Shown here in pieces: positions 1 through 64,000 of a stretch of DNA of 64,000 nucleotides; the stretch's first letter is position 1, and the number at the start of each line of letters is the position of its first letter. The stretch lies in contig NZ_AUMC01000010.1 of assembly GCF_000443995.1 (NCBI RefSeq), positions 558,001 through 622,000 on the forward strand, given 5' to 3'. This DNA is from Bacteriovorax sp. BAL6_X (GTDB lineage: Bacteria; Bdellovibrionota; Bacteriovoracia; Bacteriovoracales; Bacteriovoracaceae). The position numbers and the translations under genes were made by a program. Under the pieces are notes generated by a model. That model saw only the letters and a program-made list of their open reading frames with translations, ran no database searches and had not been told where the DNA came from.

Positions 1-1
1 A

Positions 2-793
2 TTTCCTGCAACACCTCTTCCTGGAAGTTCATCATTTCAAAATACCGATGCCTTTGGTGGTGTGGTCGTTATGTCAAATATTGGTGCAGGACTCTACCTA
101 AGTGGGAAGAAATCAAAACTTTTAAAAGGTGCTAAAATTAATCGCCAAAAAGTTTTTGCAACTTCTCCAAGAGTAGGAATTTTACAAATTGGTGAAGGGC
201 TCTTTTTAAATAGTATTCTAATTAATGACGAAATAAACTCAGAAGCCAATAAGATTAAGCGCCTTGGAACTCTTTTTCATGAAGCTAGACATAGTGATGG
301 GAACTCTGAACATGTTGGCTTTAATCACCATACATGTCCCGAAGGACATACCTTGTATGGGTTTTCTGCCTGTGAGATGTATGGAAACGGTTCTTATCAA
401 CTAGAGGCCATCGCAACTAAGAACCTATTAGCAAACTGTTTAACTTGTAGTGTAGAAGATAAGACCAAACTAGAAGCATCAATTGCTGATGGCTTTGATC
501 GCGTGCTTACAGTCTCGCATCGTAAGAGTGAAGAGCAACTACTTCATGAGATGGAATCTTATAAGAAGGTTATCGACTTCTATATCGATTTTATGGTCTT
601 AAGCCCTTCACAAAATGAATTCTCTCAAAAAGAGCTCGATCGCTTTACGGCAATGTATGAAAAAGCAAAGAGTCAGCTTTTTGAGTTAAGAAATACACCT
701 GCTCCAAAGATGATGGATTCAACTCCTGAAGGAGACTTTAGTGAATCTAGTATCGAGGAATCTAATATGCTTATAGAGGCATCGGTTAAGTAA
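2..793 (+). CDS. 5'-truncated HEXXH putative metallopeptidase-like protein
   Basis: The reading frame is open from base 2, so the true start lies left of the window; 263 codons are visible. A zinc-metallopeptidase signature HEARH sits at 278-292, followed by a His/Cys-rich stretch (HVGFNHHTCPEGH) and then NGSYQLEAIATKN, where a Glu could be the third zinc ligand. This suggests a gluzincin-type fold, but I do not recognise the family. The C-terminal third is charged and probably helical. The stop overlaps the next ATG (TAATG), so the two genes are probably translationally coupled. Function is unknown; peptidase activity is inferred from the motif only. Confidence 0.6.
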   Translation, partial: FPATPLPGSSSFQNTDAFGGVVVMSNIGAGLYLSGKKSKLLKGAKINRQKVFATSPRVGILQIGEGLFLNSILINDEINSEANKIKRLGTLFHEARHSDGNSEHVGFNHHTCPEGHTLYGFSACEMYGNGSYQLEAIATKNLLANCLTCSVEDKTKLEASIADGFDRVLTVSHRKSEEQLLHEMESYKKVIDFYIDFMVLSPSQNEFSQKELDRFTAMYEKAKSQLFELRNTPAPKMMDSTPEGDFSESSIEESNMLIEASVK

Positions 794-1284
794 TGAAGGT
801 GCGAATACTCTTTTTAACATTAGCAACTATGGCGTTCTTGCTTTTACTGAACCATCCTGAAAGTCGAGAAGTATCGATGAGTAATGATAAAGTAAATCAA
901 AGTAAGAAGTTAAATTTTGAACATAGTGGAGACAATGATAAAACGATAGAAGAAGAATTTGACCGAGAGCTTAATATTTTACCAATTAATGAAGACCTTC
1001 AAAAATTAACTGCAGATGAAGTTCACCATACACCTGAGTTAATAAAAGAAGCCGGTGAGCTAATTGGGAAAATTCATGCAAGTGCCCAAGTCGATCATTC
1101 TAAAAGATCAGCAGCAATGAAGTTCTTTAAGAATTGTGCAGAAGATAGAGATGTTGTCCGTCCCATTCGTGCTGTTTGCTTAAAGAAAATATATAAGCTT
1201 ATGCCTGAATGGAGAATTGCTACGGCAATTTCACATGAATTAATACCAGAGAGTGTTTCAGCACTTGCATTTAAACTTCCTTAG
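793..1284 (+). CDS. Hypothetical membrane-anchored or secreted small protein
   Basis: A 163-residue protein starting at the ATG that overlaps the previous stop. The N-terminus (MKVRILFLTLATMAFLLLL) is a signal peptide or signal anchor, followed by an acidic, Lys-rich linker. The rest looks helical and has two Cys (near 115 and 130) that could pair outside the cytoplasm. I recognise no domain. Coupling to the upstream HEXXH gene suggests an accessory role in the same extracytoplasmic process, such as an anchor or regulator of the peptidase, but that is inference. Confidence 0.6.
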   Translation: MKVRILFLTLATMAFLLLLNHPESREVSMSNDKVNQSKKLNFEHSGDNDKTIEEEFDRELNILPINEDLQKLTADEVHHTPELIKEAGELIGKIHASAQVDHSKRSAAMKFFKNCAEDRDVVRPIRAVCLKKIYKLMPEWRIATAISHELIPESVSALAFKLP

Positions 1285-1562
1285 TTTTTGTTCATCGAAA
1301 GCGCTAGTTGTATTAAGTATTAAGGTTTTGCTTTCTTTGTTCTAGCAAAATCACAACCCTTCGTTATTGCACAGTATTTCCGTTGTTTGCTATTGGTGCG
1401 TTGATGAGCTATACTAGTTAAGTCGAGATTTTCTTTATGGCCAAGTAGCTAGCAATCACTGAAAATAAATATCTTTTTGACTATAGGATTTGTAATAATA
1501 AATGATCCTAGGTTATTTTCGCTATTAGCAACAGTTTGAATAATTAAATTTTAAAATATACT

Positions 1563-1578
1563 TACACAATCTTGTGTA
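1563..1578 (+). promoter_or_regulatory. Inverted repeat in RRM leader
   Basis: TACACAA-TC-TTGTGTA is a perfect 7-bp inverted repeat with a 2-base centre. It could be a DNA operator or the upper part of an RNA hairpin about 75 bases upstream of the RRM gene start. Confidence 0.4.
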
Positions 1579-1602
1579 GCTGAGGCAACAGTCTCTTAAT
1601 AT

Positions 1603-1630
1603 CCTTTACAAGTATTGATTATTGTAAAGG
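1603..1630 (+). promoter_or_regulatory. Leader hairpin just upstream of RRM ribosome site
   Basis: CCTTTACAA at 1603-1611 pairs perfectly with TTGTAAAGG at 1622-1630 around a 10-base loop. It ends 12 bases before the GGAGG (1643-1647) of the RRM gene. There is no U-run, so it is unlikely to be a terminator. A role in control of RRM translation or message stability, including autoregulation, is an inference. Confidence 0.5.
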
Positions 1631-1652
1631 CCGATTTACCTTGGAGGTAAAA

Positions 1653-1925
1653 ATGAAATCAAATATTTATGTAGGGAATTTATCATACGATATCGAAAAC
1701 TCTGACCTTGAAAAACTATTCGCTGAAGAAGGAAATGTTGTAGCGGTAAACGTTATAAGAGACCAAGACTCAGGTAGAGCTAGAGGTTTTGGTTTTGTTG
1801 AAATGGAAACGATTAGTGATGCTGAGAAAGCGATTAACAATCTTAACGATAAGAATTTTATGGGAAGATCGTTAATTGTGAATATGGCAAAAACATCTAA
1901 AAGAAAATCATACGATCGTTATTAG
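1653..1925 (+). CDS. RRM-domain RNA-binding protein
   Basis: A 90-residue protein that is essentially one RNA recognition motif. RNP2 is IYVGNL near residues 4-9 and RNP1 is RARGFGFVEM near residues 42-51, with aromatic residues in the places that stack on RNA bases. A basic tail (KTSKRKSYDRY) follows. This matches the short bacterial single-RRM proteins, often cold-induced in cyanobacteria. The ATG at 1653 is chosen over the in-frame TTG at 1641 because GGAGG at 1643-1647 has ideal spacing. Its structured leader suggests post-transcriptional control. The RNA targets are unknown. Confidence 0.9.
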   Translation: MKSNIYVGNLSYDIENSDLEKLFAEEGNVVAVNVIRDQDSGRARGFGFVEMETISDAEKAINNLNDKNFMGRSLIVNMAKTSKRKSYDRY

Positions 1926-1940
1926 TTTCTAAATAAATTG

Positions 1941-1959
1941 GGCGTCAATAATTGGCGCC
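1941..1959 (+). terminator. Hairpin between RRM gene and next gene
   Basis: GGCGTCAAT and ATTGGCGCC form a 9-base dyad with one G-U pair, followed by TTTACAATTTTT. It could be a weak terminator or attenuator that separates the RRM gene from the CarD-like gene 25 bases downstream. Confidence 0.45.
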
Positions 1960-1984
1960 TTTACAATTTTTCTAGGAGATAAAA

Positions 1985-2197
1985 ATGATTATTGATTTCG
2001 AAATGCATATTGAAAATAAAACAAAAGTATATTCTGACGAATTTGGAGTAGGGAGAGTAACTCATATATTTAAACTCTACGACGGCGTCTTTGACTATTT
2101 CGAAGTCCATTTCGAAAAAGATAATGTCAAAAAATACTTTCCTACTCGTGTAAGTGATAAAATGCGCATTCGCTCTAATACAATCTTTTTAACCTAG
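1985..2197 (+). CDS. Small CarD/Tudor-like protein (putative)
   Basis: A 70-residue protein with a good ribosome site (AGGAG, 7 bases before ATG). The order FGVGRVTHIF, a short loop, YFEVHFEK, then YFPTRV resembles the beta-rich RNA-polymerase-interaction domain of CarD/CdnL/TRCF proteins (pattern GxGxVxxI...YxxVxF...V.P). The DNA-binding C-terminal half of CarD is absent. It may bind RNA polymerase or be an unrelated small beta-barrel. It lies 60 bases after the RRM gene and could be partly co-transcribed with it. The assignment is tentative. Confidence 0.5.
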   Translation: MIIDFEMHIENKTKVYSDEFGVGRVTHIFKLYDGVFDYFEVHFEKDNVKKYFPTRVSDKMRIRSNTIFLT

Positions 2198-2210
2198 TGT
2201 TTGTTTCTGT

Positions 2211-3944
2211 TTAAAAGGCTTCTTTCACAAATTTCTTGAAGACCTCTTGGTGCTTTTTAAGATCGAAGTCGGCAGCAACAGAAACACGAACGATATAGTC
2301 TTTGTCGCTCTCTTTCGTTGTTCCTTGAGTTGATGTCGCTGGAACTGTCCAGTAACAACCTTTTAGTTGGCCATAGCTTACACAGTGCTTGCTCTCTTCT
2401 GGAATAGCATTAATCATCATGCGAATGAGCTTATGATTAAGTTCACGCTTTTGTTCTTCGTTAGAAGCTGGAAGATCCAGAGAGAATACTGAAGGAGTAA
2501 AAGTCGCTTCTGCTAATTCATGTGAAACAAAGTTGATCTTGGCCTTTGGAAGTTGCTCTTGAATATAATCAACGAACCCACGTGTGTTTGCATAGGCTTT
2601 AGCAATTCTTTCGTTCATTGTTGGCATTTCACGAGTAAGAATTTGCAGTTGTAGATTAGTTGCTTCGTTATCACAAAGCTTTAGGTGATTTTCAACAAAA
2701 CTCATATATTCAGCGGCACTATCACTTGCAACAGCATAACCTGCTGTACAAAGACCTCCACTTGGAAATTTTGATCCACTTACATAAGAAATAACCTTAA
2801 CGTCATTAAGGTAGCCGTGATCGCCAAAGAATTTTACATTTGGGCAAAATGTTTGATCGAGGTTAAAAACTGCACCAACAGCTGTTGCACCATCATTTGT
2901 AAATCTTGGCTTTTTAAGTGTTTCACGAAGTTTAATTAAGTCTGGAATTTCAACGCGCGGGTTAGTTGGAATCTCTCCAATAATATATGGAACTGCATCC
3001 GCATGAGCAACGTCTGTTAGAATACGCTCGAGCTCAGTTACCATATCCTTACCACTATCAACCGGAAGGTCAATAATCTCAACGTTATCAATACAGGCCG
3101 CTACACGTCTGGCCTGGTCATTTGTTCCACCGTAACAATTTGGAGGAACGATAAACTTAATATCTTTTCCTGGGTGGTTTTTATTTGCAAAGTGAATTTG
3201 TCCCATCATGATTGCATATTGAGCAGAAAGGCCACAATTACTAAAAGCTACTTGAGTTTTAGAGTTTGTAATTTCTTGAATTGTTCTTGTCAGCTCTGTT
3301 GTATCAACAGCGTTCATACCTTTTGTACTTTCCCCAAGCATCGCCTTAATAACAGTAAGACAGTTTTGAGGAGTCATGGCAATTGATTCACGACGTCTCA
3401 CGTGCTGAATTTCTTTAATATAAGCAGTATTGTTATCATTTACAATGATAACACTTCCAAGATTCGGATAGCGAGCAACATTGATATCAGCTTTTTCACT
3501 GCCGTCTATAACAATCGTTATTCCATCGAAGTCTTTATCTATTTCTTGATTTTGAATAAAGTCATATTGATAAACTGATTGAATTAATTCCGAAAGAGGT
3601 GTTTCGCAAACAATCTGTGTGCGAATACCAAGAAATTTATTTGCACGAAGAACCGCAAGGATTGGCATCATATCAGAAGAAAATGAAATAACACTCTCTG
3701 GATTAAGATCTGCTTCTTTTGCAATGGCCCACTCGAGAACACATGAAAGAGGGTGACCGAGACGAATATAGTCATATGCAGTAGGAAGCTCTTCGAGCTC
3801 AACACCTGTTTCTAATTTTTGAAGAAACTCAACTTTCGCTAGAGACTCATTGTAGATATCAAGTCTATGCGTCGTTAAACGAAGCCAGTCTGTTGGCATA
3901 TTGTTTACGATTTGCGTTAATGTTTCTTTAAGATTTGCGTTCAT
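2211..3944 (-). CDS. PLP-dependent Cys/Met-metabolism-like enzyme
   Basis: A 577-residue protein on the start chosen here. The C-terminal part has the fold-type I PLP layout: a glycine-rich stretch, FTNDGATAVGAVF where the cofactor-binding Asp is expected, and SGSKFPSGGL, where the Lys is the likely Schiff-base residue. Later segments resemble cystathionine gamma-synthase relatives. It is longer than usual bacterial members (about 380-430 residues) and carries about 200 extra N-terminal residues, as do fungal gamma-synthase-type proteins. The ATG at 3944 has GGAG six bases upstream; the longer frame from 4058 has no ribosome site. The substrate cannot be read from the sequence. Confidence 0.6.
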   Translation of the reverse strand: MNANLKETLTQIVNNMPTDWLRLTTHRLDIYNESLAKVEFLQKLETGVELEELPTAYDYIRLGHPLSCVLEWAIAKEADLNPESVISFSSDMMPILAVLRANKFLGIRTQIVCETPLSELIQSVYQYDFIQNQEIDKDFDGITIVIDGSEKADINVARYPNLGSVIIVNDNNTAYIKEIQHVRRRESIAMTPQNCLTVIKAMLGESTKGMNAVDTTELTRTIQEITNSKTQVAFSNCGLSAQYAIMMGQIHFANKNHPGKDIKFIVPPNCYGGTNDQARRVAACIDNVEIIDLPVDSGKDMVTELERILTDVAHADAVPYIIGEIPTNPRVEIPDLIKLRETLKKPRFTNDGATAVGAVFNLDQTFCPNVKFFGDHGYLNDVKVISYVSGSKFPSGGLCTAGYAVASDSAAEYMSFVENHLKLCDNEATNLQLQILTREMPTMNERIAKAYANTRGFVDYIQEQLPKAKINFVSHELAEATFTPSVFSLDLPASNEEQKRELNHKLIRMMINAIPEESKHCVSYGQLKGCYWTVPATSTQGTTKESDKDYIVRVSVAADFDLKKHQEVFKKFVKEAF

Positions 3945-4096
3945 GAGGAACTCCGTAATTGATTCAATATTTGGTGAGATTCTACGATATAAAATATCAG
4001 ATGTCGGCCTTTGGAAGGAGATTTTTTTTGAACTGGATGTTAAAATTATTCTTATCATGACACTGTGAGAAATAGTATTTAGTTATAAGGTATTAA

Positions 4097-4717
4097 GTGT
4101 TTAAAAAAGATTTATTAGACAAGATCAGGTCATATTATGACCATGATGATCCTAGTCACGACTGGTCACATGTTATTAGAGTTACACAACTGTGTGAGAA
4201 GCTCTCTCAAGGATATGAAGTAAACTTGAGAGTCTTAATTGCTTCAGCGTACTTACACGATATTATCAATATTCCTAAAAATAGTGAGCACCGTAGTAAG
4301 GCCAGCACTCTTGCTGCACAAAAGGCCAAGTCCCTACTTGTTGAAAGTGATTATGCTGACAATGAAATTGAGCATATCGCACAAATTATCTTAGAACATT
4401 CATATAGTGCTAACTTAAAGGCCAGCTCGATTGAATCAGAGATCTTACAAGATGCTGATAAGCTCGATGCAATGGGTGCCATTGGCGTGATGAGATGGGC
4501 CAGCTGTGGAACTAAAATGAAGTCAAAGTACTATCATTTGGAAGATCCTTGGGCGAAAGATCGCTCTTTAGATGACAAGAGCTATTCTTTGGATCACTTT
4601 GAAAGAAAGTTATTAAAACTAAATGATCGTCTTAATACTGAAGCTGGAAAAGAAGAGGGGAGGCGAAGACTTGATTTTTTTCATAGTTTTTTAACTCAAC
4701 TTAAAACTGAAATATAA
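4097..4717 (+). CDS. HD-domain metal-dependent phosphohydrolase
   Basis: A 206-residue HD-superfamily protein beginning at GTG with AAGG upstream. Metal-binding residues are visible: H25 in HDWSHVIRV, the paired H54-D55 in YLHDIIN, a further His in ILEHSYS near residue 94, and DADKLDAMGAIG near 118-129. This pattern matches the YedJ-like group of small stand-alone HD phosphohydrolases, cytoplasmic enzymes acting on nucleotides or other phosphoesters. It is divergent from the PLP enzyme and tail-to-tail with the TetR gene. The substrate is unknown. Confidence 0.85.
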   Translation: MFKKDLLDKIRSYYDHDDPSHDWSHVIRVTQLCEKLSQGYEVNLRVLIASAYLHDIINIPKNSEHRSKASTLAAQKAKSLLVESDYADNEIEHIAQIILEHSYSANLKASSIESEILQDADKLDAMGAIGVMRWASCGTKMKSKYYHLEDPWAKDRSLDDKSYSLDHFERKLLKLNDRLNTEAGKEEGRRRLDFFHSFLTQLKTEI

Positions 4718-5248
4718 TTAGATTATATCTTTAAGTATCTTATCAATTTCTTTTTCAGAAAATTCTGCACAATTATCAATGATAAGAAACGAAACGCCGT
4801 GGATACAGGCCAATACTTTCTTTAATCTTGTCTTTGAATCAATTAATTCTGACAGATATGCATAAAGTTGATCTGTTATTTTTTCAACTTCTTGAAACTC
4901 ATCCATTGTACAAATTTTCTTAAAGTAAATGGCCCTAAAGTGTCCCTCGTTTTCTTTGGCAAATTTTATATAAGCTTTACAAAATTTTAAAAGACTAGGG
5001 GACTTTGAGTTTGAAATAATATCGAATTCTTCTTTAATTAGACTCACTCCTTGTAGAGCAAGTTTAACTGCAATCTCATTTCTTGATTTAAAGTGTTTGT
5101 AAATTGCAGCGGGTGAAACTTTACAGGCATTACTAATATCTCTTATTGAAAAATCGACACTTCCGTTCTCTGCAATGATTTGACTTGCATTTAATAGGAT
5201 CGATTCTTTTAGAGCGCCATGATGATAAGTATCCGATTTTTTTCTCAT
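4718..5248 (-). CDS. TetR-family transcriptional repressor
   Basis: A 176-residue protein with a TetR N-terminal helix-turn-helix near residues 27-48 (ISNACKVSPAAIYKHFKSRNEI), including the conserved YxHF element. The C-terminal helical part is a variable ligand-binding domain. It is divergent from a flavodoxin-fold oxidoreductase, and the intervening DNA carries two identical 18-bp sites (5279-5296 and 5304-5321). The simplest reading is that it represses both itself and the reductase until a small electrophile or quinone-like ligand binds. The ligand is inferred from the partner, not visible in the sequence. Confidence 0.88.
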   Translation of the reverse strand: MRKKSDTYHHGALKESILLNASQIIAENGSVDFSIRDISNACKVSPAAIYKHFKSRNEIAVKLALQGVSLIKEEFDIISNSKSPSLLKFCKAYIKFAKENEGHFRAIYFKKICTMDEFQEVEKITDQLYAYLSELIDSKTRLKKVLACIHGVSFLIIDNCAEFSEKEIDKILKDII

Positions 5249-5278
5249 TTCATCATTTTGCCTTCTTTAGTCTTGAAA

Positions 5279-5321
5279 GTAAACAAGTGTTAACTTATAT
5301 TATGTAAACAAGTGTTAACTT
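5279..5321. promoter_or_regulatory. Tandem operators for the TetR regulator
   Basis: The 18-mer GTAAACAAGTGTTAACTT occurs twice, at 5279-5296 and 5304-5321, 25 bp apart start to start. Each copy is an imperfect palindrome, GTAAACA-AG-TGTTAAC with one mismatch between arms, typical of a TetR dimer site. The second copy ends just before the ribosome site (GAGGAG) of the oxidoreductase gene, so bound protein would block its expression. Confidence 0.75.
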
Positions 5322-5331
5322 TGAGGAGCGT

Positions 5332-5898
5332 ATGAAAAATATTTTAGTCATCCAAGGTCATTCTGATCCAACATCTCTTACACACTCTCTTGCCAAATCT
5401 TATCTTGAGGCACAGGAGGCGAAGGGAAACCATGTGAGCTTCGTTGATTTATCTGAAATAGAGTTCAATCCTATTTTAGAAAAAGGCTATAAAGAAATCA
5501 TTCCTCTCGAAGAAGTTCTTCTTTCAGCACAAGCTTCTTTAAAAGAGGCCAATCATATTGCAATCTTCTATCCAACTTGGTGGGGAAGTCTTCCTGCTAA
5601 ACTAAAAGGTTTCTTTGATCGCGTATTCTTGCCTGGATTTGCCTTTAAGTTTGAGCAAGGCCAAAGTTTTCAAACCAAACTTCTAAAAGGAAAAACAGCA
5701 ACCATTGTCACGACAATGGATACGCCACCGTTTTTCTATAAGTATGTACAAGGTAACTTGGGACCAAAACTACTTAAAAGCTTAATTCTTGGCTTTTCAG
5801 GAATTAAAACGAAGCAAACGATTTTGGTTGGACCCGTACGCAATTTCAATGATCACAAGACAAGGTCTTGGATAGAGAAAATGAAGTATATTGATTAA
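5332..5898 (+). CDS. Flavodoxin-fold NAD(P)H-dependent oxidoreductase
   Basis: A 188-residue protein of the Flavodoxin_2 family (NQO/MdaB/KefF-like). The N-terminus ILVIQGHSDPTSLTHSLA is the FMN phosphate-binding strand and loop, and FYPTWWGSLPAKLKGFFDRVF is the family's conserved flavin-site motif with the following helix. Such enzymes reduce quinones, azo compounds or similar electrophiles by two electrons with NAD(P)H. GAGGAG precedes the ATG. Control by the divergent TetR protein is likely. It ends 14 bases before the inverted-repeat element at 5913. Confidence 0.88.
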   Translation: MKNILVIQGHSDPTSLTHSLAKSYLEAQEAKGNHVSFVDLSEIEFNPILEKGYKEIIPLEEVLLSAQASLKEANHIAIFYPTWWGSLPAKLKGFFDRVFLPGFAFKFEQGQSFQTKLLKGKTATIVTTMDTPPFFYKYVQGNLGPKLLKSLILGFSGIKTKQTILVGPVRNFNDHKTRSWIEKMKYID

Positions 5899-5912
5899 AT
5901 CCTAAAAGTAAA

Positions 5913-6116
5913 AGGGGCGCGGGTACCATTCGAGATTACGGGAACTTGTAATTGATTTACTCACTTTATTTAGTGAAAATAGAGCTAGATATGTCATAAA
6001 TAAGGCTATCGTGAGTATAGAACACCTAGATTATCTTAGTTCTGATAGATACTTGAGATGAACTGAGTTTGAATCACACGTAAGTATTTATAATCTCGAT
6101 TGGTACCCGCGCCCCT
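5913..6116. mobile_element. 204-bp element with 26-bp terminal inverted repeats (MITE-like candidate)
   Basis: The left arm (5913-5938, starting AGGGGCGCGGGTACCA) and right arm (6091-6116) are inverted repeats matching at 25 of 26 bases. They are unusually GC-rich for this region. The 152-bp interior has no ORF and holds smaller stems (CACT...AGTG near 5963-5976; AGAAC...GTTCT near 6019-6043). The right arm supplies the last two bases of the stop codon of the convergent YeiH-type gene. No clear target duplication is visible. A non-autonomous transposable element is the favoured reading; a structured RNA or bidirectional terminator is possible. Confidence 0.5.
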
Positions 6117-7074
6117 AAGAGATAATATTAGACATGATCAAAGTAAGTGTTGTTACGGCAGTAAAACACCAAAGAAGCACTCCTTGAAGCATTGGCTTAA
6201 TCCCTGCTTCTTTAATATGTTCTAAAGTTATACTAGAGCCAATATAGAAAAGAGTTAATACCATAAGTTTTTTAGCTCCAGCGTAAACCATCATTCCAGT
6301 AGACTTTAACTCAGGAATAAAAGTAACGAGGGCCGCGGCCGTGATGAAGCCTAGGATAAACCAAGGCTTCTTTGTTTTTGTTGTTGTAACAGCGTTTTGT
6401 TTCTTAAGTTGCACGGCAGTTGTAAAGCTAAAGATAAGAGCTAGTGGAATAATCCAAAGAGCACGAACTAGCTTAACAATTGTTCCAACCTCAAGCGCTT
6501 TTGGGCCGTAACTTAAGGCAGCTCCAACAACGGAACTTGTATCATGAATGGCCAAGGCCGACCAAAGTCCAAATGAAGTTTGGTCGATATTTAATAAGTG
6601 GCCAATCCATGGGAAGACGAATAGGGCAATTGCATTTAGTGTAAAAACAACGGCCAAAGATACTGTCACTTCATGATTCTTTGCTTTGATGACTGGAGCG
6701 ACGGCAGCGATTGCACTTCCACCACAAATGGCAGTTCCAGAACTAATTAAAAGAGTAGTGTTAAGAGGAGTTTTAAAAAGCTTTCCTAAAACACTACCGA
6801 CAGCAAAGACCGCTAAGATACTAAGCGCAGTAAAACCAATTGATTGCATCCCAACCTTTGTTACTACATTTAAGTCCATTCCTGCACCTAGGCCAACAAC
6901 TGCAAGGGCAAGTAACTTCTTTACTGCTTTGGTTGTCCAATCCTGAAATGGATTTCCTATAAATAATGAAAATAAGATGCCTGCAAAAAGAGCAATGGCC
7001 GAAGAGGCCCATGGACTTAAGCAAAGGATTGAGAGAATAATGAATAGAAATTTCTTTACGCTTTGATTTTTCAT
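6115..7074 (-). CDS. YeiH/UPF0324 family membrane transporter
   Basis: A 319-residue hydrophobic protein with about nine to ten membrane segments. The hallmark SSGTAICGGSAIAAVAPVI (near residues 112-130) identifies the YeiH/UPF0324 family (Cons_hypoth698), proposed to export sulfite/sulfate-type anions. A second conserved segment, AIHDTSSVVGAALSYG, is present. It is somewhat shorter than E. coli YeiH (about 349 residues), and its stop codon is completed by the inverted-repeat element at 5913-6116, so its C-terminus may have been altered by insertion. It is divergent from the GrpB gene over a 45-bp gap. Confidence 0.88.
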   Translation of the reverse strand: MKNQSVKKFLFIILSILCLSPWASSAIALFAGILFSLFIGNPFQDWTTKAVKKLLALAVVGLGAGMDLNVVTKVGMQSIGFTALSILAVFAVGSVLGKLFKTPLNTTLLISSGTAICGGSAIAAVAPVIKAKNHEVTVSLAVVFTLNAIALFVFPWIGHLLNIDQTSFGLWSALAIHDTSSVVGAALSYGPKALEVGTIVKLVRALWIIPLALIFSFTTAVQLKKQNAVTTTKTKKPWFILGFITAAALVTFIPELKSTGMMVYAGAKKLMVLTLFYIGSSITLEHIKEAGIKPMLQGVLLWCFTAVTTLTLIMSNIIS

Positions 7075-7119
7075 AACTTTAGTATCGCACTCTTTTTATG
7101 AATATGCTAAGTTGGCCAC

Positions 7120-7623
7120 ATGGAAAACAAAATAGAGTTAGTAGAATATAATGATTTTTGGTTAAAGGTTTTTGCAAAGGAGAGTCAGACTCTGGCAAAG
7201 CTTTTGAGAAATAATTTAATGGGTTGTGAGCATATAGGCTCAACTGCCATGCCAAAAGTTGTGGCCCGTCCAACTCTTGATATTCTATGTGTTGTCCATA
7301 CTCTCGATGGCATTGAAATGTTTAGAAATGAATTCAAGGCCCAAGGTTTTTCATTAATTTCAAATGATTCAAAACATTTCTTATTTGAACGTAAGTCTCC
7401 TGAGGGGGATAGAGCTCTTACAAGTGTTCGTATTCTTAAGAAAGGTGATATCGAGATCAGCGATATTCTAGACTTTAGAGATTACCTAAACGCTGAGCCT
7501 ATGATTGCGACAGAGTATAAGAATGCCAAATTGAATCTCATACAAAATCACTCAAATGATATTGGTCTTTATGAAGAAATGAAGAGCAGATTTATTGAGG
7601 CGGTACTTTCTAAAATTAGCTAG
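7120..7623 (+). CDS. GrpB/UPF0157 family protein
   Basis: A 167-residue protein with the family signature HIGSTAMPKVVARPTLDILCVV (near residues 39-60; usual form HIGSTSVPGLxAKPxIDI). The GrpB/UPF0157 family has a nucleotidyltransferase-like fold, and the GST and DI residues match the catalytic positions. It is probably cytoplasmic. Its substrate is unknown. It starts 45 bp from the divergent YeiH-type gene and ends just before the M23 lipoprotein gene. Length is normal for the family. Confidence 0.88.
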   Translation: MENKIELVEYNDFWLKVFAKESQTLAKLLRNNLMGCEHIGSTAMPKVVARPTLDILCVVHTLDGIEMFRNEFKAQGFSLISNDSKHFLFERKSPEGDRALTSVRILKKGDIEISDILDFRDYLNAEPMIATEYKNAKLNLIQNHSNDIGLYEEMKSRFIEAVLSKIS

Positions 7624-7700
7624 TTCTTATTTAGCTTTCGTTAAGAGTTCGTTAAGAAATTTTGGTATATTCCGATAAGTTTGCTATGCTTATTGGTAAG

Positions 7701-9008
7701 ATGTCGAAATTATTTATTAGCTTAATTCTATTAAGTGGCCTTACTGGCTGCCAACAAGTTTATGTCTCTCAAAATGTAGAAGCCTCTACACAAATGATTG
7801 TCAAAAGCCCCCTTATTCATACAACCATTGTAAAAAAAGGGAAGGTTAAAAGGGGACAAGGTCTGTATCAGGCCCTGAAAAATATTAATATCGATAATAA
7901 GCAAGCATTGAATCTAATCAACCAACTTAGAGATGAAGTTGAGTTTTCAAAGCTTAAAGTAGGTGATCGTTTAGAGGCAACCTTTGATGAATTTAATATG
8001 CTTATTAAATTTTCTTTTGCGCAAAATGATTATGAAACTCACGTTGTTTCTTTAAATGAAGATACTGGTAAATGGGATTACTCTTTAAATGAGCTGGATA
8101 CTTATTGGCAGCCGCGAATGATTGAAGGAAATCTCAACTCGGGATCAACTCTTCAAGATGATCTTTTGGCCATGGGCCTAGAAAGATCAGTTGTTAATGA
8201 GGTTATCAATGTCCTTCTTTGCAAAGTGAATTTTAGAATGAATGCACGAGCGGGAGATCAATATAAGATCCTTCTTAGCGAAAGAAAGCACTCTAATAAA
8301 ACTGTTCAAACAAAAGTTCTCTTTACTTCTTATAGTGGAGTAAAAGCTGGAAGTCATGAAGCTTACTTCTATGAAGATAAGGAAAAGAGCTCAACTTATA
8401 CAGCTCATTACACACCAAATGGCCAGGCCCTTATTAATTCTGGACTTCGTTATCCGCTTTCTAGACTTCACGTGCGTTCAAATTATGGTTGGCGTATGCA
8501 CCCAGTGACGGGAAGGCGTGCAATGCATAGAGGTGTTGATTTGAGAGGTAGAAGAGGTGAGCGAGTACATGCCGTCGCTGCAGGGAAAGTTATCATGTCT
8601 ACTTATAATAAGTTTGCAGGTAATAAAATTGGTATTAGGCATAGAGATGGATCAACTTCGTACTACTATCACCTTAATCGTCGTAGTGTAAAAGTAGGAG
8701 CATGGGTTAGGTCTCACCAAGTTATTGGAACAGTTGGTGCAACAGGAAGAGTAACTGGCCCACATCTTCACTTTGGCTTTAAAGATTCAAGAGGAAGATG
8801 GATGAATCCTTTAAATAAGAGAATGATTGCAACACCTAAGCTTACAGGTGAGCGCCTTGCTAATTTACAAGGACAAGTTAGTAAGATCAAAGGTGTTGTT
8901 GCAGACTTACAAATTAGTAAAGAATCAAAATATCTTGTGGCCAATCTAGATAAGATTAAGCGCCTTCCAAGTGCTCTTGATAATTTTAGCTTCTTACCTA
9001 AAGAATAA
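7701..9008 (+). CDS. M23-family peptidoglycan endopeptidase lipoprotein (MepM-like)
   Basis: About 435 residues. The N-terminus MSKLFISLILLSGLTGCQQ has a lipobox (LTGC), predicting a lipoprotein facing the periplasm. A middle segment (GQGLYQALKNINID... KLKVGDRLEATF) resembles the LysM/OapA-like domain of MepM. The C-terminal LytM domain has the zinc ligands HRGVD (from 8525) and HLHFG (near 8763), both complete, so activity against D,D or D,L peptide cross-links is likely. The ATG at 7701 gives a clean signal peptide; ATG 7686 and TTG 7662 are possible alternatives. It may act in the organism's own wall growth or on prey wall. Confidence 0.9.
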   Translation: MSKLFISLILLSGLTGCQQVYVSQNVEASTQMIVKSPLIHTTIVKKGKVKRGQGLYQALKNINIDNKQALNLINQLRDEVEFSKLKVGDRLEATFDEFNMLIKFSFAQNDYETHVVSLNEDTGKWDYSLNELDTYWQPRMIEGNLNSGSTLQDDLLAMGLERSVVNEVINVLLCKVNFRMNARAGDQYKILLSERKHSNKTVQTKVLFTSYSGVKAGSHEAYFYEDKEKSSTYTAHYTPNGQALINSGLRYPLSRLHVRSNYGWRMHPVTGRRAMHRGVDLRGRRGERVHAVAAGKVIMSTYNKFAGNKIGIRHRDGSTSYYYHLNRRSVKVGAWVRSHQVIGTVGATGRVTGPHLHFGFKDSRGRWMNPLNKRMIATPKLTGERLANLQGQVSKIKGVVADLQISKESKYLVANLDKIKRLPSALDNFSFLPKE

Positions 9009-9045
9009 GCTCAACTATTACTAATTATTGTCGATAAACGTTTAT

Positions 9046-9705
9046 ATGCGTATAAAGCTCTTTGTACTATCAATTCAGTTTATTGCCTTTTTAGGCCTTG
9101 GTTTCTATTCTTCTAGTACGAAAGAAATTCAGCGCTCGATAAGTTCATACTCTACTTCGAGATCTGTTTCAGAAATAAGTTGCTCAAGTGCACTTAGAAC
9201 TTTTCTTTCACCTTTAAATCTTGAAGAGAATATTATGCTTTGGCATATCTTTAAAGAGCAAGGGGCATCAGTTAATCCAAAATACCTATCTCATGAAGAC
9301 TTTGATTCTCTCGCATCAGATCCAGACCATAACTTTAAGCAAACTCAAACGAGTCAGCTTGAGGCCGTAAGCGGACTCTATGCTCAAGAAAGGGGAATCA
9401 TTGCTGATGGGATTCAAAGAGGGCCTGAGGGTACTGAATTTGTTGATGGTGATGGAGTCTTTTGGGATGTGAAAACACCAATCTCACCACTTCTGACTCA
9501 TTCTTGGCGTTTTAATATTGAGAAGGCGGGAAATAGTATCAAGCATAAGCTTGAGGCCGTTGGTAATATTCATATTCTTGTGGATCTCTCTTATATGAGA
9601 CAAAGAAATGTTAGTGACTTAAAGAAGTGGATTAAAAATAATATTTCAAAAGAATTGCAACAAAGAATTCGCTACGTTACCGTACCTGATGCTATCGTCG
9701 ATTAA
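9046..9705 (+). CDS. Secreted protein with polymorphic-toxin-like nuclease domain (putative)
   Basis: About 219 residues from the ATG at 9046 (an in-frame TTG at 9028 is possible). The N-terminal hydrophobic run FVLSIQFIAFLGLGF is a signal peptide or anchor. The C-terminal half contains QERGIIADGIQRGPEGTEF, then DGDGVFWDVKTP, then a Lys-rich helix and ILVDLSYM, ending in a short basic domain. The DG..WDVK arrangement resembles PD-(D/E)XK-like nuclease domains at the ends of CdiA/filamentous-haemagglutinin toxins. No toxin delivery domain and no clear immunity gene are adjacent. The nuclease role is inferred by pattern memory and needs a profile search. Confidence 0.5.
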   Translation: MRIKLFVLSIQFIAFLGLGFYSSSTKEIQRSISSYSTSRSVSEISCSSALRTFLSPLNLEENIMLWHIFKEQGASVNPKYLSHEDFDSLASDPDHNFKQTQTSQLEAVSGLYAQERGIIADGIQRGPEGTEFVDGDGVFWDVKTPISPLLTHSWRFNIEKAGNSIKHKLEAVGNIHILVDLSYMRQRNVSDLKKWIKNNISKELQQRIRYVTVPDAIVD

Positions 9706-9736
9706 AGAAGTTAGTTAAAAATTACGATAAGAATGC

Positions 9737-10276
9737 ATGAGGCTAATTAAAGTATTGCTCATATTTCAAATTGTATTTATTGGCCACGCTGATGGCGATG
9801 GAATGAATACGTTAACAATTCGTACTTCAACTGAAAAAAGCAAAACCTATAAAATCAAAAAGATAAGTAAGACTACTCTTTCTGCTGAAAGAGGGCGAGT
9901 CATTCTTATTGAAACATATGGAAAAGAGCAATGTGTAATTCCTATGGCCAAGATTGTGGCTACACCGCGACCGAATTACCAAGGGTGCACGCATTGTTTC
10001 ACTGATGATGTTGAAGTTGAAAACTATTATACGCAAATGTTTTTAAATCGAAAAAAATCAGAGATTAGTTGTGATGTAGCTGATGGTGAAACTGTTGGTT
10101 TTAACTTTATTGGTGGTACAACGATTAACGGTGAAGCAAAGCTCATCTCTTCTGGGTTAGTATTAGAGTCTGCCGTCTACTCAGATGGCCCATTTTTACA
10201 AAAAGAAATAAAGCCAAGTGCCCTTGATAAACTTTTAGATCAAGCAGCTGATCTCCTTCTTGATATTGCATTCTAG
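9737..10276 (+). CDS. Secreted hypothetical protein with four Cys
   Basis: A 179-residue protein with a signal peptide (MRLIKVLLIFQIVFIGHADG). The mature part is rich in short beta-like stretches and has Cys near residues 66, 84, 87 and 111; the spacing CTHC may form a disulfide or bind metal. I recognise no family. It lies 31 bases after the nuclease-like gene on the same strand. It could be an unrelated exported protein or a partner of that gene, since immunity proteins for secreted toxins are sometimes exported. Nothing in the sequence settles this. Confidence 0.6.
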   Translation: MRLIKVLLIFQIVFIGHADGDGMNTLTIRTSTEKSKTYKIKKISKTTLSAERGRVILIETYGKEQCVIPMAKIVATPRPNYQGCTHCFTDDVEVENYYTQMFLNRKKSEISCDVADGETVGFNFIGGTTINGEAKLISSGLVLESAVYSDGPFLQKEIKPSALDKLLDQAADLLLDIAF

Positions 10277-10290
10277 CTACTCTTTACCTC

Positions 10291-10305
10291 AAGCCTTTAT
10301 GGCTT
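10291..10305 (+). terminator. Weak hairpin after secreted gene
   Basis: AAGCC-TTTAT-GGCTT forms a 5-bp stem 15 bases after the stop at 10276. The tail (ATTGTAAG) is poor in U, so termination would be weak. Confidence 0.25.
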
Positions 10306-10453
10306 ATTGTAAGTCCTCGTAATTATTCATATCTATTCACAAGTTGATGTCCTTTGGTAGCAAGTCGATATTTGTCCTATATTTTATTCAATGAATGTTG
10401 AAAAACTAAAACATTTGTTTTATAAGTCAAACAAACTAAACAAAGGTAATTCT

Positions 10454-10978
10454 ATGAATAAAAATACTACCATTTTCTTATCAATCTTAGTGCTATCTTT
10501 TATTGGAAGTAGTGCTTTGGCCAAAGGCCTTACTTTACCAGGACAAGTCTATCAAGCTGACTATGAAAGAACTATTTGTCGATCTTTTGGAGAAGCAGAT
10601 CAAGGTATGCCACAAGCTTTTAAAGAGTGGAATACAAAGTTTTTAAGTCTCTCTAGTGATGCTGGACTAGACCGCTTGAAAATGTCTTTACTTTTTAAAG
10701 AAGAGTCAACGACATGCCAGTATGATGTTTTATTTACATTAGAGACAAGGGCCAATTTAGGGCTCTATGAGAACTCTGTTGCTTACAGTTTGGATGGTGA
10801 TAGTAGTTGTGAAGCAGGAAAGAATTACTTCGATTCTTTAATGGACTACTTTCCATACTTCTACGATGGTTCACATGGGTATATGCAAATAGCTTTCGGC
10901 TTCGCTGTAAACGGAGTTAAGAATATTTGTGGTGAGAACGGGAAACAGGTTTTAGTTACTTTTGGATATAAGGAATAA
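10454..10978 (+). CDS. Secreted hypothetical protein
   Basis: A 174-residue protein. The ATG at 10454 is chosen over the frame opening at 10391 because AAAGGTAA precedes it and it begins a clean signal peptide (MNKNTTIFLSILVLSFIGSSALAKG). The mature protein has about four Cys (including TICRSF, TTCQYD, SSCEAG and NICGEN), consistent with two disulfides outside the cytoplasm. No family is recognised. It is followed 23 bases later by another small secreted gene, probably in the same transcript. Confidence 0.6.
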   Translation: MNKNTTIFLSILVLSFIGSSALAKGLTLPGQVYQADYERTICRSFGEADQGMPQAFKEWNTKFLSLSSDAGLDRLKMSLLFKEESTTCQYDVLFTLETRANLGLYENSVAYSLDGDSSCEAGKNYFDSLMDYFPYFYDGSHGYMQIAFGFAVNGVKNICGENGKQVLVTFGYKE

Positions 10979-11001
10979 ATGAAATATTCTGGGAGGAATG
11001 A

Positions 11002-11325
11002 ATGAAAAAAATATTAGTATTATTACTTACACTTGTAGCAAGCGCTGTTTTTGCAAATGAGCTAGTTGATAGTTTTCAGGCAAGAAAGGCCGAAGCTTTA
11101 CAAAGAACAGGTGTTGAGATGGCGACACTATCTGCTCTAGAGCTTGACGGTTTTCCAATTAAGCAAATTGAAAAATTTGAGTACTTTTTTGATAGCAAGG
11201 AATTTGTTATTAAAACTAAGAATGGTGATGTTTGCATGGGAGCATTTAAAAACCGTAAAATAACATTTGATTGCTTAAACGCTGTTGGAATTAAGACTCT
11301 TCAGGCAACAGGTGACAGTGATTAA
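11002..11325 (+). CDS. Small secreted hypothetical protein
   Basis: A 107-residue protein with a strong ribosome site (GGGAGG) and a signal peptide (MKKILVLLLTLVASAVFANE). The mature domain contains a likely amphipathic helix and the stretch FEYFFDSKEFVIKTKNGDVCMGAF, which looks like paired beta strands. Two Cys (near 84 and 96) could form one disulfide. I know no family. Its 3' end overlaps the start of the fatty-acid-hydroxylase gene, indicating translational coupling with a membrane enzyme. Confidence 0.6.
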   Translation: MKKILVLLLTLVASAVFANELVDSFQARKAEALQRTGVEMATLSALELDGFPIKQIEKFEYFFDSKEFVIKTKNGDVCMGAFKNRKITFDCLNAVGIKTLQATGDSD

Positions 11326-12154
11326 TTTACAAGACTATATTAATGAGATTTGGCAATTTGAAAGAGCTTCTTCACGGCTCTTCTTGCCATTTCTCTTATC
11401 TTCCATTCTTGTAATCTGTATATGGAATTTAAAGAATGGAAGAAGTTTTAAAGTATCTTTTTTAAATACGATTAAAGACTCCTCGTTTCATACTGATTTA
11501 GGATTATTTCTTTTTAATTCACTTTTAAAAATTACGGTATTCGCTTCGGTAGCGGGGTTAAGCATTGAAATCGCTTGGTACTTACAAGTTTTCTTCTTGA
11601 AATATTTTCCATATTTGAGAAGCTCTATTGAGGTTTCGACTTTTTCAATTGTTCTATTTTCTGCGTTAGCATTTGCTTTCGATGATTTTATTCGTTTTGG
11701 AGTTCATTTGGTAATGCATAGAGTACCATTTCTTTGGAAGCTTCATCGTACACATCATACTGCAACAAGCTTAAATCCATTAACATTATATAGAGCGCAT
11801 CCTTTGGAAGTTCTAATCGCTACATTTCGAAATGCTTTATCCGGAGGTATTGTTACGGCCATTGGAGCATTTCTTTTTGGTTCTCTCGATATTTTCTATA
11901 CAGCTCTTGGTGTTAATATTTTTGGTCTGATTTTTAATAGTGCTTTTAGTAATCTTAGACACTCTAGTGTTCCAATTCGATTTGGTATTTTCGAAAAGGC
12001 TTTTATAAGCCCATATATGCATCAAATTCATCATTCTTCAAACCCTAAGCACTTTAATAAGAACTATGGTACATGTTTTACTTTTTGGGATAAGATCGCA
12101 GGAAGTTTATATTCACCAAAGAAGTCAGAAGAATTGAAATTTGGAGCAGATTAA
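11312..12154 (+). CDS. Sterol desaturase / fatty acid hydroxylase family membrane protein
   Basis: About 280 residues with four or so membrane segments. The di-iron histidine clusters of the fatty-acid-hydroxylase superfamily are complete: HLVMH, then HRTHH, a RAHP element, and HQIHH followed by NKNYGTCFTFWD. These proteins insert oxygen into or desaturate lipid chains at the membrane face. The start is uncertain: GTG at 11312 (AGG upstream) or 11318 lies inside the end of the preceding gene, and an in-frame TTG exists at 11285. A role in tailoring membrane or sterol-like lipids is likely; the substrate is unknown. Confidence 0.85.
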   Translation: MTVINLQDYINEIWQFERASSRLFLPFLLSSILVICIWNLKNGRSFKVSFLNTIKDSSFHTDLGLFLFNSLLKITVFASVAGLSIEIAWYLQVFFLKYFPYLRSSIEVSTFSIVLFSALAFAFDDFIRFGVHLVMHRVPFLWKLHRTHHTATSLNPLTLYRAHPLEVLIATFRNALSGGIVTAIGAFLFGSLDIFYTALGVNIFGLIFNSAFSNLRHSSVPIRFGIFEKAFISPYMHQIHHSSNPKHFNKNYGTCFTFWDKIAGSLYSPKKSEELKFGAD

Positions 12155-12162
12155 ATATGTTT

Positions 12163-13068
12163 TTAACGACGTCGGTGCTTGCCTTTAGCATTTTGCTTAC
12201 GTTTTTCTTCACGTTTTGTTGTCTTGCCACTGAAGTTAAACTCCTTGTCTAACTCTTTAAAGAGCCTATCGTACTTACTCTTTTTCTTTTTTTGTGATTG
12301 TTGAGGCTTTCTAGCTGGAGATTTTTTTACTGAATTTTTATCTTCAGAAGAAGAACTTTCAATTAGCTTGTAAAGAGTTGCCACTTCTACTTCACTCAAC
12401 TCTCTCCAGTCACCAACTCCAAGACCATCAAGGCTCACATTCATGATACGTACGCGATCCAGCTTTGTGACAGTATAGCCAAAGTATTCACACATACGAC
12501 GAATTTGTCGGTTTAGGCCCTGGACGAGTGTGATCTTAAATACCATCATACTCATTTGTTCAACTTTACACTTCTTCGTCATAGTTCCTAAAATAGGAAC
12601 TCCACCACTCATGCCATTGATAAAGTTGTCATTGATTGGTTTATCTACTGTTACAATGTACTCTTTTTCATGATTGTTACCTGCGCGCAGGATTTTATTT
12701 ACGATATCACCGTTATTAGTCAGAAAGATCAGGCCTTGAGAGTCTTTATCAAGGCGTCCGATAGGAAAGATTCTCTCCACATGATTGACGTAGTCAACAA
12801 TATTATCCTTCTCACTGCTTTCAGTTGTTGAAACAATTCCGCGTGGTTTATTTAGGGCAATAATAATTTCTTTATCCGCAACTTTTGGTTTGACGACTGT
12901 GCCTCGAACTTCAACAATGTCGCCCTCGTTAACAATTGCACCAATCCCTGCAATTACTCCATTTATTTTGACTAGCTGTTGATCTATTAACCCATCAACT
13001 TCACGTCGTGAGCAAATACCGCTTTGACTAATATACTTATTGATTCTCATAGAGTTGTCTTTATTCAC
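12163..13068 (-). CDS. rluF: 23S rRNA pseudouridine synthase RluF
   Basis: A 301-residue protein. An S4 RNA-binding domain opens it ([18 protein letters not shown]), followed by an RsuA/RluE/RluF catalytic domain with [15 protein letters not shown], whose Asp is the nucleophile. Segments such as [26 protein letters not shown] and [15 protein letters not shown] follow E. coli RluF closely, including a basic C-terminal tail. RluF makes pseudouridine at position 2604 of 23S rRNA. The GTG at 13068 is preferred because the extra residues before MRINKYIS align with those of RluF. It ends 8 bases from the hydroxylase gene, convergent with it. Confidence 0.92.
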
Positions 13069-13122
13069 TTTCTGTCCATATGCTTTATAAAACTGAGCTA
13101 AGTTAGCACAGATTAATCCTAT

Positions 13123-14460
13123 TTAGAAGCTCAATAGAGATTCTTTAAAATAGGGTCCTATCTTTTTATGTTCTTTAATGTACGTGTTGTACTTATCCGA
13201 ATAATGGGAGCGGTAGCGATAATAACTGATACCATAAATCTCTTCATCAATGGCCTTCATTGCTGATTCTTCCATTGCTTTAAGGTCAAGCTTGTCACTT
13301 GTTATAAAACGAAAATACTGAGCATTTTTTTCGAAGCCAATATAGTCATATGCACAAGCTAGCTCTCTGGCCTGTTCATTATTGCCAAGAAACGCTGATG
13401 TTCTCATGGCCTTTAGAGTTTCATCTTGATCCACTGTTGCTGTCATTTTAAACTTTTTACATGAAATGACCTTGGTCTTAGTGAACTGATAAATTTCTCT
13501 GTCTTTAATTACTTGATCTAAACACGTTTTATCTTGATTAGGACATTGTTTTGCAACCCTTTGGGCAACTTTAAAGAATTTATAACCATTAAAAAGCCCT
13601 GGCATTCTTTCGTTACCAAGTTTGTTTTCAACTGACTTAAATGCTGTCTTCTTTATCAGCGCAATTACGTGATGATGTTTTAACTTTGGAAGAAAAGATA
13701 GGACGTTTGTCACACTCGCTGCAACCATTGGAGTCGCGCCACTCGTTGCGCCAAAGAGAGAATGTCTTCCTCGTCCATCAATTGTAGCAAGCTCATTATT
13801 TGCAGGCGCAAGGACGAGTAGGCTTTCATGGTTTTGTGTATCTGAGCTAGTTAAGCCTGAAGGGGAAAAGCTTCCAATAAGAAGGGCCTTTGACTCTCTT
13901 TCAACTTTTGATGTCTCTTCTTCTGGGTGACCATTTCCTGATGCTAGAAACCAGAGAACATCTTTCTCAAAGGCCTCATTGGCTATATCTGCTATATCTT
14001 GATTATCAGACCAGCCAACTGAGTTACTTATAATTCGAGGAATGCGATTACTTTCAACGTATGTATCCCAATAGTAAGAATAGAGAAAATTATAATTCAC
14101 TCGCCCTAAGCTCATGAGATTCAGTTGATCAGTAATGCCATAAGGTCCGTTAAAAATATTAACGACACTTGTTCCGTGATCTCCAATCATTCTTCTTCGG
14201 CCATTTAATTGTGGTGGAACCTCAATATCTTCAGTGAGGTTTATATGATCTTTTTCAAATCCAATATCGATTACGGCCACATCGATTTTCTTTAAGTTCT
14301 GTATTTTTTTTAATTCGTCCTTAATAAGGTCGGCTCCAATATACTCTTGTGCCCAAAATGGAGTGAGTTTCTTACCGAGAATAAGTGGAGCATTGATTTC
14401 GTTGGCCTGTGTACTTACAAGGCAGGCCATTGTCATTAGAATTTTTAGTGATTTTATCAT
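13123..14460 (-). CDS. Secreted subtilisin-like serine protease (S8)
   Basis: A 445-residue protein with a signal peptide ending near residue 19. The S8 triad is visible: D65 in VAVIDIGF, H95 in GDHGTSV, and S240 in GATSGATPMVAA, with the oxyanion Asn in ASGNGH near residue 175. The usual long propeptide is absent. A C-terminal region of about 130 residues with several Cys may be a small accessory domain. Secretion to the periplasm or outside is expected; a digestive or prey-directed role is plausible but inferred. It is divergent from the 388-residue unknown gene. Confidence 0.9.
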   Translation of the reverse strand: MIKSLKILMTMACLVSTQANEINAPLILGKKLTPFWAQEYIGADLIKDELKKIQNLKKIDVAVIDIGFEKDHINLTEDIEVPPQLNGRRRMIGDHGTSVVNIFNGPYGITDQLNLMSLGRVNYNFLYSYYWDTYVESNRIPRIISNSVGWSDNQDIADIANEAFEKDVLWFLASGNGHPEEETSKVERESKALLIGSFSPSGLTSSDTQNHESLLVLAPANNELATIDGRGRHSLFGATSGATPMVAASVTNVLSFLPKLKHHHVIALIKKTAFKSVENKLGNERMPGLFNGYKFFKVAQRVAKQCPNQDKTCLDQVIKDREIYQFTKTKVISCKKFKMTATVDQDETLKAMRTSAFLGNNEQARELACAYDYIGFEKNAQYFRFITSDKLDLKAMEESAMKAIDEEIYGISYYRYRSHYSDKYNTYIKEHKKIGPYFKESLLSF

Positions 14461-14579
14461 GGGCCTAATTTATCAAGAGATTACCCTTTAATGGCCCATT
14501 ATGTATTAATGAATAGGGCCGTATAATTTTTATGCGACCTATATAACTTACTAATATAAGTACTCATTTTAAGGAGACC

Positions 14580-14603
14580 ATGTTATCAAGAGGCCATGAG
14601 TAA
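14580..14603 (+). CDS. Possible 7-codon upstream ORF
   Basis: ATG at 14580 reads MLSRGHE and stops at 14603, overlapping the start of the 388-residue gene at 14596. The AAGGAG at 14571-14576 lies close to this ATG and too far from 14596. It could feed ribosomes into the main gene by termination-reinitiation, or it may be chance. Confidence 0.25.
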   Translation: MLSRGHE

Positions 14604-15762
14604 AAAGAAAAAATCAGCTATGGCACTACAGGGTGTAGGAATTGCACCAAATATTCTCCTTCAACATGTTGAAAATACAGCACCTTTTCTCTTTCAAGGA
14701 GAGCTGGATACGACTGGTGAAAAACGTGCCTTCTTAGAGAAGTTGAGGTTTTACAAGAAAAACTTAAAACAGCTAAGTAATATTAATTTAGCGGAATACT
14801 TTCATATTTGTATTAGTGCTCATTGGGCGACGGCCGGAACATTTGTTCCAACTGATGTTGATAATCAAATTCGTGAAAGTCTATGGAAGCATGGGCATAT
14901 TTCAAAGCATATCGATAAGATGGCAAGGCTTACAATTGAGTCTTGGACTTGGGACTACGCTCAAGTTACTAGTCGCAAGGCCTATAATAACGATAATAAT
15001 ACGGTTATGAGTACTCACGAGGGAACATGGCTAAGTGTTGCCATTGGTGCCTACTGTGCTCTTGTTAAAAATAGAAAGACTGAGCTTGCCCAGGAAATGG
15101 CCGATGTTATTCTGGAAGAGATTAAAAAAGAAGAGCTTATTATGCAAAAGCTTCGTGAGGAAAGGGATCATATCAATTTCTTAAGAGCGGCTCCTCTTAT
15201 GGCCCATAATTTTGGGGACCTTGACCGCGTGATGGTTCAGTGGAATATGGACCCTGAAGATGCTTTTTATAAGCGAATCTTTAAACTTGGTCATCAATTA
15301 AATGAAAACTACGACCCGATTCTTGTGTATACAGGAAAGGTAAATAAAGAATTCTCTTCAAAAGAGAATCACCGTCATATGTCCATGAGACAACCAAAGT
15401 GTCTTAGAAAGTCTTCAAAATTCCTCATTCCTGTTGGTCCATTTATGGATGACTGGGGAAAGGTGTTAGGCGAGAGTGATCTTCTTTCTATGGAAGAAAA
15501 AGCAGAGATCGTAACAGCATTCTACGATGGTTATAAGAGACAAGATGAAGCCTTTGGCTATATCCGTGGATACAAGAATCTTGTGGATTCAATTGATGGG
15601 GGCCTCGCTGCTCTTGAAATGTATCTACCATTTGATCTTGTTGCTGAAATGAAAAAGTCAGAATTCAGTGAGCTTGCAAAAGTTTCTCGCGAAGACTTTG
15701 AGGCAGACTACAAGAAACGTCTTGAGGAATTTGTCTGCCCTGTCACAAATATGAAATTTTAA
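14596..15762 (+). CDS. Conserved-looking hypothetical protein, 388 residues
   Basis: A soluble protein with no signal peptide or membrane segment, rich in predicted helix and in Trp, His and charged residues (for example WATAGTFVPTD, STHEGTWLSVAIG, ENHRHMSMRQPK). The C-terminus ends in CPVTNMKF. I do not recognise the family. Codon use looks like that of its neighbours. The immediate upstream DNA contains a 7-codon ORF and a TATAAT-like box at 14522-14527. Its last four bases overlap the convergent acyl-CoA synthetase gene. The function cannot be stated. Confidence 0.7.
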   Translation: MSKKKKSAMALQGVGIAPNILLQHVENTAPFLFQGELDTTGEKRAFLEKLRFYKKNLKQLSNINLAEYFHICISAHWATAGTFVPTDVDNQIRESLWKHGHISKHIDKMARLTIESWTWDYAQVTSRKAYNNDNNTVMSTHEGTWLSVAIGAYCALVKNRKTELAQEMADVILEEIKKEELIMQKLREERDHINFLRAAPLMAHNFGDLDRVMVQWNMDPEDAFYKRIFKLGHQLNENYDPILVYTGKVNKEFSSKENHRHMSMRQPKCLRKSSKFLIPVGPFMDDWGKVLGESDLLSMEEKAEIVTAFYDGYKRQDEAFGYIRGYKNLVDSIDGGLAALEMYLPFDLVAEMKKSEFSELAKVSREDFEADYKKRLEEFVCPVTNMKF

Positions 15763-17387
15763 GCTTCTCGACTTTTTAAGAGAAAGCGTTGAACCTTCCC
15801 ACTTGGAGTTTTTGGTAGTTCGTCAATGAACTCTATCTTACGTGGGTAGGCGTGTGCCGCTAATCCTTTCTTCACAAATAGGCTAAGCTCTTCTTTTAAT
15901 TCTATCGTAGCTTCAAAGCCTTTATTTAAAACCACAAATGCTTTTACGATTTCAGTTCTTTCTAGGTCAGGTATTCCTATAACTGCCGTTTCTAGTACAC
16001 AAGGGTGCTCAAGAAGGACGCTCTCAACATCAAATGGGCCAATTCTATATCCTGAAGAAGTAATGACATCATCATTTCTTCCTACATAAGTAATGCGTCC
16101 ATCTTCAGTTTGTTCGGCCGTATCACCAGTCGTATAGAAGCCATTTGAGATGGCCGGAGTTTCTGTTTTTAAATAACCCTTAAACCACATGATAGGAGAG
16201 TTTGCGATATCAATAGCAATGACTCCTGGAGTATTAGGTGGAGCGATTTTTCCATTTTCGTCAAGGATGACTACTTTATACCCAGGCATGGCATAACCCA
16301 TACTTCCCGGTTTTATTATATGTTCTAGTTCATGGTGGTTATTAACCGTCATCCCAGTTTCCGTTTGTCCGTAGTGATCATTAATGACAACATCTAGCTT
16401 ATTCTTAAACCAATTTATAACTTCTGGATTTAAAGGTTCACCAGCACTGCTGACAACTCTAAGTTGTCCCTTTATGGCCTTAGATACTTCTTCACCATTT
16501 CCTATTAAGAGTCTAAAGGCCGTTGGTGAGCCTGCTAAATTTGTTATTTTATATTTTTGAATCACACGTATTGTACTTTTTGTACTAAAACCACCTTCGT
16601 AAAAGAGAAGAGCATTTCCATTTACAAGTGGACCAATTACAGAGTAATAGAGGCCATAGGCCCAACCTGGATCAGCGAGGTTCCAGAAACGATCTGTTTG
16701 CTTTAAATCAACTGCTAAGTCCATATATTGCTTAAATGAAGATAGGGCAAAGAGAGGTACAGGCACGGCCTTTGGAAGTCCCGTGGTTCCAGAAGTTGAA
16801 AGAAGACAGAATGTATCTTCACCTTTTTTCATAACTGGGGTGAAGTCTACACTTTGTTCGGCCATGACCTTACGAAAATCAAAATCATCATCTGCTAATT
16901 TGTAATCAATAGATCGAACCATAACACACTTCTTAGGCTTCATTGGGAGTTGTTCTAATTTTGAACGGTTCGTATCATCAGTAAATACAATCTTTGCCTG
17001 ACTTGAATTTAGTCTTTGTTCAATTGCCTTAGGTCCAAACGCTGTAAAGAGTGGCTGATAGATTACACCAGCTTTCCACGCTCCTAGGATTGTATACAAG
17101 AGCTCTGGAGTTCGTGGCAGAAGGCCTGAAATGACTTCTCCTGGTTTGACTCCTTGAGCGACAAGAAAGTTTGCAAGTCTTGAGGTTTCATCTTTTAACT
17201 TCTTAAAAGTTATGGCTTCCTCTTCTCCATTTACACCTTCCCAGTATAGGGCAATCTTATCTGAATCAGCATAGCGGTCACAACACTCGACAGCAGCATT
17301 GATTGAGTTATTGATATCTCCATCAAAGAATTTATTGAACTCATTAATATCGAAATTACTATAGTGGTCTACGTACTTTCTTTTCAT
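15759..17387 (-). CDS. AMP-forming acyl-CoA synthetase (acetyl/medium-chain type)
   Basis: A 542-residue adenylate-forming enzyme. It has the phosphate loop LLSTSGTTGLPKAVP (195-208), YGQTE, the hinge region YTTGDTAEQTEDGRITYVGRNDDVI, the CoA-binding stretch SSGYRIGPFDVE and the catalytic Lys near the end (PKTPSGKVQR). The length and the YGQTE form are closest to short acetyl-CoA synthetase and medium-chain acyl-CoA ligases. It activates a carboxylic acid to acyl-AMP and then acyl-CoA; chain length cannot be read with confidence. The ATG has AAGGAGA upstream. It is convergent with the 388-residue unknown gene. Confidence 0.9.
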   Translation of the reverse strand: MKRKYVDHYSNFDINEFNKFFDGDINNSINAAVECCDRYADSDKIALYWEGVNGEEEAITFKKLKDETSRLANFLVAQGVKPGEVISGLLPRTPELLYTILGAWKAGVIYQPLFTAFGPKAIEQRLNSSQAKIVFTDDTNRSKLEQLPMKPKKCVMVRSIDYKLADDDFDFRKVMAEQSVDFTPVMKKGEDTFCLLSTSGTTGLPKAVPVPLFALSSFKQYMDLAVDLKQTDRFWNLADPGWAYGLYYSVIGPLVNGNALLFYEGGFSTKSTIRVIQKYKITNLAGSPTAFRLLIGNGEEVSKAIKGQLRVVSSAGEPLNPEVINWFKNKLDVVINDHYGQTETGMTVNNHHELEHIIKPGSMGYAMPGYKVVILDENGKIAPPNTPGVIAIDIANSPIMWFKGYLKTETPAISNGFYTTGDTAEQTEDGRITYVGRNDDVITSSGYRIGPFDVESVLLEHPCVLETAVIGIPDLERTEIVKAFVVLNKGFEATIELKEELSLFVKKGLAAHAYPRKIEFIDELPKTPSGKVQRFLLKSREA

Positions 17388-17605
17388 ATCTTCTCCTTAA
17401 GGTATTAGTTTAATTATAAGGGGGATTTGATCTGTGTAAAACTTTATATGGTTAAGATGGTTAACTTTAACTTGTGTTATTAACTATTTAGTAAGGAATT
17501 ATCTCTAGCAGGAAATTTACTTTTTGATTATTGCTCATAAATTTATTGTATTTATTAAAGAATGTTTTCTATTAATTGTACTAACTATTTGAGATCGACA
17601 ATTAC

Positions 17606-17635
17606 TTGCATTGCTAATGTGAAAATTATTATAAT
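17606..17635 (+). promoter_or_regulatory. Sigma-70-type promoter candidate
   Basis: TTGCAT at 17606-17611 and TATAAT at 17630-17635 are separated by 18 bases, about 40 bases upstream of the MazG-like gene. A small GACTC...GAGTC stem follows at 17645-17662 in the leader. Confidence 0.45.
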
Positions 17636-17677
17636 CGAATAGGAGACTCCCCAAGAAGAGTCGTATAAAAGGTCTAT

Positions 17678-18037
17678 ATGAAATCGATTAATGTTGAAAA
17701 GATTAACTCTGAAGTAAGTAAGTTCATTAGTGAGAGAGACTGGGACCAGTTTCACTCTATCAAAAACCTGGCAATGGCCCTTAGTGTAGAAACCTCTGAA
17801 CTAGTTGAGATTTTTCAATGGTTAAAAGAAAGTGAGTCTAATGATATTGCTTCAAACACAAATCTTAAAGAGAAGCTTGAGGATGAAGTTGCTGATATAT
17901 TTGTTTATTTAATGAGAATTGCAATTAAGGCCGGAATTGATATTGAAGAGGTTACTCTTAGAAAAATGCATAAGAATGCGAAAAAATATCCAGTTGAAAA
18001 AGCCAAGGGCTCAGCAAAGAAGTATACTGAGCTCTAG
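17678..18037 (+). CDS. MazG-like nucleotide pyrophosphohydrolase (DCTPP/RS21-C6 type)
   Basis: A 119-residue all-helical protein of the MazG superfamily. Metal-binding residues follow the expected ExxE...ExxD pattern: ETSELVEIFQW near residues 38-48 and EDEVADIFVYL near 67-77. These small enzymes hydrolyse non-canonical or excess dNTPs (often dCTP or modified dCTP) to the monophosphate and pyrophosphate, cleaning the nucleotide pool. AAGG precedes the ATG. It appears to be transcribed alone from a promoter near 17606. Confidence 0.88.
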   Translation: MKSINVEKINSEVSKFISERDWDQFHSIKNLAMALSVETSELVEIFQWLKESESNDIASNTNLKEKLEDEVADIFVYLMRIAIKAGIDIEEVTLRKMHKNAKKYPVEKAKGSAKKYTEL

Positions 18038-18047
18038 GTCATCTTTA

Positions 18048-18488
18048 TTATTTTATATTAACTTCAAAATATCTTTTATCTGAATCAATATTAACTTGAT
18101 CAGTTACTTCATCAATCGTGAAGTATTCATTAACTAGCTTTCTGTACTTTGATCTAAAGATTGTAATTGGTCCACGGCCACTTAATTCATCAATTAAGTC
18201 TTGGTTAAATAGTCCTTTATCGTACTTGACTCTTGCCTCAGCGTATTTACCGTACTTAAGCTTGTGAGCATCTCTTTCTCCTAAGAAAGGGTCAAACTTC
18301 ATAACTCGTCTCTGATAAATAACTGTTAGCTCGACTTTTTCATTATCTTTTGTCAGCTTAATATCACCAAGGTGAACAGAGTGGTCGAGTTTATTTAGAG
18401 CAACAATTTTAGGTCCGCCACCATAGTCTCCACCGGCAAGAATACTTGCAGCGATAAAAGATAATACCATCCACTTAAAAACTTTCAT
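18048..18488 (-). CDS. Secreted hypothetical protein paired with an HTH protein
   Basis: A 146-residue protein with a signal peptide (MKVFKWMVLSFIAASILAGG) followed by a Gly-rich start (GGDYGGGPK). The mature part is charged and probably mostly beta. No family is recognised. Its ATG overlaps the stop of the upstream helix-turn-helix gene (ATGA), so the two are made together. A regulator-plus-exported-protein cassette of this kind recurs in predatory deltaproteobacteria, but the role is unknown. Confidence 0.6.
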   Translation of the reverse strand: MKVFKWMVLSFIAASILAGGDYGGGPKIVALNKLDHSVHLGDIKLTKDNEKVELTVIYQRRVMKFDPFLGERDAHKLKYGKYAEARVKYDKGLFNQDLIDELSGRGPITIFRSKYRKLVNEYFTIDEVTDQVNIDSDKRYFEVNIK

Positions 18489-19294
18489 AATTCACTCTTT
18501 GTAAATGTATCAGTTGTCATATAGGTAAAGACTCTCTTTCCTCTGACATTTGTGCGATACTGTTTAGCTATCTCAGCTTTCTTGATAAATGCTTCTTTGT
18601 CGATCTCAAGCCATTTTTGATAGGCTTCCTCTGGAAGAGACTCAACATATAGTCCTATGAAATTATCACCAGTGACTTCACTGTTTTGATACTTTGTGTA
18701 CTTTTCTGATAAAGTCAGTCCGGCCTTCTTGATAATTTCAGCATCGAGCTGAACTCTAGAGGTTCCAAGTGTAATGGCACCATCATCAAGATATTTAATG
18801 GCATTGAGAGAAAACATATTATCAAGAATATGTAGTCCATGCTCACCGTATTTAAACATAATTAGATCACGCGTAACAGGTGCTGTATCAATTAAGAAGT
18901 AGATTTCACAAAAAACAGCGTTTTTTAAAATTTCATTTTTTATAACTGTAGAGTAATCAACGTCAGTCTCTGTTAAATCAATTCCATCTTTTAAAACAAC
19001 TTCTTTTATTACTGTTGGAAGTAGAGGAAGAAGCTTAGATGTATTGCTCTCACCAAAAAGAACGCGGTAAATCTTAAGAATTGTAATGTGCCCAGGGGTA
19101 TTTTCTTGACGACAAATTCTTTGGATTGTTTTCAGATGGATGTCCGCGCTTTTGGCCAGCTTTCTTTGACCAATCTTAGGGTCCTTGAAATTCACAAGGT
19201 AGCGATTGATATCGGCCTGTACTTGAGCCCTAAGGCCAAGCTTTGAATGGGTAGCGGAAATGCTATTTTGCATGAATATATAAATATCGTTCAC
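18485..19294 (-). CDS. Helix-turn-helix transcriptional regulator with unknown C-terminal domain
   Basis: A 269-residue protein. Residues about 36-80 (IGQRKLAKSADIHLKTIQRICRQENTPGH...) form an XRE/HTH_3-like helix-turn-helix. The following 180 residues are helical and may be a sensor domain similar in layout to the TIGR02147 proteins common in Bdellovibrio relatives, though I cannot confirm that family. The start is uncertain: GTG at 19294 or ATG at 19273, neither with a good ribosome site. Upstream DNA has four TTGGACA-like boxes (19335-19440) that are candidate binding sites shared with the divergent secreted gene at 19498. Confidence 0.65.
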   Translation of the reverse strand: MNDIYIFMQNSISATHSKLGLRAQVQADINRYLVNFKDPKIGQRKLAKSADIHLKTIQRICRQENTPGHITILKIYRVLFGESNTSKLLPLLPTVIKEVVLKDGIDLTETDVDYSTVIKNEILKNAVFCEIYFLIDTAPVTRDLIMFKYGEHGLHILDNMFSLNAIKYLDDGAITLGTSRVQLDAEIIKKAGLTLSEKYTKYQNSEVTGDNFIGLYVESLPEEAYQKWLEIDKEAFIKKAEIAKQYRTNVRGKRVFTYMTTDTFTKSEL

Positions 19295-19334
19295 TATTCA
19301 TTTAATCAATAATTGTTGTAAAACTATGAAAAAT

Positions 19335-19440
19335 TTGGACAAAATTCTAGATTTTGTCCGCTCTAGGGCCTTAAAATTAGGATATTGGACAAATGTCTTT
19401 GAAAATTTGGACATAATTTTAAGAATATATATTTTTTGTC
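19335..19440. promoter_or_regulatory. Cluster of TTGGACA boxes between divergent genes
   Basis: GGACAAAAT (19337-19345) and ATTTTGTCC (19351-19359) form a perfect 9-bp inverted repeat with a 5-base centre. Two further direct copies of TTGGACA occur near 19385 and 19408, and TTTTTTGTC follows near 19432. The cluster lies between the HTH gene and the secreted gene at 19498, so it is a likely operator array. One copy (TTGGAC near 19408, then TATATT) could also be a -35/-10 pair. Confidence 0.5.
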
Positions 19441-19497
19441 GTGTTTGGTTCAAATTACCTCCATAGAAAACATTGCTAACCAATTCTTGGAGGATTT

Positions 19498-19989
19498 ATG
19501 AAAAACTTATTAATCGCACTTACACTAATCGCAGGACTTTCAACTCAAGCAAAGACTATCTCATACGATGTATTCGCAACTGAAAAAAAAGTTGAGTCAT
19601 CTAGAACTGTAAACGTAAACGTATTTGATTTCAAAATTACTGAAGTTGTAAAATCTAAAAATGTTGTTGTTACAAACTGTAACTCAAACGCTCCAGTTAG
19701 AGATAGAGCTCAAACAGGTCTTTGTAAAGAAGTAACACTTTCAAAAGTTGAAGTAGCTCAAGTTGTTCTAAGCTTTAAACCATATGGTACTACTGATCGT
19801 CACGGTGAAGTAAATAACGGAAAAAGAAATGAATTCGTAGCTTTCAATATCTCTCTAGACGAATTATCAAGCTCTGATGTAGAACTTCTTAAGAACGCTA
19901 AGAGATCTGATCGTAAAGACCTAGCTCTAGAAATGTTTGAATTTGAAGTTGTTAGAGAAGGTGCTGTTCATACAATCATTCTTCTTTAA
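19498..19989 (+). CDS. Secreted hypothetical protein
   Basis: A 163-residue protein with a strong ribosome site (TTGGAGG) and signal peptide (MKNLLIALTLIAGLSTQAKT). The mature part looks like a beta-sandwich, with a Cys pair (CNSNAPVRDRAQTGLC, near residues 61 and 76) likely forming a disulfide. No family is recognised. The good ribosome site and regular codon choice suggest strong expression. It is divergent from the HTH regulator across the TTGGACA box cluster and is a candidate target of that regulator. Confidence 0.65.
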   Translation: MKNLLIALTLIAGLSTQAKTISYDVFATEKKVESSRTVNVNVFDFKITEVVKSKNVVVTNCNSNAPVRDRAQTGLCKEVTLSKVEVAQVVLSFKPYGTTDRHGEVNNGKRNEFVAFNISLDELSSSDVELLKNAKRSDRKDLALEMFEFEVVREGAVHTIILL

Positions 19990-20040
19990 TTTCATATGTC
20001 CATACCTTGATTTCCCTAAGATTGAGGTATGGACTTTCTT

Positions 20041-20955
20041 TTAAAATCGCCAAGCAAGTATATGCGCAATTTTATTTCCATGAATCATCTCAATTTCTCG
20101 ACTTTCACTAACTCTTTGTTTTATAAGCTCTTTCTCTAGTTCAATGAGATTCTCTTTTTGAGAGATGAGAGTGGTAAACCAGCGACATTGATCCTTAAAC
20201 TCAATACTCTCTTGAATCATATTTGTCACAAAGGCCTTTTCACCACCTTCGCACCAAAGCTCATTCGTAACACCACCGAAAGTCGATTTTGTAGAAGGTT
20301 TATGCCCTTTTTTAGCTTTATTTGCATTTAAGTTCTTAATCTTTGTGGCCCTTTCTTTATCTGCCTCTTCTTGTGATGAGTAGAAAGGAGGGTTACACAT
20401 CGTAAAATCAAATTTTTCATCACTCTTAATTAGGTCAATAAAGATATGATTTGTTGATTTTTGAAAACGTGCTTTAATATTCTTCTTAAAATTTGCATTC
20501 GATTTAAGGATTGAGTTGGCATGATTTATGGCATCAGAGCTTATATCACTACCAACAAATTTCCAACCATAGATACTATTACCAAGTATAGGATAGATGC
20601 AGCTTGTTCCCGTACCAATATCAAGTCCCTTGATCTTTGGGCCAACTGGAATTTTTGTACTATTGTCTTCAGCTAAAAGATCGGCAATATAATGAATATA
20701 ATCAACACGTCCGGGGATTGGTGGAACTAGGTTTCCTTTGGGAACACTCCAATTTTCAACTTTGTAGTAATGAGCTAATAGGGCCTGATTCAAGCATAGA
20801 ACTGCTTCTGTATCAGAGAAGTTTACACTCAGATTGCCATATTGGTTTTCTTTTACAAAAGCGGCCAGAGATGGGAATGATTTAATCAAGGCCTCAAAGT
20901 CATACCCATTGTTGTGAAGATTTCTGTGATGTAATGCTTTATTTTCATTTTTCAT
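20041..20955 (-). CDS. rlmF: 23S rRNA (adenine(1618)-N6)-methyltransferase RlmF
   Basis: A 304-residue protein. The N-terminus HHRNLHNNGYDFEALIKSFPSL matches the typical start of RlmF (YbiN), and IKGLDIGTGTSCIYPIL is the SAM-binding loop. FTMCNPPFYSS contains the NPPF motif of adenine-N6 methyltransferases. The later FGGVTNELWCEGGE segment is also an RlmF hallmark. It methylates A1618 of 23S rRNA in the cytoplasm. Length is normal for the family. It appears monocistronic. Confidence 0.93.
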   Translation of the reverse strand: MKNENKALHHRNLHNNGYDFEALIKSFPSLAAFVKENQYGNLSVNFSDTEAVLCLNQALLAHYYKVENWSVPKGNLVPPIPGRVDYIHYIADLLAEDNSTKIPVGPKIKGLDIGTGTSCIYPILGNSIYGWKFVGSDISSDAINHANSILKSNANFKKNIKARFQKSTNHIFIDLIKSDEKFDFTMCNPPFYSSQEEADKERATKIKNLNANKAKKGHKPSTKSTFGGVTNELWCEGGEKAFVTNMIQESIEFKDQCRWFTTLISQKENLIELEKELIKQRVSESREIEMIHGNKIAHILAWRF

Positions 20956-21118
20956 TCTATATTTTTAACATATTTTTAGTTCTTTATAAGAAAAAAGGGA
21001 TTAGCGAAGAAAATACACTGTGTTCACCTGCTTGTAGAAAAGAAATTTTTACTATTTATTTGTTGGAGTTTTTTATGAAATAGAGTGATGATTGAAAAAA
21101 TATCTCTTGGAGGTAGAT

Positions 21119-21547
21119 ATGCATCGATCATGGGTTGTTGTCGCAAGTAAGTCTAATGCACGTATTTATGAACGGCAAAAAAGAAATAGTCTAAAATTAA
21201 TCAAGTCTTTTGAGAACCCAAAAATAAAGCTTAAAGAAGGGGAAGTCGATTCTGATCGACACGGCTCAATGGCAAATAGTAATGGCCATGGGTATCAATC
21301 ATTTACTCCGAGAAAAACTAACAAGAAGCATCGTGAGGAAATGTTTGCTAAAGAGATAAATCAATTCCTCAATCAAAATCATAATAAGAATAGCTTTGAT
21401 GATTTAATTATTGTTGCTGAAAACTCATTTTTAGGAGTCATTCGAAATAACTTAAATAGTAAGTTGAATAAGCATGTAAGTAACTTTTTGAATAAAGACC
21501 TTGGGAACTTACCCGATAGTGAGATTGAAAAAATTATGGCCGCTTAG
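21119..21547 (+). CDS. Host-attachment-protein family (baeRF-like) protein
   Basis: A 142-residue protein starting at ATG 21119, chosen over TTG 21092 because GGAGG lies at 21109-21113. SWVVVASKSNARIYERQ opens it, followed by a low-complexity stretch with many Gly and His (DSDRHGSMANSNGHGYQSF) and a conserved C-terminal part with FDDLIIVAENSFLGVIRNNL. This matches the family named host attachment protein (PF10116), related to archaeal release-factor-like baeRF domains. Despite the name, a role in attachment is not established. A strong terminator follows at 21579-21603. Confidence 0.75.
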   Translation: MHRSWVVVASKSNARIYERQKRNSLKLIKSFENPKIKLKEGEVDSDRHGSMANSNGHGYQSFTPRKTNKKHREEMFAKEINQFLNQNHNKNSFDDLIIVAENSFLGVIRNNLNSKLNKHVSNFLNKDLGNLPDSEIEKIMAA

Positions 21548-21578
21548 TGGTTTATAATAGTCTTAAGTTGTAAAACAT

Positions 21579-21603
21579 AAGGGCCTTAAGTGGCCCTTTT
21601 TTT
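21579..21603 (+). terminator. Rho-independent terminator
   Basis: AAGGGCC (21579-21585) pairs with GGCCCTT (21592-21598) around a 6-base loop and runs into seven T (21597-21603). It ends the transcript of the attachment-family gene. Confidence 0.85.
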
Positions 21604-21748
21604 ATATTGAGATTTCTCTTACCAATTTAGATTTATTGACTTTAGAAACTATTGTTAAAATTGTTAACATAAGTGTGAATTCTTTGTTTGGTACCTATAT
21701 TTCAACAATTCCAAGTGTTAAATTTAAAAAAACAACAAGGGATTAATT

Positions 21749-21925
21749 ATGAAAAGTCTTATCTTAGGTTTCAGTGTTCTTTTGTCAATATCAGCTTTTG
21801 CATCTGAGACAAGGACTCAAGAAGTAGAAAAAGAAAAGGTTAGTAAGCAGGCCTCGGCAAAGGATTGTGATAAAAAGAATGAAGCGGGAATCAAAGAATA
21901 CCGTAATGAATTCTTCGGGAAGTAA
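21749..21925 (+). CDS. Small secreted protein, 58 residues
   Basis: This short ORF has its own ribosome site (AAGGGA, 9 bases before ATG) and a textbook signal peptide (MKSLILGFSVLLSISAFA, cleavage before SETR). The mature peptide is about 40 residues, highly charged, with one Cys (near residue 40). It stands alone between a terminator at 21603 and the convergent cstA-like gene. The organised signal peptide makes it a real gene rather than chance. The function is unknown. Confidence 0.65.
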   Translation: MKSLILGFSVLLSISAFASETRTQEVEKEKVSKQASAKDCDKKNEAGIKEYRNEFFGK

Positions 21926-21954
21926 GAAGGTAGAATCTTTTTGTTTAGGGATCG

Positions 21955-23418
21955 CTAGTTAAATACGTATCGTTTTCGATGAAAAAAAATGAGTAAAACT
22001 ATACATAGTATTCCTACTAAAGCACCGATTGGTTGCGCTTGCTCTTTTGAAAGATTCACTCCTATAGGAGCAGTTAGGATATATGATATTGTAACTGATG
22101 TTCCGACAATTGCAGGTATGCTCGCAACCCAATGAATGGCCTTTCGATCAAAAAGATACTTTGTTGCTAGCCACAGCACACTCGTTGATAAGAGCATATT
22201 TGAAAACGCAAAGTATCGCCAAATTAAAGAGAAGTCGATCTTTGTCATAAAGTAGGCAATGGTTAAAATTGGGATCGAGACTAAGAGTCGATTCTTTATA
22301 CTTTGGTGGATATTAAAGGCATCAATTATTGTAAGCCTTAGTGAACGAAAGGCCGTATCTCCAGAAGTTATTGGAAAGATCGCTACTGCGAGAACCGCCA
22401 TGACTCCACCTAGTGCTCCTAGATAAGTTGAAGAAATTTGCTTTACTACTAGTCCAGGCCCTCCTTGAGCGATGACTGCCTTTAACTGGACATAGCCTTC
22501 GGGAAAAGCTGAGATTCCTGCTAGTGCCCAAACACAGGCTACAACCCCCTCTGCTAGCATAGCACCATAATAAACAGGCCTGACATATTTTTCATTTTTA
22601 AGACATCTCGCAATAATTGGTGCTTGCGTTGAATGAAAACCACTGATGGCACCGCAAGTGATCGTAACAAATAGTAGTGGCCATACGGGTGGCCCATTAG
22701 GGTCGCGATTTAATAATTCATAGTTAAGATGAGAATGTGAAAAATAAGCAAAGACATTTTCTATCTTAGGTAGCATTGGTGCATGAAGTATCAAGGAAAT
22801 GGCCACTAAAACTGTCATAACAACCATTAAGAGACCAAATAGTGGGTAGAACTTTGTTATGATTTTATCGATTGGAAGAAGAGTTGCAAGTAGGTAATAG
22901 GCAAGAATAACTAGAACCCAAAAATTATTACTTGCAAATATTGTATCTTTAAAGGCGTCAAGATTACTAATTAAACCCGCTGGACTCATTATAAAGACTA
23001 CACCGACAAAGAAGAGGAGCATCGCTGTAAAGAGTAACATGATTGCCTTGAAGTATTGATTTAGGTAGTGACCAGCAATTTCAGGTAAGCTCTTTCCATC
23101 TTCTTTAATGCTTAGAACTCCTGAGTAGAAATCATGAACAGAGCCACCAATGATATTCCCTAGTACGATCCACACGAGTGCAATAGGTCCATAGATTGCT
23201 CCAAGTATTGGCCCGAAAATTGGTCCCACCCCGGCGATATTTAAGAATTGAATGAGAAAGGCCTTAGTAGGTGACACCTCAACATAGTCAACGCCATCTT
23301 CGAAATTTGTCACGGGGGTATTTTTGCTTGGATCAATTCCTGCTTGTTTCTCGACAAAGGGACTATAAAAGATATAAGCGAGGGCCAACATCACAAGACA
23401 GATGAGAAAAATAATCAT
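21955..23418 (-). CDS. cstA: Carbon starvation protein A family transporter
   Basis: A 487-residue protein with about 13-14 membrane segments. FLIQFLNIAGVGPIFGPILGAIYGP and the following LGNIIGGSVHDFYSGVLS are hallmark CstA segments, as is CGAISGFHSTQAPIIARC. It is the short form (about 480 residues) rather than the roughly 700-residue E. coli CstA. CstA-family proteins import peptides or pyruvate under carbon limitation. For a peptide-feeding organism, peptide uptake is plausible. No CRP-like site is evident upstream. Confidence 0.9.
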   Translation of the reverse strand: MIIFLICLVMLALAYIFYSPFVEKQAGIDPSKNTPVTNFEDGVDYVEVSPTKAFLIQFLNIAGVGPIFGPILGAIYGPIALVWIVLGNIIGGSVHDFYSGVLSIKEDGKSLPEIAGHYLNQYFKAIMLLFTAMLLFFVGVVFIMSPAGLISNLDAFKDTIFASNNFWVLVILAYYLLATLLPIDKIITKFYPLFGLLMVVMTVLVAISLILHAPMLPKIENVFAYFSHSHLNYELLNRDPNGPPVWPLLFVTITCGAISGFHSTQAPIIARCLKNEKYVRPVYYGAMLAEGVVACVWALAGISAFPEGYVQLKAVIAQGGPGLVVKQISSTYLGALGGVMAVLAVAIFPITSGDTAFRSLRLTIIDAFNIHQSIKNRLLVSIPILTIAYFMTKIDFSLIWRYFAFSNMLLSTSVLWLATKYLFDRKAIHWVASIPAIVGTSVTISYILTAPIGVNLSKEQAQPIGALVGILCIVLLIFFHRKRYVFN

Positions 23419-23541
23419 TTAACACTTCCAAGGTTAAAAAATTCAATTCTTAATTATAAGGGGATAAACAGATGTCATTGGTTAATTCTAAAAGTAAAAT
23501 TTCTTGAAATTTATGTTAAACTCCCAGCTAAGGAAGTTATA

Positions 23542-24144
23542 ATGAATGAATTTATCTATTTTGATTACCTCGGAACATTTGCATTTGCTGTTACTGGAGC
23601 GTCTGTAGGGGGAAAGTCGAAGCTTGATCTCTTTGGCATGCTATTTTTAGCATTTCTAACGGCAGTTGGAGGAGGTACTGTTCGAGACCTCATAATTGAT
23701 GAACCTGTTTTTTGGACACAGAATACGACTTATCTCTATATTATTATTTTTTCGACGCTATCAATATTTTTTATGCGGAAATTTTATGAGCGCCAAAGCT
23801 CTCTCTTACTATTCCTCGATACTCTGGGGCTTGGTTTTTTTGTCGTTATCGGTACTCAAAAGACATTGTTACTTGGATTTAATAATGAAACTTCTCTTCT
23901 TATGGGAGTCATAACTGCTGTACTTGGTGGGATCTTACGTTCAGCCTTCAGTGGAGAACTTTCTATACTTTACCAAAAAGAGTTATATGCAACAGTGGCC
24001 GCAATTTCATCTCTCGTTTTTATTCTTATGTCTGACGTTGACCTTGAGCCAATTTATCCTGCAATAACCGTTATCGTAACGACTTTTATTCTAAGGTATG
24101 GCGCTATAAAACTAGGTTTAAAGCTGCCAACAATGAAAGAGTAA
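23542..24144 (+). CDS. TRIC-type (YicG/UPF0126) channel family protein
   Basis: A 200-residue membrane protein with seven predicted segments arranged as two repeats. FAFAVTGASVGGKSKLDLFG and AVGGGTVRDLIIDEPVFW are the first-repeat signatures, and GVITAVLGGILRSAFSGE is the second. This is the UPF0126 family, whose bacterial members are trimeric cation channels (TRIC) or in some cases glycine transporters. The ATG at 23542 has AAGGAAG upstream; the longer frame from 23344 is not supported. It is divergent from cstA. Confidence 0.9.
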   Translation: MNEFIYFDYLGTFAFAVTGASVGGKSKLDLFGMLFLAFLTAVGGGTVRDLIIDEPVFWTQNTTYLYIIIFSTLSIFFMRKFYERQSSLLLFLDTLGLGFFVVIGTQKTLLLGFNNETSLLMGVITAVLGGILRSAFSGELSILYQKELYATVAAISSLVFILMSDVDLEPIYPAITVIVTTFILRYGAIKLGLKLPTMKE

Positions 24145-24146
24145 AG

Positions 24147-24983
24147 CTAGTTCCACTTTGGATAGTAACCAATTGCTTCATGTACGTAGTAGTCATGTGT
24201 AGGAATAATAATAAATCCTTTTTCTTGCATATCTTTCACTATTTTAATTTTCTTATTTGCCTCTTCTTTATTTGTATCAACAAGCTTAGATGAAATGAAT
24301 GGTTTGTTTTGAATAGGAGTGAGCTGTCTTGTTGTCCATATAGCATCACCAACAAAGAAGTATTTCTTATGAGCTCCATTTAGAATGAGACCAAGAGATC
24401 CATGAGTATGTCCAAATAGTGGAACGATAACGACCTTCTTATCTCCAAAGACATCATAATACTTTTCAAAACCAAGATAGCTTTCTTGTTTCCATTTGAA
24501 TGGTTTTGTCTTTGTTCTTTTAAACTGAGAAGGAAATATTCTATTAGCAATAGGATGCTCAATTTCTGCCATTTCTTCAGGGCTTACTAGAGTTGTCGTC
24601 GAAGAAAAATCAACGAGGCCACTAGCATGGTCCCAGTGAGCATGGGATAAAATGATATTTTCAATTTTGTATTTACCTTTAAGTTGCAATTTTATTGATT
24701 CAAGCTTTTTATAAGCAAAGAGTGGCCTTGCCCACCAAGACATGTCTTCGTTGAACTGTTGGTCGACTTCATCTCCTAAACCTGTTTCAAAAAGAACATA
24801 CTTTCCCTTGTTTTCAATAATAAAACCTACATGATTAACCATCATTGTTTTAAAGAGACTGCCTTTCTCGTATATTAATGCTTCGAGTGTTTTTGCTGTT
24901 CCTGTTTGTAGAATTGAAAAACGAGGGCCTTCGTTTGCTGCAAATATACTTAGTGTAAATAGAAGTGTGATTAGAGATTTCAC
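24147..24983 (-). CDS. Exported metallo-beta-lactamase-fold hydrolase
   Basis: A 278-residue protein starting at GTG (AAGGAAAAC upstream), with an N-terminal signal peptide (MKSLITLLFTLSIFAA). The zinc motif LSHAHWDHASG (HxHxDH, near residues 115-126) is complete, with later ligands in GHTHGS and PTHDYY. This subgroup resembles quorum-quenching lactonase-type and related exported hydrolases. The upstream promoter has a 19-bp spacer filled by a palindrome, so it is probably activated by the divergent MerR protein. The substrate is unknown. Confidence 0.87.
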   Translation of the reverse strand: MKSLITLLFTLSIFAANEGPRFSILQTGTAKTLEALIYEKGSLFKTMMVNHVGFIIENKGKYVLFETGLGDEVDQQFNEDMSWWARPLFAYKKLESIKLQLKGKYKIENIILSHAHWDHASGLVDFSSTTTLVSPEEMAEIEHPIANRIFPSQFKRTKTKPFKWKQESYLGFEKYYDVFGDKKVVIVPLFGHTHGSLGLILNGAHKKYFFVGDAIWTTRQLTPIQNKPFISSKLVDTNKEEANKKIKIVKDMQEKGFIIIPTHDYYVHEAIGYYPKWN

Positions 24984-25014
24984 TTGTTTTCCTTTTTCTT
25001 ATCGGTTTAGACTA

Positions 25015-25045
25015 GTATAAACCTTAAACTATAGTTTAAGGTCAA
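25015..25045 (-). promoter_or_regulatory. MerR-type promoter with long palindromic spacer
   Basis: A perfect 22-bp palindrome spans 25021-25042 (half site ACCTTAAACTA). On the minus strand TTGACC (25045-25040) is the -35 and TTATAC (25020-25015) the -10, separated by 19 bases. A 19-20 bp spacer holding a dyad is the known layout of promoters that MerR-family proteins activate by untwisting DNA. It would drive the MBL-fold gene. Confidence 0.8.
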
Positions 25046-25059
25046 GTTCTGGAGAGAAA

Positions 25060-25401
25060 ATGAAGATTGGTGATTTATCTAAGCAAACAGGGATACCTTC
25101 ATCAGCAATACGCTATTATGAGAAGGTAGAGTTACTCGTTCCAAGAAGAAGTGAAAATGGCTACCGAGTCTATCCTGAAGAGGCGGTTGATCTATTAAAG
25201 CTTATTATACAGGCAAAGGAGTTGGGATTCTCTTTAGCAGAAATTAAGACGATGGCAAATGTACTAGCAACAAGAAATCCGAATGGACGTCTTAGAAAGC
25301 AGCTAAATGATAAACTGACTCAACTTGACAATCAAATTAAGGTGATTAGAAAGTTTCAAAAAAACATTAGAGGACTTCTGGAGTCTAATTGTCCTCTTTA
25401 A
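25060..25401 (+). CDS. MerR-family transcriptional regulator
   Basis: A 113-residue protein. The winged helix (MKIGDLSKQTGIPSSAIRYYEK... SENGYRVYPEEAVD) is the MerR DNA-binding domain, followed by a dimerisation helix (about 80-105). It has only one Cys, near the C-terminus (SNCPL), so it lacks the Cys pair of metal sensors and the four-Cys cluster of SoxR. An organic or redox ligand is more likely. Its 3' end overlaps the convergent nsrR-like gene by 17 bp. It very probably acts on the palindrome at 25021-25042. Confidence 0.9.
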   Translation: MKIGDLSKQTGIPSSAIRYYEKVELLVPRRSENGYRVYPEEAVDLLKLIIQAKELGFSLAEIKTMANVLATRNPNGRLRKQLNDKLTQLDNQIKVIRKFQKNIRGLLESNCPL

Positions 25402-25819
25402 AGATACTCTTTAGCTTGTTCTTGTTGGAGAGAAAGTCTGTCAGAGTGTAGGCATTCAACGCTTCGTAGAATTGATTTTGAGCGATCATGAGAGCGCTTT
25501 TTAATTTACACGCTGGACTAATGATACAGTCACCAGCACTACCGAAGCATTCCACTAGGGGAGAGTCTTCTTCAAGTGCACGTACTAAGTTGCCAATGAT
25601 AATTTCATCTGGAGTACTCGATAGAGTGATGCCTCCACCTTTTCCTTTATACGAGTCAATGATTCCCATTGATGATAGATTATGAACAACCTTTACTAAG
25701 TGATTTCGAGAAATCTTGTACTTATCAGCAATTTCGGCCACAGTAGAGCGCTCGTCGCCCTTTATGGCGATATATATAAGTACTCTTAGGCTGTAATCTG
25801 TAAAACTGGACAAACGCAT
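25385..25819 (-). CDS. nsrR: Rrf2-family NO-responsive regulator (NsrR-like)
   Basis: A 144-residue Rrf2-family protein. MRLSSFTDYSLRVLIYIA and the winged HTH match NsrR, and three Cys at C91, C98 and C104 (ECFGSAGDC...PAC) match the Fe-S cluster ligands of NsrR in spacing and position. NsrR represses NO-defence genes and is released when NO reacts with its cluster. It is divergent from a truncated haemoglobin and NnrS, and a 17-bp site resembling the published Bacillus NsrR box lies between them (25868-25884). This agreement of protein, neighbours and operator makes the call strong. Confidence 0.9.
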   Translation of the reverse strand: MRLSSFTDYSLRVLIYIAIKGDERSTVAEIADKYKISRNHLVKVVHNLSSMGIIDSYKGKGGGITLSSTPDEIIIGNLVRALEEDSPLVECFGSAGDCIISPACKLKSALMIAQNQFYEALNAYTLTDFLSNKNKLKSIFKEDN

Positions 25820-25867
25820 ATTAATTTCCTGTTTACTTTAATACCATTTAAGTCTAGCATATATAAT

Positions 25868-25884
25868 ATGTATTTTAGATATAT
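25868..25884. promoter_or_regulatory. Putative NsrR operator
   Basis: ATGTATTTTAGATATAT matches at 16 of 17 bases the Bacillus subtilis NsrR consensus as I recall it (ATRTATYTTAAATATAT). It lies 15 bases upstream of the truncated haemoglobin ATG and between that gene and nsrR, so it could control both. Confidence 0.7.
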
Positions 25885-25898
25885 ATTAAGGGAGTAGC

Positions 25899-26264
25899 AT
25901 GTCAAAATTATTTGAAAAAATTGGTGGTAGAGATGCTGTTAATGCAGCAGTTGATGTTTTCTATAATAGAGTTTTAGCAGATACACGTATTAAGCACTTC
26001 TTTGAAGGAATTGATATGGCCGCTCAAAGAAGAAAGCAGATCATGTTTCTAACATATGCTTTTGGTGGACCAAATACATATGACGGAAAAGGGATGAGAG
26101 AAGCACACGAGGCACTGGTTGCTCAAGGACTAAGTGATGAGCATTTTGATGCCGTTGTTGAAAATCTTGGTGCTACTTTACAAGAATTGGGTGTGGCAGA
26201 TGAACTAATACAAGAAGCAGCAGCAATTGCTGAGTCGACTAGGCTTGATGTACTTCTTAAATAG
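25899..26264 (+). CDS. glbN: Group 1 truncated haemoglobin (TrHbN-like)
   Basis: A 121-residue truncated haemoglobin. The family start LFEKIGGRDAVNAAVDVFY and the EF-loop region FLTYAFGGPNTYDGKGMREAHEAL are clear; H70 in REAH is the proximal haem ligand. Group 1 proteins bind O2 and can convert NO to nitrate. AAGGGAG precedes the ATG. It sits in an operon with NnrS, divergent from an NsrR-like repressor, which supports an NO-detoxification role. The gene name is by family. Confidence 0.92.
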   Translation: MSKLFEKIGGRDAVNAAVDVFYNRVLADTRIKHFFEGIDMAAQRRKQIMFLTYAFGGPNTYDGKGMREAHEALVAQGLSDEHFDAVVENLGATLQELGVADELIQEAAAIAESTRLDVLLK

Positions 26265-26275
26265 GTAGAGAGCAG

Positions 26276-27436
26276 ATGGGGTTACAGGCACTTTTTTCAA
26301 TAGGATTTAGGCCATTCTTTATCATGGCCGGATTAATTGCGGCACTTAATCCCATTATTTGGGTTCTTACTTACATGGGACACTTTGAGGTTCCTGTTAT
26401 TAACTTAAGTTCTCTCTTTTGGCATTCTCACGAAATGCTCTTTGGGTTCACTGGTGCTTTAATTGCTGGGTTTCTTCTTACTGCTAGTGCTAATTGGACG
26501 GGGTCAAAACCATATCAAGGAAGACCACTCGTTATATTAGTTATATTGTGGCTCATTGAGCGCTTGTCATATTTCTTTCCTCTACCTGAAGTAGTATTGC
26601 TAATTTCTTTAAATCTTTTCTTTCCAGCAGTTCTGTTGATGCTTTTTAAAAAGTTGCAAAATTTTCCAAAACAAAAATATGTTTTTATTCCAATGTTATT
26701 TGGTTTCACAATCTCTAGTTTTTTACATACTTGGGGAAGCCTATATTCTGAAGAGGCTTTTGCTGATTATGGAAGGGATATTGCGATTGGTTTAATACGT
26801 TTCATTATTTTATTAATAGCTGGCAGAGTCATTCCATTTTTTACTAGAGCTAAAATTCCAGATGTTAAGATTGATATTCCTAATTGGCTTAATCTCTTAA
26901 GTTTGGGCTCTGTTTTACTTCTTTCTTTCTTTTGGGATTCAATGAACCCGTCAGTAGCGTATATTTCAATTCTTATAATTGCAATTACCTCGAATCTTTT
27001 TAGACAGAGCCTATGGCGTCCTCTAACAACGACAAGTATTCCTATTTTATTTATTCTTCATGTTGGAATTGGTTTTATAAATTTAGAACTGATTTTAAGA
27101 TTGGTTGGAGTTTTCTATGTTCGTGTTAATCAGACAAATGCAGCACTACATATGTTATTGGCAGGAGGACTCGCCGTTGTTGCTATTGGAATAATGACTC
27201 GTGTATCTCTGGGGCATACAGGTCGAAATATTATTGCGGATTCATGGACAAAGGTTTCTTATCTATTCATTATAGCTGGTGCGCTAGTTCGTTCTATAAC
27301 TCCTATGATTGCATCACAATACTACTTAGTTAGTTTGTATTTTGCAGTGGCATTGTGGTGTTCTGGCTTTTTTATCTTTGTTTTGAAGTACTTTGTTATT
27401 TTAACTTCAAAGAGACCCGATGCTAAAGAGTATTAA
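26276..27436 (+). CDS. nnrS: NnrS family haem/copper membrane protein
   Basis: A 386-residue protein with about 12 membrane segments. FSIGFRPFFIMAGL, WHSHEMLFGFTGALIAGFLLTA and GRVIPFFTRAKIP are hallmark NnrS segments. The conserved His and Met residues are thought to bind haem and copper. NnrS protects cells from NO, perhaps by limiting metal-dinitrosyl damage. It starts 12 bases after the haemoglobin gene in the same operon and overlaps the convergent TrkA-C protein gene by 4 bases. Confidence 0.92.
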   Translation: MGLQALFSIGFRPFFIMAGLIAALNPIIWVLTYMGHFEVPVINLSSLFWHSHEMLFGFTGALIAGFLLTASANWTGSKPYQGRPLVILVILWLIERLSYFFPLPEVVLLISLNLFFPAVLLMLFKKLQNFPKQKYVFIPMLFGFTISSFLHTWGSLYSEEAFADYGRDIAIGLIRFIILLIAGRVIPFFTRAKIPDVKIDIPNWLNLLSLGSVLLLSFFWDSMNPSVAYISILIIAITSNLFRQSLWRPLTTTSIPILFILHVGIGFINLELILRLVGVFYVRVNQTNAALHMLLAGGLAVVAIGIMTRVSLGHTGRNIIADSWTKVSYLFIIAGALVRSITPMIASQYYLVSLYFAVALWCSGFFIFVLKYFVILTSKRPDAKEY

Positions 27437-28218
27437 CTGGCTTCTCTCGTTTCAATAATCTCTTCTTCTTTCTCTTTTTCTTCTTTTTTTATTCCTGCCA
27501 ACTTTTGAATGGCCTCTTTTCTTTCATTATCACCAATGTCAGCCGTCCTGATACTTATTTCACTTAACATATCCGCTCTTCCATAAAGAATGGCCGTATC
27601 TCCAGGAGTGATGACATAGTCTTTTGAGGGAAGGCCTAGGTATTCACCATTTGCAACTTGAACTCCTAGTACGATAAGGCCTTCTCTTGGTAGAGAGAGC
27701 TCTCGAATATTCTTATTGGCAAACCAGTGTTTATCGGAAATATAGACCTCGCCAATACCAAAGCGGTCTCCTAAATGAAGTAAATTTGCGTAGTCTACAA
27801 GCTCGACATCAGAGAGTTTATTGAGATATTTTTTTAACTTTAAATTAAGCCATTTATTAAAGAATTTACTCTGAGTTACATAAATAATTATTGAAAATAA
27901 GAAGACTGCAATAGCGAATCGACTCAGGCCCTGAACTGTCGTATCAATATTTACAAATGATAAAATGGCCGTTGAGATGACGGAGATGATTCCTACATTA
28001 CTAATTGTCATAAGAAAACTTAGAACGCGTCTTCTGAGAGGGTGGTTGACAAGACTTTCTGACTCACTAGTGGTATATCCGGTTCCGGTTAGAGCTGACT
28101 TTGCTTGAAATCTTGCAACCTCATCACTTAGGCCAGTTAAAACCAGGATTTTTGTTGCTACTTTCACGACGGTAATAGATGTAAATAGTATGATTGTTAA
28201 CGTTAGTAGGGCCAGCAT
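27433..28218 (-). CDS. Membrane protein with TrkA C-terminal (RCK_C) domain
   Basis: A 261-residue protein. Three membrane segments lie in residues 1-120, with SDEVARFQAKSALTGTGYTTSESE between the first two. An RCK_C/TrkA-C domain follows near residues 155-230 (IGEVYISDKHWFANKNIRELSLPREGLIVLGVQ... YVITPGDTAILYG). It ends in a highly charged tail (KKEEKEKEEE). Such proteins are linked to ion or transport control through ligand binding to RCK_C. No channel pore is obvious. The target is unknown. Confidence 0.8.
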   Translation of the reverse strand: MLALLTLTIILFTSITVVKVATKILVLTGLSDEVARFQAKSALTGTGYTTSESESLVNHPLRRRVLSFLMTISNVGIISVISTAILSFVNIDTTVQGLSRFAIAVFLFSIIIYVTQSKFFNKWLNLKLKKYLNKLSDVELVDYANLLHLGDRFGIGEVYISDKHWFANKNIRELSLPREGLIVLGVQVANGEYLGLPSKDYVITPGDTAILYGRADMLSEISIRTADIGDNERKEAIQKLAGIKKEEKEKEEEIIETREAS

Positions 28219-28297
28219 GATAAACTCCGCTTTCCATTATAGAGAAAAAACAGCTAAACTTATCTATAAATGAACTTAAATATACTTAAGGAAGTCT

Positions 28298-28756
28298 ATG
28301 AATCATCTCAAACTAAAATCGATAATACTTTGTTTGATTACATTTTCATCTTGGGCAAGTTGTCCAGATCTTGCAGGTACTTGGAAAGGAATGTGTGATC
28401 GCGATGGCATTATTAAGATGGAACAATTGCATGTTCGACAAGAAAGTTGTGAGCATATCAACTTCTATGGAATGGATTATAGAATTGGTAAGCCTTATAG
28501 TGAGCAGTATGAAAATAAATTTGAAAAGACATTTAATGTTCATAATCTCTATTGGGGGGCCGGTAAGCAAAGCCTCTATTTTAATGTTGATCGAGTTCAG
28601 TGGATGAAGGATCGCAATCAGACTTCTAACGCTCAAGGGGTAGGAATACTTAAGGTCGAAGGTGACGAAATGGATTATTTACGAGTTTATAGTGGACGTA
28701 GTCGAGATGGACATTATTTTAAAAAGTCGAGAAAGTGTAGTTTTACTCGTATTTAA
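28298..28756 (+). CDS. Secreted hypothetical protein
   Basis: A 152-residue protein with a strong ribosome site (AAGGAAG) and signal peptide (MNHLKLKSIILCLITFSSWAS). The mature part begins CPDLAGTWKGMC, a LAGTWxG start often seen in small lipocalin-like or META-type beta-barrel proteins, and has four Cys (CPDL, GMCDR, ESCEH, RKCSF) that may pair. A ligand-binding barrel is a reasonable guess, not proven. It is 17 bases upstream of the next gene and probably co-transcribed with it. Confidence 0.6.
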   Translation: MNHLKLKSIILCLITFSSWASCPDLAGTWKGMCDRDGIIKMEQLHVRQESCEHINFYGMDYRIGKPYSEQYENKFEKTFNVHNLYWGAGKQSLYFNVDRVQWMKDRNQTSNAQGVGILKVEGDEMDYLRVYSGRSRDGHYFKKSRKCSFTRI

Positions 28757-28773
28757 AAGTGGTGAGAAGAAAT

Positions 28774-29604
28774 ATGAATATTAAAGACCTTTTAAATATT
28801 GGAAATGAAATCGAAGCTCTAAAGCCTGGAGTAGATGAATTTTCAAAGATATGTACTGACTTTCTCATCAAGTCAAAATTTAATTTTGAACTTGAAGAGA
28901 TAGAGTCGTTCATCGCAAACTGGAGTTTAGAGCATGAGACTCTTCCGGAGCAAGTCAATGTTTACAATGGCTTCGGACAGCCACCTGTAACTCTATTTAA
29001 TAATGGACAATTTGTCGTAGACCTCTATTTTTGGCAGACTTTAGACACTTCTATTCACTCACATTCATTCTGTGGCGCTTTTCAAGTTGTAGCAGGAGAG
29101 TCAAGACATGAAGTGTTTAAGGTTCATAAGAAAGAAGAATTCTTCCCTGATATTTACACAAGTGAAATTGAATGTATTTTAGATGAAACTCTTGTTAAGG
29201 GTGATATTCGTGAAATAAAAAGGGGACTGGAGTTTTCTCATCGCGTGCTTCATGAACAAAACCCTACTGTGACTCTTTGTATACGCACTGTAAATGATAA
29301 GGGCCCACAGTGGCATCATTTTGATAATGGGCTTAGTATACAAAAACGATCTCCAGAAGCTTGTGATATAAAACGATTATCAATTTATGACTATCTATTA
29401 ACACGTCAACCGCAGCAAGGCTTAGTATACCTTGAAAAACTTATGGATTCTTTCTCTCCTAGCCTTATTATGAATCTTTATGAGCAACTCTCATATGATC
29501 AAATGGGCCTTACGGAAGAAGGTGTTGAAGTCTTTTTTGATAAGGTCGTCGAGCGATTTGGAGAAACACCATGGTTTAAGGTGTATATGGATTTTTTTAA
29601 TTAA
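28774..29604 (+). CDS. Hypothetical protein with cupin-like core
   Basis: About 276 residues from ATG 28774, chosen because GGTGAG precedes it (a GTG lies upstream at 28759). The centre has TLDTSIHSHSFCGAFQVVAGESRHEVF, an HxH followed by a downstream His, and later HRVLHEQNPTVTLC; this spacing resembles a cupin metal site as in cysteine dioxygenase-like proteins. The C-terminal third is helical. It has no signal peptide. The cupin idea is an inference from the His pattern. It is convergent with mgsA, overlapping by 8 bases. Confidence 0.6.
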   Translation: MNIKDLLNIGNEIEALKPGVDEFSKICTDFLIKSKFNFELEEIESFIANWSLEHETLPEQVNVYNGFGQPPVTLFNNGQFVVDLYFWQTLDTSIHSHSFCGAFQVVAGESRHEVFKVHKKEEFFPDIYTSEIECILDETLVKGDIREIKRGLEFSHRVLHEQNPTVTLCIRTVNDKGPQWHHFDNGLSIQKRSPEACDIKRLSIYDYLLTRQPQQGLVYLEKLMDSFSPSLIMNLYEQLSYDQMGLTEEGVEVFFDKVVERFGETPWFKVYMDFFN

Positions 29605-30037
29605 TGCCTTTTCGTGCTTGATTGTAATGATTAAGTACGGAAAGCTTGGGCTCATATTCTACGTCCATTAAAGTTGAATTAATAAAGTAGTCAGCACTTG
29701 TTTGATTACATGCCATGGGAATATTATAGAGGGTTGCTATTCTTAATAAGGCCTTAATGTCTGGATCGTGTGCCATCGACTCTAGTGGATCCCAAAAAAA
29801 GATCAACATATCAACGCTGCCTTCAACAATAGCTGTACCTATTTGAAAGTCCCCACCGATTGGACCACTTAGGTACTTATGAATATTGATTCCTAGTTTT
29901 TCCTCTAAAAGTCTTCCCGTAGTCCCTGTAGCACAAAGGTTGTAGTTGAGGAGTTTATCTTTGTGTTCCAGAGTCCATTGGATAAGGTCATTCTTTCTAC
30001 TGTCATGGGCCACAAGGGCGATAGTCTTTTTCTTCAT
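29597..30037 (-). CDS. mgsA: Methylglyoxal synthase
   Basis: A 146-residue protein matching MgsA throughout: IALVAHDSRKNDLIQW at the start, CATGTTGRLLEEKLG for phosphate binding, SGPIGGDFQIGTAI, DMLIFFWDPLESMAHDPD with the catalytic Asp, and the His/Asp pair. It converts dihydroxyacetone phosphate to methylglyoxal plus phosphate, a bypass used when phosphate is short. The length matches the family. It is convergent with the cupin-like gene. Confidence 0.95.
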   Translation of the reverse strand: MKKKTIALVAHDSRKNDLIQWTLEHKDKLLNYNLCATGTTGRLLEEKLGINIHKYLSGPIGGDFQIGTAIVEGSVDMLIFFWDPLESMAHDPDIKALLRIATLYNIPMACNQTSADYFINSTLMDVEYEPKLSVLNHYNQARKGIN

Positions 30038-30155
30038 AGTATTATTCTATTCTCACACTTTATTTAAGTAAAGTTAACTTAGTGATCATTAATAGAGTGT
30101 TTTCCGAGTTATTCCATGCTAAAAGCTCCTATTAGTTTAAAAAAGTGAGATAGAA

Positions 30156-30446
30156 GTGAAGAAGACGTTTAATTTAGTAGATGAAAAGCGCGCACCAGAG
30201 AGAGTCGCGGATAAGATAAAATTTGAAGTTAAGAAGTATATTAAAAGAGAGCGCAAGAAGGAACTTCCTGAAGATGCTGACTTTTGGGACTTTGACTGTC
30301 GCATTGGTACTTCGCAAGAGACAGCTAAAGAGGTTCATGAGAAAGAGATCAATAAGAATATCGATCTAATGGTTAGTGATAAAGCTGAATCTTTTTATCT
30401 TGAAATTTTGGCAAAACAGGCCCGCCGTACACGTCGTACAAAATAG
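30156..30446 (+). CDS. DUF6172-like small basic protein
   Basis: A 96-residue protein starting at GTG with a GAGATAG ribosome site. It reads KKTFNLVDEKRAPERVADKIKFEVKKYIKRERKKELPEDADFWDFDCRIG, a pattern I associate with the small DUF6172 family. The C-terminus is very basic (ARRTRRTK), suggesting nucleic-acid contact. The function is unknown. It sits between mgsA and an HPF-like gene and is followed by a strong hairpin. Confidence 0.65.
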   Translation: MKKTFNLVDEKRAPERVADKIKFEVKKYIKRERKKELPEDADFWDFDCRIGTSQETAKEVHEKEINKNIDLMVSDKAESFYLEILAKQARRTRRTK

Positions 30447-30459
30447 TAAGAAAATATGT

Positions 30460-30485
30460 TCCAGGAACCATTATTGGTTCCTGGA
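30460..30485. terminator. Bidirectional hairpin terminator
   Basis: TCCAGGAACCA (30460-30470) pairs perfectly with TGGTTCCTGGA (30475-30485), an 11-bp stem with a 4-base loop, between two convergent genes. The plus-strand side lacks a U-run; the minus-strand side continues ACATATTTTC, weakly T-rich. Confidence 0.65.
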
Positions 30486-30513
30486 GATGTCAGGAGTTTT
30501 GCCAAAGAGCAAT

Positions 30514-30867
30514 TTACGCGACTTGAGGTCCACGTAAGTTTCTTGCTAATCTATTGCTAAATCTGTCTCTTTTCCATTTAAGTAATTGCTCATCAATTGC
30601 TTCTTCTAAAAGTAAAAATACTTGAAGTGGTGTATGAGCAACTTTCTTAGCATGAAAATTTTTCGAAAATGATTTGATACTTAATTGACCAATGTAATTA
30701 GTTTCATGCTTTTTAAATGTTAGCTTATAATGGCTATGAATAGGGCAGCGATCCATAAGCCCATCTAATCGTGACCTTATTTTCTGGTATTGTTTGGGGC
30801 CCAATTCTATGCCGAAGTCATAAAATAGTGTTTTTGAAAAACTACATGATTTTGTTTTCTTTAACAT
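30514..30867 (-). CDS. Ribosome-hibernation-factor-like protein (putative)
   Basis: A 117-residue basic protein. The second half (YIGQLSIKSFSKNFHAKKVAHTPLQVFLLLEEAIDEQLLKWKRDRF) has the strand-helix-strand-helix layout of the HPF/S30AE fold, which binds ribosomes in stationary phase. The first half is diverged and has no clear match. I give this as a fold-level guess. Upstream lies a perfect 18-bp palindrome (31003-31020). A leading AAGGAGAC is present before the ATG (complement of 30873-30880). Confidence 0.5.
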   Translation of the reverse strand: MLKKTKSCSFSKTLFYDFGIELGPKQYQKIRSRLDGLMDRCPIHSHYKLTFKKHETNYIGQLSIKSFSKNFHAKKVAHTPLQVFLLLEEAIDEQLLKWKRDRFSNRLARNLRGPQVA

Positions 30868-31002
30868 AAAGTCTCCTTGATACGGTTAATAGTAAAAAAG
30901 ATTCTTTAGAGGTCGAAAAAATAATGATTTACCTCTCGTGTTAGAAAATGGTAGCAAAAATATTGGTGTCAATACTAGCTAGGAATTTTTTTTCTTACGG
31001 CC

Positions 31003-31020
31003 AAACTAATATATTAGTTT
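31003..31020. promoter_or_regulatory. Perfect 18-bp palindrome
   Basis: AAACTAATATATTAGTTT is a perfect palindrome in the gap between the HPF-like gene and the ArgP-like gene end. It is upstream of the HPF-like gene and downstream of the regulator gene. It is a candidate dimeric operator; the binder is unknown. Confidence 0.4.
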
Positions 31021-31057
31021 CCTGAAATATTGGGAAAGAGAACTAGTTGATGAGTGC

Positions 31058-31930
31058 TTATAATTTCTGAGCGGCCTTGATTAGCTTTTCATTAAAGATT
31101 TTAATATGTTCTCTTTGATACTCCCATTGGTGTAAATAAAGTGAAACACTAAAGTTTTTAGAAGGATTTAGTTGTACAAATTTTCTCTTTTTCATTTCTC
31201 TCTCCATATCGATAAAAGGCAGAAGTCCATAGCCGTATCCTCCAAGGATCGCTTTTTTAAAGCTTGAAACAGATGGCATGAGGTTCATCTTTGTAAGCTT
31301 ATCGACTTTAAAGTTTTCTCTTAGATAAGTGTGTTGGGCCTTATCGTACTTATCAAAGACGACGAGAGGAGCTTCTGAAAGAGTTTTCTTGTTCACACCT
31401 TCACTAAAGTACTCTTTGTAAAACTTCTTTGAACAAACTAAGGAGTAGACCATATCTCCAAGATGAGTTGATGTATGGTTAGGAAGTGGTTTCTTCTCCG
31501 AACTAATACACATATCAACTTGACCACTCTTTAAGTATTTGAGTGTATTGTCTTGGTCATCCGCTATAATTTGTAACGTTAGAACTTGTGAGACCTTATT
31601 GTCTGTTAAGACATCGTGAAAGAATAGATCGAGGCTATCTCGATTCATGGCTATTTTCAATGTTGGCTTTGCCTTTTTGATGTCATCATCTTCTAATATT
31701 TCGTTTTCTAGACTAGTTACTTTTCTAAGTAGGTTTAAGTATGACTTTCCCTTCTCAGTTGCACGATAGGGAGCCTTTCTAATCAGTAACTTTGTCCCTA
31801 GAAAGGATTCGAAATTTTGTATTCTCTGAGTTACTGCTGACTGTGAAATCCCAATGGCCTTAGAGGCAAGCTCAAAGCTTTGATATTCAATGACCGCCTG
31901 TAAGGCCCTAAGTGCATGGTAATCAATCAT
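31058..31930 (-). CDS. argP: LysR-family regulator, ArgP-like
   Basis: A 290-residue LysR-type regulator. The winged HTH (LRALQAVIEYQSFELASKAIGISQSAVTQRIQNFESFLG) resembles ArgP (IciA) closely in the first 50 residues, and the rest is a substrate-binding-like effector domain. ArgP senses lysine and arginine and activates argO. It is divergent from a LysE/ArgO-type exporter, the classic genetic arrangement for this pair. The 95-bp gap between them should hold the binding sites; AATTAAT repeats are visible near 31951-31978. Confidence 0.85.
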   Translation of the reverse strand: MIDYHALRALQAVIEYQSFELASKAIGISQSAVTQRIQNFESFLGTKLLIRKAPYRATEKGKSYLNLLRKVTSLENEILEDDDIKKAKPTLKIAMNRDSLDLFFHDVLTDNKVSQVLTLQIIADDQDNTLKYLKSGQVDMCISSEKKPLPNHTSTHLGDMVYSLVCSKKFYKEYFSEGVNKKTLSEAPLVVFDKYDKAQHTYLRENFKVDKLTKMNLMPSVSSFKKAILGGYGYGLLPFIDMEREMKKRKFVQLNPSKNFSVSLYLHQWEYQREHIKIFNEKLIKAAQKL

Positions 31931-32025
31931 TATTTACCTCTATAAGTATTTCTAATTAATAATTAAGAAGATTAATTTAACTTATATCATGTTTTGCATT
32001 AAATTACGCCTCAGGAGCAGGTTTT

Positions 32026-32661
32026 ATGGAATTTTTTACTCAAGGTTTTTTATTGCAGGCAAGTCTCATTCTAGCATTAGGTGCACAGAACCTATTTCTT
32101 ATTGATATTGGGACAAAAAAGAAGAATCATTATTTAGCGGCAGCTATTTGTTCTGTCTGTGATATGGCACTGATCCTTTTGGCCGTTCTTGGTGTCTCGG
32201 GAATGTTAGTGAAAACTGTTGAGTTTAAAGTTGGGATAGGGCTTCTAGGTGCTTCGTTCTTACTTTACTACGCAGTAATGAAACTTATTGACTCTGTAAG
32301 AGGTGTTAAGGAAGCTCAAGAGAATAAGAAATTTGCTCTTTCTCGTCGTATCGTTATTTTAACGACTTTAAGTTTTACGCTTTTAAACCCACATGTTTAT
32401 ATCGATGCCTTCTTTCTAATTGGTGGCTACTCAACTCGCTTTGATCTTGTTCAGGATCGTTTTCTATTCGGTCTAGGAGCAGGTGTCTTCTCAATTGTAT
32501 GGTTCTACTTTCTTGTTACATTCTCTTCTAAGTTCTCTCATATCTTAACAAAAGAGAAGAATCTAAGACTTTCATCACTCGCAACAGCTATTGTTCTTGG
32601 ATATCTTGCACATAAGCTTGGAAGTGAGTCAGTAACTGAGTTTATCCAATTAATGTCTTAG
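32026..32661 (+). CDS. argO: LysE/ArgO family basic amino acid exporter
   Basis: A 211-residue protein with six membrane segments. GAQNLFLIDIG near the start and LLNPHVYIDAFFLIGGYS in the middle are diagnostic for the LysE/ArgO group. It exports arginine and/or lysine, which would help an organism that digests protein to dispose of excess basic amino acids. CAGGAG precedes the ATG. Activation by the divergent ArgP-like regulator is expected. Confidence 0.92.
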   Translation: MEFFTQGFLLQASLILALGAQNLFLIDIGTKKKNHYLAAAICSVCDMALILLAVLGVSGMLVKTVEFKVGIGLLGASFLLYYAVMKLIDSVRGVKEAQENKKFALSRRIVILTTLSFTLLNPHVYIDAFFLIGGYSTRFDLVQDRFLFGLGAGVFSIVWFYFLVTFSSKFSHILTKEKNLRLSSLATAIVLGYLAHKLGSESVTEFIQLMS

Positions 32662-32794
32662 GGTGGTTTCAACTCCCTCTACTTCACTAGTAATCGCTCT
32701 TGTAAAAGCTTCTTTATTATTCTAAAACTAATTTCCGTTATTGGTCTTAAGCATTCAGCTTAGGCTTAAAATAATCATCGACCAGGAGGTAACT

Positions 32795-32848
32795 GTGACA
32801 AATTTAACTGTAAGTTTAGTTAGAGCTTCTTGGAGTTCAAGAAAATAA
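32795..32848 (+). CDS. 17-residue leader ORF upstream of GNAT gene
   Basis: GTG at 32795 with a perfect AGGAGGT site (32784-32790) opens a 17-codon ORF reading MTNLTVSLVRASWSSRK, stop at 32846-32848. The real gene at 32896 has a much weaker ribosome site. RNA after the stop can fold (AGCTT 32824-32828 with AAGCT near 32860-32864; AAGAA with TTCTT inside). A leader peptide controlling the downstream gene by ribosome position is the likely reading, but no family is recognised. Confidence 0.5.
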   Translation: MTNLTVSLVRASWSSRK

Positions 32849-32895
32849 ATTCTTCAAAAGCTATTTTATTATTTCATAATTAAAAGAGAATTTTA

Positions 32896-33828
32896 ATGAC
32901 ATTAAAACAATGTGAAGTGCGTCCTTTTGCCTTGGCCGAATTGGATACCTATAACCTCGAGGGTTTTAGGATTGGCAAAAATAGCGCTCTTAGTTCGATC
33001 GAAGAGGATCTGTTAGATGATCTTAACGATTTAAATAGTATGGAGACAAAGCTTGCTAGGCACAAGCTTTTTAAGGTTGATAAAGCAACAGTTGATGACT
33101 ATGAAGAGTCTTTGATTGACTTAGGTGATGGAAGAAAGGTCATTTGCGGTATTCGCCATTACGGGCGAGATCCAAATCTACCTTTTATAAATCTAATCCC
33201 TAATTTTTGCCTTTCTTCAAAGAGTGAAGTCTTAAGAGTCTATGAGTTAATTAAAGATCGCTTTAAGATCTTTTCACCGAAGTTTTTAAGCTTCCATAGT
33301 TCGATGCGTATGGATGTTGATTGGATTGGAGTTATTTATATGGCCACCTTAGCAGAGAGAATTCGTAAGCTTAGGCCATGGAGTGAAGAAGAGGGATTAG
33401 AACTTATTAATATTAGCAATGACTCGTACTATGATTGGTATGTGGAAGTTTACCAGCAGTTTAACCGTAAGTATCCTGAGATGGCCAAAGACGTTAAGGC
33501 CAATAGTAAGGAGCTAATGAATGAGTCATTAGATCAGAACCTTTTAAAATATGCTTACTATAAAGGGGAGCGTATAGGACTAATTGCTGCTGTTAAAAAT
33601 AAGACCCTTGGTCATGATGACTTCTACTTCAATGAAATCCTTATAATAAAGAAATTTAAAGGGATGGGGTTTGCAAAGGCCATTCAAAGAAAGTTTATTC
33701 ATGAAAATACTATGGGGCATGAACTCGTTTGGGGAACGATATTTGATATGAATAAAGCTTCTCTAAAAACGGCGATGTCTAATAATAGAATACCTATTCG
33801 ATACGAATGCTTTATTAATCTAGACTAA
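32896..33828 (+). CDS. GNAT-family N-acyltransferase with extra N-terminal domain
   Basis: A 310-residue protein. The C-terminal part (from about residue 215) has the GNAT layout: YYKGERIGLIAAVKN, FNEILIIKKFKGMGFAKAIQRKFI (the acetyl-CoA pyrophosphate-binding region, R/QxxGxG/A-like), and ASLKTAMSNNRIPIRYE. The first 200 residues are of unknown type and helical. The acyl acceptor is unknown. A 17-codon leader ORF with a strong ribosome site precedes it by 47 bases, suggesting translational or attenuation control. Confidence 0.75.
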   Translation: MTLKQCEVRPFALAELDTYNLEGFRIGKNSALSSIEEDLLDDLNDLNSMETKLARHKLFKVDKATVDDYEESLIDLGDGRKVICGIRHYGRDPNLPFINLIPNFCLSSKSEVLRVYELIKDRFKIFSPKFLSFHSSMRMDVDWIGVIYMATLAERIRKLRPWSEEEGLELINISNDSYYDWYVEVYQQFNRKYPEMAKDVKANSKELMNESLDQNLLKYAYYKGERIGLIAAVKNKTLGHDDFYFNEILIIKKFKGMGFAKAIQRKFIHENTMGHELVWGTIFDMNKASLKTAMSNNRIPIRYECFINLD

Positions 33829-33832
33829 AAAC

Positions 33833-33852
33833 TAGGGCCTTAATTGGCCCTA
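33833..33852. terminator. Bidirectional terminator between GNAT and LLM genes
   Basis: TAGGGCC (33833-33839) pairs with GGCCCTA (33846-33852) around a 6-base loop. T-rich sequence follows on both strands (TATTATTT on plus; TAGTTTTTAG on minus). It ends the convergent GNAT and LLM transcripts and overlaps the LLM stop codon. Confidence 0.75.
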
Positions 33853-34830
33853 TATTATTTCTGAAAGTAATTTTAAAGAATGTATTTTCTTTTCAATATC
33901 AAAGATAGAAGTCACAACCATAAGCTCATCAGGTCTGTAGCGATCAATGAATTGTTCAAGTCCTTTCTTTACTGTCTCCTTTGAGCCGATAAAAGAAAAG
34001 TGGAGCATATGCTTGGCCATCATTGCTTCATCATGACTCCAATAAGAATTGATATCTTCTATTGGAGCTTGAAATTTCTTTTTAAGTCCACGACGAAGAT
34101 TAGCAAAAGACTGCTTTTGGCTTGTTGCTAGAAACTGGGCCTCCTCATCTGTGTCGGCAATAATGATATTTACACCTAACATGACGTAAGGCCTTTCTTG
34201 TTGTGCTGAAGGCTCAAAGCCTGCATGGTATAGCGATAATGCTTCTTGAATTGCGTCGGGCGCAAAGTGAGAGGCAAAGGCATATGGCAATCCAAGATGG
34301 GCCGCTAACTGTGCACCGAAAGTACTTGATCCCAAAATCCATAGAGGTACTTGTGATCCTAGTCCTGGAGTGGCAACAATTGGATCACTTGCACTTTCAG
34401 TTGAAAGGTAGCGTTGAAGCTCCACTATATCTTTTGGAAAGTTATTTGAGCTCTGAGCGGTTGTCCTTAAAGCCTGTATTGTCATTTGGTCAGTACCTGG
34501 AGCGCGCCCAAGACCTAGATCAATTCGGCCAGGGTAGAGTGCTTCTAATGTTCCAAATTGCTCAGCAATTACAAGCGGAGAGTGGTTGGGAAGCATAATT
34601 CCTCCCGCTCCAATTCGAATAGTTTTTGTCTGACTTGCTAATAGTCCAATTACAACTGAGGTTGCTGCACTGGCAATGGCCGGCATATTGTGATGCTCAG
34701 CTACCCAAATACGGTTATAGCCAAATTCTTCAGCTGCTTGTGCACTACGAACTGAATTATCAAATGCATCCTTAAGCTCTTGTCCTTCATTCACAAAAAC
34801 TAAGTCGAGTAGTGATAACTTAGGAGTCAT
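33850..34830 (-). CDS. LLM-class flavin-dependent oxidoreductase
   Basis: A 326-residue bacterial luciferase-like monooxygenase. RIWVAEHHNMPAIASAAT and IRIGAGGIMLPNHSPLVIAEQFGTLEALYPGRIDLGLGRAPG are hallmark segments of the single-component luciferase-like group related to YhbW. It uses reduced FMN to oxidise small organic substrates. It starts within the end of the Old Yellow Enzyme gene (4-bp ATGA overlap), so the two are translationally coupled in one operon. Control by the ArsR-type regulator upstream is likely. Confidence 0.9.
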   Translation of the reverse strand: MTPKLSLLDLVFVNEGQELKDAFDNSVRSAQAAEEFGYNRIWVAEHHNMPAIASAATSVVIGLLASQTKTIRIGAGGIMLPNHSPLVIAEQFGTLEALYPGRIDLGLGRAPGTDQMTIQALRTTAQSSNNFPKDIVELQRYLSTESASDPIVATPGLGSQVPLWILGSSTFGAQLAAHLGLPYAFASHFAPDAIQEALSLYHAGFEPSAQQERPYVMLGVNIIIADTDEEAQFLATSQKQSFANLRRGLKKKFQAPIEDINSYWSHDEAMMAKHMLHFSFIGSKETVKKGLEQFIDRYRPDELMVVTSIFDIEKKIHSLKLLSEII

Positions 34831-35891
34831 GATAAATCCTTTAATGTTGGGTAGTCTGTATATCCAACATGATCAGGGCCATAAAAAGTTTCAAAGACTG
34901 GCTCATTTAAAGGAGCATCTTTTGCTAGCCTTACAACAAGGTCAGGGTTTGCTATAAAAGGAACTCCAAATGAAATGGCATCGGCTATTTTATCCTCTAG
35001 TGCTTTTTCTGCAGTTATCTTAGTAAATTTTTGATTGGCAATAAGAACACCATCATACTTCTCTTTCAGCTTTGGAAAAAGACTATCGTTATCTAATGGA
35101 TCGCGAGTAAAGATAAATGCAATCTTTCTCTTATTTAATTCCTCTACCACATGGCCAAAAAGTGCCAAGGGGTTAGAGTCACCCATGTCGTGGCTATCGC
35201 AACGAGGAGCAAGATGAACGCCGACGCGATCAGCGCCCCATACTTCAATGAGTTGGTCTGTAATTTCAAGCAAGAATCTTGTACGGTTTTCAATACTCCC
35301 TCCATATATATCATCTCTCTTATTTGTTGAGTCTTGTAAGAATTGGTCAATGAGATAGCCATTTGCCGCGTGAATTTCTACACCATCAAAGCCTGCTTCC
35401 ATTGCGTTGATTGCAGCTTGGCGATAGTTTTTTACAATTGCCTTAACTTCTTCAGTTTCAAGTGCTCGGGGAACTTCATAGTTGGTAATTGGACGAACTA
35501 GCGAAACATGACCTTCTGGCCTGATCGCACTTGGGGCCACTGGAGATTGTCCATTTAGGAAGCTAGAGTGAGAAATTCTTCCCACATGCCAAAGTTGCAT
35601 AAAAATCTTTGAACCTTTAGCGTGGACTGCATTTGTGATCTTGTGCCAACCTTCAATTTGTTCTTGTGACCAAATTCCTGGTGTGTTGGCATAGCCTACC
35701 GCCGATGGGGTAATGGCCGTTGCCTCAGTGAGAATCATTCCTGCATCCGCACGTTGTTCATAGTATTTGACCATGAGCTCATTTGGTACTCGGTCTGCAC
35801 CAGCTCTAGCACGAGTTAGAGGGGCCATAATAATTCTATTTTTCAGCTCAGTACTTCCAAGCTTTATAGGTGTAAATAAATTCGTACTCAT
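34827..35891 (-). CDS. Old Yellow Enzyme family alkene reductase (NemA-like)
   Basis: A 354-residue TIM-barrel flavoenzyme. LFTPIKLGSTELKNRIIMAPLTRARA is the FMN-binding start, FDGVEIHAANGYLIDQFLQDSTNKRDD contains the conserved HxxN substrate pair and the OYE signature, and GSIENRTRFLLEI follows. OYEs reduce activated C=C bonds such as quinones and nitro compounds with NADPH. The ATG at 35891 is preferred because AGGAG lies 7 bases upstream. It leads the operon with the LLM gene, divergent from an ArsR-type regulator. Confidence 0.93.
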   Translation of the reverse strand: MSTNLFTPIKLGSTELKNRIIMAPLTRARAGADRVPNELMVKYYEQRADAGMILTEATAITPSAVGYANTPGIWSQEQIEGWHKITNAVHAKGSKIFMQLWHVGRISHSSFLNGQSPVAPSAIRPEGHVSLVRPITNYEVPRALETEEVKAIVKNYRQAAINAMEAGFDGVEIHAANGYLIDQFLQDSTNKRDDIYGGSIENRTRFLLEITDQLIEVWGADRVGVHLAPRCDSHDMGDSNPLALFGHVVEELNKRKIAFIFTRDPLDNDSLFPKLKEKYDGVLIANQKFTKITAEKALEDKIADAISFGVPFIANPDLVVRLAKDAPLNEPVFETFYGPDHVGYTDYPTLKDLS

Positions 35892-35906
35892 TCGAGACTC
35901 CTTTAG

Positions 35907-35951
35907 TTTGATATTTATCAAACAATAGGCCTGCCCTTGATAAAAATCAAG
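35907..35951. promoter_or_regulatory. Twin 16-bp palindromes for the ArsR-type regulator
   Basis: TTTGATATTTATCAAA (35907-35922) and CTTGATAAAAATCAAG (35936-35951) are both perfect palindromes sharing the pattern YTTGATAWWWATCAAR, centred 29 bp apart. They fill the gap between the divergent Old Yellow Enzyme and ArsR-type genes. Confidence 0.8.
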
Positions 35952-35976
35952 TCTTTTGTTAGAATTTTATCTAACT

Positions 35977-36288
35977 ATGAATGATTGCACACAAGTACCA
36001 TTAGATAAGATATTTAAATCACTAGGGGATCCCATCCGAATGAGTGTGATTAAACAGCTTATTGCCTATGAAGAAGAGCACGGACACAAGGAGATTACTT
36101 GTGGAGGCTTCGATTATTGTGTGAACAAGGCCACTTTCTCTCATCATATTAAGATTTTGATTGAGGCCCATATCATTTGCCAGAGAACAGAAGGTGTGAA
36201 GAAGTACTTATTTCTTAACCCCAATATAAAGAAGCTCTATCCTGGCGTGATTGAAACAATTAAACAAAGTTGCATAGAAAATACATAA
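35977..36288 (+). CDS. ArsR-family transcriptional regulator
   Basis: About 103 residues from the ATG at 35977 (no strong ribosome site; the frame opens at 35956). A winged HTH of ArsR type (LDKIFKSLGDPIRMSVIKQLI... VNKATFSHHIKILIEAHIICQRTEG) spans most of it. Cys occur near residue 4, in ITCGGFDYC, in HIICQR and near the end. Several may act as a thiol sensor for electrophiles, in line with the divergent Old Yellow Enzyme and LLM genes. Two 16-bp palindromes lie in the shared promoter region. Confidence 0.85.
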   Translation: MNDCTQVPLDKIFKSLGDPIRMSVIKQLIAYEEEHGHKEITCGGFDYCVNKATFSHHIKILIEAHIICQRTEGVKKYLFLNPNIKKLYPGVIETIKQSCIENT

Positions 36289-36429
36289 AGAATAAACTTA
36301 CTTGTAATTAGACACAGGTCGTTGTATCTTCTCCCAAATTAGGTTTGCTATAGTTCAATTCCTTTACTCGGTTCTGTCTATTTTTAATCTTATATTATTA
36401 TAAAACGACAGAATTGTAGGGAAACCTTA

Positions 36430-37182
36430 GTGAACGAAGAGCTTGAAATAGCACCAATACCATTAAAAGATCTTATTAAAAATCCACGTACTTTCATGAG
36501 AACTAGTAACCATCCTCTTGAGCATGCAAAGAACTTGGATCGAACTCTTGGCTTTCGTATTCCTAAGATTGAGGGTAAGCTCTTACAGAAGTATAAGGCA
36601 TATTATAAGCAAAATGATGGCAACAAAGGAAAGCAGCATTTCCAAGGCACACAGACTTGGATAGGATTGCATCCACAAGTTCTTCAAACTTCTTATAATG
36701 ATATATTTGAAGTACTTTATCTTTTAAAAGATTTTGATATTTCGAAGGTCGTTGATATTGGCGCTGGCTATGGCCGGGTAGGTATTGTGATGAGCTCTGT
36801 CTTTCCTGAGGCACGCTTTATTGGCTTTGAAATTTTAAAGCAAAGGGAAAGTGAGGGGAACCGCCTCTTTGAAAAGCTTGATCTTGTTAACTGTGAGATC
36901 CTATTAGAGGATGTCCTGGAAGATGATTTTATTCTTCCAAAGGCGCAGTTGTACTTTATCTATGACTTTAGCGAGATCGAAGATATTTCAAAGATATTAG
37001 ATGAGCTCGTTTCACGCATAGATGAAGATGAATTCTTTCTTGTCACAAGAGGTGATAGAATAAACTTCTTACTAGAAAGAAAGTATAAACAATTTTGGAA
37101 GGCCAATGGCGTTTTAAGCTCTGGCGAATTAAAAATATATAGTTCTAACGTAGACCTAAAGAAACTTAAACATAAGGAGTAA
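36430..37182 (+). CDS. SAM-dependent methyltransferase-like protein
   Basis: A 250-residue protein starting at GTG with AGGG upstream. [30 protein letters not shown] (from about residue 110) is a class I Rossmann SAM-binding site with the conserved GxGxG and an acidic residue at the end of the second strand. The N-terminal 100 residues form a separate part with basic character. The later motif [15 protein letters not shown] replaces the usual NPPY. The substrate is unknown. It sits 2 bases upstream of a cold-shock gene. Confidence 0.75.
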
Positions 37183-37184
37183 GT

Positions 37185-37382
37185 ATGAAAACAGGTAAAG
37201 TTAAGTTTTTTAATGATGAGAAAGGTTTTGGATTTATCGTTCCTGACGATGGAAGCAAAGATCTTTTCGTACACATTTCAGCAGTAAACGGAAACACTCT
37301 AAGTGAAAACGATGCAGTTGAATTTGAAGTAGGTGAAGGGCAAAAAGGTCCTTGTGCTGTTTCAGTAAGCCTTCTTTCTTAA
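37185..37382 (+). CDS. Cold-shock domain protein (Csp family)
   Basis: A 65-residue protein containing one cold-shock domain with both RNA-binding motifs: [11 protein letters not shown] (RNP1) and DLFVHISAV (RNP2). It binds single-stranded RNA or DNA and acts as an RNA chaperone. Only 2 bases separate it from the methyltransferase gene, with AAGGAG inside that gene's end as its ribosome site. A large stem-loop follows at 37401-37444. The short C-terminal portion lacks the Lys-rich end of typical CspA. Confidence 0.92.
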
Positions 37383-37400
37383 TTTTAAGATTGATGCATA

Positions 37401-37444
37401 GTACCTTTTAAGGAAGTGAAGAATTTCAGCTCCTTAGAAGGTAC
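37401..37444 (+). terminator. Long stem-loop after cold-shock gene
   Basis: A 14-base arm at 37401-37414 (GTACCTTTTAAGGA) pairs with 37431-37444 except for one mismatch, with a 16-base loop. It starts 18 bases after the stop. The tail GCCTTCTTG has few U, so it may protect the 3' end or act as a terminator. Confidence 0.6.
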
Positions 37445-37548
37445 GCCTTCTTGTAAAGAGTATCTATTTATAAGAATACCTAATACCCCCTATAAGATTT
37501 AATAAATTTTTCATTGTGTTCATGTATTTTAGTCGATACTCTCTTTGC

Positions 37549-38379
37549 ATGAAAATCACACACATCACAACAACTTTTCTAATTCTCATCGCAAACTCGA
37601 TCTTCGCATCAACTTGTGATCAAACACAATTCTATTCACGACTTTCAAAAGATGCATCTGGGTACGAGTTTAAATCTGAACTTTCTTCACTATTGAGAAG
37701 GACTCACCGTGGTATCTCGTATGATGACCTTCTTAAGGCGTATCGTAGTACAGATCTTGATACTACTTACGATGGTGATCGCACGATTATGGATATGTAC
37801 TCTGAAAATCCAAATGGAAGAGATCCTTATCGTTATCAACCAGGTCGCAGAACTTGTGGCCAGTACAAGGGAGAAGGCGATTGCTATAATAGAGAACACT
37901 TATTTCCTCAAGGCCTCTTTAATAAGAGACGCCCAATGAAGACAGATATCTTTCATGTTTATCCTACTGATGGCAAGGTAAATGGATACCGTGGGTCTTA
38001 TCCTTTTGGAGAAGTTGGTGACGCATCATGGACTTCTAGGAACGGATCTAAGGTTGGAAGAAGTGCGACAAGTGGTTACCGTGGCCGTGTCTTTGAACCA
38101 ATCGATGAATTTAAAGGCGATATTGCAAGAGCAATGCTTTACTTTGCAGTTCGCTATGAAGCTGAGATTCCAAGATTTAAAAATAATCCAATGACTAATG
38201 GGTCACGTGAACAAACTTATAGTTCTTGGTTTATAAGACTACTTCTAAAGTGGCATAAGCAAGATCCTGTAAGTGAACACGAAAGAAGAAGAAATGATAT
38301 TGCATGTGAATATCAAAAGAACCGTAACCCTTTCATCGATCACCCTGAGTGGGCGATGGCCATTTGGGAGGTTCAATAG
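37549..38379 (+). CDS. Secreted endonuclease I (EndA/NucM family)
   Basis: About 276 residues from ATG 37549, which gives a clean signal peptide (MKITHITTTFLILIANSIFAS). TCGQYKGEGDCYNREHLFPQGLF and TDIFHVYPTDGKVNGYRGSYPFGEV are the endonuclease I signature, with the catalytic His in REHLFP and metal-binding Asn in KVNGYRG. It cleaves DNA and RNA outside the cytoplasm, consistent with nutrient recovery or prey DNA degradation. The start could be further upstream (37516), but that adds non-signal residues. Confidence 0.9.
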   Translation: MKITHITTTFLILIANSIFASTCDQTQFYSRLSKDASGYEFKSELSSLLRRTHRGISYDDLLKAYRSTDLDTTYDGDRTIMDMYSENPNGRDPYRYQPGRRTCGQYKGEGDCYNREHLFPQGLFNKRRPMKTDIFHVYPTDGKVNGYRGSYPFGEVGDASWTSRNGSKVGRSATSGYRGRVFEPIDEFKGDIARAMLYFAVRYEAEIPRFKNNPMTNGSREQTYSSWFIRLLLKWHKQDPVSEHERRRNDIACEYQKNRNPFIDHPEWAMAIWEVQ

Positions 38380-38580
38380 ATGTTTAGAATTCTTATTACA
38401 ATTATTCTAACATTTATTTTTCTCGTTCCGTTCTTCTCCACTCCTGTTGGGGAAGAACTCTACCTCGAATATCAAGACACTGATCTCTACAAATCAATCT
38501 ATTGCCAATATGTTGAATGGTTTGGCGCTGAAGGATTTGATAAAATTAAATTTGCAGTTAAGTGTCAGCTATTAAAGTAA
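38380..38580 (+). CDS. Small membrane-anchored hypothetical protein
   Basis: A 66-residue protein that begins immediately after the endonuclease stop (TAG ATG), so it is probably translated by reinitiation. A single hydrophobic segment lies at residues 3-20 (RILITIILTFIFLVPFF), followed by a short extracytoplasmic part with two Cys (YCQYVEW and VKCQLL) likely forming a disulfide. The function is unknown. Its tight link suggests it helps the endonuclease, but no such family is recognised. Confidence 0.55.
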   Translation: MFRILITIILTFIFLVPFFSTPVGEELYLEYQDTDLYKSIYCQYVEWFGAEGFDKIKFAVKCQLLK

Positions 38581-38675
38581 TTTCCTTGTTTAAATTTTAG
38601 TTACTAACTTTCAGCTACTTAGATCATTTAGCTTGAGTCTTACGTTCTGCTGTGGCATATTCTAGATTATACGTC

Positions 38676-38690
38676 TAGACAAGTTGTCTA
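38676..38690. promoter_or_regulatory. TetR operator candidate
   Basis: TAGACAA-G-TTGTCTA is a perfect 15-bp dyad ending 15 bases before the TetR gene start at 38706. A second TCTAGA-type dyad (38661-38679) overlaps its left side. It is a probable autoregulation site for the TetR protein and its operon. Confidence 0.65.
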
Positions 38691-38705
38691 CAGAATGGAG
38701 TGATC

Positions 38706-39305
38706 GTGAAACAGGATTCAAAAGAGGCCATTTTTGAGGGTGTCTTAGAGCTTTTAAATGAAGAGGCCATCTTAGATATATCAGTTTCTAAACTAAAGAA
38801 GCACACCGGGCTTTCTACTGGAACTTTTTATTATCACTTCCCTGGTGGCATAGAAGATATTTATAAGTCCCTTTTCATAAAGCTTTCAGCTAAGGTTAGA
38901 AATAGGGCCTTTGTCGCTGCTAGTAATGCCAAGTCGATAGAACAAACTTTAAATGATTTAGTTTGCATTTATTTTGGTTGGCATAAGCATGAAGTTAGGG
39001 AGAGTGACTTCTTTTGGAAGGCGACAATGTCTGGCTTCCAAGAAATTCGTGAACTGTTAGTTAGTGAGTATGAAATTTTATCGACAAAAATTTATGAAGT
39101 CCTCAAAAAACAAGCAGAACTTGAAAATACTAAAATTGTAGATCGCCATATTCTCGATGCTATTTTATTTGGTGCGGCCAGAGAGTTAGTTCACTCGTGG
39201 ATCGGCCGTGGTAGGGATGAGGAAGAATATGATCTTTTAAAGGAACAATTTATAAAGACGCTAAATCGAGCCTGTGTCATTGGTAGCTATAGTGAAATAC
39301 AATAA
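38706..39305 (+). CDS. TetR-family regulator of a lipid operon
   Basis: About 199 residues; the GTG at 38706 with GGAG five bases upstream is preferred over 38700. The N-terminal HTH (KEAIFEGVLELL... VSKLKKHTGLSTGTFYYHFPG) has the TetR FYYHF element. It sits at the head of an operon with a GNAT gene and a FadD-like synthetase, so a role in fatty acid control, similar in concept to FadR-type TetR regulators, is likely. The autoregulatory site is probably the dyad at 38676-38690. The ligand is likely acyl-CoA, which is inferred. Confidence 0.85.
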   Translation: MKQDSKEAIFEGVLELLNEEAILDISVSKLKKHTGLSTGTFYYHFPGGIEDIYKSLFIKLSAKVRNRAFVAASNAKSIEQTLNDLVCIYFGWHKHEVRESDFFWKATMSGFQEIRELLVSEYEILSTKIYEVLKKQAELENTKIVDRHILDAILFGAARELVHSWIGRGRDEEEYDLLKEQFIKTLNRACVIGSYSEIQ

Positions 39306-39813
39306 TAACTTCTTTAAGCATTTCGATCATCGTGACAAGAAATACGTGATTCGAAGTGTGAGTGAGAAAGATCAAGAGAAGTTGATCGAAGCTTTTAAGA
39401 TGGCCTCTCATCGTACGTTAAGCAATCGTTTTCTAGCGGCAAAAAAAAGTCTCTCAAAGAAGGACTTAGAGTTGTTCACATGTCCTGATTATATCAATCA
39501 TGTGGCCTTGACAATTATGCAAGAAAGTGAGGAAGGGGAGCTTCCTGTAGGCTCGACAAGATTCTACCGTGACTCAGATAATTCACCGAGTGCCGAGTTC
39601 GCTGTTACTGTGATTGATAAATATCATCGCATGGGTTTTGGTGGAATTTTAATTGATCATTTAATTGAGGCAGCTAAAGAGCGCAATATAAAAGAAATAT
39701 ATGGAACGGCCAGTACTGGAAATCATGGAGTACTAGGGCTTTTAAAAAGCCGCGGTGAAGTCGTCATTGAGCCGGAAACAATGGGAATTGTGAATATAAG
39801 ATTAAAGCTATAA
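39292..39813 (+). CDS. GNAT-family N-acetyltransferase
   Basis: About 173 residues. GTG at 39292 overlaps the TetR gene's end; a GTG at 39274 is an alternative. It shows the GNAT core HRMGFGGILIDHLIEAAKERNIKEIYGTASTGNHGVLGLLKSRG, with the acetyl-CoA loop and the characteristic N-H...L-K-R-G end of Pat-like GNATs. The acceptor is unknown; a protein lysine such as that of an acyl-CoA synthetase would suit the neighbouring fadD-like gene. It forms a three-gene operon with TetR and FadD. Confidence 0.8.
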   Translation: MKYNNNFFKHFDHRDKKYVIRSVSEKDQEKLIEAFKMASHRTLSNRFLAAKKSLSKKDLELFTCPDYINHVALTIMQESEEGELPVGSTRFYRDSDNSPSAEFAVTVIDKYHRMGFGGILIDHLIEAAKERNIKEIYGTASTGNHGVLGLLKSRGEVVIEPETMGIVNIRLKL

Positions 39814-39828
39814 GAAAAGGATATATAA

Positions 39829-41481
39829 ATGAAGAAAGTATGGTTAGAAAATTACCCTAAGAATGCAGCAGCAGAAATTAACCCTGATCAATATAATAAT
39901 ATTGTTGAAATGATTGATGAGACTTGCGAAAAGTTTTCGACAAGAAAAGCATTTATCAACATGAATGCAAGTATGACTTATCAAGAGGTGAGAGAGAAGT
40001 CTGATGCATTTGCTAACTATCTTATTAAAGATTTAAAACTTAAAAAAGGTGATGTCATCATGATTCAGATGCCAAACCTTCTACAATACCCTGTTGCTCT
40101 CTTTGGGGCCTTTAAGGCGGGGCTAGTTGTTGTTAATACAAACCCACTTTATACAACGAGAGAAGTAAAAAAAGTTCTTGAAGATAGTGGAGCAAAGGCA
40201 ATTGTTATCTGTTCAAACTTTGTGGCAAATTTAGAAGAGGCCATTGAAGGAAGTAAGATTGAGCATATTATCACAACTGAAATCGGAGACTTCTTTCCTT
40301 TAGTAAAGAGAAAACTTACGAACTTTGTTATTAAACACATCAAAAAAATGATACCTGCTTATAAAGGAACGTACTTAACGCTTAATGAAGCTATCGCTAA
40401 AGGAAGGGGGGGGCGTACAGCTTTCCCAACGATTAAAAGAGAAGATACAGCTCTTTTTCAATACACTGGTGGAACGACTGGAAAAACAAAGGCCGCAATT
40501 CTTACTCACCGAAATATTATTGCCAATATGTTACAAATGGATGTTTGGATTAATGCTGGCCTAGGTACGGAACAGGCTAATATTCTAGCTCCACTACCAA
40601 TTTATCACGTCTTCACATTATCAGTTAATATCTTTGGATTCTTTAAGATGGGGATGACAAATGTTCTTGTCACTAATCCGCGCGATCTTAATTCATTAAT
40701 CAAAGATATTTATACGCATAAGCCTAAAGTTATGATCGTTGTAAATACTCTTCTACAAGCTCTTCTTGCTAATGAGGACTTTAGAAAGCATGACCTAAGC
40801 TTTATTGGATTCAGTGTTGCTGGTGGGATGGCCCTTAAACCTGCTGTTAAACAAGAGTGGGAGAAAGTAACTAAGACAAGAGTCATCGAAGGGTATGGCC
40901 TAACTGAAGCGTCTCCTGTTGTTAGTTGTAACCCAACAGATGGGACTGATGAAATTGGATCAATTGGGCTTCCTCTTCCTTCTACTGATATTAAAATCAT
41001 TGATGGAGAAGAAAATGAGTTAGGCTTTAATGAAGAGGGGGAGCTTTGTGTAAAAGGACCTCAGGTAATGAAGGGATACTGGAATCAAGCTGAAGAGACG
41101 AGTAAGACTTTTACAAAAGACGGATGGCTTAAGACTGGAGATTACGCAACGATTGATGAAAAAGGATTTCTAAGAATTCTAGATCGTAAAAAAGATATGA
41201 TTGTTGTTTCAGGCTTTAATGTTTATCCAAATGAGGTCGAAGGTGTTCTTCTTGAGCTTGATGGAGTTCAGGATGTTGCAGCTATAGGAATTGATAGTGA
41301 AAGATCAGGGCAGGTTGTTAAGGTTTTTGTTGTTAAGTCAAATACCTCTTTAACTGAAGAAGATATTAAGGCCTATGCAAAGAAAAACTTAGCCGGATAC
41401 AAAGTTCCAAAACAAATTGCATTTGTCGATGACCTTCCAAAGAATAACGTAGGTAAGGTACTTCGCCGAGAGTTACGTTAA
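39829..41481 (+). CDS. fadD: Long-chain fatty acid-CoA ligase (FadD-like)
   Basis: A 550-residue adenylate-forming enzyme. QYTGGTTGKTKAAILTH (211-227) is the phosphate loop, followed by YGLTEASPVVSCNP, WLKTGDYATIDEKGFLRILDRKKDMIVVSGFNVYPNEVE and the final Lys in PKNNVGKVLRRELR. The motifs fit the FadD long-chain group. It makes acyl-CoA from fatty acid, ATP and CoA at the inner membrane, feeding lipid synthesis or beta-oxidation. It is in an operon with a GNAT and a TetR-family regulator, and 1 base precedes the next gene. Confidence 0.92.
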   Translation: MKKVWLENYPKNAAAEINPDQYNNIVEMIDETCEKFSTRKAFINMNASMTYQEVREKSDAFANYLIKDLKLKKGDVIMIQMPNLLQYPVALFGAFKAGLVVVNTNPLYTTREVKKVLEDSGAKAIVICSNFVANLEEAIEGSKIEHIITTEIGDFFPLVKRKLTNFVIKHIKKMIPAYKGTYLTLNEAIAKGRGGRTAFPTIKREDTALFQYTGGTTGKTKAAILTHRNIIANMLQMDVWINAGLGTEQANILAPLPIYHVFTLSVNIFGFFKMGMTNVLVTNPRDLNSLIKDIYTHKPKVMIVVNTLLQALLANEDFRKHDLSFIGFSVAGGMALKPAVKQEWEKVTKTRVIEGYGLTEASPVVSCNPTDGTDEIGSIGLPLPSTDIKIIDGEENELGFNEEGELCVKGPQVMKGYWNQAEETSKTFTKDGWLKTGDYATIDEKGFLRILDRKKDMIVVSGFNVYPNEVEGVLLELDGVQDVAAIGIDSERSGQVVKVFVVKSNTSLTEEDIKAYAKKNLAGYKVPKQIAFVDDLPKNNVGKVLRRELR

Positions 41482-41482
41482 G

Positions 41483-41788
41483 ATGTATTCAAGTTCTAGA
41501 AGGTATCGTAAAAATGATTGGTGGGATCTTGTTACCGTCATCGGCCAAGAGTTAGAAAAAGATGACGGCCCACAAACTTATTACTATATCCTTGATGAAT
41601 TAAAGTGGAGAATGGTTGAGTCTATTTCAGAGGGCTCAACCTTTAAAATCAAGAAGAAAGCAATAGAACTTTATGAGCAGATTCAAGTGAGTCAAAAGAA
41701 GTGGACTAAGATTGAACCTGATCTTGCTAAAGAGATTGAGCTTCTTTTGGAGTTCCTGCTCGATCCTCCAACTAAAATTTTAATTTAA
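41483..41788 (+). CDS. Hypothetical protein, 101 residues
   Basis: Starts 1 base after fadD, with GAGAG-like pairing inside the end of that gene. It is helical, charged, with no signal peptide (MYSSSRRYRKNDWWDLVTVIG... LELLLEFLLDPPTKILI). Trp and basic residues near the start could contact membrane or nucleic acid. No family is recognised. The tight spacing argues for co-transcription with the fatty-acid operon. Confidence 0.6.
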   Translation: MYSSSRRYRKNDWWDLVTVIGQELEKDDGPQTYYYILDELKWRMVESISEGSTFKIKKKAIELYEQIQVSQKKWTKIEPDLAKEIELLLEFLLDPPTKILI

Positions 41789-41844
41789 TTTACCTACATC
41801 GAGATATTGAAGACCGATATAATATCAGAAATGTAGGAGGAAAG

Positions 41845-42570
41845 ATGACGAATGTACTTCACCGCGCAGATTCTCGTGGCCATGTCGAACATGGATGGTT
41901 AAGGAGTAATCATACTTTCAGCTTTGCCAGTTATTATGATCCGGAAAGAATTCACTTTGGAACACTTAGGGTTATTAATGACGATATTATCGCTCCAGGT
42001 GAAGGCTTTAGCACCCACCCTCATCGCAATATGGAGATTATATCGATTCCACTAGAGGGCTCTCTTCACCATCAAGATAGTATAGGAAATGACTTTATTA
42101 TAAAGAAGGGTGAGGTTCAGGTAATGTCGGCCGGATCCGGAATTTCTCATAGTGAATATAATAACTCTGACAGAGAAGAGGTGCATCTCTTACAAATTTG
42201 GGTGCTTCCTAAAGAGCATAATATTAGACCTTCTTATTCTCAAAAATATTATAAGGAATCTAGTCGTAGAGGCGAGTTTCAATTAATTGTCTCTTCTGAT
42301 GGGCGAGATGATTCTGTCTCAATTAATCAAAATGCCTTCTTTTCATTAGCTAATTTGGAAGAAGGACAAAATCTAACGTATAGAAAGTATCTTAAGTCTA
42401 ATGGCGTTTATATCTTTATTATAAAAGGTGAGGTTAGGGTTAATGATTTAATTTTATCAAATTGTGATGGGTTAGGAATTGACTCAGATAATAATATTAA
42501 GTTGAAATCGCTTAATGACTCAGAGATTCTTGTGATGGAAGTTCCGATGGATGTTGAGAAATATAACTGA
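41845..42570 (+). CDS. Pirin family protein (YhhW-like)
   Basis: A 241-residue bicupin. RADSRGHVEHGWLRSNHTFSFASYYDPERIHFGTLRVINDD opens it in the manner of YhhW, and GFSTHPHRNMEIISIPLEGSLHHQDSIG holds the iron ligands (HxH, H and the later Glu). SAGSGISHSEYNNS follows. Bacterial pirins have quercetin 2,3-dioxygenase activity in vitro or act as regulatory iron proteins. GGAGGA precedes the ATG. The C-terminal cupin is diverged, as in the family. Confidence 0.92.
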   Translation: MTNVLHRADSRGHVEHGWLRSNHTFSFASYYDPERIHFGTLRVINDDIIAPGEGFSTHPHRNMEIISIPLEGSLHHQDSIGNDFIIKKGEVQVMSAGSGISHSEYNNSDREEVHLLQIWVLPKEHNIRPSYSQKYYKESSRRGEFQLIVSSDGRDDSVSINQNAFFSLANLEEGQNLTYRKYLKSNGVYIFIIKGEVRVNDLILSNCDGLGIDSDNNIKLKSLNDSEILVMEVPMDVEKYN

Positions 42571-42590
42571 AGTCTTCAATCTCTTTGTTG

Positions 42591-42625
42591 TCACATTGGT
42601 CCATAAGTAGAGTGAACCAATGTGA
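42591..42625. terminator. 10-bp inverted repeat after pirin gene
   Basis: TCACATTGGT (42591-42600) pairs perfectly with ACCAATGTGA (42616-42625) around a 15-base loop, 20 bases after the pirin stop. There is no U-run, so it may be a 3' protective structure rather than an intrinsic terminator. Confidence 0.4.
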
Positions 42626-42700
42626 GGGTGAGTTTTATAAAGTTATCGAAGACTATCTACGTCAGTTTATATATTGATTAAAAATAAATAATCATTTTAA

Positions 42701-44404
42701 CTAGAAAGTATATTCACCTTCAAGTCGATATGTCGATTCTTGATTTTCCTTTTTTATATACATGATCCCTAATTTTAAACTATCTTTTAATATTTTTGTT
42801 TGAGCTGATAAATATGTCGATTTTTGATTTCCTTTAACCCAAAATCCCGTCTTACCATATAGTGGTGCCTTTAACCCAATTTCAAATGAATGGCGTCCAT
42901 CTTCTGAGAAAAGAGTCACACTATAGTCAGCAGTTGCCCCTTCTTGCCTGATATAGATAGTATTTTGTATTCCTACGCCATACTCATTTATAATTTGCTT
43001 CTTTAGTTCATTTTTGATTGTTCCGCCAATAACGGCCAAGGTAACCTTACCTTCTTCTCTAACATCGGCCTTCATAATTGAGGCATGGGCAGTGACTATT
43101 CCTTTCCAATCTACCCCCAAGTAACTCGAGTCTGCATATAGAGATGAGCTGTACATATTTTGGTTGTCGCTAAAATCACCTTCTGTTTGATATTTATCGA
43201 CTTTTATCTTTCCTGTTCCTACTGTAACACTTAGGTGTGACTTTACATCTGCGTAAACATTTCTCAGAATACCTAAGTCAACTTTTCCAGTCCTAAGTTC
43301 AATATCCATACCGAAATAGAAGCTAGTACTATCCTTGATAAATTCCCTATGTTCTAACTTCTTTTGTTCCCTTTGAATTGCAATTCCCGTATTTAGGCTA
43401 ATGTTATCACCTTGCTTTCTTAGGCTTGCTGCAACTCCTGACGCTTTTAGACCACTTGCTGATTCAGCATAATAACTTTTTGCTCTAATTTCTCCATTTT
43501 CATAGTTCATAGAAATTACATCAATATTATCAAATTCAACACCTGGTGCCACGAGATCAAGATCTAATCCGACTGCCTGATTTAGTAGATAGCCGACCTC
43601 ACTAGGTACACGATCAACTGGCTCGCCATCTGCATTAAAGATACGGTAATTAATTCCAAAATCAGCTAGAGTTGTATCTTGAGCTAAGCCTTGTGCGCTT
43701 TGACTCTCATTTATTCTTGTTTCACCGTAGTTGAAATTAATAATTCTATCTTTATTTCCCGGGTCTTGGACTATTACTGTCGCATGACCTACGTTTCTCG
43801 TGTTATAGGCGACTACATAGACGTCTTCAACATTTAATTTTTTTAAAATATTTGCTTGAGTTACGGCAATGTCACGACAAACACCAGCTTGAGTATTATT
43901 TTTAATCGCATCAAAGATTTCTTCTGTTGTGATAACTCCATCTTTATCTCGTTCAAAATCGTAATGGTCACTCATAATCGAACCGAGAATATGAGCAAGA
44001 TACATTTTTTGATTAAAGCTTAGGAGAAACTTTGATGATGAATAGATTTTCTCTCTTATAATTTCGGGAGAGCCTATTATTAGGCCGGCAACTACATTGG
44101 TAAAGTATATTTCTCCTTCCTCTTTACCAAATTGTGCCACGGACTCTTTAAAGATATCTGACATTGCCATATCGTTAAAATAGGCACAGTTTTCACTTAA
44201 ACAACCAACAATTGATTTTACAACATTGGTTCTTCTCTTTGTGTCTGCCCAATAAGAATTTGTATTGAACTCATCAGTTTGAATAAGCGGTTTTGTTTTG
44301 TATTTCCTTTCTTTAGTTTTAGTAGTGGAGACATTAGCATTGAAACTAAAGTCAGCATGTGTAGTAAAGGTAAATAGTAAACTTAGAAAAATGATTTTCT
44401 GCAT
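42701..44404 (-). CDS. Secreted transglutaminase-like protein with barrel-like C-terminus
   Basis: A 567-residue protein with a signal peptide (MQKIIFLSLLFTFTTHA). Near residues 170-230 it has a transglutaminase-like core: TQAGVCRDIA (Cys176), NVGHATVIV (His207) and an acidic or Asn partner in IINFNYGE, so a thiol-protease-type fold is likely. The final half alternates short hydrophobic and polar strands and ends STYRLEGEYTF, a terminal Phe typical of outer-membrane barrels. The combination of the two is unusual. I infer an outer-membrane protein with an attached periplasmic enzyme; the substrate is unknown. Confidence 0.65.
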   Translation of the reverse strand: MQKIIFLSLLFTFTTHADFSFNANVSTTKTKERKYKTKPLIQTDEFNTNSYWADTKRRTNVVKSIVGCLSENCAYFNDMAMSDIFKESVAQFGKEEGEIYFTNVVAGLIIGSPEIIREKIYSSSKFLLSFNQKMYLAHILGSIMSDHYDFERDKDGVITTEEIFDAIKNNTQAGVCRDIAVTQANILKKLNVEDVYVVAYNTRNVGHATVIVQDPGNKDRIINFNYGETRINESQSAQGLAQDTTLADFGINYRIFNADGEPVDRVPSEVGYLLNQAVGLDLDLVAPGVEFDNIDVISMNYENGEIRAKSYYAESASGLKASGVAASLRKQGDNISLNTGIAIQREQKKLEHREFIKDSTSFYFGMDIELRTGKVDLGILRNVYADVKSHLSVTVGTGKIKVDKYQTEGDFSDNQNMYSSSLYADSSYLGVDWKGIVTAHASIMKADVREEGKVTLAVIGGTIKNELKKQIINEYGVGIQNTIYIRQEGATADYSVTLFSEDGRHSFEIGLKAPLYGKTGFWVKGNQKSTYLSAQTKILKDSLKLGIMYIKKENQESTYRLEGEYTF

Positions 44405-44505
44405 TAAAATCGCTCCATTTGATAATTCAGTAGATATAAAGCAAGGTGGGTGCCATTAATTTTCTCGTAAATTCATTTAGTTGGCCAAAGGGTTGTGTCG
44501 TGATG

Positions 44506-44521
44506 TTATACGGCCGTATAA
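44506..44521. promoter_or_regulatory. Perfect 16-bp palindrome with TATAAT box
   Basis: TTATACGGCCGTATAA lies 34 bases upstream of the LETM1-like gene start. Its right side gives TATAAT (44517-44522), a -10 box for that gene. The related GGCCGTATAAT occurs before the gene at 14596, so this could be a shared promoter form. Confidence 0.4.
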
Positions 44522-44554
44522 TATTTATTCATTATTTAACTTCGATAAAGGGCA

Positions 44555-44935
44555 ATGAGCAGTGTGAATTTACTAAGAAAAATAGAAAATCTATATCTTG
44601 ATAAGTTGATCTATTTTGCCTCTAAAAGAAAGGGGTTTCGGTTAAAGCTAAGAAAATCTCTAGTTTTACTTCGTGATGGACTGGAGAAAGAAGGTATAGA
44701 AACGAAAGAAATGTTTGCTACATATGCTAGATATACTCAAGGGCGTGCCTCTAAGAAAGAGATGATAGAGGCCAATAAACAATTTGTTGAAATCGTAAAA
44801 GGGCTTGGGGTTGGTGTACTTATATTATTACCTTTTGCTCCCCTTACAATTCCATTTGTTGTTAAGTTAGGTGAAAGACTTGGAATTGATATTATCCCAT
44901 CTTCATTTAAAAGTAAGGAAGGAGAGGAAGAATAA
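44555..44935 (+). CDS. LETM1-like domain protein
   Basis: A 126-residue protein. The C-terminal part VLILLPFAPLTIPFVVKLGERLGIDIIPSSFK resembles the LETM1 core, which in mitochondria links ribosome binding to ion exchange. The N-terminal 80 residues form helices. One membrane segment (about 87-106) is expected. It is far shorter than mitochondrial LETM1. Bacterial short LETM1-like proteins are known in some groups, with unknown role. It is convergent with the PAS protein and followed by a shared hairpin. Confidence 0.7.
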   Translation: MSSVNLLRKIENLYLDKLIYFASKRKGFRLKLRKSLVLLRDGLEKEGIETKEMFATYARYTQGRASKKEMIEANKQFVEIVKGLGVGVLILLPFAPLTIPFVVKLGERLGIDIIPSSFKSKEGEEE

Positions 44936-44964
44936 CACGACCTTAATAGAATCAAGGCCGTGTT
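44934..44964. terminator. Bidirectional terminator hairpin
   Basis: AACACGACCTT (44934-44944) pairs with AAGGCCGTGTT (44954-44964) with one A-C mismatch and a 9-base loop, between convergent genes. AT-rich tails follow on both sides. Confidence 0.6.
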
Positions 44965-44969
44965 AATAA

Positions 44970-46169
44970 TCATTTAATTAATACTTTATTCATTTGTGTA
45001 ATTTGATGAACTAACTCGTTTCCAATATCATTTATCTCTGTAAGTGACTTCTTTAGTGAGTCCTTAAAGATTGAGAGTTGATCGAGAAGACCTGAAAGCT
45101 CTCCTGAATTTCTATTAAGCTTCGCTGCTTCGATTTTTCCACTTATGCTTACCATCTCTAGCCCAATTGCTAACTTCTTTACGTCGTTGCAAACTTTTTT
45201 AAATTCACTAAATTCCGTTTGAATCTCAACTAAGCTAGTTTTGGCCTCTCTTATTTGTTGTTCTTGTAGTTGTGCCAAAATCTGCATTTCATTTGCTTTT
45301 TGAATAGGTGAAGGCTTTGTTTCTTTTTCGAAAAAATTGTAAATTTCTCTTTGAAGTATCGAGTTACATACGAAGAATTGGCAATCTTTTACTTTTTCCT
45401 GAACTAATTTACCAGATTCCATAAACTTATTTATTTCATCTTGAATCTCTTTTGCAAGATCATCGTATTGAGTAGAAATTGTTGCCATTGAGGCCGCCTC
45501 TTCTCCTATTCTTGCTGCTTGCACTTCAAGATTCATTGGAACTAGAGATGTCTTTTTATACTCTTCAAAAATACCTTCTGACTTTTCTTGTAGAAATGAA
45601 CCTGACTCTAAGGCCTTTCTTAATAATTTAAGTTCCTCAATTGGCGCTTCTCCTAGTACCTTTTGTCTTGATTCGAGCTCTTGCATTAGCGCCTCAATCA
45701 TAAAGTGTTCGTAAGACTCAAAGCCCAACTCTGTAACCATTGTTAGAAGAATCTCTTGAGATTGGGATGGGCTAAGCTTTTTTCGACTTTCTAATTGAGT
45801 TAGCTCACTATATTTCTCTTTTAAAATCTCAAAGAAGTTGCTACTAGGCTTTAGCCTAACTGATAGGTAACCATCTTCAATAGGTGAAACGAGGGCAAAT
45901 ACCCAGTAATTACTTCCATCCTTAGCTCGATTATTGATATAGGCGCCAATCATTTTATCTTGGGCAATAGTATCCCAAAGTAATGAGAATACCCCGCGAG
46001 GCATTTCTGGATGCCTAACAACCTTGTGGGGCCTATCTAGCATCTCCTCCCACTCATATTGACTTACTCGTTGAAATACAGAATTCCCTGACGCGATTAC
46101 ACCTCGTTTATCGGTTCTCGAGAAAAACAGCTCATCAAAATCGAAGTCACTCTCTCTATCCTTCGACAT
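44970..46169 (-). CDS. Aer-like PAS-domain sensory protein lacking a classical MCP tip
   Basis: About 399 residues from ATG 46169, chosen because GGGAGG precedes it; the longer frame from 46238 has none. Residues about 10-120 form a PAS domain (FFSRTDKRGVIASGN... HKVVRHPEMPRGVFSLLWDTI... NNRAKDGSNYWVFALVSPI) very like the FAD-binding PAS of Aer. The rest is coiled coil ending in LEMVSISGKIEAAKLNRN, a region resembling part of chemoreceptors, but the conserved chemoreceptor hairpin tip is not visible. No membrane segment is seen. It may sense redox state. Confidence 0.75.
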   Translation of the reverse strand: MSKDRESDFDFDELFFSRTDKRGVIASGNSVFQRVSQYEWEEMLDRPHKVVRHPEMPRGVFSLLWDTIAQDKMIGAYINNRAKDGSNYWVFALVSPIEDGYLSVRLKPSSNFFEILKEKYSELTQLESRKKLSPSQSQEILLTMVTELGFESYEHFMIEALMQELESRQKVLGEAPIEELKLLRKALESGSFLQEKSEGIFEEYKKTSLVPMNLEVQAARIGEEAASMATISTQYDDLAKEIQDEINKFMESGKLVQEKVKDCQFFVCNSILQREIYNFFEKETKPSPIQKANEMQILAQLQEQQIREAKTSLVEIQTEFSEFKKVCNDVKKLAIGLEMVSISGKIEAAKLNRNSGELSGLLDQLSIFKDSLKKSLTEINDIGNELVHQITQMNKVLIK

Positions 46170-46377
46170 GCATCCTCCCATTTGTGAATTAATTAATAGT
46201 TTTTGTTTTGAATGTAGAAATAAGTAAAAACATGACAAATGTCATAAATTATTGATTTTACTTGTTTCTTTATGTTTGGTTGTATCTTAATCCATTAAAA
46301 AATATTTACAACTAAATAATTAGTGTATAAATTTCACCACTTATTTTCTTTGTTGTCTGTTCAGGGTAGATAGACAT

Positions 46378-47568
46378 ATGAAAAATCATCTACTTATCTT
46401 TATTCTGTCATTGAATATGAGTTTTCAGGCGTGTGGCCTAAACCTTGCGGGAGCAAGTGTGTACTTCGACAAGGAAGAACTCTCAAAGGCGATGATTGAG
46501 CTTAGTTCTCAAGAGCAGGCGATGCTAGATGATGCTGTTCTTTCAACATTTACTTGTGAGTTTGATGCTTTAGAAGAACTATATCAATTGATCGGTGGAA
46601 AGTTAAAAGAAGTTCTCATTTATTTACGAAGTAACTCTAGAATTGATGATACTCAATACCGTCTACTTTTAAGAACAGTAAGGTCTTTTGAGGTATCTAA
46701 GAAAGAAAAGCAACTATCACCATTTAATCCAATTGTTAAAAACTTTAAGAAGAAGTCTTTCGTAAACTTTCAAAATGCTCTCCAGAAAGGGGTGTGTTTT
46801 AACACTATCGCAATAAATTTATTTAAGGAATTAGGGGAAAAGAGGCCAATAAAGTTTCTTAAGAAAGCTTATCATCAAAACTTAATTGATAAGCGTACCT
46901 ATTGGATGCTCAAAAGGCTAGTTCAAGAAGATTATCACCTTGAACCTCAAACACTAGCAGAGTATCTAAAAGTACAAAACTTTCTTACAAAGCAGTTTCC
47001 TGACCGAATTAATATTCAAAAAACTGACTATATTTCGGGAAGAGCTGAGAAAAGTAAGGTGTCACGTAGAGAAGCCTTACTTGCTAAGTATAACCAATTT
47101 CAAATTATCTATCTAAGGGGAATGACTCAGAGGTTGCTTAATCGACTTAATGCGGATGAAGTAATTATCAACGTTATCATTGATGATGAAAGCGTTGAAG
47201 AAATTATTTTAGACCCAATGGAGCAGTACCGTTTTGCTGCCAAAATGGTAAGAAAAGAGTTAGGTGATCTTCAGATGATGAATTTATTTGAAGGTATTGA
47301 TGTTGGGTTTGAAGATATTCTGGCCGCAGCTTTTGAAACAGGTCTTGTTTCAGGAGAGGACCTCAGTACTCTAGCGTTAGTAGATGATGTTTGGAACCCT
47401 GAGCTTACAAAGGCCGAAAAAAGAAAAAGATTTATTAGACGATATGGAACGATCTTTGTTGCAGCTATACCAACTACGTTTTACTTGGTGAAAGTTTTAT
47501 CACTAGTTGGTATTGAAATGTTAACAGAGACAAAGCAGGAGCCACCGCGTGATCATTCAATTTTCTAA
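46378..47568 (+). CDS. Secreted hypothetical protein in metallopeptidase operon
   Basis: A 396-residue protein with a signal peptide (MKNHLLIFILSLNMSFQACG; a weak lipobox is possible at Cys19). The body is helical with several Lys-rich segments, and a hydrophobic segment near residues 362-383 (TIFVAAIPTTFYLVKVLSLVGI) could anchor the C-terminus. No family is recognised. It overlaps the following metallopeptidase gene by 20 bases, so the pair is almost certainly functional together. A shared motif GGGTAGATA lies upstream of this gene (46364) and of the gene at 48827 (48788). Confidence 0.6.
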   Translation: MKNHLLIFILSLNMSFQACGLNLAGASVYFDKEELSKAMIELSSQEQAMLDDAVLSTFTCEFDALEELYQLIGGKLKEVLIYLRSNSRIDDTQYRLLLRTVRSFEVSKKEKQLSPFNPIVKNFKKKSFVNFQNALQKGVCFNTIAINLFKELGEKRPIKFLKKAYHQNLIDKRTYWMLKRLVQEDYHLEPQTLAEYLKVQNFLTKQFPDRINIQKTDYISGRAEKSKVSRREALLAKYNQFQIIYLRGMTQRLLNRLNADEVIINVIIDDESVEEIILDPMEQYRFAAKMVRKELGDLQMMNLFEGIDVGFEDILAAAFETGLVSGEDLSTLALVDDVWNPELTKAEKRKRFIRRYGTIFVAAIPTTFYLVKVLSLVGIEMLTETKQEPPRDHSIF

Positions 47569-48745
47569 GCTTCTTCTCGCTTTACTTTTTTCATCGTCAA
47601 TCATGGCAGGTTTTAAGGCCCAAGTGATCACTCGTGATGGTGATATGGACTTGGTTAAGAAAGAAGTAGAGCTTGATTTAACAAATACATCATTACTGGA
47701 AAACCGCAATTTTAAAATTGTATATGGTAAATCAAATGAAGCAATTAATCTAGGGACTTTAGAAGATGAAGTCGAAAAACTTAGAGCGGCAAGTGTCTTT
47801 TATCACCTGACAAAAGCAAAGAGTTATTTCTTAAACGTAGTTAAATCAACATACGTAAAAGAGTTACCACAGCTTGTGGTGCGTTTAAATATAACAAATC
47901 AATTTAATTCGATTGGGCATTTTGCACATGACAATTTATCTCCTGAATATAATAACGCACTTTCGATTCCACCAGGTAAGGGAAGGGCGAGATTTGGAAT
48001 TAAGCCTTGGAATTACGAAATTTGGTTTCGTCCTGCCAAGGAAATAGATCTTCCTAAGGAAGGCCTAAAGAATGACTTTGAGCAAACTGCCGCTATTTTT
48101 AAAGAGTTTAGAAACCAGTCGCGATTAGCAAGCTTTCAACAGTTTGTTAGTGATTTATTCTTACTTACCGGAGATGCTTTAAAAGAAAGCGGGCTTAGCA
48201 TACTTGGCTCAACTGCTATAATCGAGGCATCGTTCTTTGCTATGAAAAAACTCTATGGTCTGCTTCAAGGGAAAAAGTTTTTTTTAGACACAAGTTTTAT
48301 TCCGGAAGTTGTTTACCACGAGTTTGCTCATGTTGCTCTAAGCGATCATTTAGGGCTTAGCCACTCTTCGCCAGTTAATGAAGGAATGGCCGATTTCTTT
48401 GCGGCTTCAATCGCAGATAGTGCCACAATTGCTGATAATGTAAAAGACTATGCAAAAAGAGTTCGTGAAAAGGACGCCTTTCGTGATGAAATCTATAATG
48501 CTAGTTTTGAAACTAATGCTTATGCCAATATTGATTTTGTTCTTGGGGTTTTGTGGCAAGTTCGAGAGCTTGATAAGGAATCAAGCCATGGGCTAATTTA
48601 TGATGTTCGCAAGAATATTACAAGTAGCTCAAATATTAGAGGAGAATTATTGAGGTCCATTTTTAAGGAGTGTCGAAGAAGTTGTAAGTCACCCTTGAGA
48701 GATCGCATAAATCTTCAAAATGCCTATCATGAGATGGGTTTATAA
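47549..48745 (+). CDS. Secreted gluzincin-type metallopeptidase
   Basis: A 398-residue protein starting at GTG, overlapping the previous gene. It has a signal peptide (MIIQFSKLLLALLFSSSIMA). The zinc site is VVYHEFAHVALSDH (HEXXH, near residues 251-262), followed by the third-ligand Glu in NEGMADFFAAS about 20 residues later, the gluzincin pattern. The N-terminal 230 residues are a separate domain, and the C-terminus is short with a Cys-rich piece. The family is not clear. Secreted proteolysis, possibly on prey or on partner proteins, is inferred. Confidence 0.7.
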   Translation: MIIQFSKLLLALLFSSSIMAGFKAQVITRDGDMDLVKKEVELDLTNTSLLENRNFKIVYGKSNEAINLGTLEDEVEKLRAASVFYHLTKAKSYFLNVVKSTYVKELPQLVVRLNITNQFNSIGHFAHDNLSPEYNNALSIPPGKGRARFGIKPWNYEIWFRPAKEIDLPKEGLKNDFEQTAAIFKEFRNQSRLASFQQFVSDLFLLTGDALKESGLSILGSTAIIEASFFAMKKLYGLLQGKKFFLDTSFIPEVVYHEFAHVALSDHLGLSHSSPVNEGMADFFAASIADSATIADNVKDYAKRVREKDAFRDEIYNASFETNAYANIDFVLGVLWQVRELDKESSHGLIYDVRKNITSSSNIRGELLRSIFKECRRSCKSPLRDRINLQNAYHEMGL

Positions 48746-48826
48746 AAGAATTAAGTCTTTATGAAATTGACAAAATATATTTAGATAGGGTAGATACCCA
48801 TATCTGTTACTAATAGGGAGATGTTC

Positions 48827-49339
48827 ATGTTAAGAAAATTAGCTGCTATGGCACTTGTATGCTTTTCGTTCTCAGCTCTTGCAAATGTTGAAGCTAAAAT
48901 CGCGCCAATTTTTGAAGAAGTTGAATTTAAATTATCTGTAGAGTGGGATCAAAAAGATCAAAACTTCTACAATGAAACTGTAAAATCATTTGAAAAACAA
49001 CTGGGTGATCTAGCTCAAGAAGGTATTACGCCATCTGAGGTTTTAAATTACCTACAAGCAAATATCAAAGATAAGAAAGTTGCATCAGAGCTTTCTAACC
49101 TTGTTGGATCAATTGACGTAGAGAATATGACTCTTGAAGAATCTAAGTCACTAATTCAAGATTATGTTGATGGTATGAAGAACACTGGTGCTAACTATTC
49201 TGGTTACTACAGTTACGACTACGGTTTATACTTTGTTGTATTCGGTGGTGTTGCATTCTATTACTACTGGTATGCATTTCACTACACTTACTACTATGAT
49301 TGCTATCGTGATTACTGGGGTAGTTACTACTGCTATTAA
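48827..49339 (+). CDS. Secreted protein with Tyr-rich C-terminus
   Basis: About 170 residues from ATG 48827 (AGGGAG six bases upstream). A signal peptide opens it (MLRKLAAMALVCFSFSALA). Residues about 22-115 are helical and acidic. The last 55 residues are strikingly aromatic (GANYSGYYSYDYGLYF... HYTYYYDCYRDYWGSYYCY) with two Cys. Tyr-rich tails of this kind occur in adhesive or cross-linked surface proteins. Following a strong terminator, it appears monocistronic and likely well expressed. The function is unknown. Confidence 0.65.
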   Translation: MLRKLAAMALVCFSFSALANVEAKIAPIFEEVEFKLSVEWDQKDQNFYNETVKSFEKQLGDLAQEGITPSEVLNYLQANIKDKKVASELSNLVGSIDVENMTLEESKSLIQDYVDGMKNTGANYSGYYSYDYGLYFVVFGGVAFYYYWYAFHYTYYYDCYRDYWGSYYCY

Positions 49340-49352
49340 GATTAAATTAATA

Positions 49353-49378
49353 AGGCCTCCTTTCGGAGGCTTTTTCAT
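49353..49378 (+). terminator. Rho-independent terminator
   Basis: GCCTCC (49355-49360), loop TTTC, GGAGGC (49365-49370), then TTTTTCATTT. It is 14 bases after the Tyr-rich protein stop and is one of the clearest terminators in the window. Confidence 0.92.
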
Positions 49379-49464
49379 TTTTAAATTCTTCCAAATAAAT
49401 AATCTCTAAGTAAAGTTGTCCAGTATATTGCCGATAATGCCCTAATCATTTTAAGGGTTCTAGT

Positions 49465-49935
49465 ATGGTTTTAAATATAAGATCAAAGGTTGTGGGTTAC
49501 GAAACTTCGACTCCAAGTGGAAGTGATCGTGTTTTTAATTTTATCAAGTTTGAGAATGGAACTGTAATAGAGAATGTTATTACATCAGTTTCAATCGCTG
49601 AAAATTTCGATAAGGATGAAGAGGTTGAATTGGCTTACTTTAAGGTGGGGAAGTTCTTCTATATTTCAATGGCAAGAATTGGAAAAGAGGTGCTGACAGC
49701 AACGACGACTAGAGCAATCATCTTTAGTATGATCGTAAACTTTATTCCTATTTTTCTATGCTTTGGAACAATTCTCTTTATTGGTGCCTTTGTGATAATT
49801 GCTTATTTCTTAAATGATTTTGCAATGGCCATGTCCTATGGGGCAGTGATAGGAATACTTCCAGGGGCATATTATCTGACAAAGTTTATAAAATTCTTTT
49901 TAGAGCTTAAGCAGTGTAAATCACTTATAAAGTAG
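49465..49935 (+). CDS. Hypothetical membrane protein
   Basis: A 156-residue protein with an AAGGG site 7 bases before ATG. Residues 1-75 are soluble and mostly beta (IRSKVVGYETSTPSGSDRVFNFIKFENG). Two membrane segments follow near 88-117 and 122-140, then a short basic tail. No family is recognised. It is 46 bases upstream of the AI-2E family gene and may be co-transcribed. No motif suggests transport or enzymatic activity. Confidence 0.6.
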   Translation: MVLNIRSKVVGYETSTPSGSDRVFNFIKFENGTVIENVITSVSIAENFDKDEEVELAYFKVGKFFYISMARIGKEVLTATTTRAIIFSMIVNFIPIFLCFGTILFIGAFVIIAYFLNDFAMAMSYGAVIGILPGAYYLTKFIKFFLELKQCKSLIK

Positions 49936-49981
49936 GGCATTATAAATTGCTTATTAATCATTTCAAACATACAATATTTAC

Positions 49982-51046
49982 ATGCAAAATAAATTTAACG
50001 TAACGTACGTATTCTTCGGTTGTATCTTTCTTTTAGTCTGTTACCTTGTTTGGATGATGGCCAAGCAAATGATTGCTCCAATCATTTTTGGCTTTGTCTT
50101 AGCAGGTGTTTTTAATCCACTAAATAATCGCTTTATTGAGAAGTATAAACTTTCTGATAATTTAGCGGCTACAGTTACAAGTTGTCTTATTATTCTATTG
50201 GTTCTTATTCCTCTCATCTTCCTATCAATCGCTCTTAGTAAGGAAGCCTTAAGTCTTTATCAAACAATAATGAAGGCAATGTCTCACCATGAGGTAAATG
50301 ATTTCTTATTTGGAGATGGTCCCGTTGCTGTTCTTATTAAAAGTGTTTCCGATATCACAGGTGTTGATATTGATATGGAGCAAGTTAAGACAACAGTATT
50401 TGGAACTCTAAAAGGAATCTCTGGAACGGTTATTTCTAGTATTAACTCGATCGTTGGAAATATTATTACTTTTATTTTTGATCTTGCGATAATGATGATT
50501 GTGGTCTTTGGTATTTTTGTTGAAGGAAAAAGACTCAAAACATATATTTTCGATCTTTCACCACTACCATCAGATCAAGAACAAAAGATTCTCGATAAAT
50601 TTAACCAAATGAATTACGTGACTCTTGTTTGTAATGGAGTTGGAGGGGTAATTCAAGGCGTACTTGGAGGACTTGCTCTTTGGGCCGCAGGTATTGAGTC
50701 TGTTGTGCTTTGGACAGTTCTGATGATATTCCTAGCATTTGTTCCACTTGTTGGGATTTCAATTGTAACAATCCCTGCAAGTCTTTATCTGGTTCTGACA
50801 GGTAGTCCTGCTTCAGGAGTGGCGCTATTTATTTTTACAGCACTTGTTGGCCTGATTGTTGAAAATTGGTTCAAACCAAAGTTTATTGGTAACCGTATTC
50901 AAATTAATTCAACTTTTGTCTTACTTGCAATTATTGGAGGGATGGGAGTATTTGGAATGGGTGGAATCTTCTATGGCCCAATTATAGGAATTCTCTTTTT
51001 AACAATTGTTGAAATTTATCATGATCAATATAACGTCGTATCATAG
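49982..51046 (+). CDS. AI-2E family transporter
   Basis: A 354-residue protein with about seven to eight membrane segments. The family hallmarks are GVIQGVLGGLALWAAGIESVVLWTVLMIFLAFVPLVG and VENWFKPKFIGNRIQINSTFVLLAIIGGMGVFGMGGIFYGPIIGILFL near the C-terminus. Members export AI-2 or sodium/protons; the actual substrate cannot be read. It is followed 20 bases later by the Na/Pi cotransporter gene, possibly in one operon. Confidence 0.9.
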   Translation: MQNKFNVTYVFFGCIFLLVCYLVWMMAKQMIAPIIFGFVLAGVFNPLNNRFIEKYKLSDNLAATVTSCLIILLVLIPLIFLSIALSKEALSLYQTIMKAMSHHEVNDFLFGDGPVAVLIKSVSDITGVDIDMEQVKTTVFGTLKGISGTVISSINSIVGNIITFIFDLAIMMIVVFGIFVEGKRLKTYIFDLSPLPSDQEQKILDKFNQMNYVTLVCNGVGGVIQGVLGGLALWAAGIESVVLWTVLMIFLAFVPLVGISIVTIPASLYLVLTGSPASGVALFIFTALVGLIVENWFKPKFIGNRIQINSTFVLLAIIGGMGVFGMGGIFYGPIIGILFLTIVEIYHDQYNVVS

Positions 51047-51066
51047 GCGAAAGGAAGTGAAGAGCA

Positions 51067-52722
51067 GTGGAAGTCTTTAAGCTCATTTATTCTGTTTTAG
51101 GAGGTCTTGGAATTTTCTTCTATGGAATGAAGAATATGTCCGAGGCCTTACAGTCTGTTGCCGGTGATGTTGTAAAAAATACGATTAACAAAATTACAAC
51201 AAATCGCTTCTCAGCTATCATCGTTGGAACTCTTGTCACGATCTTTGTTCAAAGCTCATCTGTCACATCTGTGATGACGGTAGGTTTTGTTAATGCTGGA
51301 CTCATGAACTTAAGTCAAGCAATCGGAGTCATTCTAGGTGCAAATATTGGAACAACTGTTACCGGGTGGATTATTTCAATAAAGGTAGGGAAGTATGGCC
51401 TACTATTTATTGGACTAGGAATCTTTCCTCTCTTATTTGCTAAAACTAATCGCTATCGTCAAATTGGGCGTATCTTATTTTCTGTTGGGATGATCTTCTT
51501 TGGCCTAAGTATTATGTCTAATGCATTCAAACCTCTAAGAACGATGCCTGAATTCTTAAGTATGATTTCATACTTTTCTGAACAAAACTACGGCGCATAC
51601 TTTGCTTGTATCATCGTTGGTTGTATTTTGACTGTTGTTATTCAATCTTCTTCGGCCATGCTAGGGATTACCATTGCTCTTGCTAGTTCAGGAGTGATTC
51701 AATTTCATACGGCGGCAGCACTCGTATTAGGTGAGAATATTGGAACAACGATTACGGCCCTTCTTGCTAGCGTTGGGGCAAATATAACGGCCAAAAGGGC
51801 CGCTCGTGCTCACGCTATATTCAATCTTCTGGGTGTACTTATAATCTTCTTATTCTTTCCATTCTATGTTGAGTTTATCGATTATCTTGTTCCCGGAGCT
51901 GCTAATGCTGTGAACGCGGAAGGTGACTTTGTGAATGTTGCTGTTCATATTGCCTCTGGACATACGATTTTTAATGTTGCAGCAACCGTTATTTTTATTC
52001 CATTTCTCAATCAATTAGCAAACTTTGTCACAAAGATCACACCTGCGACAGGAGAAAAAGAACAGCATCATCTTGTGATGCTTGGAGATCCAAGTCAAAT
52101 GGTGACGGCCGCAGCACTTGCTCAGGCACAGGCCGAAGTTAATAAAATGAAAGATATCGTTTCTAGACTTTACGCTCTTGCCGAAGAGATTTACATAAAA
52201 CAAAACTTTAAGGATCAAGAACGAATTTCTCTTAAGGCCAAGGACTACGAGAGGATTACTGATAATATTCAAAAAGAAGTTACGATCTTCATTGTTAAAC
52301 TTATGGTTAATCCTTTAAGTGAAGACGAATCTCGTCGCGCTCAATCGATGATTAAAGAAGTTGATGAACTAGAGAGTATTGCTGATTATATTGAAAGACT
52401 TATTGCATATAGTGCTCGTGGTGATATCTCTAAGCTTATTCGTGATGAAGCAAAGAAAGATTTTGATGCTCTGTTTGTTAATGTTAAGGCCTTCTATGAT
52501 TCAGTCTCAAATCAAATATTACTGGATCGAGTGGACTATAGCGTTGCAGAACGAAAGTCAAAGGAATTACGGGATCAGGCAGAGCAGATAAGAAAGAAGC
52601 ATTTAGATCGTGTTTCAAGTGGCGAATACGATGCTTTGGGTGCTCTTACATATTCTGATATGATAGTAGCTCTTAGAAAAATTAGAAGTCACACAGAGAA
52701 TGCGGCACAGGCCCATGTTTAG
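51067..52722 (+). CDS. Na/Pi cotransporter family protein with PhoU-like tail
   Basis: A 551-residue protein starting at GTG. Two Na/Pi-cotransporter repeats lie in residues 1-320, each with a QSSS motif (FVQSSSVTSVMTVG and VIQSSSAMLGITIA), which is diagnostic. The C-terminal third (about 350-550) is helical and PhoU-like (DELESIADYIERLIAY). It imports phosphate with sodium and may be regulated by its own PhoU-like part. Length is typical of YjbB/NptA-type proteins. An operon with the AI-2E family gene is plausible. Confidence 0.92.
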   Translation: MEVFKLIYSVLGGLGIFFYGMKNMSEALQSVAGDVVKNTINKITTNRFSAIIVGTLVTIFVQSSSVTSVMTVGFVNAGLMNLSQAIGVILGANIGTTVTGWIISIKVGKYGLLFIGLGIFPLLFAKTNRYRQIGRILFSVGMIFFGLSIMSNAFKPLRTMPEFLSMISYFSEQNYGAYFACIIVGCILTVVIQSSSAMLGITIALASSGVIQFHTAAALVLGENIGTTITALLASVGANITAKRAARAHAIFNLLGVLIIFLFFPFYVEFIDYLVPGAANAVNAEGDFVNVAVHIASGHTIFNVAATVIFIPFLNQLANFVTKITPATGEKEQHHLVMLGDPSQMVTAAALAQAQAEVNKMKDIVSRLYALAEEIYIKQNFKDQERISLKAKDYERITDNIQKEVTIFIVKLMVNPLSEDESRRAQSMIKEVDELESIADYIERLIAYSARGDISKLIRDEAKKDFDALFVNVKAFYDSVSNQILLDRVDYSVAERKSKELRDQAEQIRKKHLDRVSSGEYDALGALTYSDMIVALRKIRSHTENAAQAHV

Positions 52723-52801
52723 TGAGTTAAATCTTCGTCAAGTTTAGATTTATTTTTACCTTTAGTGGTTGTTATACTTTATGTGTTACTAGGAGAAAAA
52801 T

Positions 52802-53659
52802 ATGAATCAAAAATATGAACCACCAAAAGTATGGACATTTAAAGAAGGCAATGGGGGAGAGTTTGCAAGTATCAATCGCCCAACTGCAGGAGCACGCTTT
52901 GAAAAGAAGCTTCCACAAGGAGAGCATCCTTTTCAATTATACTCGTTAGGAACGCCTAATGGAGTTAAGGTTACGATTATGCTCGAAGAATTATTAGAGC
53001 TTGGAATTAAAGAAGCTGAGTACGATGCTTATTTAATTAATATTGGGGAAGCGGACCAGTTTGGTTCTGATTTTGTTGCTATCAATCCAAACTCTAAGAT
53101 ACCTGCTTTACTTGATAAAAATGACGGAAATCCGATTCGTGTTTTTGAATCAGCTTCAATTCTTGTTTACTTGGCGGAGAAATTTGGTCACTTCTTACCA
53201 AAGAATCCAGCTAAGAGAGCAGAAGTTTTTAATTGGCTATTTTGGCAAATGGGAAGCGCTCCATATTTAGGAGGAGGCTTTGGTCATTTCTATGCGTATG
53301 CACCTGAAAAATTTGAATACCCAATAGACCGCTTTGCGATGGAGACAAAGAGACAGCTTGATGTACTTGATAAACAATTATCAAATCATAAGTATATCGC
53401 AGGGGATGAATACTCGATTGCAGATATGGCAATTTTTCCGTGGTATGGCGCACTTGTAAAAGGCAAGCTCTATGATGCGGCAGAATTCTTATCTGTACAT
53501 GAATATAAGAATATTATACGTTGGGCAGATGAATTAATTAAGAGACCAGCTGTACTTAGAGGTAGATTAGTCAATCGTACTTGGGGTGATGAAGATCAAC
53601 AAATCCTTGAGCGCCATAGTCAAAGTGACTTTGACGCTAAGGATATTACATATCGTTAA
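52802..53659 (+). CDS. yghU: Glutathione-dependent disulfide-bond oxidoreductase YghU
   Basis: A 285-residue GST-superfamily protein that follows E. coli YghU nearly end to end: PKVWTFKEGNGGEFASINRP, LYSLGTPNGVKVTIMLEELLELGI, NPNSKIPALLDK, FESASILVYLAEKFGHFLP, WLFWQMGSAPYLGGGFGHFYAYAPEK and ADMAIFPWYG. YghU binds two glutathiones and reduces disulfides, using no catalytic Cys. It is cytoplasmic. AGGAG precedes the ATG. It overlaps the convergent outer-membrane-like gene by 4 bases. Confidence 0.95.
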   Translation: MNQKYEPPKVWTFKEGNGGEFASINRPTAGARFEKKLPQGEHPFQLYSLGTPNGVKVTIMLEELLELGIKEAEYDAYLINIGEADQFGSDFVAINPNSKIPALLDKNDGNPIRVFESASILVYLAEKFGHFLPKNPAKRAEVFNWLFWQMGSAPYLGGGFGHFYAYAPEKFEYPIDRFAMETKRQLDVLDKQLSNHKYIAGDEYSIADMAIFPWYGALVKGKLYDAAEFLSVHEYKNIIRWADELIKRPAVLRGRLVNRTWGDEDQQILERHSQSDFDAKDITYR

Positions 53660-54714
53660 AATTTATAACCAAAACCAAGGCCTAGTCGATTTACTGTTAA
53701 GTCGGTTGGGCCATCCATAAAGTGCATTTTAAAGATAACGTGAGCAAAGATCTTCTTTGTAATATCACCCATAACATAGGCCATGGCCTTACCACCAGTA
53801 AACTCTTGCTTATCACTTGTATTTGCATAACCAATATCACGGCTTGAAAGCACTGAGTGAGAGTAGCTAAACTTTGCTAAGAAGTTTCTACGATATAACT
53901 TAAAATTCTTTTGAACTCCTACCGTTAGGAAAAAAATTTGATTCTTATCAAATGTCACTTGGTCAGCGTCTGTTAGGCCATCGAAGTTGAAAGTATTAAA
54001 ACGTTCAAAATCAAGTCCACCATAGGATTCAAGTCCATAATCAGCGAATTTATAAGTTCCATATAAGTTAAATCCAATCTCCGGGTCTACGGAAACATTA
54101 TCAAGGTACTTATTTGCAGAGGCCGTGTTAAGTTGAGAGTAGTAAAGACTGGCCTGTGCACCATACTTTGCATTAATTTGATAATTTGTCGTTAGACCTA
54201 GAGAAACAGAAGAGTTTTGTTTAAACTCGACTGAGCCTGGTGCACTTTTTTGGTTAAACTCCCCAAGAGAAGTCATATAGAAAACAGAAAAGCTTAAAGG
54301 CTTCGTGTTCTTTTGTGTTTGAGCTACTTGCTCCTTTGCCTTAACAACGCCAAATAGGGCCTTTATTTGCTCATCAGATAAGTTTAGAATTTTCATAAAC
54401 TTATTAATATCGATAAGCTCAATATCAACATAGAGTCTAAAGTTCTTTTTCTTTAAACTGGCCCAGTCCTTAATATGACCATTTTCACGTCTGGTCTTCT
54501 TGGTCATCGCATCTTCTTCAGTATAGCTATAAGAATCCACTAAAATCTGCTCATAGATTGTTTCAAGGTTCTCACTATTTACCGATTGATAGGAAAGTCT
54601 AAGATAGTTCATCTTGGAGTTTCTTTTTGATTCGTCGAAATCTATTGAGTCTGCGTAAAGATAATTAAATGATAAAAAGAAAAGGCAAGTTAGTTTTAAT
54701 AATTTTTGTTTCAT
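53656..54714 (-). CDS. Putative outer-membrane beta-barrel protein
   Basis: A 352-residue protein with a signal peptide (MKQKLLKLTCLFFLSFNYLYADS). Residues about 130-352 show regular alternation of hydrophobic and polar residues in short strands, with aromatic girdle residues, ending TVNRLGLGFGYKF (terminal Phe), as in outer-membrane barrels. Residues 20-125 form a helical periplasmic part. No family is recognised. It is 198 bases divergent from the RCC1 lipoprotein, with several TTTACC/GGTAAA elements between. Confidence 0.65.
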   Translation of the reverse strand: MKQKLLKLTCLFFLSFNYLYADSIDFDESKRNSKMNYLRLSYQSVNSENLETIYEQILVDSYSYTEEDAMTKKTRRENGHIKDWASLKKKNFRLYVDIELIDINKFMKILNLSDEQIKALFGVVKAKEQVAQTQKNTKPLSFSVFYMTSLGEFNQKSAPGSVEFKQNSSVSLGLTTNYQINAKYGAQASLYYSQLNTASANKYLDNVSVDPEIGFNLYGTYKFADYGLESYGGLDFERFNTFNFDGLTDADQVTFDKNQIFFLTVGVQKNFKLYRRNFLAKFSYSHSVLSSRDIGYANTSDKQEFTGGKAMAYVMGDITKKIFAHVIFKMHFMDGPTDLTVNRLGLGFGYKF

Positions 54715-54920
54715 TTCTACTCTCTTTTATTTACTTTGGTTAAATTATTTTAATTTAAAACCTTCCTTCTTAAAATAGAGCGATTTCTGCAGTCAATAAA
54801 AAGATAACTGATATAAAAGTTCGATTTTTCTAAAATTTTTTTACCCATGGTAAATTTTTGTTTAAATAAGTAAAAAGTATTTACCGATAGAAATTATGTT
54901 GATTTTATAAGGTGAGGGAA

Positions 54921-57900
54921 ATGAAAAGTATTCTATTGTTGTCGGTTATTCTTTTAATGACTAGTTGTTTGAAAGAGTCTGAAGTTACATTTAATTTTGG
55001 ATTTGAAGTAGTGGGCCTTGAAGTTATCTTAAGTGATAGTAGTTCAGGTTCAACAACACATTCAAATACTAATAGTATTGATATGACAAAGAGTGGTGGT
55101 GATGACCTAACTCAATATTGTATCAGTGAGACACAAACAATAGCACCTGCTGATACAAATGCTGGCTCATGTGGAGGAGGAAATTGGGTAACAGGTTTTC
55201 CTGCTTCATTTGCTTTATCAGGCGGTGATGGTCTAAAGACTGTTTATATTTTTGGAGCCGATAGCTCTAATGCTATTTCTTCTGAGACAGTCACAAAAAC
55301 AATTACTCTTGATACAACAGACCCTACTGCTGTGTCGGCCCTGACTTTGGGAACAGTACCGGCCAGCTTATCAACAACTCCTACTATTACATGGACGACA
55401 GACTCAACTGATAACCTTGTTCTTGTTGGTTACCAGGTAAGAGTCGTTAAAGATTCTGACTCTTCAGTTGAGCAGGATTGGACTACTTTTACAAAGGGAG
55501 ACTCTGTAAGTGGCCTGACATTAGATGGTGCTGAAGATTATCGAATCGAAATTCGCGCCATTGATGAAGCCGGAAACACAAGTGTTGTGGTATCGGATAC
55601 GTATACAACTTTAAATGTAGCAGGAGGTTTAACTCTTGGTGCAACAGAATTCTCACTACTCTATCAGCCAGGTGGAGCGGGCCCAGGGGAGACTCAGTCG
55701 ATCACTCTAACTAATTCTGGTGGTATTTCAACTGGATTACTTCAGGCGCCTCTTATTTATGGGAGTTCATCTAATTTTCAAATGACAAATGATACATGTA
55801 CGGGAACTAGTTTAAACCCTGGTGAAACTTGTACAATCGATATGACAATTAATGCAGCAGCTGATGGATACTATTTTGCAAATATTTATATCACAGATGG
55901 GACGATCGTATCTTCCGAACATCGAGTGCAAGGGATGGCCACAGGATACAGTCCTGGGAACTTATATTATTTTGGTTCATGGGATGTTGGTGCACCAATT
56001 GATGTTTATGATCCACAAAAGTTTCAATCTCTTTACCCAAATGATCTTAATAAAGTTCTTGGAAATCTTACTTGGTCAAAAATAGTTGCTGGAGATCAGC
56101 ACTCTTGTGGAATTACAACTGAGTCAAAACTCTACTGTTGGGGTGAAGGATGGTACGGTGAAATTGGTTATGGAGTCGATGAGCCTAAGTATATTCCTCA
56201 TATCGTTGATGGTGAGAAAACGTGGAAGGATGTCTCTACTGGTTATCGTCTAACATGCGCAATTGATGGCAGTGATGATCTCTATTGTTGGGGAGATAAT
56301 TCTTATTATCGATTTGGAGATGGAACAGCTACTGATTCATTTGTTCCAAAGCTTGTTCCGGGAGGAATGAAGTGGAAGTCGATTTCTGCTCGTAATTATC
56401 ACGTTTGCGCTATTAACTCCCTTGATGATCTTTATTGTTGGGGAAGAAATAATTATGGTCAAATCGGAATGGGAGATAACACTACAACAATTACTGCTCC
56501 AACTTTAATTAATTCGGGAACGAAGTGGAAAAATGTTGCTGTCGGTGAATATACGACATGTGCTTTAACACTCGCGGGAGTTGGGTATTGTTGGGGAATG
56601 GGAGCTAACCATGTTATAGGGGATGGTCTAAGTGCTGACACATATTCACCTAGTCCTGTTAGCGGTGGCCTAATATTTGATAAAATCGAAGTTCATTGGT
56701 TTCATGCCTGTGGACTAACAAATACAAGTGATATTTATTGTTGGGGAACGGACTTTAGTGGGGAAGGAAATTTAGGGGATGGCCTAGGGACAACTTCTAA
56801 TGTCCCTGTACAAGTTACTGGTACTCAAACTTGGGTTGATATTTCGGTGAGAGGAAGACACTCGTGTGGTATCGACAATTTAAATCAAATGTACTGCTGG
56901 GGTGAAGGTGAAGAGGGAGAGATTGGAGACGGTGATATTCAAAATCGCCTGACACCAACTCTTGTTATTGGTGGCCATAATTGGGCATCCGCTTCAGCTT
57001 CTGACTATTTAAGTTGTGGTGTTACAACAGGTGGTGATGGCTACTGTTGGGGGCAGTATTGGAACTGGGGACAGGCCGGTACAGGTATGGGGAATGCTGG
57101 ACTTTTTATGCCTAAGAAAGTTCCATTGGCAAAAACATGGAAATCGATGGCCGCAGGGTATATGCTCCATTGTGGTATTGACGACTCTGATGATGCTTAT
57201 TGTATGGGACGAGATCAATATGGTGAACTAGGTAATGGTGCAGCTGACACGGCCACATATTCACACCCATCGACAATAGTTACAGGTGGCCATAAGTGGG
57301 CGTCTCTTAGTGCTAATTATGACTCTGTGTGTGGGGTAACAACTTCTAATGTTGGTTACTGTTGGGGACGAAATAATTACGGGCAAATTGGAAGTGGTGA
57401 TACAACAGCGTCCTTTCATGATCCTAATTTAATTGTAGGTGGTCATAGTTGGAGTAAGATCTCTGTTGGTTACTATCATACTTGTGGAATACGCACAGAT
57501 GGCGCTGCATACTGCTGGGGAACGAACCGCTATGGTGGAATAGGAAATGGCGTGGCGACAGGAAATACGACAACTCTTACGACAACACCAACTGCAGTTA
57601 ATGGAGGCCTTACTTTTACAGATATTGGAACTGGTGACCACTTTGCTTGTGGATTAGCAACAGATAATAAAATCTACTGCTGGGGTTATGATAACCGAGG
57701 ACAGCTAGGGAATGATACATCTTACGTTAGCTCTTCTACTCCAGTTGAAGTTGTCGGAGGTGGTGTTTGGACAACGCTATCTGTTGGTGAATCTCACGCT
57801 TGTGCTCTTCAGGCCAGTGGAGATGGTTACTGTTGGGGAAGTGGTAATAACGGAGCTCTTGGACAAGGGGATTATACAAATCAACCTGAACCAGCAATTA

Positions 57901-58130
57901 TAACTGGCCGTTCTTGGAGTAAACTCGTTTCTGGAATGTGGCACACTTGCGGAATTGAAAATGTAACAGGTGATATGTACTGCTTTGGTTATGGTGAAGG
58001 TGGTGAGATTGGAAACTTTCCAGATACTTTTTGGGGCTCAGTTGAAACATTATTACTCTATGACCGAGGGATTAAGTTTTCAGAGATCTTCTTAGGAGGG
58101 TCAGCGACATTTGGTATCGCTGCCCCTTAG
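54921..58130 (+). CDS. Large RCC1-repeat lipoprotein
   Basis: About 1069 residues from ATG 54921 (GAGGG upstream; GTG 54912 is in frame). LLMTSCL is a lipobox, so it is probably outer-membrane anchored. Residues about 45-230 hold Ig/fibronectin-like sandwiches (ending RAIDEAGNTS), then a choice-of-anchor-like domain (about 240-335). From about 370 to the end are 13 clear RCC1 repeats of about 50 residues plus one degenerate, each with a pair of Cys (xxCGI...YCWG) spaced about 9-12 apart. That count fits two seven-bladed propellers. It is likely a surface adhesion or recognition protein; the role is unknown. Confidence 0.85.
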   Translation: MKSILLLSVILLMTSCLKESEVTFNFGFEVVGLEVILSDSSSGSTTHSNTNSIDMTKSGGDDLTQYCISETQTIAPADTNAGSCGGGNWVTGFPASFALSGGDGLKTVYIFGADSSNAISSETVTKTITLDTTDPTAVSALTLGTVPASLSTTPTITWTTDSTDNLVLVGYQVRVVKDSDSSVEQDWTTFTKGDSVSGLTLDGAEDYRIEIRAIDEAGNTSVVVSDTYTTLNVAGGLTLGATEFSLLYQPGGAGPGETQSITLTNSGGISTGLLQAPLIYGSSSNFQMTNDTCTGTSLNPGETCTIDMTINAAADGYYFANIYITDGTIVSSEHRVQGMATGYSPGNLYYFGSWDVGAPIDVYDPQKFQSLYPNDLNKVLGNLTWSKIVAGDQHSCGITTESKLYCWGEGWYGEIGYGVDEPKYIPHIVDGEKTWKDVSTGYRLTCAIDGSDDLYCWGDNSYYRFGDGTATDSFVPKLVPGGMKWKSISARNYHVCAINSLDDLYCWGRNNYGQIGMGDNTTTITAPTLINSGTKWKNVAVGEYTTCALTLAGVGYCWGMGANHVIGDGLSADTYSPSPVSGGLIFDKIEVHWFHACGLTNTSDIYCWGTDFSGEGNLGDGLGTTSNVPVQVTGTQTWVDISVRGRHSCGIDNLNQMYCWGEGEEGEIGDGDIQNRLTPTLVIGGHNWASASASDYLSCGVTTGGDGYCWGQYWNWGQAGTGMGNAGLFMPKKVPLAKTWKSMAAGYMLHCGIDDSDDAYCMGRDQYGELGNGAADTATYSHPSTIVTGGHKWASLSANYDSVCGVTTSNVGYCWGRNNYGQIGSGDTTASFHDPNLIVGGHSWSKISVGYYHTCGIRTDGAAYCWGTNRYGGIGNGVATGNTTTLTTTPTAVNGGLTFTDIGTGDHFACGLATDNKIYCWGYDNRGQLGNDTSYVSSSTPVEVVGGGVWTTLSVGESHACALQASGDGYCWGSGNNGALGQGDYTNQPEPAIITGRSWSKLVSGMWHTCGIENVTGDMYCFGYGEGGEIGNFPDTFWGSVETLLLYDRGIKFSEIFLGGSATFGIAAP

Positions 58131-58147
58131 AAAGATAAAGTGATTAA

Positions 58148-58927
58148 TTAGAACTGATAATTAAATTCGATTCTGTGGTCACCATCAGCAATATCTACTA
58201 GGTTACTCCAATTCGCAAAATAGCGAAGGTTGAAGCGTGGAGTAAACTGGTAGCTTGCTGCAAATTCGTGAAGAAGGATATTGTCTTTTCCACCATATCC
58301 AGACGTCTCGTAAAGGTCTGAGCCAGCAAGTGCCGCTGCCCATATAGGGTTGTAATTAAGCCAGATCTTATCTGTAATCGTAAATTTTCCATAGAAGCCA
58401 ACGACACTATTGAATCCAATAACAGAGAAACCACTATCAATTGAGCTATCATCTTCTACTGTGTTCTTTCCAAACTCTACTCCTATACCTGCCAAAGGAT
58501 AGAGATTAACAATCCAAAATTTTGGAAGTGCCTGAAGGATTGAATAGGAAGCATTCCCTGTTCTTTCTGCTAGAAACGATTCTTTGAGACTATAATTGAT
58601 ATCTAGTTGAGAACCTCTTCCGGATTTAATATTAGCGCTGAAATTTCTAAAGCGAAAACTATCCATACGATTCGACTTCTTTGAAGGACGATCCCATCCA
58701 AGGTCGTCACCAAGGAGGCCCTTTAACTCGATTAGATTCATGGCCGCAACATCTTTGATTCCCGTACTGTAAGAAATGCCAATCTTTACGTTTAGCCCTT
58801 TGTTCGTTGCTCCAATACCGGCCTGCGTGTAGACGGCAAGTGGGTCTGACATGTCCAGTACTTCCTTTGCTTCTACAGTTGAGTTTAATAGAAATAAAGT
58901 AATCGCTAATGATAAAAGTTGTTTCAT
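58148..58927 (-). CDS. Putative outer-membrane beta-barrel protein
   Basis: A 259-residue protein with a signal peptide (MKQLLSLAITLFLLNSTVEA). Strand-like alternation covers most of the protein (for example YSTGIKDVAAMNLIEL, FSANIKSGRGSQLDINYSL, FYGKFTITDKIWLNYNP), ending DHRIEFNYQF, with the final Phe expected for BAM-inserted barrels. AGGGAGG precedes the ATG. No family is recognised. It is convergent with the RCC1 lipoprotein gene. Confidence 0.65.
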   Translation of the reverse strand: MKQLLSLAITLFLLNSTVEAKEVLDMSDPLAVYTQAGIGATNKGLNVKIGISYSTGIKDVAAMNLIELKGLLGDDLGWDRPSKKSNRMDSFRFRNFSANIKSGRGSQLDINYSLKESFLAERTGNASYSILQALPKFWIVNLYPLAGIGVEFGKNTVEDDSSIDSGFSVIGFNSVVGFYGKFTITDKIWLNYNPIWAAALAGSDLYETSGYGGKDNILLHEFAASYQFTPRFNLRYFANWSNLVDIADGDHRIEFNYQF

Positions 58928-59077
58928 ATTCCTCCCTTTTTATAAATAATAAGTGATATTTACGAGATAAAATAGGATGCCAAATTATTCTTTAATAAAT
59001 TTTAATATTCTTAAGTTTTTATCCCTGAGCTCAAAAGGTAATTTTTGTAGAATTAAACTTTACATGTACTTGGAGCC

Positions 59078-60277
59078 ATTATCGAAGCCTTTAGCGAAAA
59101 ATTATTAGATATAGTTGAGCAAAAGTCTCTGTGCGTTGAAAAGTATCGACTCATAAGAGAGAGCACTCTAAAGATCTGCATCGGGCTTAAGATTGAAGAC
59201 TTTACAGTACAGTCAGCTTCGGAGGTAAGCCCTCCTAAGTGGCATCTCGCTCATACGACTTGGTTTTTCGAAGAGTTCATTTTGAACAAGTACTCACCTG
59301 GATATGAAAAATTTAATGATGAATATAGCTTATTATTTAATTCTTACTACAAGTCAGTAGGGACTCATTGGAAACAAGAAAAGAGAGGACTACTATCTAG
59401 GCCCACTGTTCAAGAAGTTTTGAACTATCGTAATCACGTGGATGCTGCAATGTTAGCCTTGTTGGAGACAACAATGGAACCTGAAAGAATTGAGTTTCTT
59501 TTAGAAATTGGATTAAACCACGAACAACAGCACCAAGAGTTACTTCTGATGGATATTAAACATATCCTAAGCTCCTCTCCGCTATCTCCTGTCTACTCTG
59601 AAAAGAGATTGGAGGCATTTTCGGCCGGATCATTAAAGTGGAGGCACTTTAAAGAGGGAGTTCATGAGCTAGGAAATAGTGAGAGTGAATTTGCCTACGA
59701 TAATGAGAGGCCATGTCATAAAAGGTATATAAACTCATTTGCCATTCGTGAAAGCTATATCTCTAATGGTGAGTATTTAGAGTTTATTAATTCCGGAGGG
59801 TATCATAGCTTTCAGTATTGGTTGAGTGACGGTTGGGATTGGATTAATGAAGAAAAGATTCAATCACCACTTTATTGGAGACTAATCGAAGGAGAGTGGT
59901 ATGAATTCACTCTTCACGGTTTAGTGCTACTTGATATGTATGCACCGGTTTCTCATATAAGCTTATATGAGGCCCAGGCATTTGCGAATTGGTCAGGTCA
60001 ACGCTTGCCTACAGAGTTTGAATTAGAGCTGTTTCTTGGGGATAGTAAATTACCACTTTGGTGTTGGACTTCTTCCCATTACTCACCATATCCATCTTAT
60101 GAATCATATATGGGTGGCCTAGGGGAGTATAATAGTAAATTTATGTGTAATCAGTTTGTTCTGCGTGGAGGCTGTTTTGCAACTCCTAGTGAACATTACA
60201 GAAATACGTATAGAAATTTCTACCGTGCTCATCAGAGATGGATGTTTTCGGGGATTAGAGTTGCAAAGGATATATAA
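59078..60277 (+). CDS. egtB: EgtB, ergothioneine sulfoxide synthase (non-canonical start)
   Basis: About 399 residues if translation starts at the AUU at 59078 (or AUC at 59081). The coding frame clearly runs upstream of the first in-frame TTG (59282): SPPKWHLAHTTWFFEEF (His56/59) is the EgtB N-terminal iron-ligand segment. The other ligands lie in LNHEQQHQELL (His148 and His152). A formylglycine-enzyme-like C-terminal domain follows. No in-frame ATG, GTG or TTG exists between the stop at 59054 and 59282. EgtB joins gamma-Glu-Cys or Cys to hercynine using iron and O2. The egtD gene overlaps its stop. Confidence 0.88.
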   Translation: MIEAFSEKLLDIVEQKSLCVEKYRLIRESTLKICIGLKIEDFTVQSASEVSPPKWHLAHTTWFFEEFILNKYSPGYEKFNDEYSLLFNSYYKSVGTHWKQEKRGLLSRPTVQEVLNYRNHVDAAMLALLETTMEPERIEFLLEIGLNHEQQHQELLLMDIKHILSSSPLSPVYSEKRLEAFSAGSLKWRHFKEGVHELGNSESEFAYDNERPCHKRYINSFAIRESYISNGEYLEFINSGGYHSFQYWLSDGWDWINEEKIQSPLYWRLIEGEWYEFTLHGLVLLDMYAPVSHISLYEAQAFANWSGQRLPTEFELELFLGDSKLPLWCWTSSHYSPYPSYESYMGGLGEYNSKFMCNQFVLRGGCFATPSEHYRNTYRNFYRAHQRWMFSGIRVAKDI

Positions 60278-61269
60278 TGGAAGTGTCAGTACTTAGAGAA
60301 GTTAGTGAAGAGCAAAATTCAGAATTCTTAGAAGAGTTTGCAATTGATGTTTTAACGGGCCTATCAAAACCTGATAAACGATTATCGACAAAGTATTTTT
60401 ATGATGATCGTGGAAGTGATTTATTTCAAAAGATCACTCAACATCGCGACTACTATTTAACTCGTACAGAGTTTAATATTTTAAAAGAATCGAGTTCAAA
60501 GATAGCCAATTTAATAAGCGAAGATGAAGTTGATATCATTGAGTTAGGTGCTGGAGATGGACATAAGAGTGAGCTGGTTATTGATGGCTTCTTAGGGCAA
60601 GGAAAGAGAGTCAATTACTTTCCAATTGATATTTCGGCTCAAGCACTAAAGCAGATGGAAGAGAATATTACTCACAAATCTGAGTTGGAAATTCATGGTA
60701 TTGTTGCGGATTACTTGCAGGGGCTTAAGTTTTTAAAAGAAAGATCTAAGAGGAGAAAAATAGTTCTCTTTCTTGGCTCAAATATTGGAAACTTTGATCG
60801 TACCCAAAGTGAGAATTTCCTTCGGCAGTTATGGAAGTACTTAAATAGTGATGATTATCTTCTTATTGGCTTTGATCTTAAGAAAGATGTGGAGAAGTTA
60901 AGTGCTGCTTATAATGATTCCAGCGGCTACACTCGTGACTTTAATCTTAATTTACTTGATAGAATCAACCGAGAGCTCGGTGGAAATTTTGATAAAGATA
61001 AGTTTCAACACCTTGGTGTCTTTAACCCTAAGTTGGGGGCAATGGAGAGTTACTTGCTTCCTAAGGAGAAGCAGGAGGTGTATATCAAAGTGCTAGAGCA
61101 TCGTTTTGAGTTTGAAGCCTATGAGCCACTGCATCTCGAATATTCATTCAAGTACACGAAAGAGGATATTGAGCGAACGTGTCAGCACACTGGCTTCAAG
61201 CTAAAGGATCACTTTACTGATAAAGATCAGTTATTTATCGATTCTCTTTGGCAAGTTGTTAAGAACTAG
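60277..61269 (+). CDS. egtD: EgtD, histidine N-alpha-methyltransferase
   Basis: A 330-residue SAM methyltransferase that converts histidine to hercynine, the first step in ergothioneine synthesis. KRLSTKYFYDDRGSDLFQKIT and YYLTRTE open it in the EgtD manner, and DIIELGAGDGHKSEL is the SAM-binding loop, with LFLGSNIGNFDR and the later FNLNLLDRINRELGG. Its ATG overlaps the egtB stop (TAATG), indicating coupled translation. Ergothioneine is an antioxidant thiol. The convergent YjdM-like gene overlaps the last 4 bases. Confidence 0.95.
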   Translation: MEVSVLREVSEEQNSEFLEEFAIDVLTGLSKPDKRLSTKYFYDDRGSDLFQKITQHRDYYLTRTEFNILKESSSKIANLISEDEVDIIELGAGDGHKSELVIDGFLGQGKRVNYFPIDISAQALKQMEENITHKSELEIHGIVADYLQGLKFLKERSKRRKIVLFLGSNIGNFDRTQSENFLRQLWKYLNSDDYLLIGFDLKKDVEKLSAAYNDSSGYTRDFNLNLLDRINRELGGNFDKDKFQHLGVFNPKLGAMESYLLPKEKQEVYIKVLEHRFEFEAYEPLHLEYSFKYTKEDIERTCQHTGFKLKDHFTDKDQLFIDSLWQVVKN

Positions 61270-61610
61270 GCTTTTTTTACAACTGAGCACTTAAGGTACA
61301 TCGAGCCATGGCCGTCGACTTTACAGGCGATATCGTGGCCATTAACTGGTTCCTCGAGAAGGCGGATATTCTTAACTTTTGTACCTGACTTTATCGTGCC
61401 TTTTCCGGCCTTCAAGTCTTTTACAACGGTTACAGAGTCACCGTTTTGTAATTGTGCACCATTTACATCGACGAATTGTGGAGTGCTATCCTCTTCAGAA
61501 CTAGCATCAGGATTCCACTCGTTAAAGCATTCTGGGCAGATCCATAATTGGCCATCGTTATAGGCGTAAGGTGAGCTACATTTTGGGCATGTTTGATTTT
61601 CTTCTGTCAT
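61266..61610 (-). CDS. YjdM/PhnA family zinc-ribbon protein
   Basis: About 114 residues from ATG 61610; the longer frame from 61664 lacks support. A zinc ribbon opens it (CPKCSSPYAYNDGQLWICPEC, four Cys), followed by the PhnA C-terminal domain (FVDVNGAQLQNGDSVTVVKDLKAGKGTIKSGTKVKNIRLLE). The family was named for alkylphosphonate use, but its members' function is not established. It is probably monomeric and cytoplasmic. It is tail-to-tail with egtD, with a 4-base overlap. Confidence 0.9.
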   Translation of the reverse strand: MTEENQTCPKCSSPYAYNDGQLWICPECFNEWNPDASSEEDSTPQFVDVNGAQLQNGDSVTVVKDLKAGKGTIKSGTKVKNIRLLEEPVNGHDIACKVDGHGSMYLKCSVVKKA

Positions 61611-61787
61611 TGGATAAGAGTAAACCTTCGTTGCCCCATTGTAAATATGACATATCTTCCACAAGAAAAAAGAAATTAAAAATAACTAAAAATTTATGAA
61701 TTATGTTGACTTTTATAATCATTGTTTAAGAATTCTGGATTATATTATAGGAGTGCAAAATTAGATTCTATTTTTTACGGAGTACAA

Positions 61788-62681
61788 ATGAATATTTTGA
61801 TTTTATCTTCTAATAAAAACCTTTATTCGACAAAGAGGTTAGTAGAAGAGGCCAAGCTTAGAGGTCACCATGTGGAAGTCGTTCGTCCTGACAAATGTTA
61901 TATGGATGTTGTAACTGGCTCCCCAATGGTTTACTACCGCAAGAGAAAGTTAGACAAGGTTGATATTGTCATTCCAAGAATTGGAGCAAGTGTTAGTGCC
62001 TATGGGATGGCCATCGTTCGCCAATTTGAAATGATGGGTGTTTATTGTTTGAACTCTTCCAATGCCATTGGACGCTCAAGAGATAAACTACGCTCTCTTC
62101 AAATCTTATCGCAAAAGCATCTCCCTCTTCCTAAGACAGGGATGGCAAATAATACGCAACAAACAGAGAGTCTAATTAAATTAGTTGGTGGCGCACCGAT
62201 GGTTGTAAAGCTTATCGAAGGATCACAAGGAAAAGGGGTCATTCTAGCTGAGACAAAGAAGGCAGCAGAGAGTTTAATTGATGCCTTTAGAATTCTTAAA
62301 GCGAACTTTCTTGTTCAAGAGTTTATTAAAGACGCAAATGGAGCTGATATTCGCTGCTTTGTCGTTGGTGGTAAGGTGATTGGAACAATGATGAGGCAAG
62401 CAAAAGAAGGAGAGTTTCGCTCTAATATTCACAGAGGTGGTGTTGGAACTCCTGTGAAGATTACCCCTGAAGAAAGAAAGGTTGCAATTGCGGCTGCAAA
62501 AGCGATGAAACTAAATATGGCCGGAGTTGATATCATTCGCTCAGGTAGTGGCCCAAAGATTCTAGAGGTTAATTCATCTCCTGGATTAGAAGGAATTGAA
62601 GGTTGTACAAATAAGAATATAGCCGTTGAAATTATCGACTTCGTTGAAAAGAATTACACAAAAGTTGTAAAGGATAACTAA
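61788..62681 (+). CDS. rimK: RimK-like ATP-grasp ligase
   Basis: About 297 residues from ATG 61788 (GGAG six bases upstream); the frame opens at 61722. It matches RimK along its length: [77 protein letters not shown] for ATP grasp, [13 protein letters not shown], and [13 protein letters not shown] at the end. RimK adds glutamate residues to ribosomal protein S6. It is followed directly by an aspartoacylase-family gene, a combination seen in other bacteria. The family is sure; exact specificity is not. Confidence 0.93.
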
Positions 62682-63707
62682 TTGAATGATCAATTATTTA
62701 AATTAAAAGTTGAAGAAGTTGAGATTGGCAGACCGATTGTTGAGTTTGTCAATTTTCCTTCTTTTTATGGGCTACAAAAAGTTAAAGCTCCTGTTTATAT
62801 ATACCGTGCAACGAAAGAAATTTCTCCCTGTGTTGTCGTAACAGCTTGTATGCATGGGGATGAGATTAATGGATTAAGAGCTGCCCAACTTTTGATGAAG
62901 GGCAAGCTAAAGCTACTTAAGGGAACTTTGATTATTATCCCTGCTGTTAATATCTATGGTTTTCTTAATAAACAGCGCTACCTACCTGATCGAAAGGATT
63001 TAAATCGTTGCTTTCCTGGAAAGCCCAAAGGAAGTTTTGGGGCCCGCTTTGCAAATTTTATTTTCAAACAAATAACAAAGTATGGAGATGTCTTTGTCGA
63101 CCTACACTCTGGTGGACCAGGCCGATTTAACATCCCGCAAATTCGCTGCGATCTTGACACAGAAGGTATGCTAGATCTTGTCAATAATGTCAGCATTCCA
63201 CTTGTTGTTAATAGTACTCTTAGAGATGGTTCCCTAAGAGAGGCAATTAATGATCTTGGCCGTCCTTGCATAGTCTTTGAGGGAGGAGAAGGTCTTCGTA
63301 TTGACGAGACGATTGCAAAGTATGGAGTCAATCTCGTCAAAAGTATTCTAAGCCACTATGGTATGATTAAGAGTAAAAAGAATTTCAAAGAAGAGAAATT
63401 CATCATTCGCAAAACTAAGTGGATGAGGGCCATAAAAGGCGGACTATTAATCAATAAGGCCCATCATGGAAAGATTGTAAAAGAAGGTGAGATTGTAGGA
63501 GAACTAAGACAGCTTACAGGTGAACTTATAGGTCGCATAACGATGGAGCATGATGGAGTGATTTTAGGAATAAGTAAGTCTTCTGTCGTCATGGCCGGAG
63601 ATGCACTTTATAATATAGGTTTCCTCTGTGAAGATACTCATGATGATATTGATGATCTTCAAGAAGGGGAAGGTGAGCTGTCTGATTACTTTGACTTTGA
63701 AGTTTAG
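62682..63707 (+). CDS. Succinylglutamate desuccinylase/aspartoacylase family protein
   Basis: A 341-residue zinc carboxypeptidase-fold enzyme starting at TTG, immediately after the rimK stop, with AAGGAT upstream. CMHGDEING (H58 and E61) and VFVDLHSGG (H142) are the zinc ligands, and DRKDLNRCFPG is a family motif. The C-terminal part (about 240-341) is a small beta domain. Members linked to rimK are thought to process or recycle modified amino acids; the substrate is unknown. The tight spacing shows translational coupling with rimK. Confidence 0.9.
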   Translation: MNDQLFKLKVEEVEIGRPIVEFVNFPSFYGLQKVKAPVYIYRATKEISPCVVVTACMHGDEINGLRAAQLLMKGKLKLLKGTLIIIPAVNIYGFLNKQRYLPDRKDLNRCFPGKPKGSFGARFANFIFKQITKYGDVFVDLHSGGPGRFNIPQIRCDLDTEGMLDLVNNVSIPLVVNSTLRDGSLREAINDLGRPCIVFEGGEGLRIDETIAKYGVNLVKSILSHYGMIKSKKNFKEEKFIIRKTKWMRAIKGGLLINKAHHGKIVKEGEIVGELRQLTGELIGRITMEHDGVILGISKSSVVMAGDALYNIGFLCEDTHDDIDDLQEGEGELSDYFDFEV

Positions 63708-63784
63708 CTCTACTATCTATGAGAGAAGAAGTCTTTAAAATACATAATGTGAATTTTTGTAGCGACTACATTTGCTCTAAAACC

Positions 63785-64000
63785 TTATGAACGTTTTAAA
63801 TACCACCATAGAAGCTGGTTCAGTGGTGTAAAGACTCCGTGGAGAAAGTTTAAGCGATTCTCAACCCAAGAAACAACTAAACAACCATCTTCACTTGTAG
63901 TTGATGGTTCATGAATGTCAGACTCCTCAAAAGTTGAAAAATCTCCAGTATCAAGCTTATGGCCATTACTACTGTAATAACCATCGAGAACATAGCTATA
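63785..64000 (-). CDS. C-terminal end of a gene running off the right edge
   Basis: The minus strand is open from the window edge to a TAA at 63787-63785, giving 71 residues (start not in the window). It reads YSYVLDGYYSSNGHKL, then an acidic stretch (DTGDFSTFEESDIHE), then SWVENRLNFLHGVFTPLNQLLWWYLKRS. The gap between this and the aspartoacylase stop is 77 bases. The aromatic-rich end suggests membrane or lipid contact. No family is recognised from this fragment. Confidence 0.6.
   Translation of the reverse strand, partial: YSYVLDGYYSSNGHKLDTGDFSTFEESDIHEPSTTSEDGCLVVSWVENRLNFLHGVFTPLNQLLWWYLKRS

Follow-up and report, generated by a model that had tools for sequence, protein, structure and literature searches.

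REPIN-like paired repeats of Bacteriovorax sp. BAL6_X with an AA/TT rhythm in register with their arms

A structured element between two convergent genes

What kind of element lies at positions 5913–6116 of the window, the 64,000-nucleotide stretch of the Bacteriovorax sp. BAL6_X genome analysed here, bounded by inverted repeats and without a gene of its own? An earlier note, made from the sequence alone, had described 26-bp inverted arms bounding 204 bp, GC-rich around an AT-rich interior. Both features hold: positions 5913–5938 and 6091–6116 match at 25 of 26 bases, and the GC content is 0.58 in the arm and 0.32 in the interior, against 0.37 for the window. Nowhere else in the window do 14-mers recur as exact inverted pairs no more than 400 bp apart; ten Markov surrogates of the window contained 0, 0, 0, 0, 0, 0, 4, 0, 0 and 1 such pairs.

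While the arms are real, the conserved unit extends beyond 26 bp. An alignment of 30 arms delimits a 35-bp unit, in which the outer 14–19 bp are specific to a family and the common inner part ends in an ACTTA box at positions 31–35. The left arm (5914–5948, plus strand) has the outer sequence GGGGCGCGGGTACC and the inner box ACTTG at 5944–5948. The right arm (6081–6115) is inverted, on the minus strand, with the outer sequence GGGGCGCGGGTACC and the inner box ACTTA (TAAGT on the plus strand, 6081–6085). The whole doublet, as we call two such arms with their interior, runs for 202 bp from GGGG at one outer end to CCCC at the other; positions 5913–6116 take in one more base at either side. The interior (5949–6080), like the doublet as a whole, is assigned to neither strand, and its sequence shows no conservation.

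The fold of the entire element is much more stable than those of shuffled versions of it (z −8.25). The ‘internal stems’ reported earlier are unremarkable, because the interior alone folds no better than shuffled sequence (z −1.1); the interiors of doublets in general gave values between −1.9 and +1.0. As had been claimed for the interior, no open reading frame of 60 or more codons lies in the element, and only the YeiH-type frame overlaps the last two bases of the element. A search of Rfam returned nothing above chance (best E 0.82).

The element separates two convergent genes. On its left, a Flavodoxin_2-type oxidoreductase (5332–5898, plus strand) ends 15 bp before the arm; on its right, the stop codon of a YeiH-type (Cons_hypoth698) gene (6115–7074, minus strand) overlaps the right arm, which supplies the last two bases of TAG, much as the earlier note had it. 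The suggestion that this gene is shorter than usual was not borne out: it matches positions 33–334 of the 335 in TIGR00698 and is not clearly truncated. A YeiH orthologue is absent from the 15 nearest relatives, and the gene may therefore have been acquired horizontally.

Copies, empty sites and the associated transposase

The element is the only copy in the window, as had been noted, and a genome-wide search showed outright that it is not unique. Using patterns anchored on a few arm sequences, we found at least 16 doublets in four families (A–D) in the 3.23-Mb genome, which is assembled in 10 contigs. Family A has five full elements (C3:496k, C3:757k, C6:585k, C6:653k and C10:564k), with the element in the window catalogued as copy 5, and lone arms at C3:755.9k, C6:654.2k, C6:655.0k and on C8. 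Families B (GGTACGTCGATAC..), C (GGTACGCGGACAC..) and D comprise six, four and one doublets, respectively, so that copy number ranges from 1 to 6 per family. Hits to these patterns that lacked the inner ACTTA box (G085, G116, G120, G128, G136, G145 and similar) were set aside as chance matches or other REP classes. In 57 relatives no match to the family A arm was found, and the interior gave two weak hits only.

Two side observations concern individual copies. The reading frame of a PfkB-type gene (L031 4775–5720; C3:757.3–758.2k) continues through a family A arm, so that the element supplies its last 12 codons and its stop. In addition, a 120-aa gene with an arm behind it (L033 4172–4700 and 6047–6256; L034 1–230) occurs both at the end of C6 and at the start of C8, with nearly identical interiors; this is probably a segmental repeat of recent origin at which the assembly broke.

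Evidence that the doublets move comes from the relative G012, where two doublets of 251 bp align without gaps at 95.6% identity over their full length, interiors and all, inside flanks that are unrelated except for 8 bp on the left. Doublets therefore move as whole units. The earlier note had proposed looking for empty orthologous sites, and since the YeiH and PfkB orthologues are absent or not syntenic in relatives, the comparison was made at two sister loci, both of which proved empty. At B3 (MurJ, DUF507, site, next gene) synteny is kept in seven relatives and the doublet occurs in none of them; at A1 the doublet is absent from three relatives that retain both neighbours. Target duplications, also sought at the note's suggestion, were found at none of the 16 doublets. 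Most simply, then, the doublets are RAYT-mobilised insertions that leave no target duplication; loss from every relative, in place of insertion at B3 and A1, would be a less simple alternative.

These sites also bear on the reading of the element as a bidirectional terminator, or as a structure that stabilises mRNA 3′ ends, between convergent genes. Its position between two convergent stop codons and its very stable fold would suit such a role. However, the region holds no site resembling an intrinsic terminator, the orthologous convergent sites of sister copies carry small ordinary terminators or none and never a doublet, and at B3 in BAL6_X the native terminator is kept, with the doublet placed after it. 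Half of the doublets lie between convergent genes and nearly all begin no more than about 20 bp from a stop codon, yet several sit between tandem genes. With neither a stem followed by a T-run nor conservation at orthologous sites, we rejected the bidirectional terminator, and consider a terminating or stabilising role very improbable.

The transposase gene with matching ends that the earlier note had asked for was found, and it is of the RAYT (HuH, ‘REP-associated tyrosine transposase’) type. In families A, B and C alike, a RAYT gene stands beside arms of its own family, and in families B and C this gene adjoins a doublet; for family D a RAYT was not found. A Y1_Tnp gene lies at C3:755906–756577 (Pfam E 1.4e-7) and scores 58 bits against NCBIfam NF047646 (REP_Tyr_transpos), below the cut-off of 80. 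The stop codon of the family A RAYT gene lies across the inner end of a lone arm of this family, and the gene is part of a two-gene unit that has a full family A doublet at its other end. Between this RAYT and the adjoining doublet lies a 229-aa membrane protein (L031 4082–4771) with weak similarity to BPSS1780/YciC, which may be a passenger. By sequence, the solved structure nearest to the RAYT profile is E. coli TnpA-REP (4er8, E 1.3e-9), and fold comparison with an AlphaFold model made for L123, the Halobacteriovorax marinus homologue (pLDDT 85.5), likewise places 4er8 nearest. Residues H61, H63 and Y120 are invariant, giving the HxH motif and catalytic tyrosine of a Y1 HuH fold.

Most RAYT loci examined in Bdellovibrionota have an inverted arm pair flanking the gene, with an arm sequence that differs between loci. 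Arms of 35 bp that carry the inner box go with a single RAYT clade (support 96/89); the sister RAYT L126, labelled negative in the clade tree, nevertheless has a similar arm on one flank. Among 27 RAYT arms, the outer end tends to form an imperfect 13-nt hairpin (86 pairs against 56.7, sd 5.5), which is weak in family A. From adjacency and co-occurrence, the RAYT may be supposed to bind these arms. A fourth RAYT of the genome (L068, C6:333500–338000, 2004–2779) has arms of another class, GTAGGTGCCATGCTCCTTTGGTTTCGCACCTGC, without an ACTTA box and followed by short tandem pieces, TGGCACCTACTCT.

The earlier suggestion of a MITE-type insertion or a new structured repeat family is thus right in that the doublets are mobile, multi-copy and non-autonomous. 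It does not stand as a classical MITE: the associated enzyme is a RAYT/HuH transposase and target duplications are lacking, so the doublets are REPIN-like. A MITE derived from a DDE transposon would share their shortness, lack of coding content and terminal inverted repeats; with no target duplication at 16 doublets and arms that border RAYT genes, we regard that origin as hardly credible.

Interior lengths and the AA/TT rhythm

The interiors of the BAL6_X copies are no more similar to one another than shuffled sequence, and yet their lengths are not free. The 16 doublets measure, between outer ends, 189, 200 (three), 201 (five), 202 (two), 203, 211 (two), 220 and 221 bp, and those of other genomes 179, 199, 211, 212, 242, 251, 274 and 296 bp. 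With one entry per family and class, lengths fall in steps of about 10.5 bp (R 0.78, p 1e-4 against jittered lengths), although the observed lengths may not be fully independent of one another. Allowing any period between 8 and 14 bp gave p 0.002, and restricting the set to lengths found after the idea had been noted gave p 0.005 at 10.5 bp and 0.085 with any period. Doublets of 110 and 384 bp break the rule, and adding these lengths to the conservative set weakened the result to p 0.002 at 10.5 bp.

The interiors furthermore share a rhythm of AA/TT dinucleotides. This signal was first met in an exploratory test on 15 doublets and was later checked against controls and other genomes. Mean spectral power at 10.3 bp is 6.18 in the interiors, compared with 1.47 (sd 0.34) when sets of 16 intergenic controls are drawn and 1.30 (sd 0.32) in shuffles, and the fitted period is 10.26 bp (10.10–10.45). 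Counted from the outer ends, the average profile has AA/TT peaks near 15, 23, 33, 43.5, 53.5, 64.5, 74, 84.5, 95 and 106 bp, with G/C steps in counter-phase. The register from the left end lies between 1.1 and 3.2 bp in all 16 doublets of the genome (R 0.92), and eight doublets of other genomes, in which the rhythm is weaker, keep nearly the same mean register (1.9 vs 2.2 bp; R 0.73, p 0.014). Coherent power is 78 inside doublets, 0.7 just outside them and 4 in lone arms. The rhythm, being absent outside, low in lone arms and locked to the arms in register, is thus tied to complete doublets and their arms; it is absent at the ends of the RAYT-bearing units.

The strength of the signal varies among copies. 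That of the window follows the 10.26-bp period in register with its arms (power 4.3, left phase 3.1 bp), a modest signal when taken alone, in the top 2.1% of window segments, whereas B3 and B5 have almost no AA/TT power. Tandem repeats as a source of the rhythm were absent from the element in the window, and base identity at lags of 10 and 11 (0.31–0.33) is little above that at other lags.

A wedge model assigned the interiors only modest static curvature, which does not support a strong intrinsic bend. The AA/TT pattern therefore points to rotational bendability, of the kind seen in wrapped or looped DNA, more than to a rigid bend. One arm-locked 10-bp rhythm shared by unrelated middles suggests that what is kept in evolution is the form of a DNA loop and not its sequence. 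In alignment, such a spacer appears unconserved and can still carry a strong shape signal, and where unrelated spacers keep one rhythm and whole-turn lengths, the sequence bears the mark of selection on a two-site DNA complex.

Candidate complexes and known relatives

We lean towards reading the element as a non-autonomous RAYT (TnpA-REP, HuH) doublet, REPIN/BIME-like, in which two RAYT-type sites close a helically phased, bendable loop. RAYT or a partner would bind both arms on duplex DNA and hold them together, with the interior as an evolved bendable loop of about 17–28 helical turns; bending energy would give rise to the AA/TT rhythm and torsional closure to the length steps. The loop and its protein we infer because inverted sites, whole-turn spacing and registered bendability are what selection by a protein-closed loop is expected to leave. 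Such a loop may serve as a synaptic complex for transposition, or as a retained chromosome-looping site at gene 3′ ends. More tentatively, and at somewhat less than an even chance, we picture mobile DNA with a mechanical code as its cargo: selection would act on two protein sites and on phasing and bendability while the letters drift, and a transposase that closes whole-turn loops would have turned in part into a DNA-architecture protein. How RAYT/REP systems persist for so long without behaving as ordinary transposons is an open question on which the doublets bear.

Against a duplex loop stands the fact that known RAYTs act on single-stranded DNA (PMC8266576), a substrate on which helical phase would not matter. 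In an ordinary REPIN, the single-stranded hairpin would be the functional form for RAYT transposition, and the length classes and rhythm would be side effects. The inverted arms could indeed pair as a long hairpin, most RAYT arms tend towards an imperfect hairpin over their outer 13 nt, and RAYTs work on single-stranded hairpins (PMC8266576). However, a hairpin loop has no need of helical phase in the interior or of stepped lengths, and covariation between the two arms of one element beyond the family consensus is not significant (p 0.10). We therefore judge this account improbable.

The main rival to the RAYT-closed loop is wrapping by gyrase or another nucleoid protein. Here a DNA-bending protein of the host (DNA gyrase, known from E. 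coli BIME-2, or else HU or a bacterial histone) would wrap the doublet and act on supercoiling at gene 3′ ends, and RAYT would only spread the doublet; we consider this unlikely, though less so than the hairpin account. In E. coli, the G/C content of the gyrase motif varies in a 10-bp phase, and BIME-2 elements and the regions downstream of transcribed operons are enriched in gyrase sites (PMC6379681). The doublets similarly lie at gene 3′ ends, nearly all of them starting at most some 20 bp from a stop codon and half of them between convergent genes, and Bdellovibrio has DNA-bending histones (PMC12701072). The likeness to BIME-2/gyrase sites is one of phased G/C content only. The doublets have no conserved central core, as a cleavage site would need, and their rhythm is registered with the ends and runs unbroken through the centre. 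The gyrase model used 10.7 bp per turn (PMC6379681), against 10.26 (10.10–10.45) in doublets. Furthermore, no single wrap size accommodates lengths between 179 and 296 bp, and the register is set by RAYT-family arms.

Returning to the RAYT doublet, we file the element as working like a REPIN/BIME with its RAYT (PMC3116915, PMC6006769, PMC8266576) without being a canonical REPIN. As in REPINs and BIMEs (PMC3116915), two inverted conserved ends enclose a less conserved spacer at extragenic sites, an arrangement present at 16 doublets of BAL6_X; a cognate RAYT occurs in the genome, and the doublet moves as a unit, as in the G012 pair. It is set apart by the lack of a GT[AG]G foot at the arms (none in the alignment of 30 arms), by few copies (1–6 doublets per family where tens to hundreds are expected of REPINs), by long bipartite 35-bp arms with an inner ACTTA box, and by a phased interior. 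Some RAYT subclasses also lack GT[AG]G (PMC6006769). The spacer of about 110–230 bp, with helical phase and whole-turn lengths, also differs from the spacing of REPs in P. fluorescens, 71 and 110 bp (PMC3116915). A literature search found no published report of helical phasing in REPINs; helical length steps despite unrelated interiors, and a single arm-registered AA/TT versus G/C rhythm, look new.

Two further systems are related. In REPtrons, a RAYT gene is flanked by its REPs (PMC6006769), and here too locus-specific arms hug the RAYT and co-diverge with it, but most loci have exactly one inverted pair, 680–900 bp apart, and an outer motif GGTRC..YTTTT in place of the GT[AG]G foot. IS200/IS605 elements share a related HuH transposase fold, the absence of target duplication and, as a tendency of the RAYT arms, a short imperfect hairpin at the outer end, whereas the present system has long inverted arms and non-autonomous doublets, and TnpB was not seen beside the RAYT genes.

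Other paired repeats were met in other genomes. The relative G016 (L117–L120) carries many short doublets of constant 65-bp length (GGTACGTGGACACTTTTGCTAA..), with near-identical interiors and without the inner box, in a genome where no Y1_Tnp gene was found. In G019, the 384-bp inner-box doublet (L292 2079–2462) includes a short, membrane-like open reading frame of about 23 codons, possibly a small cargo gene.
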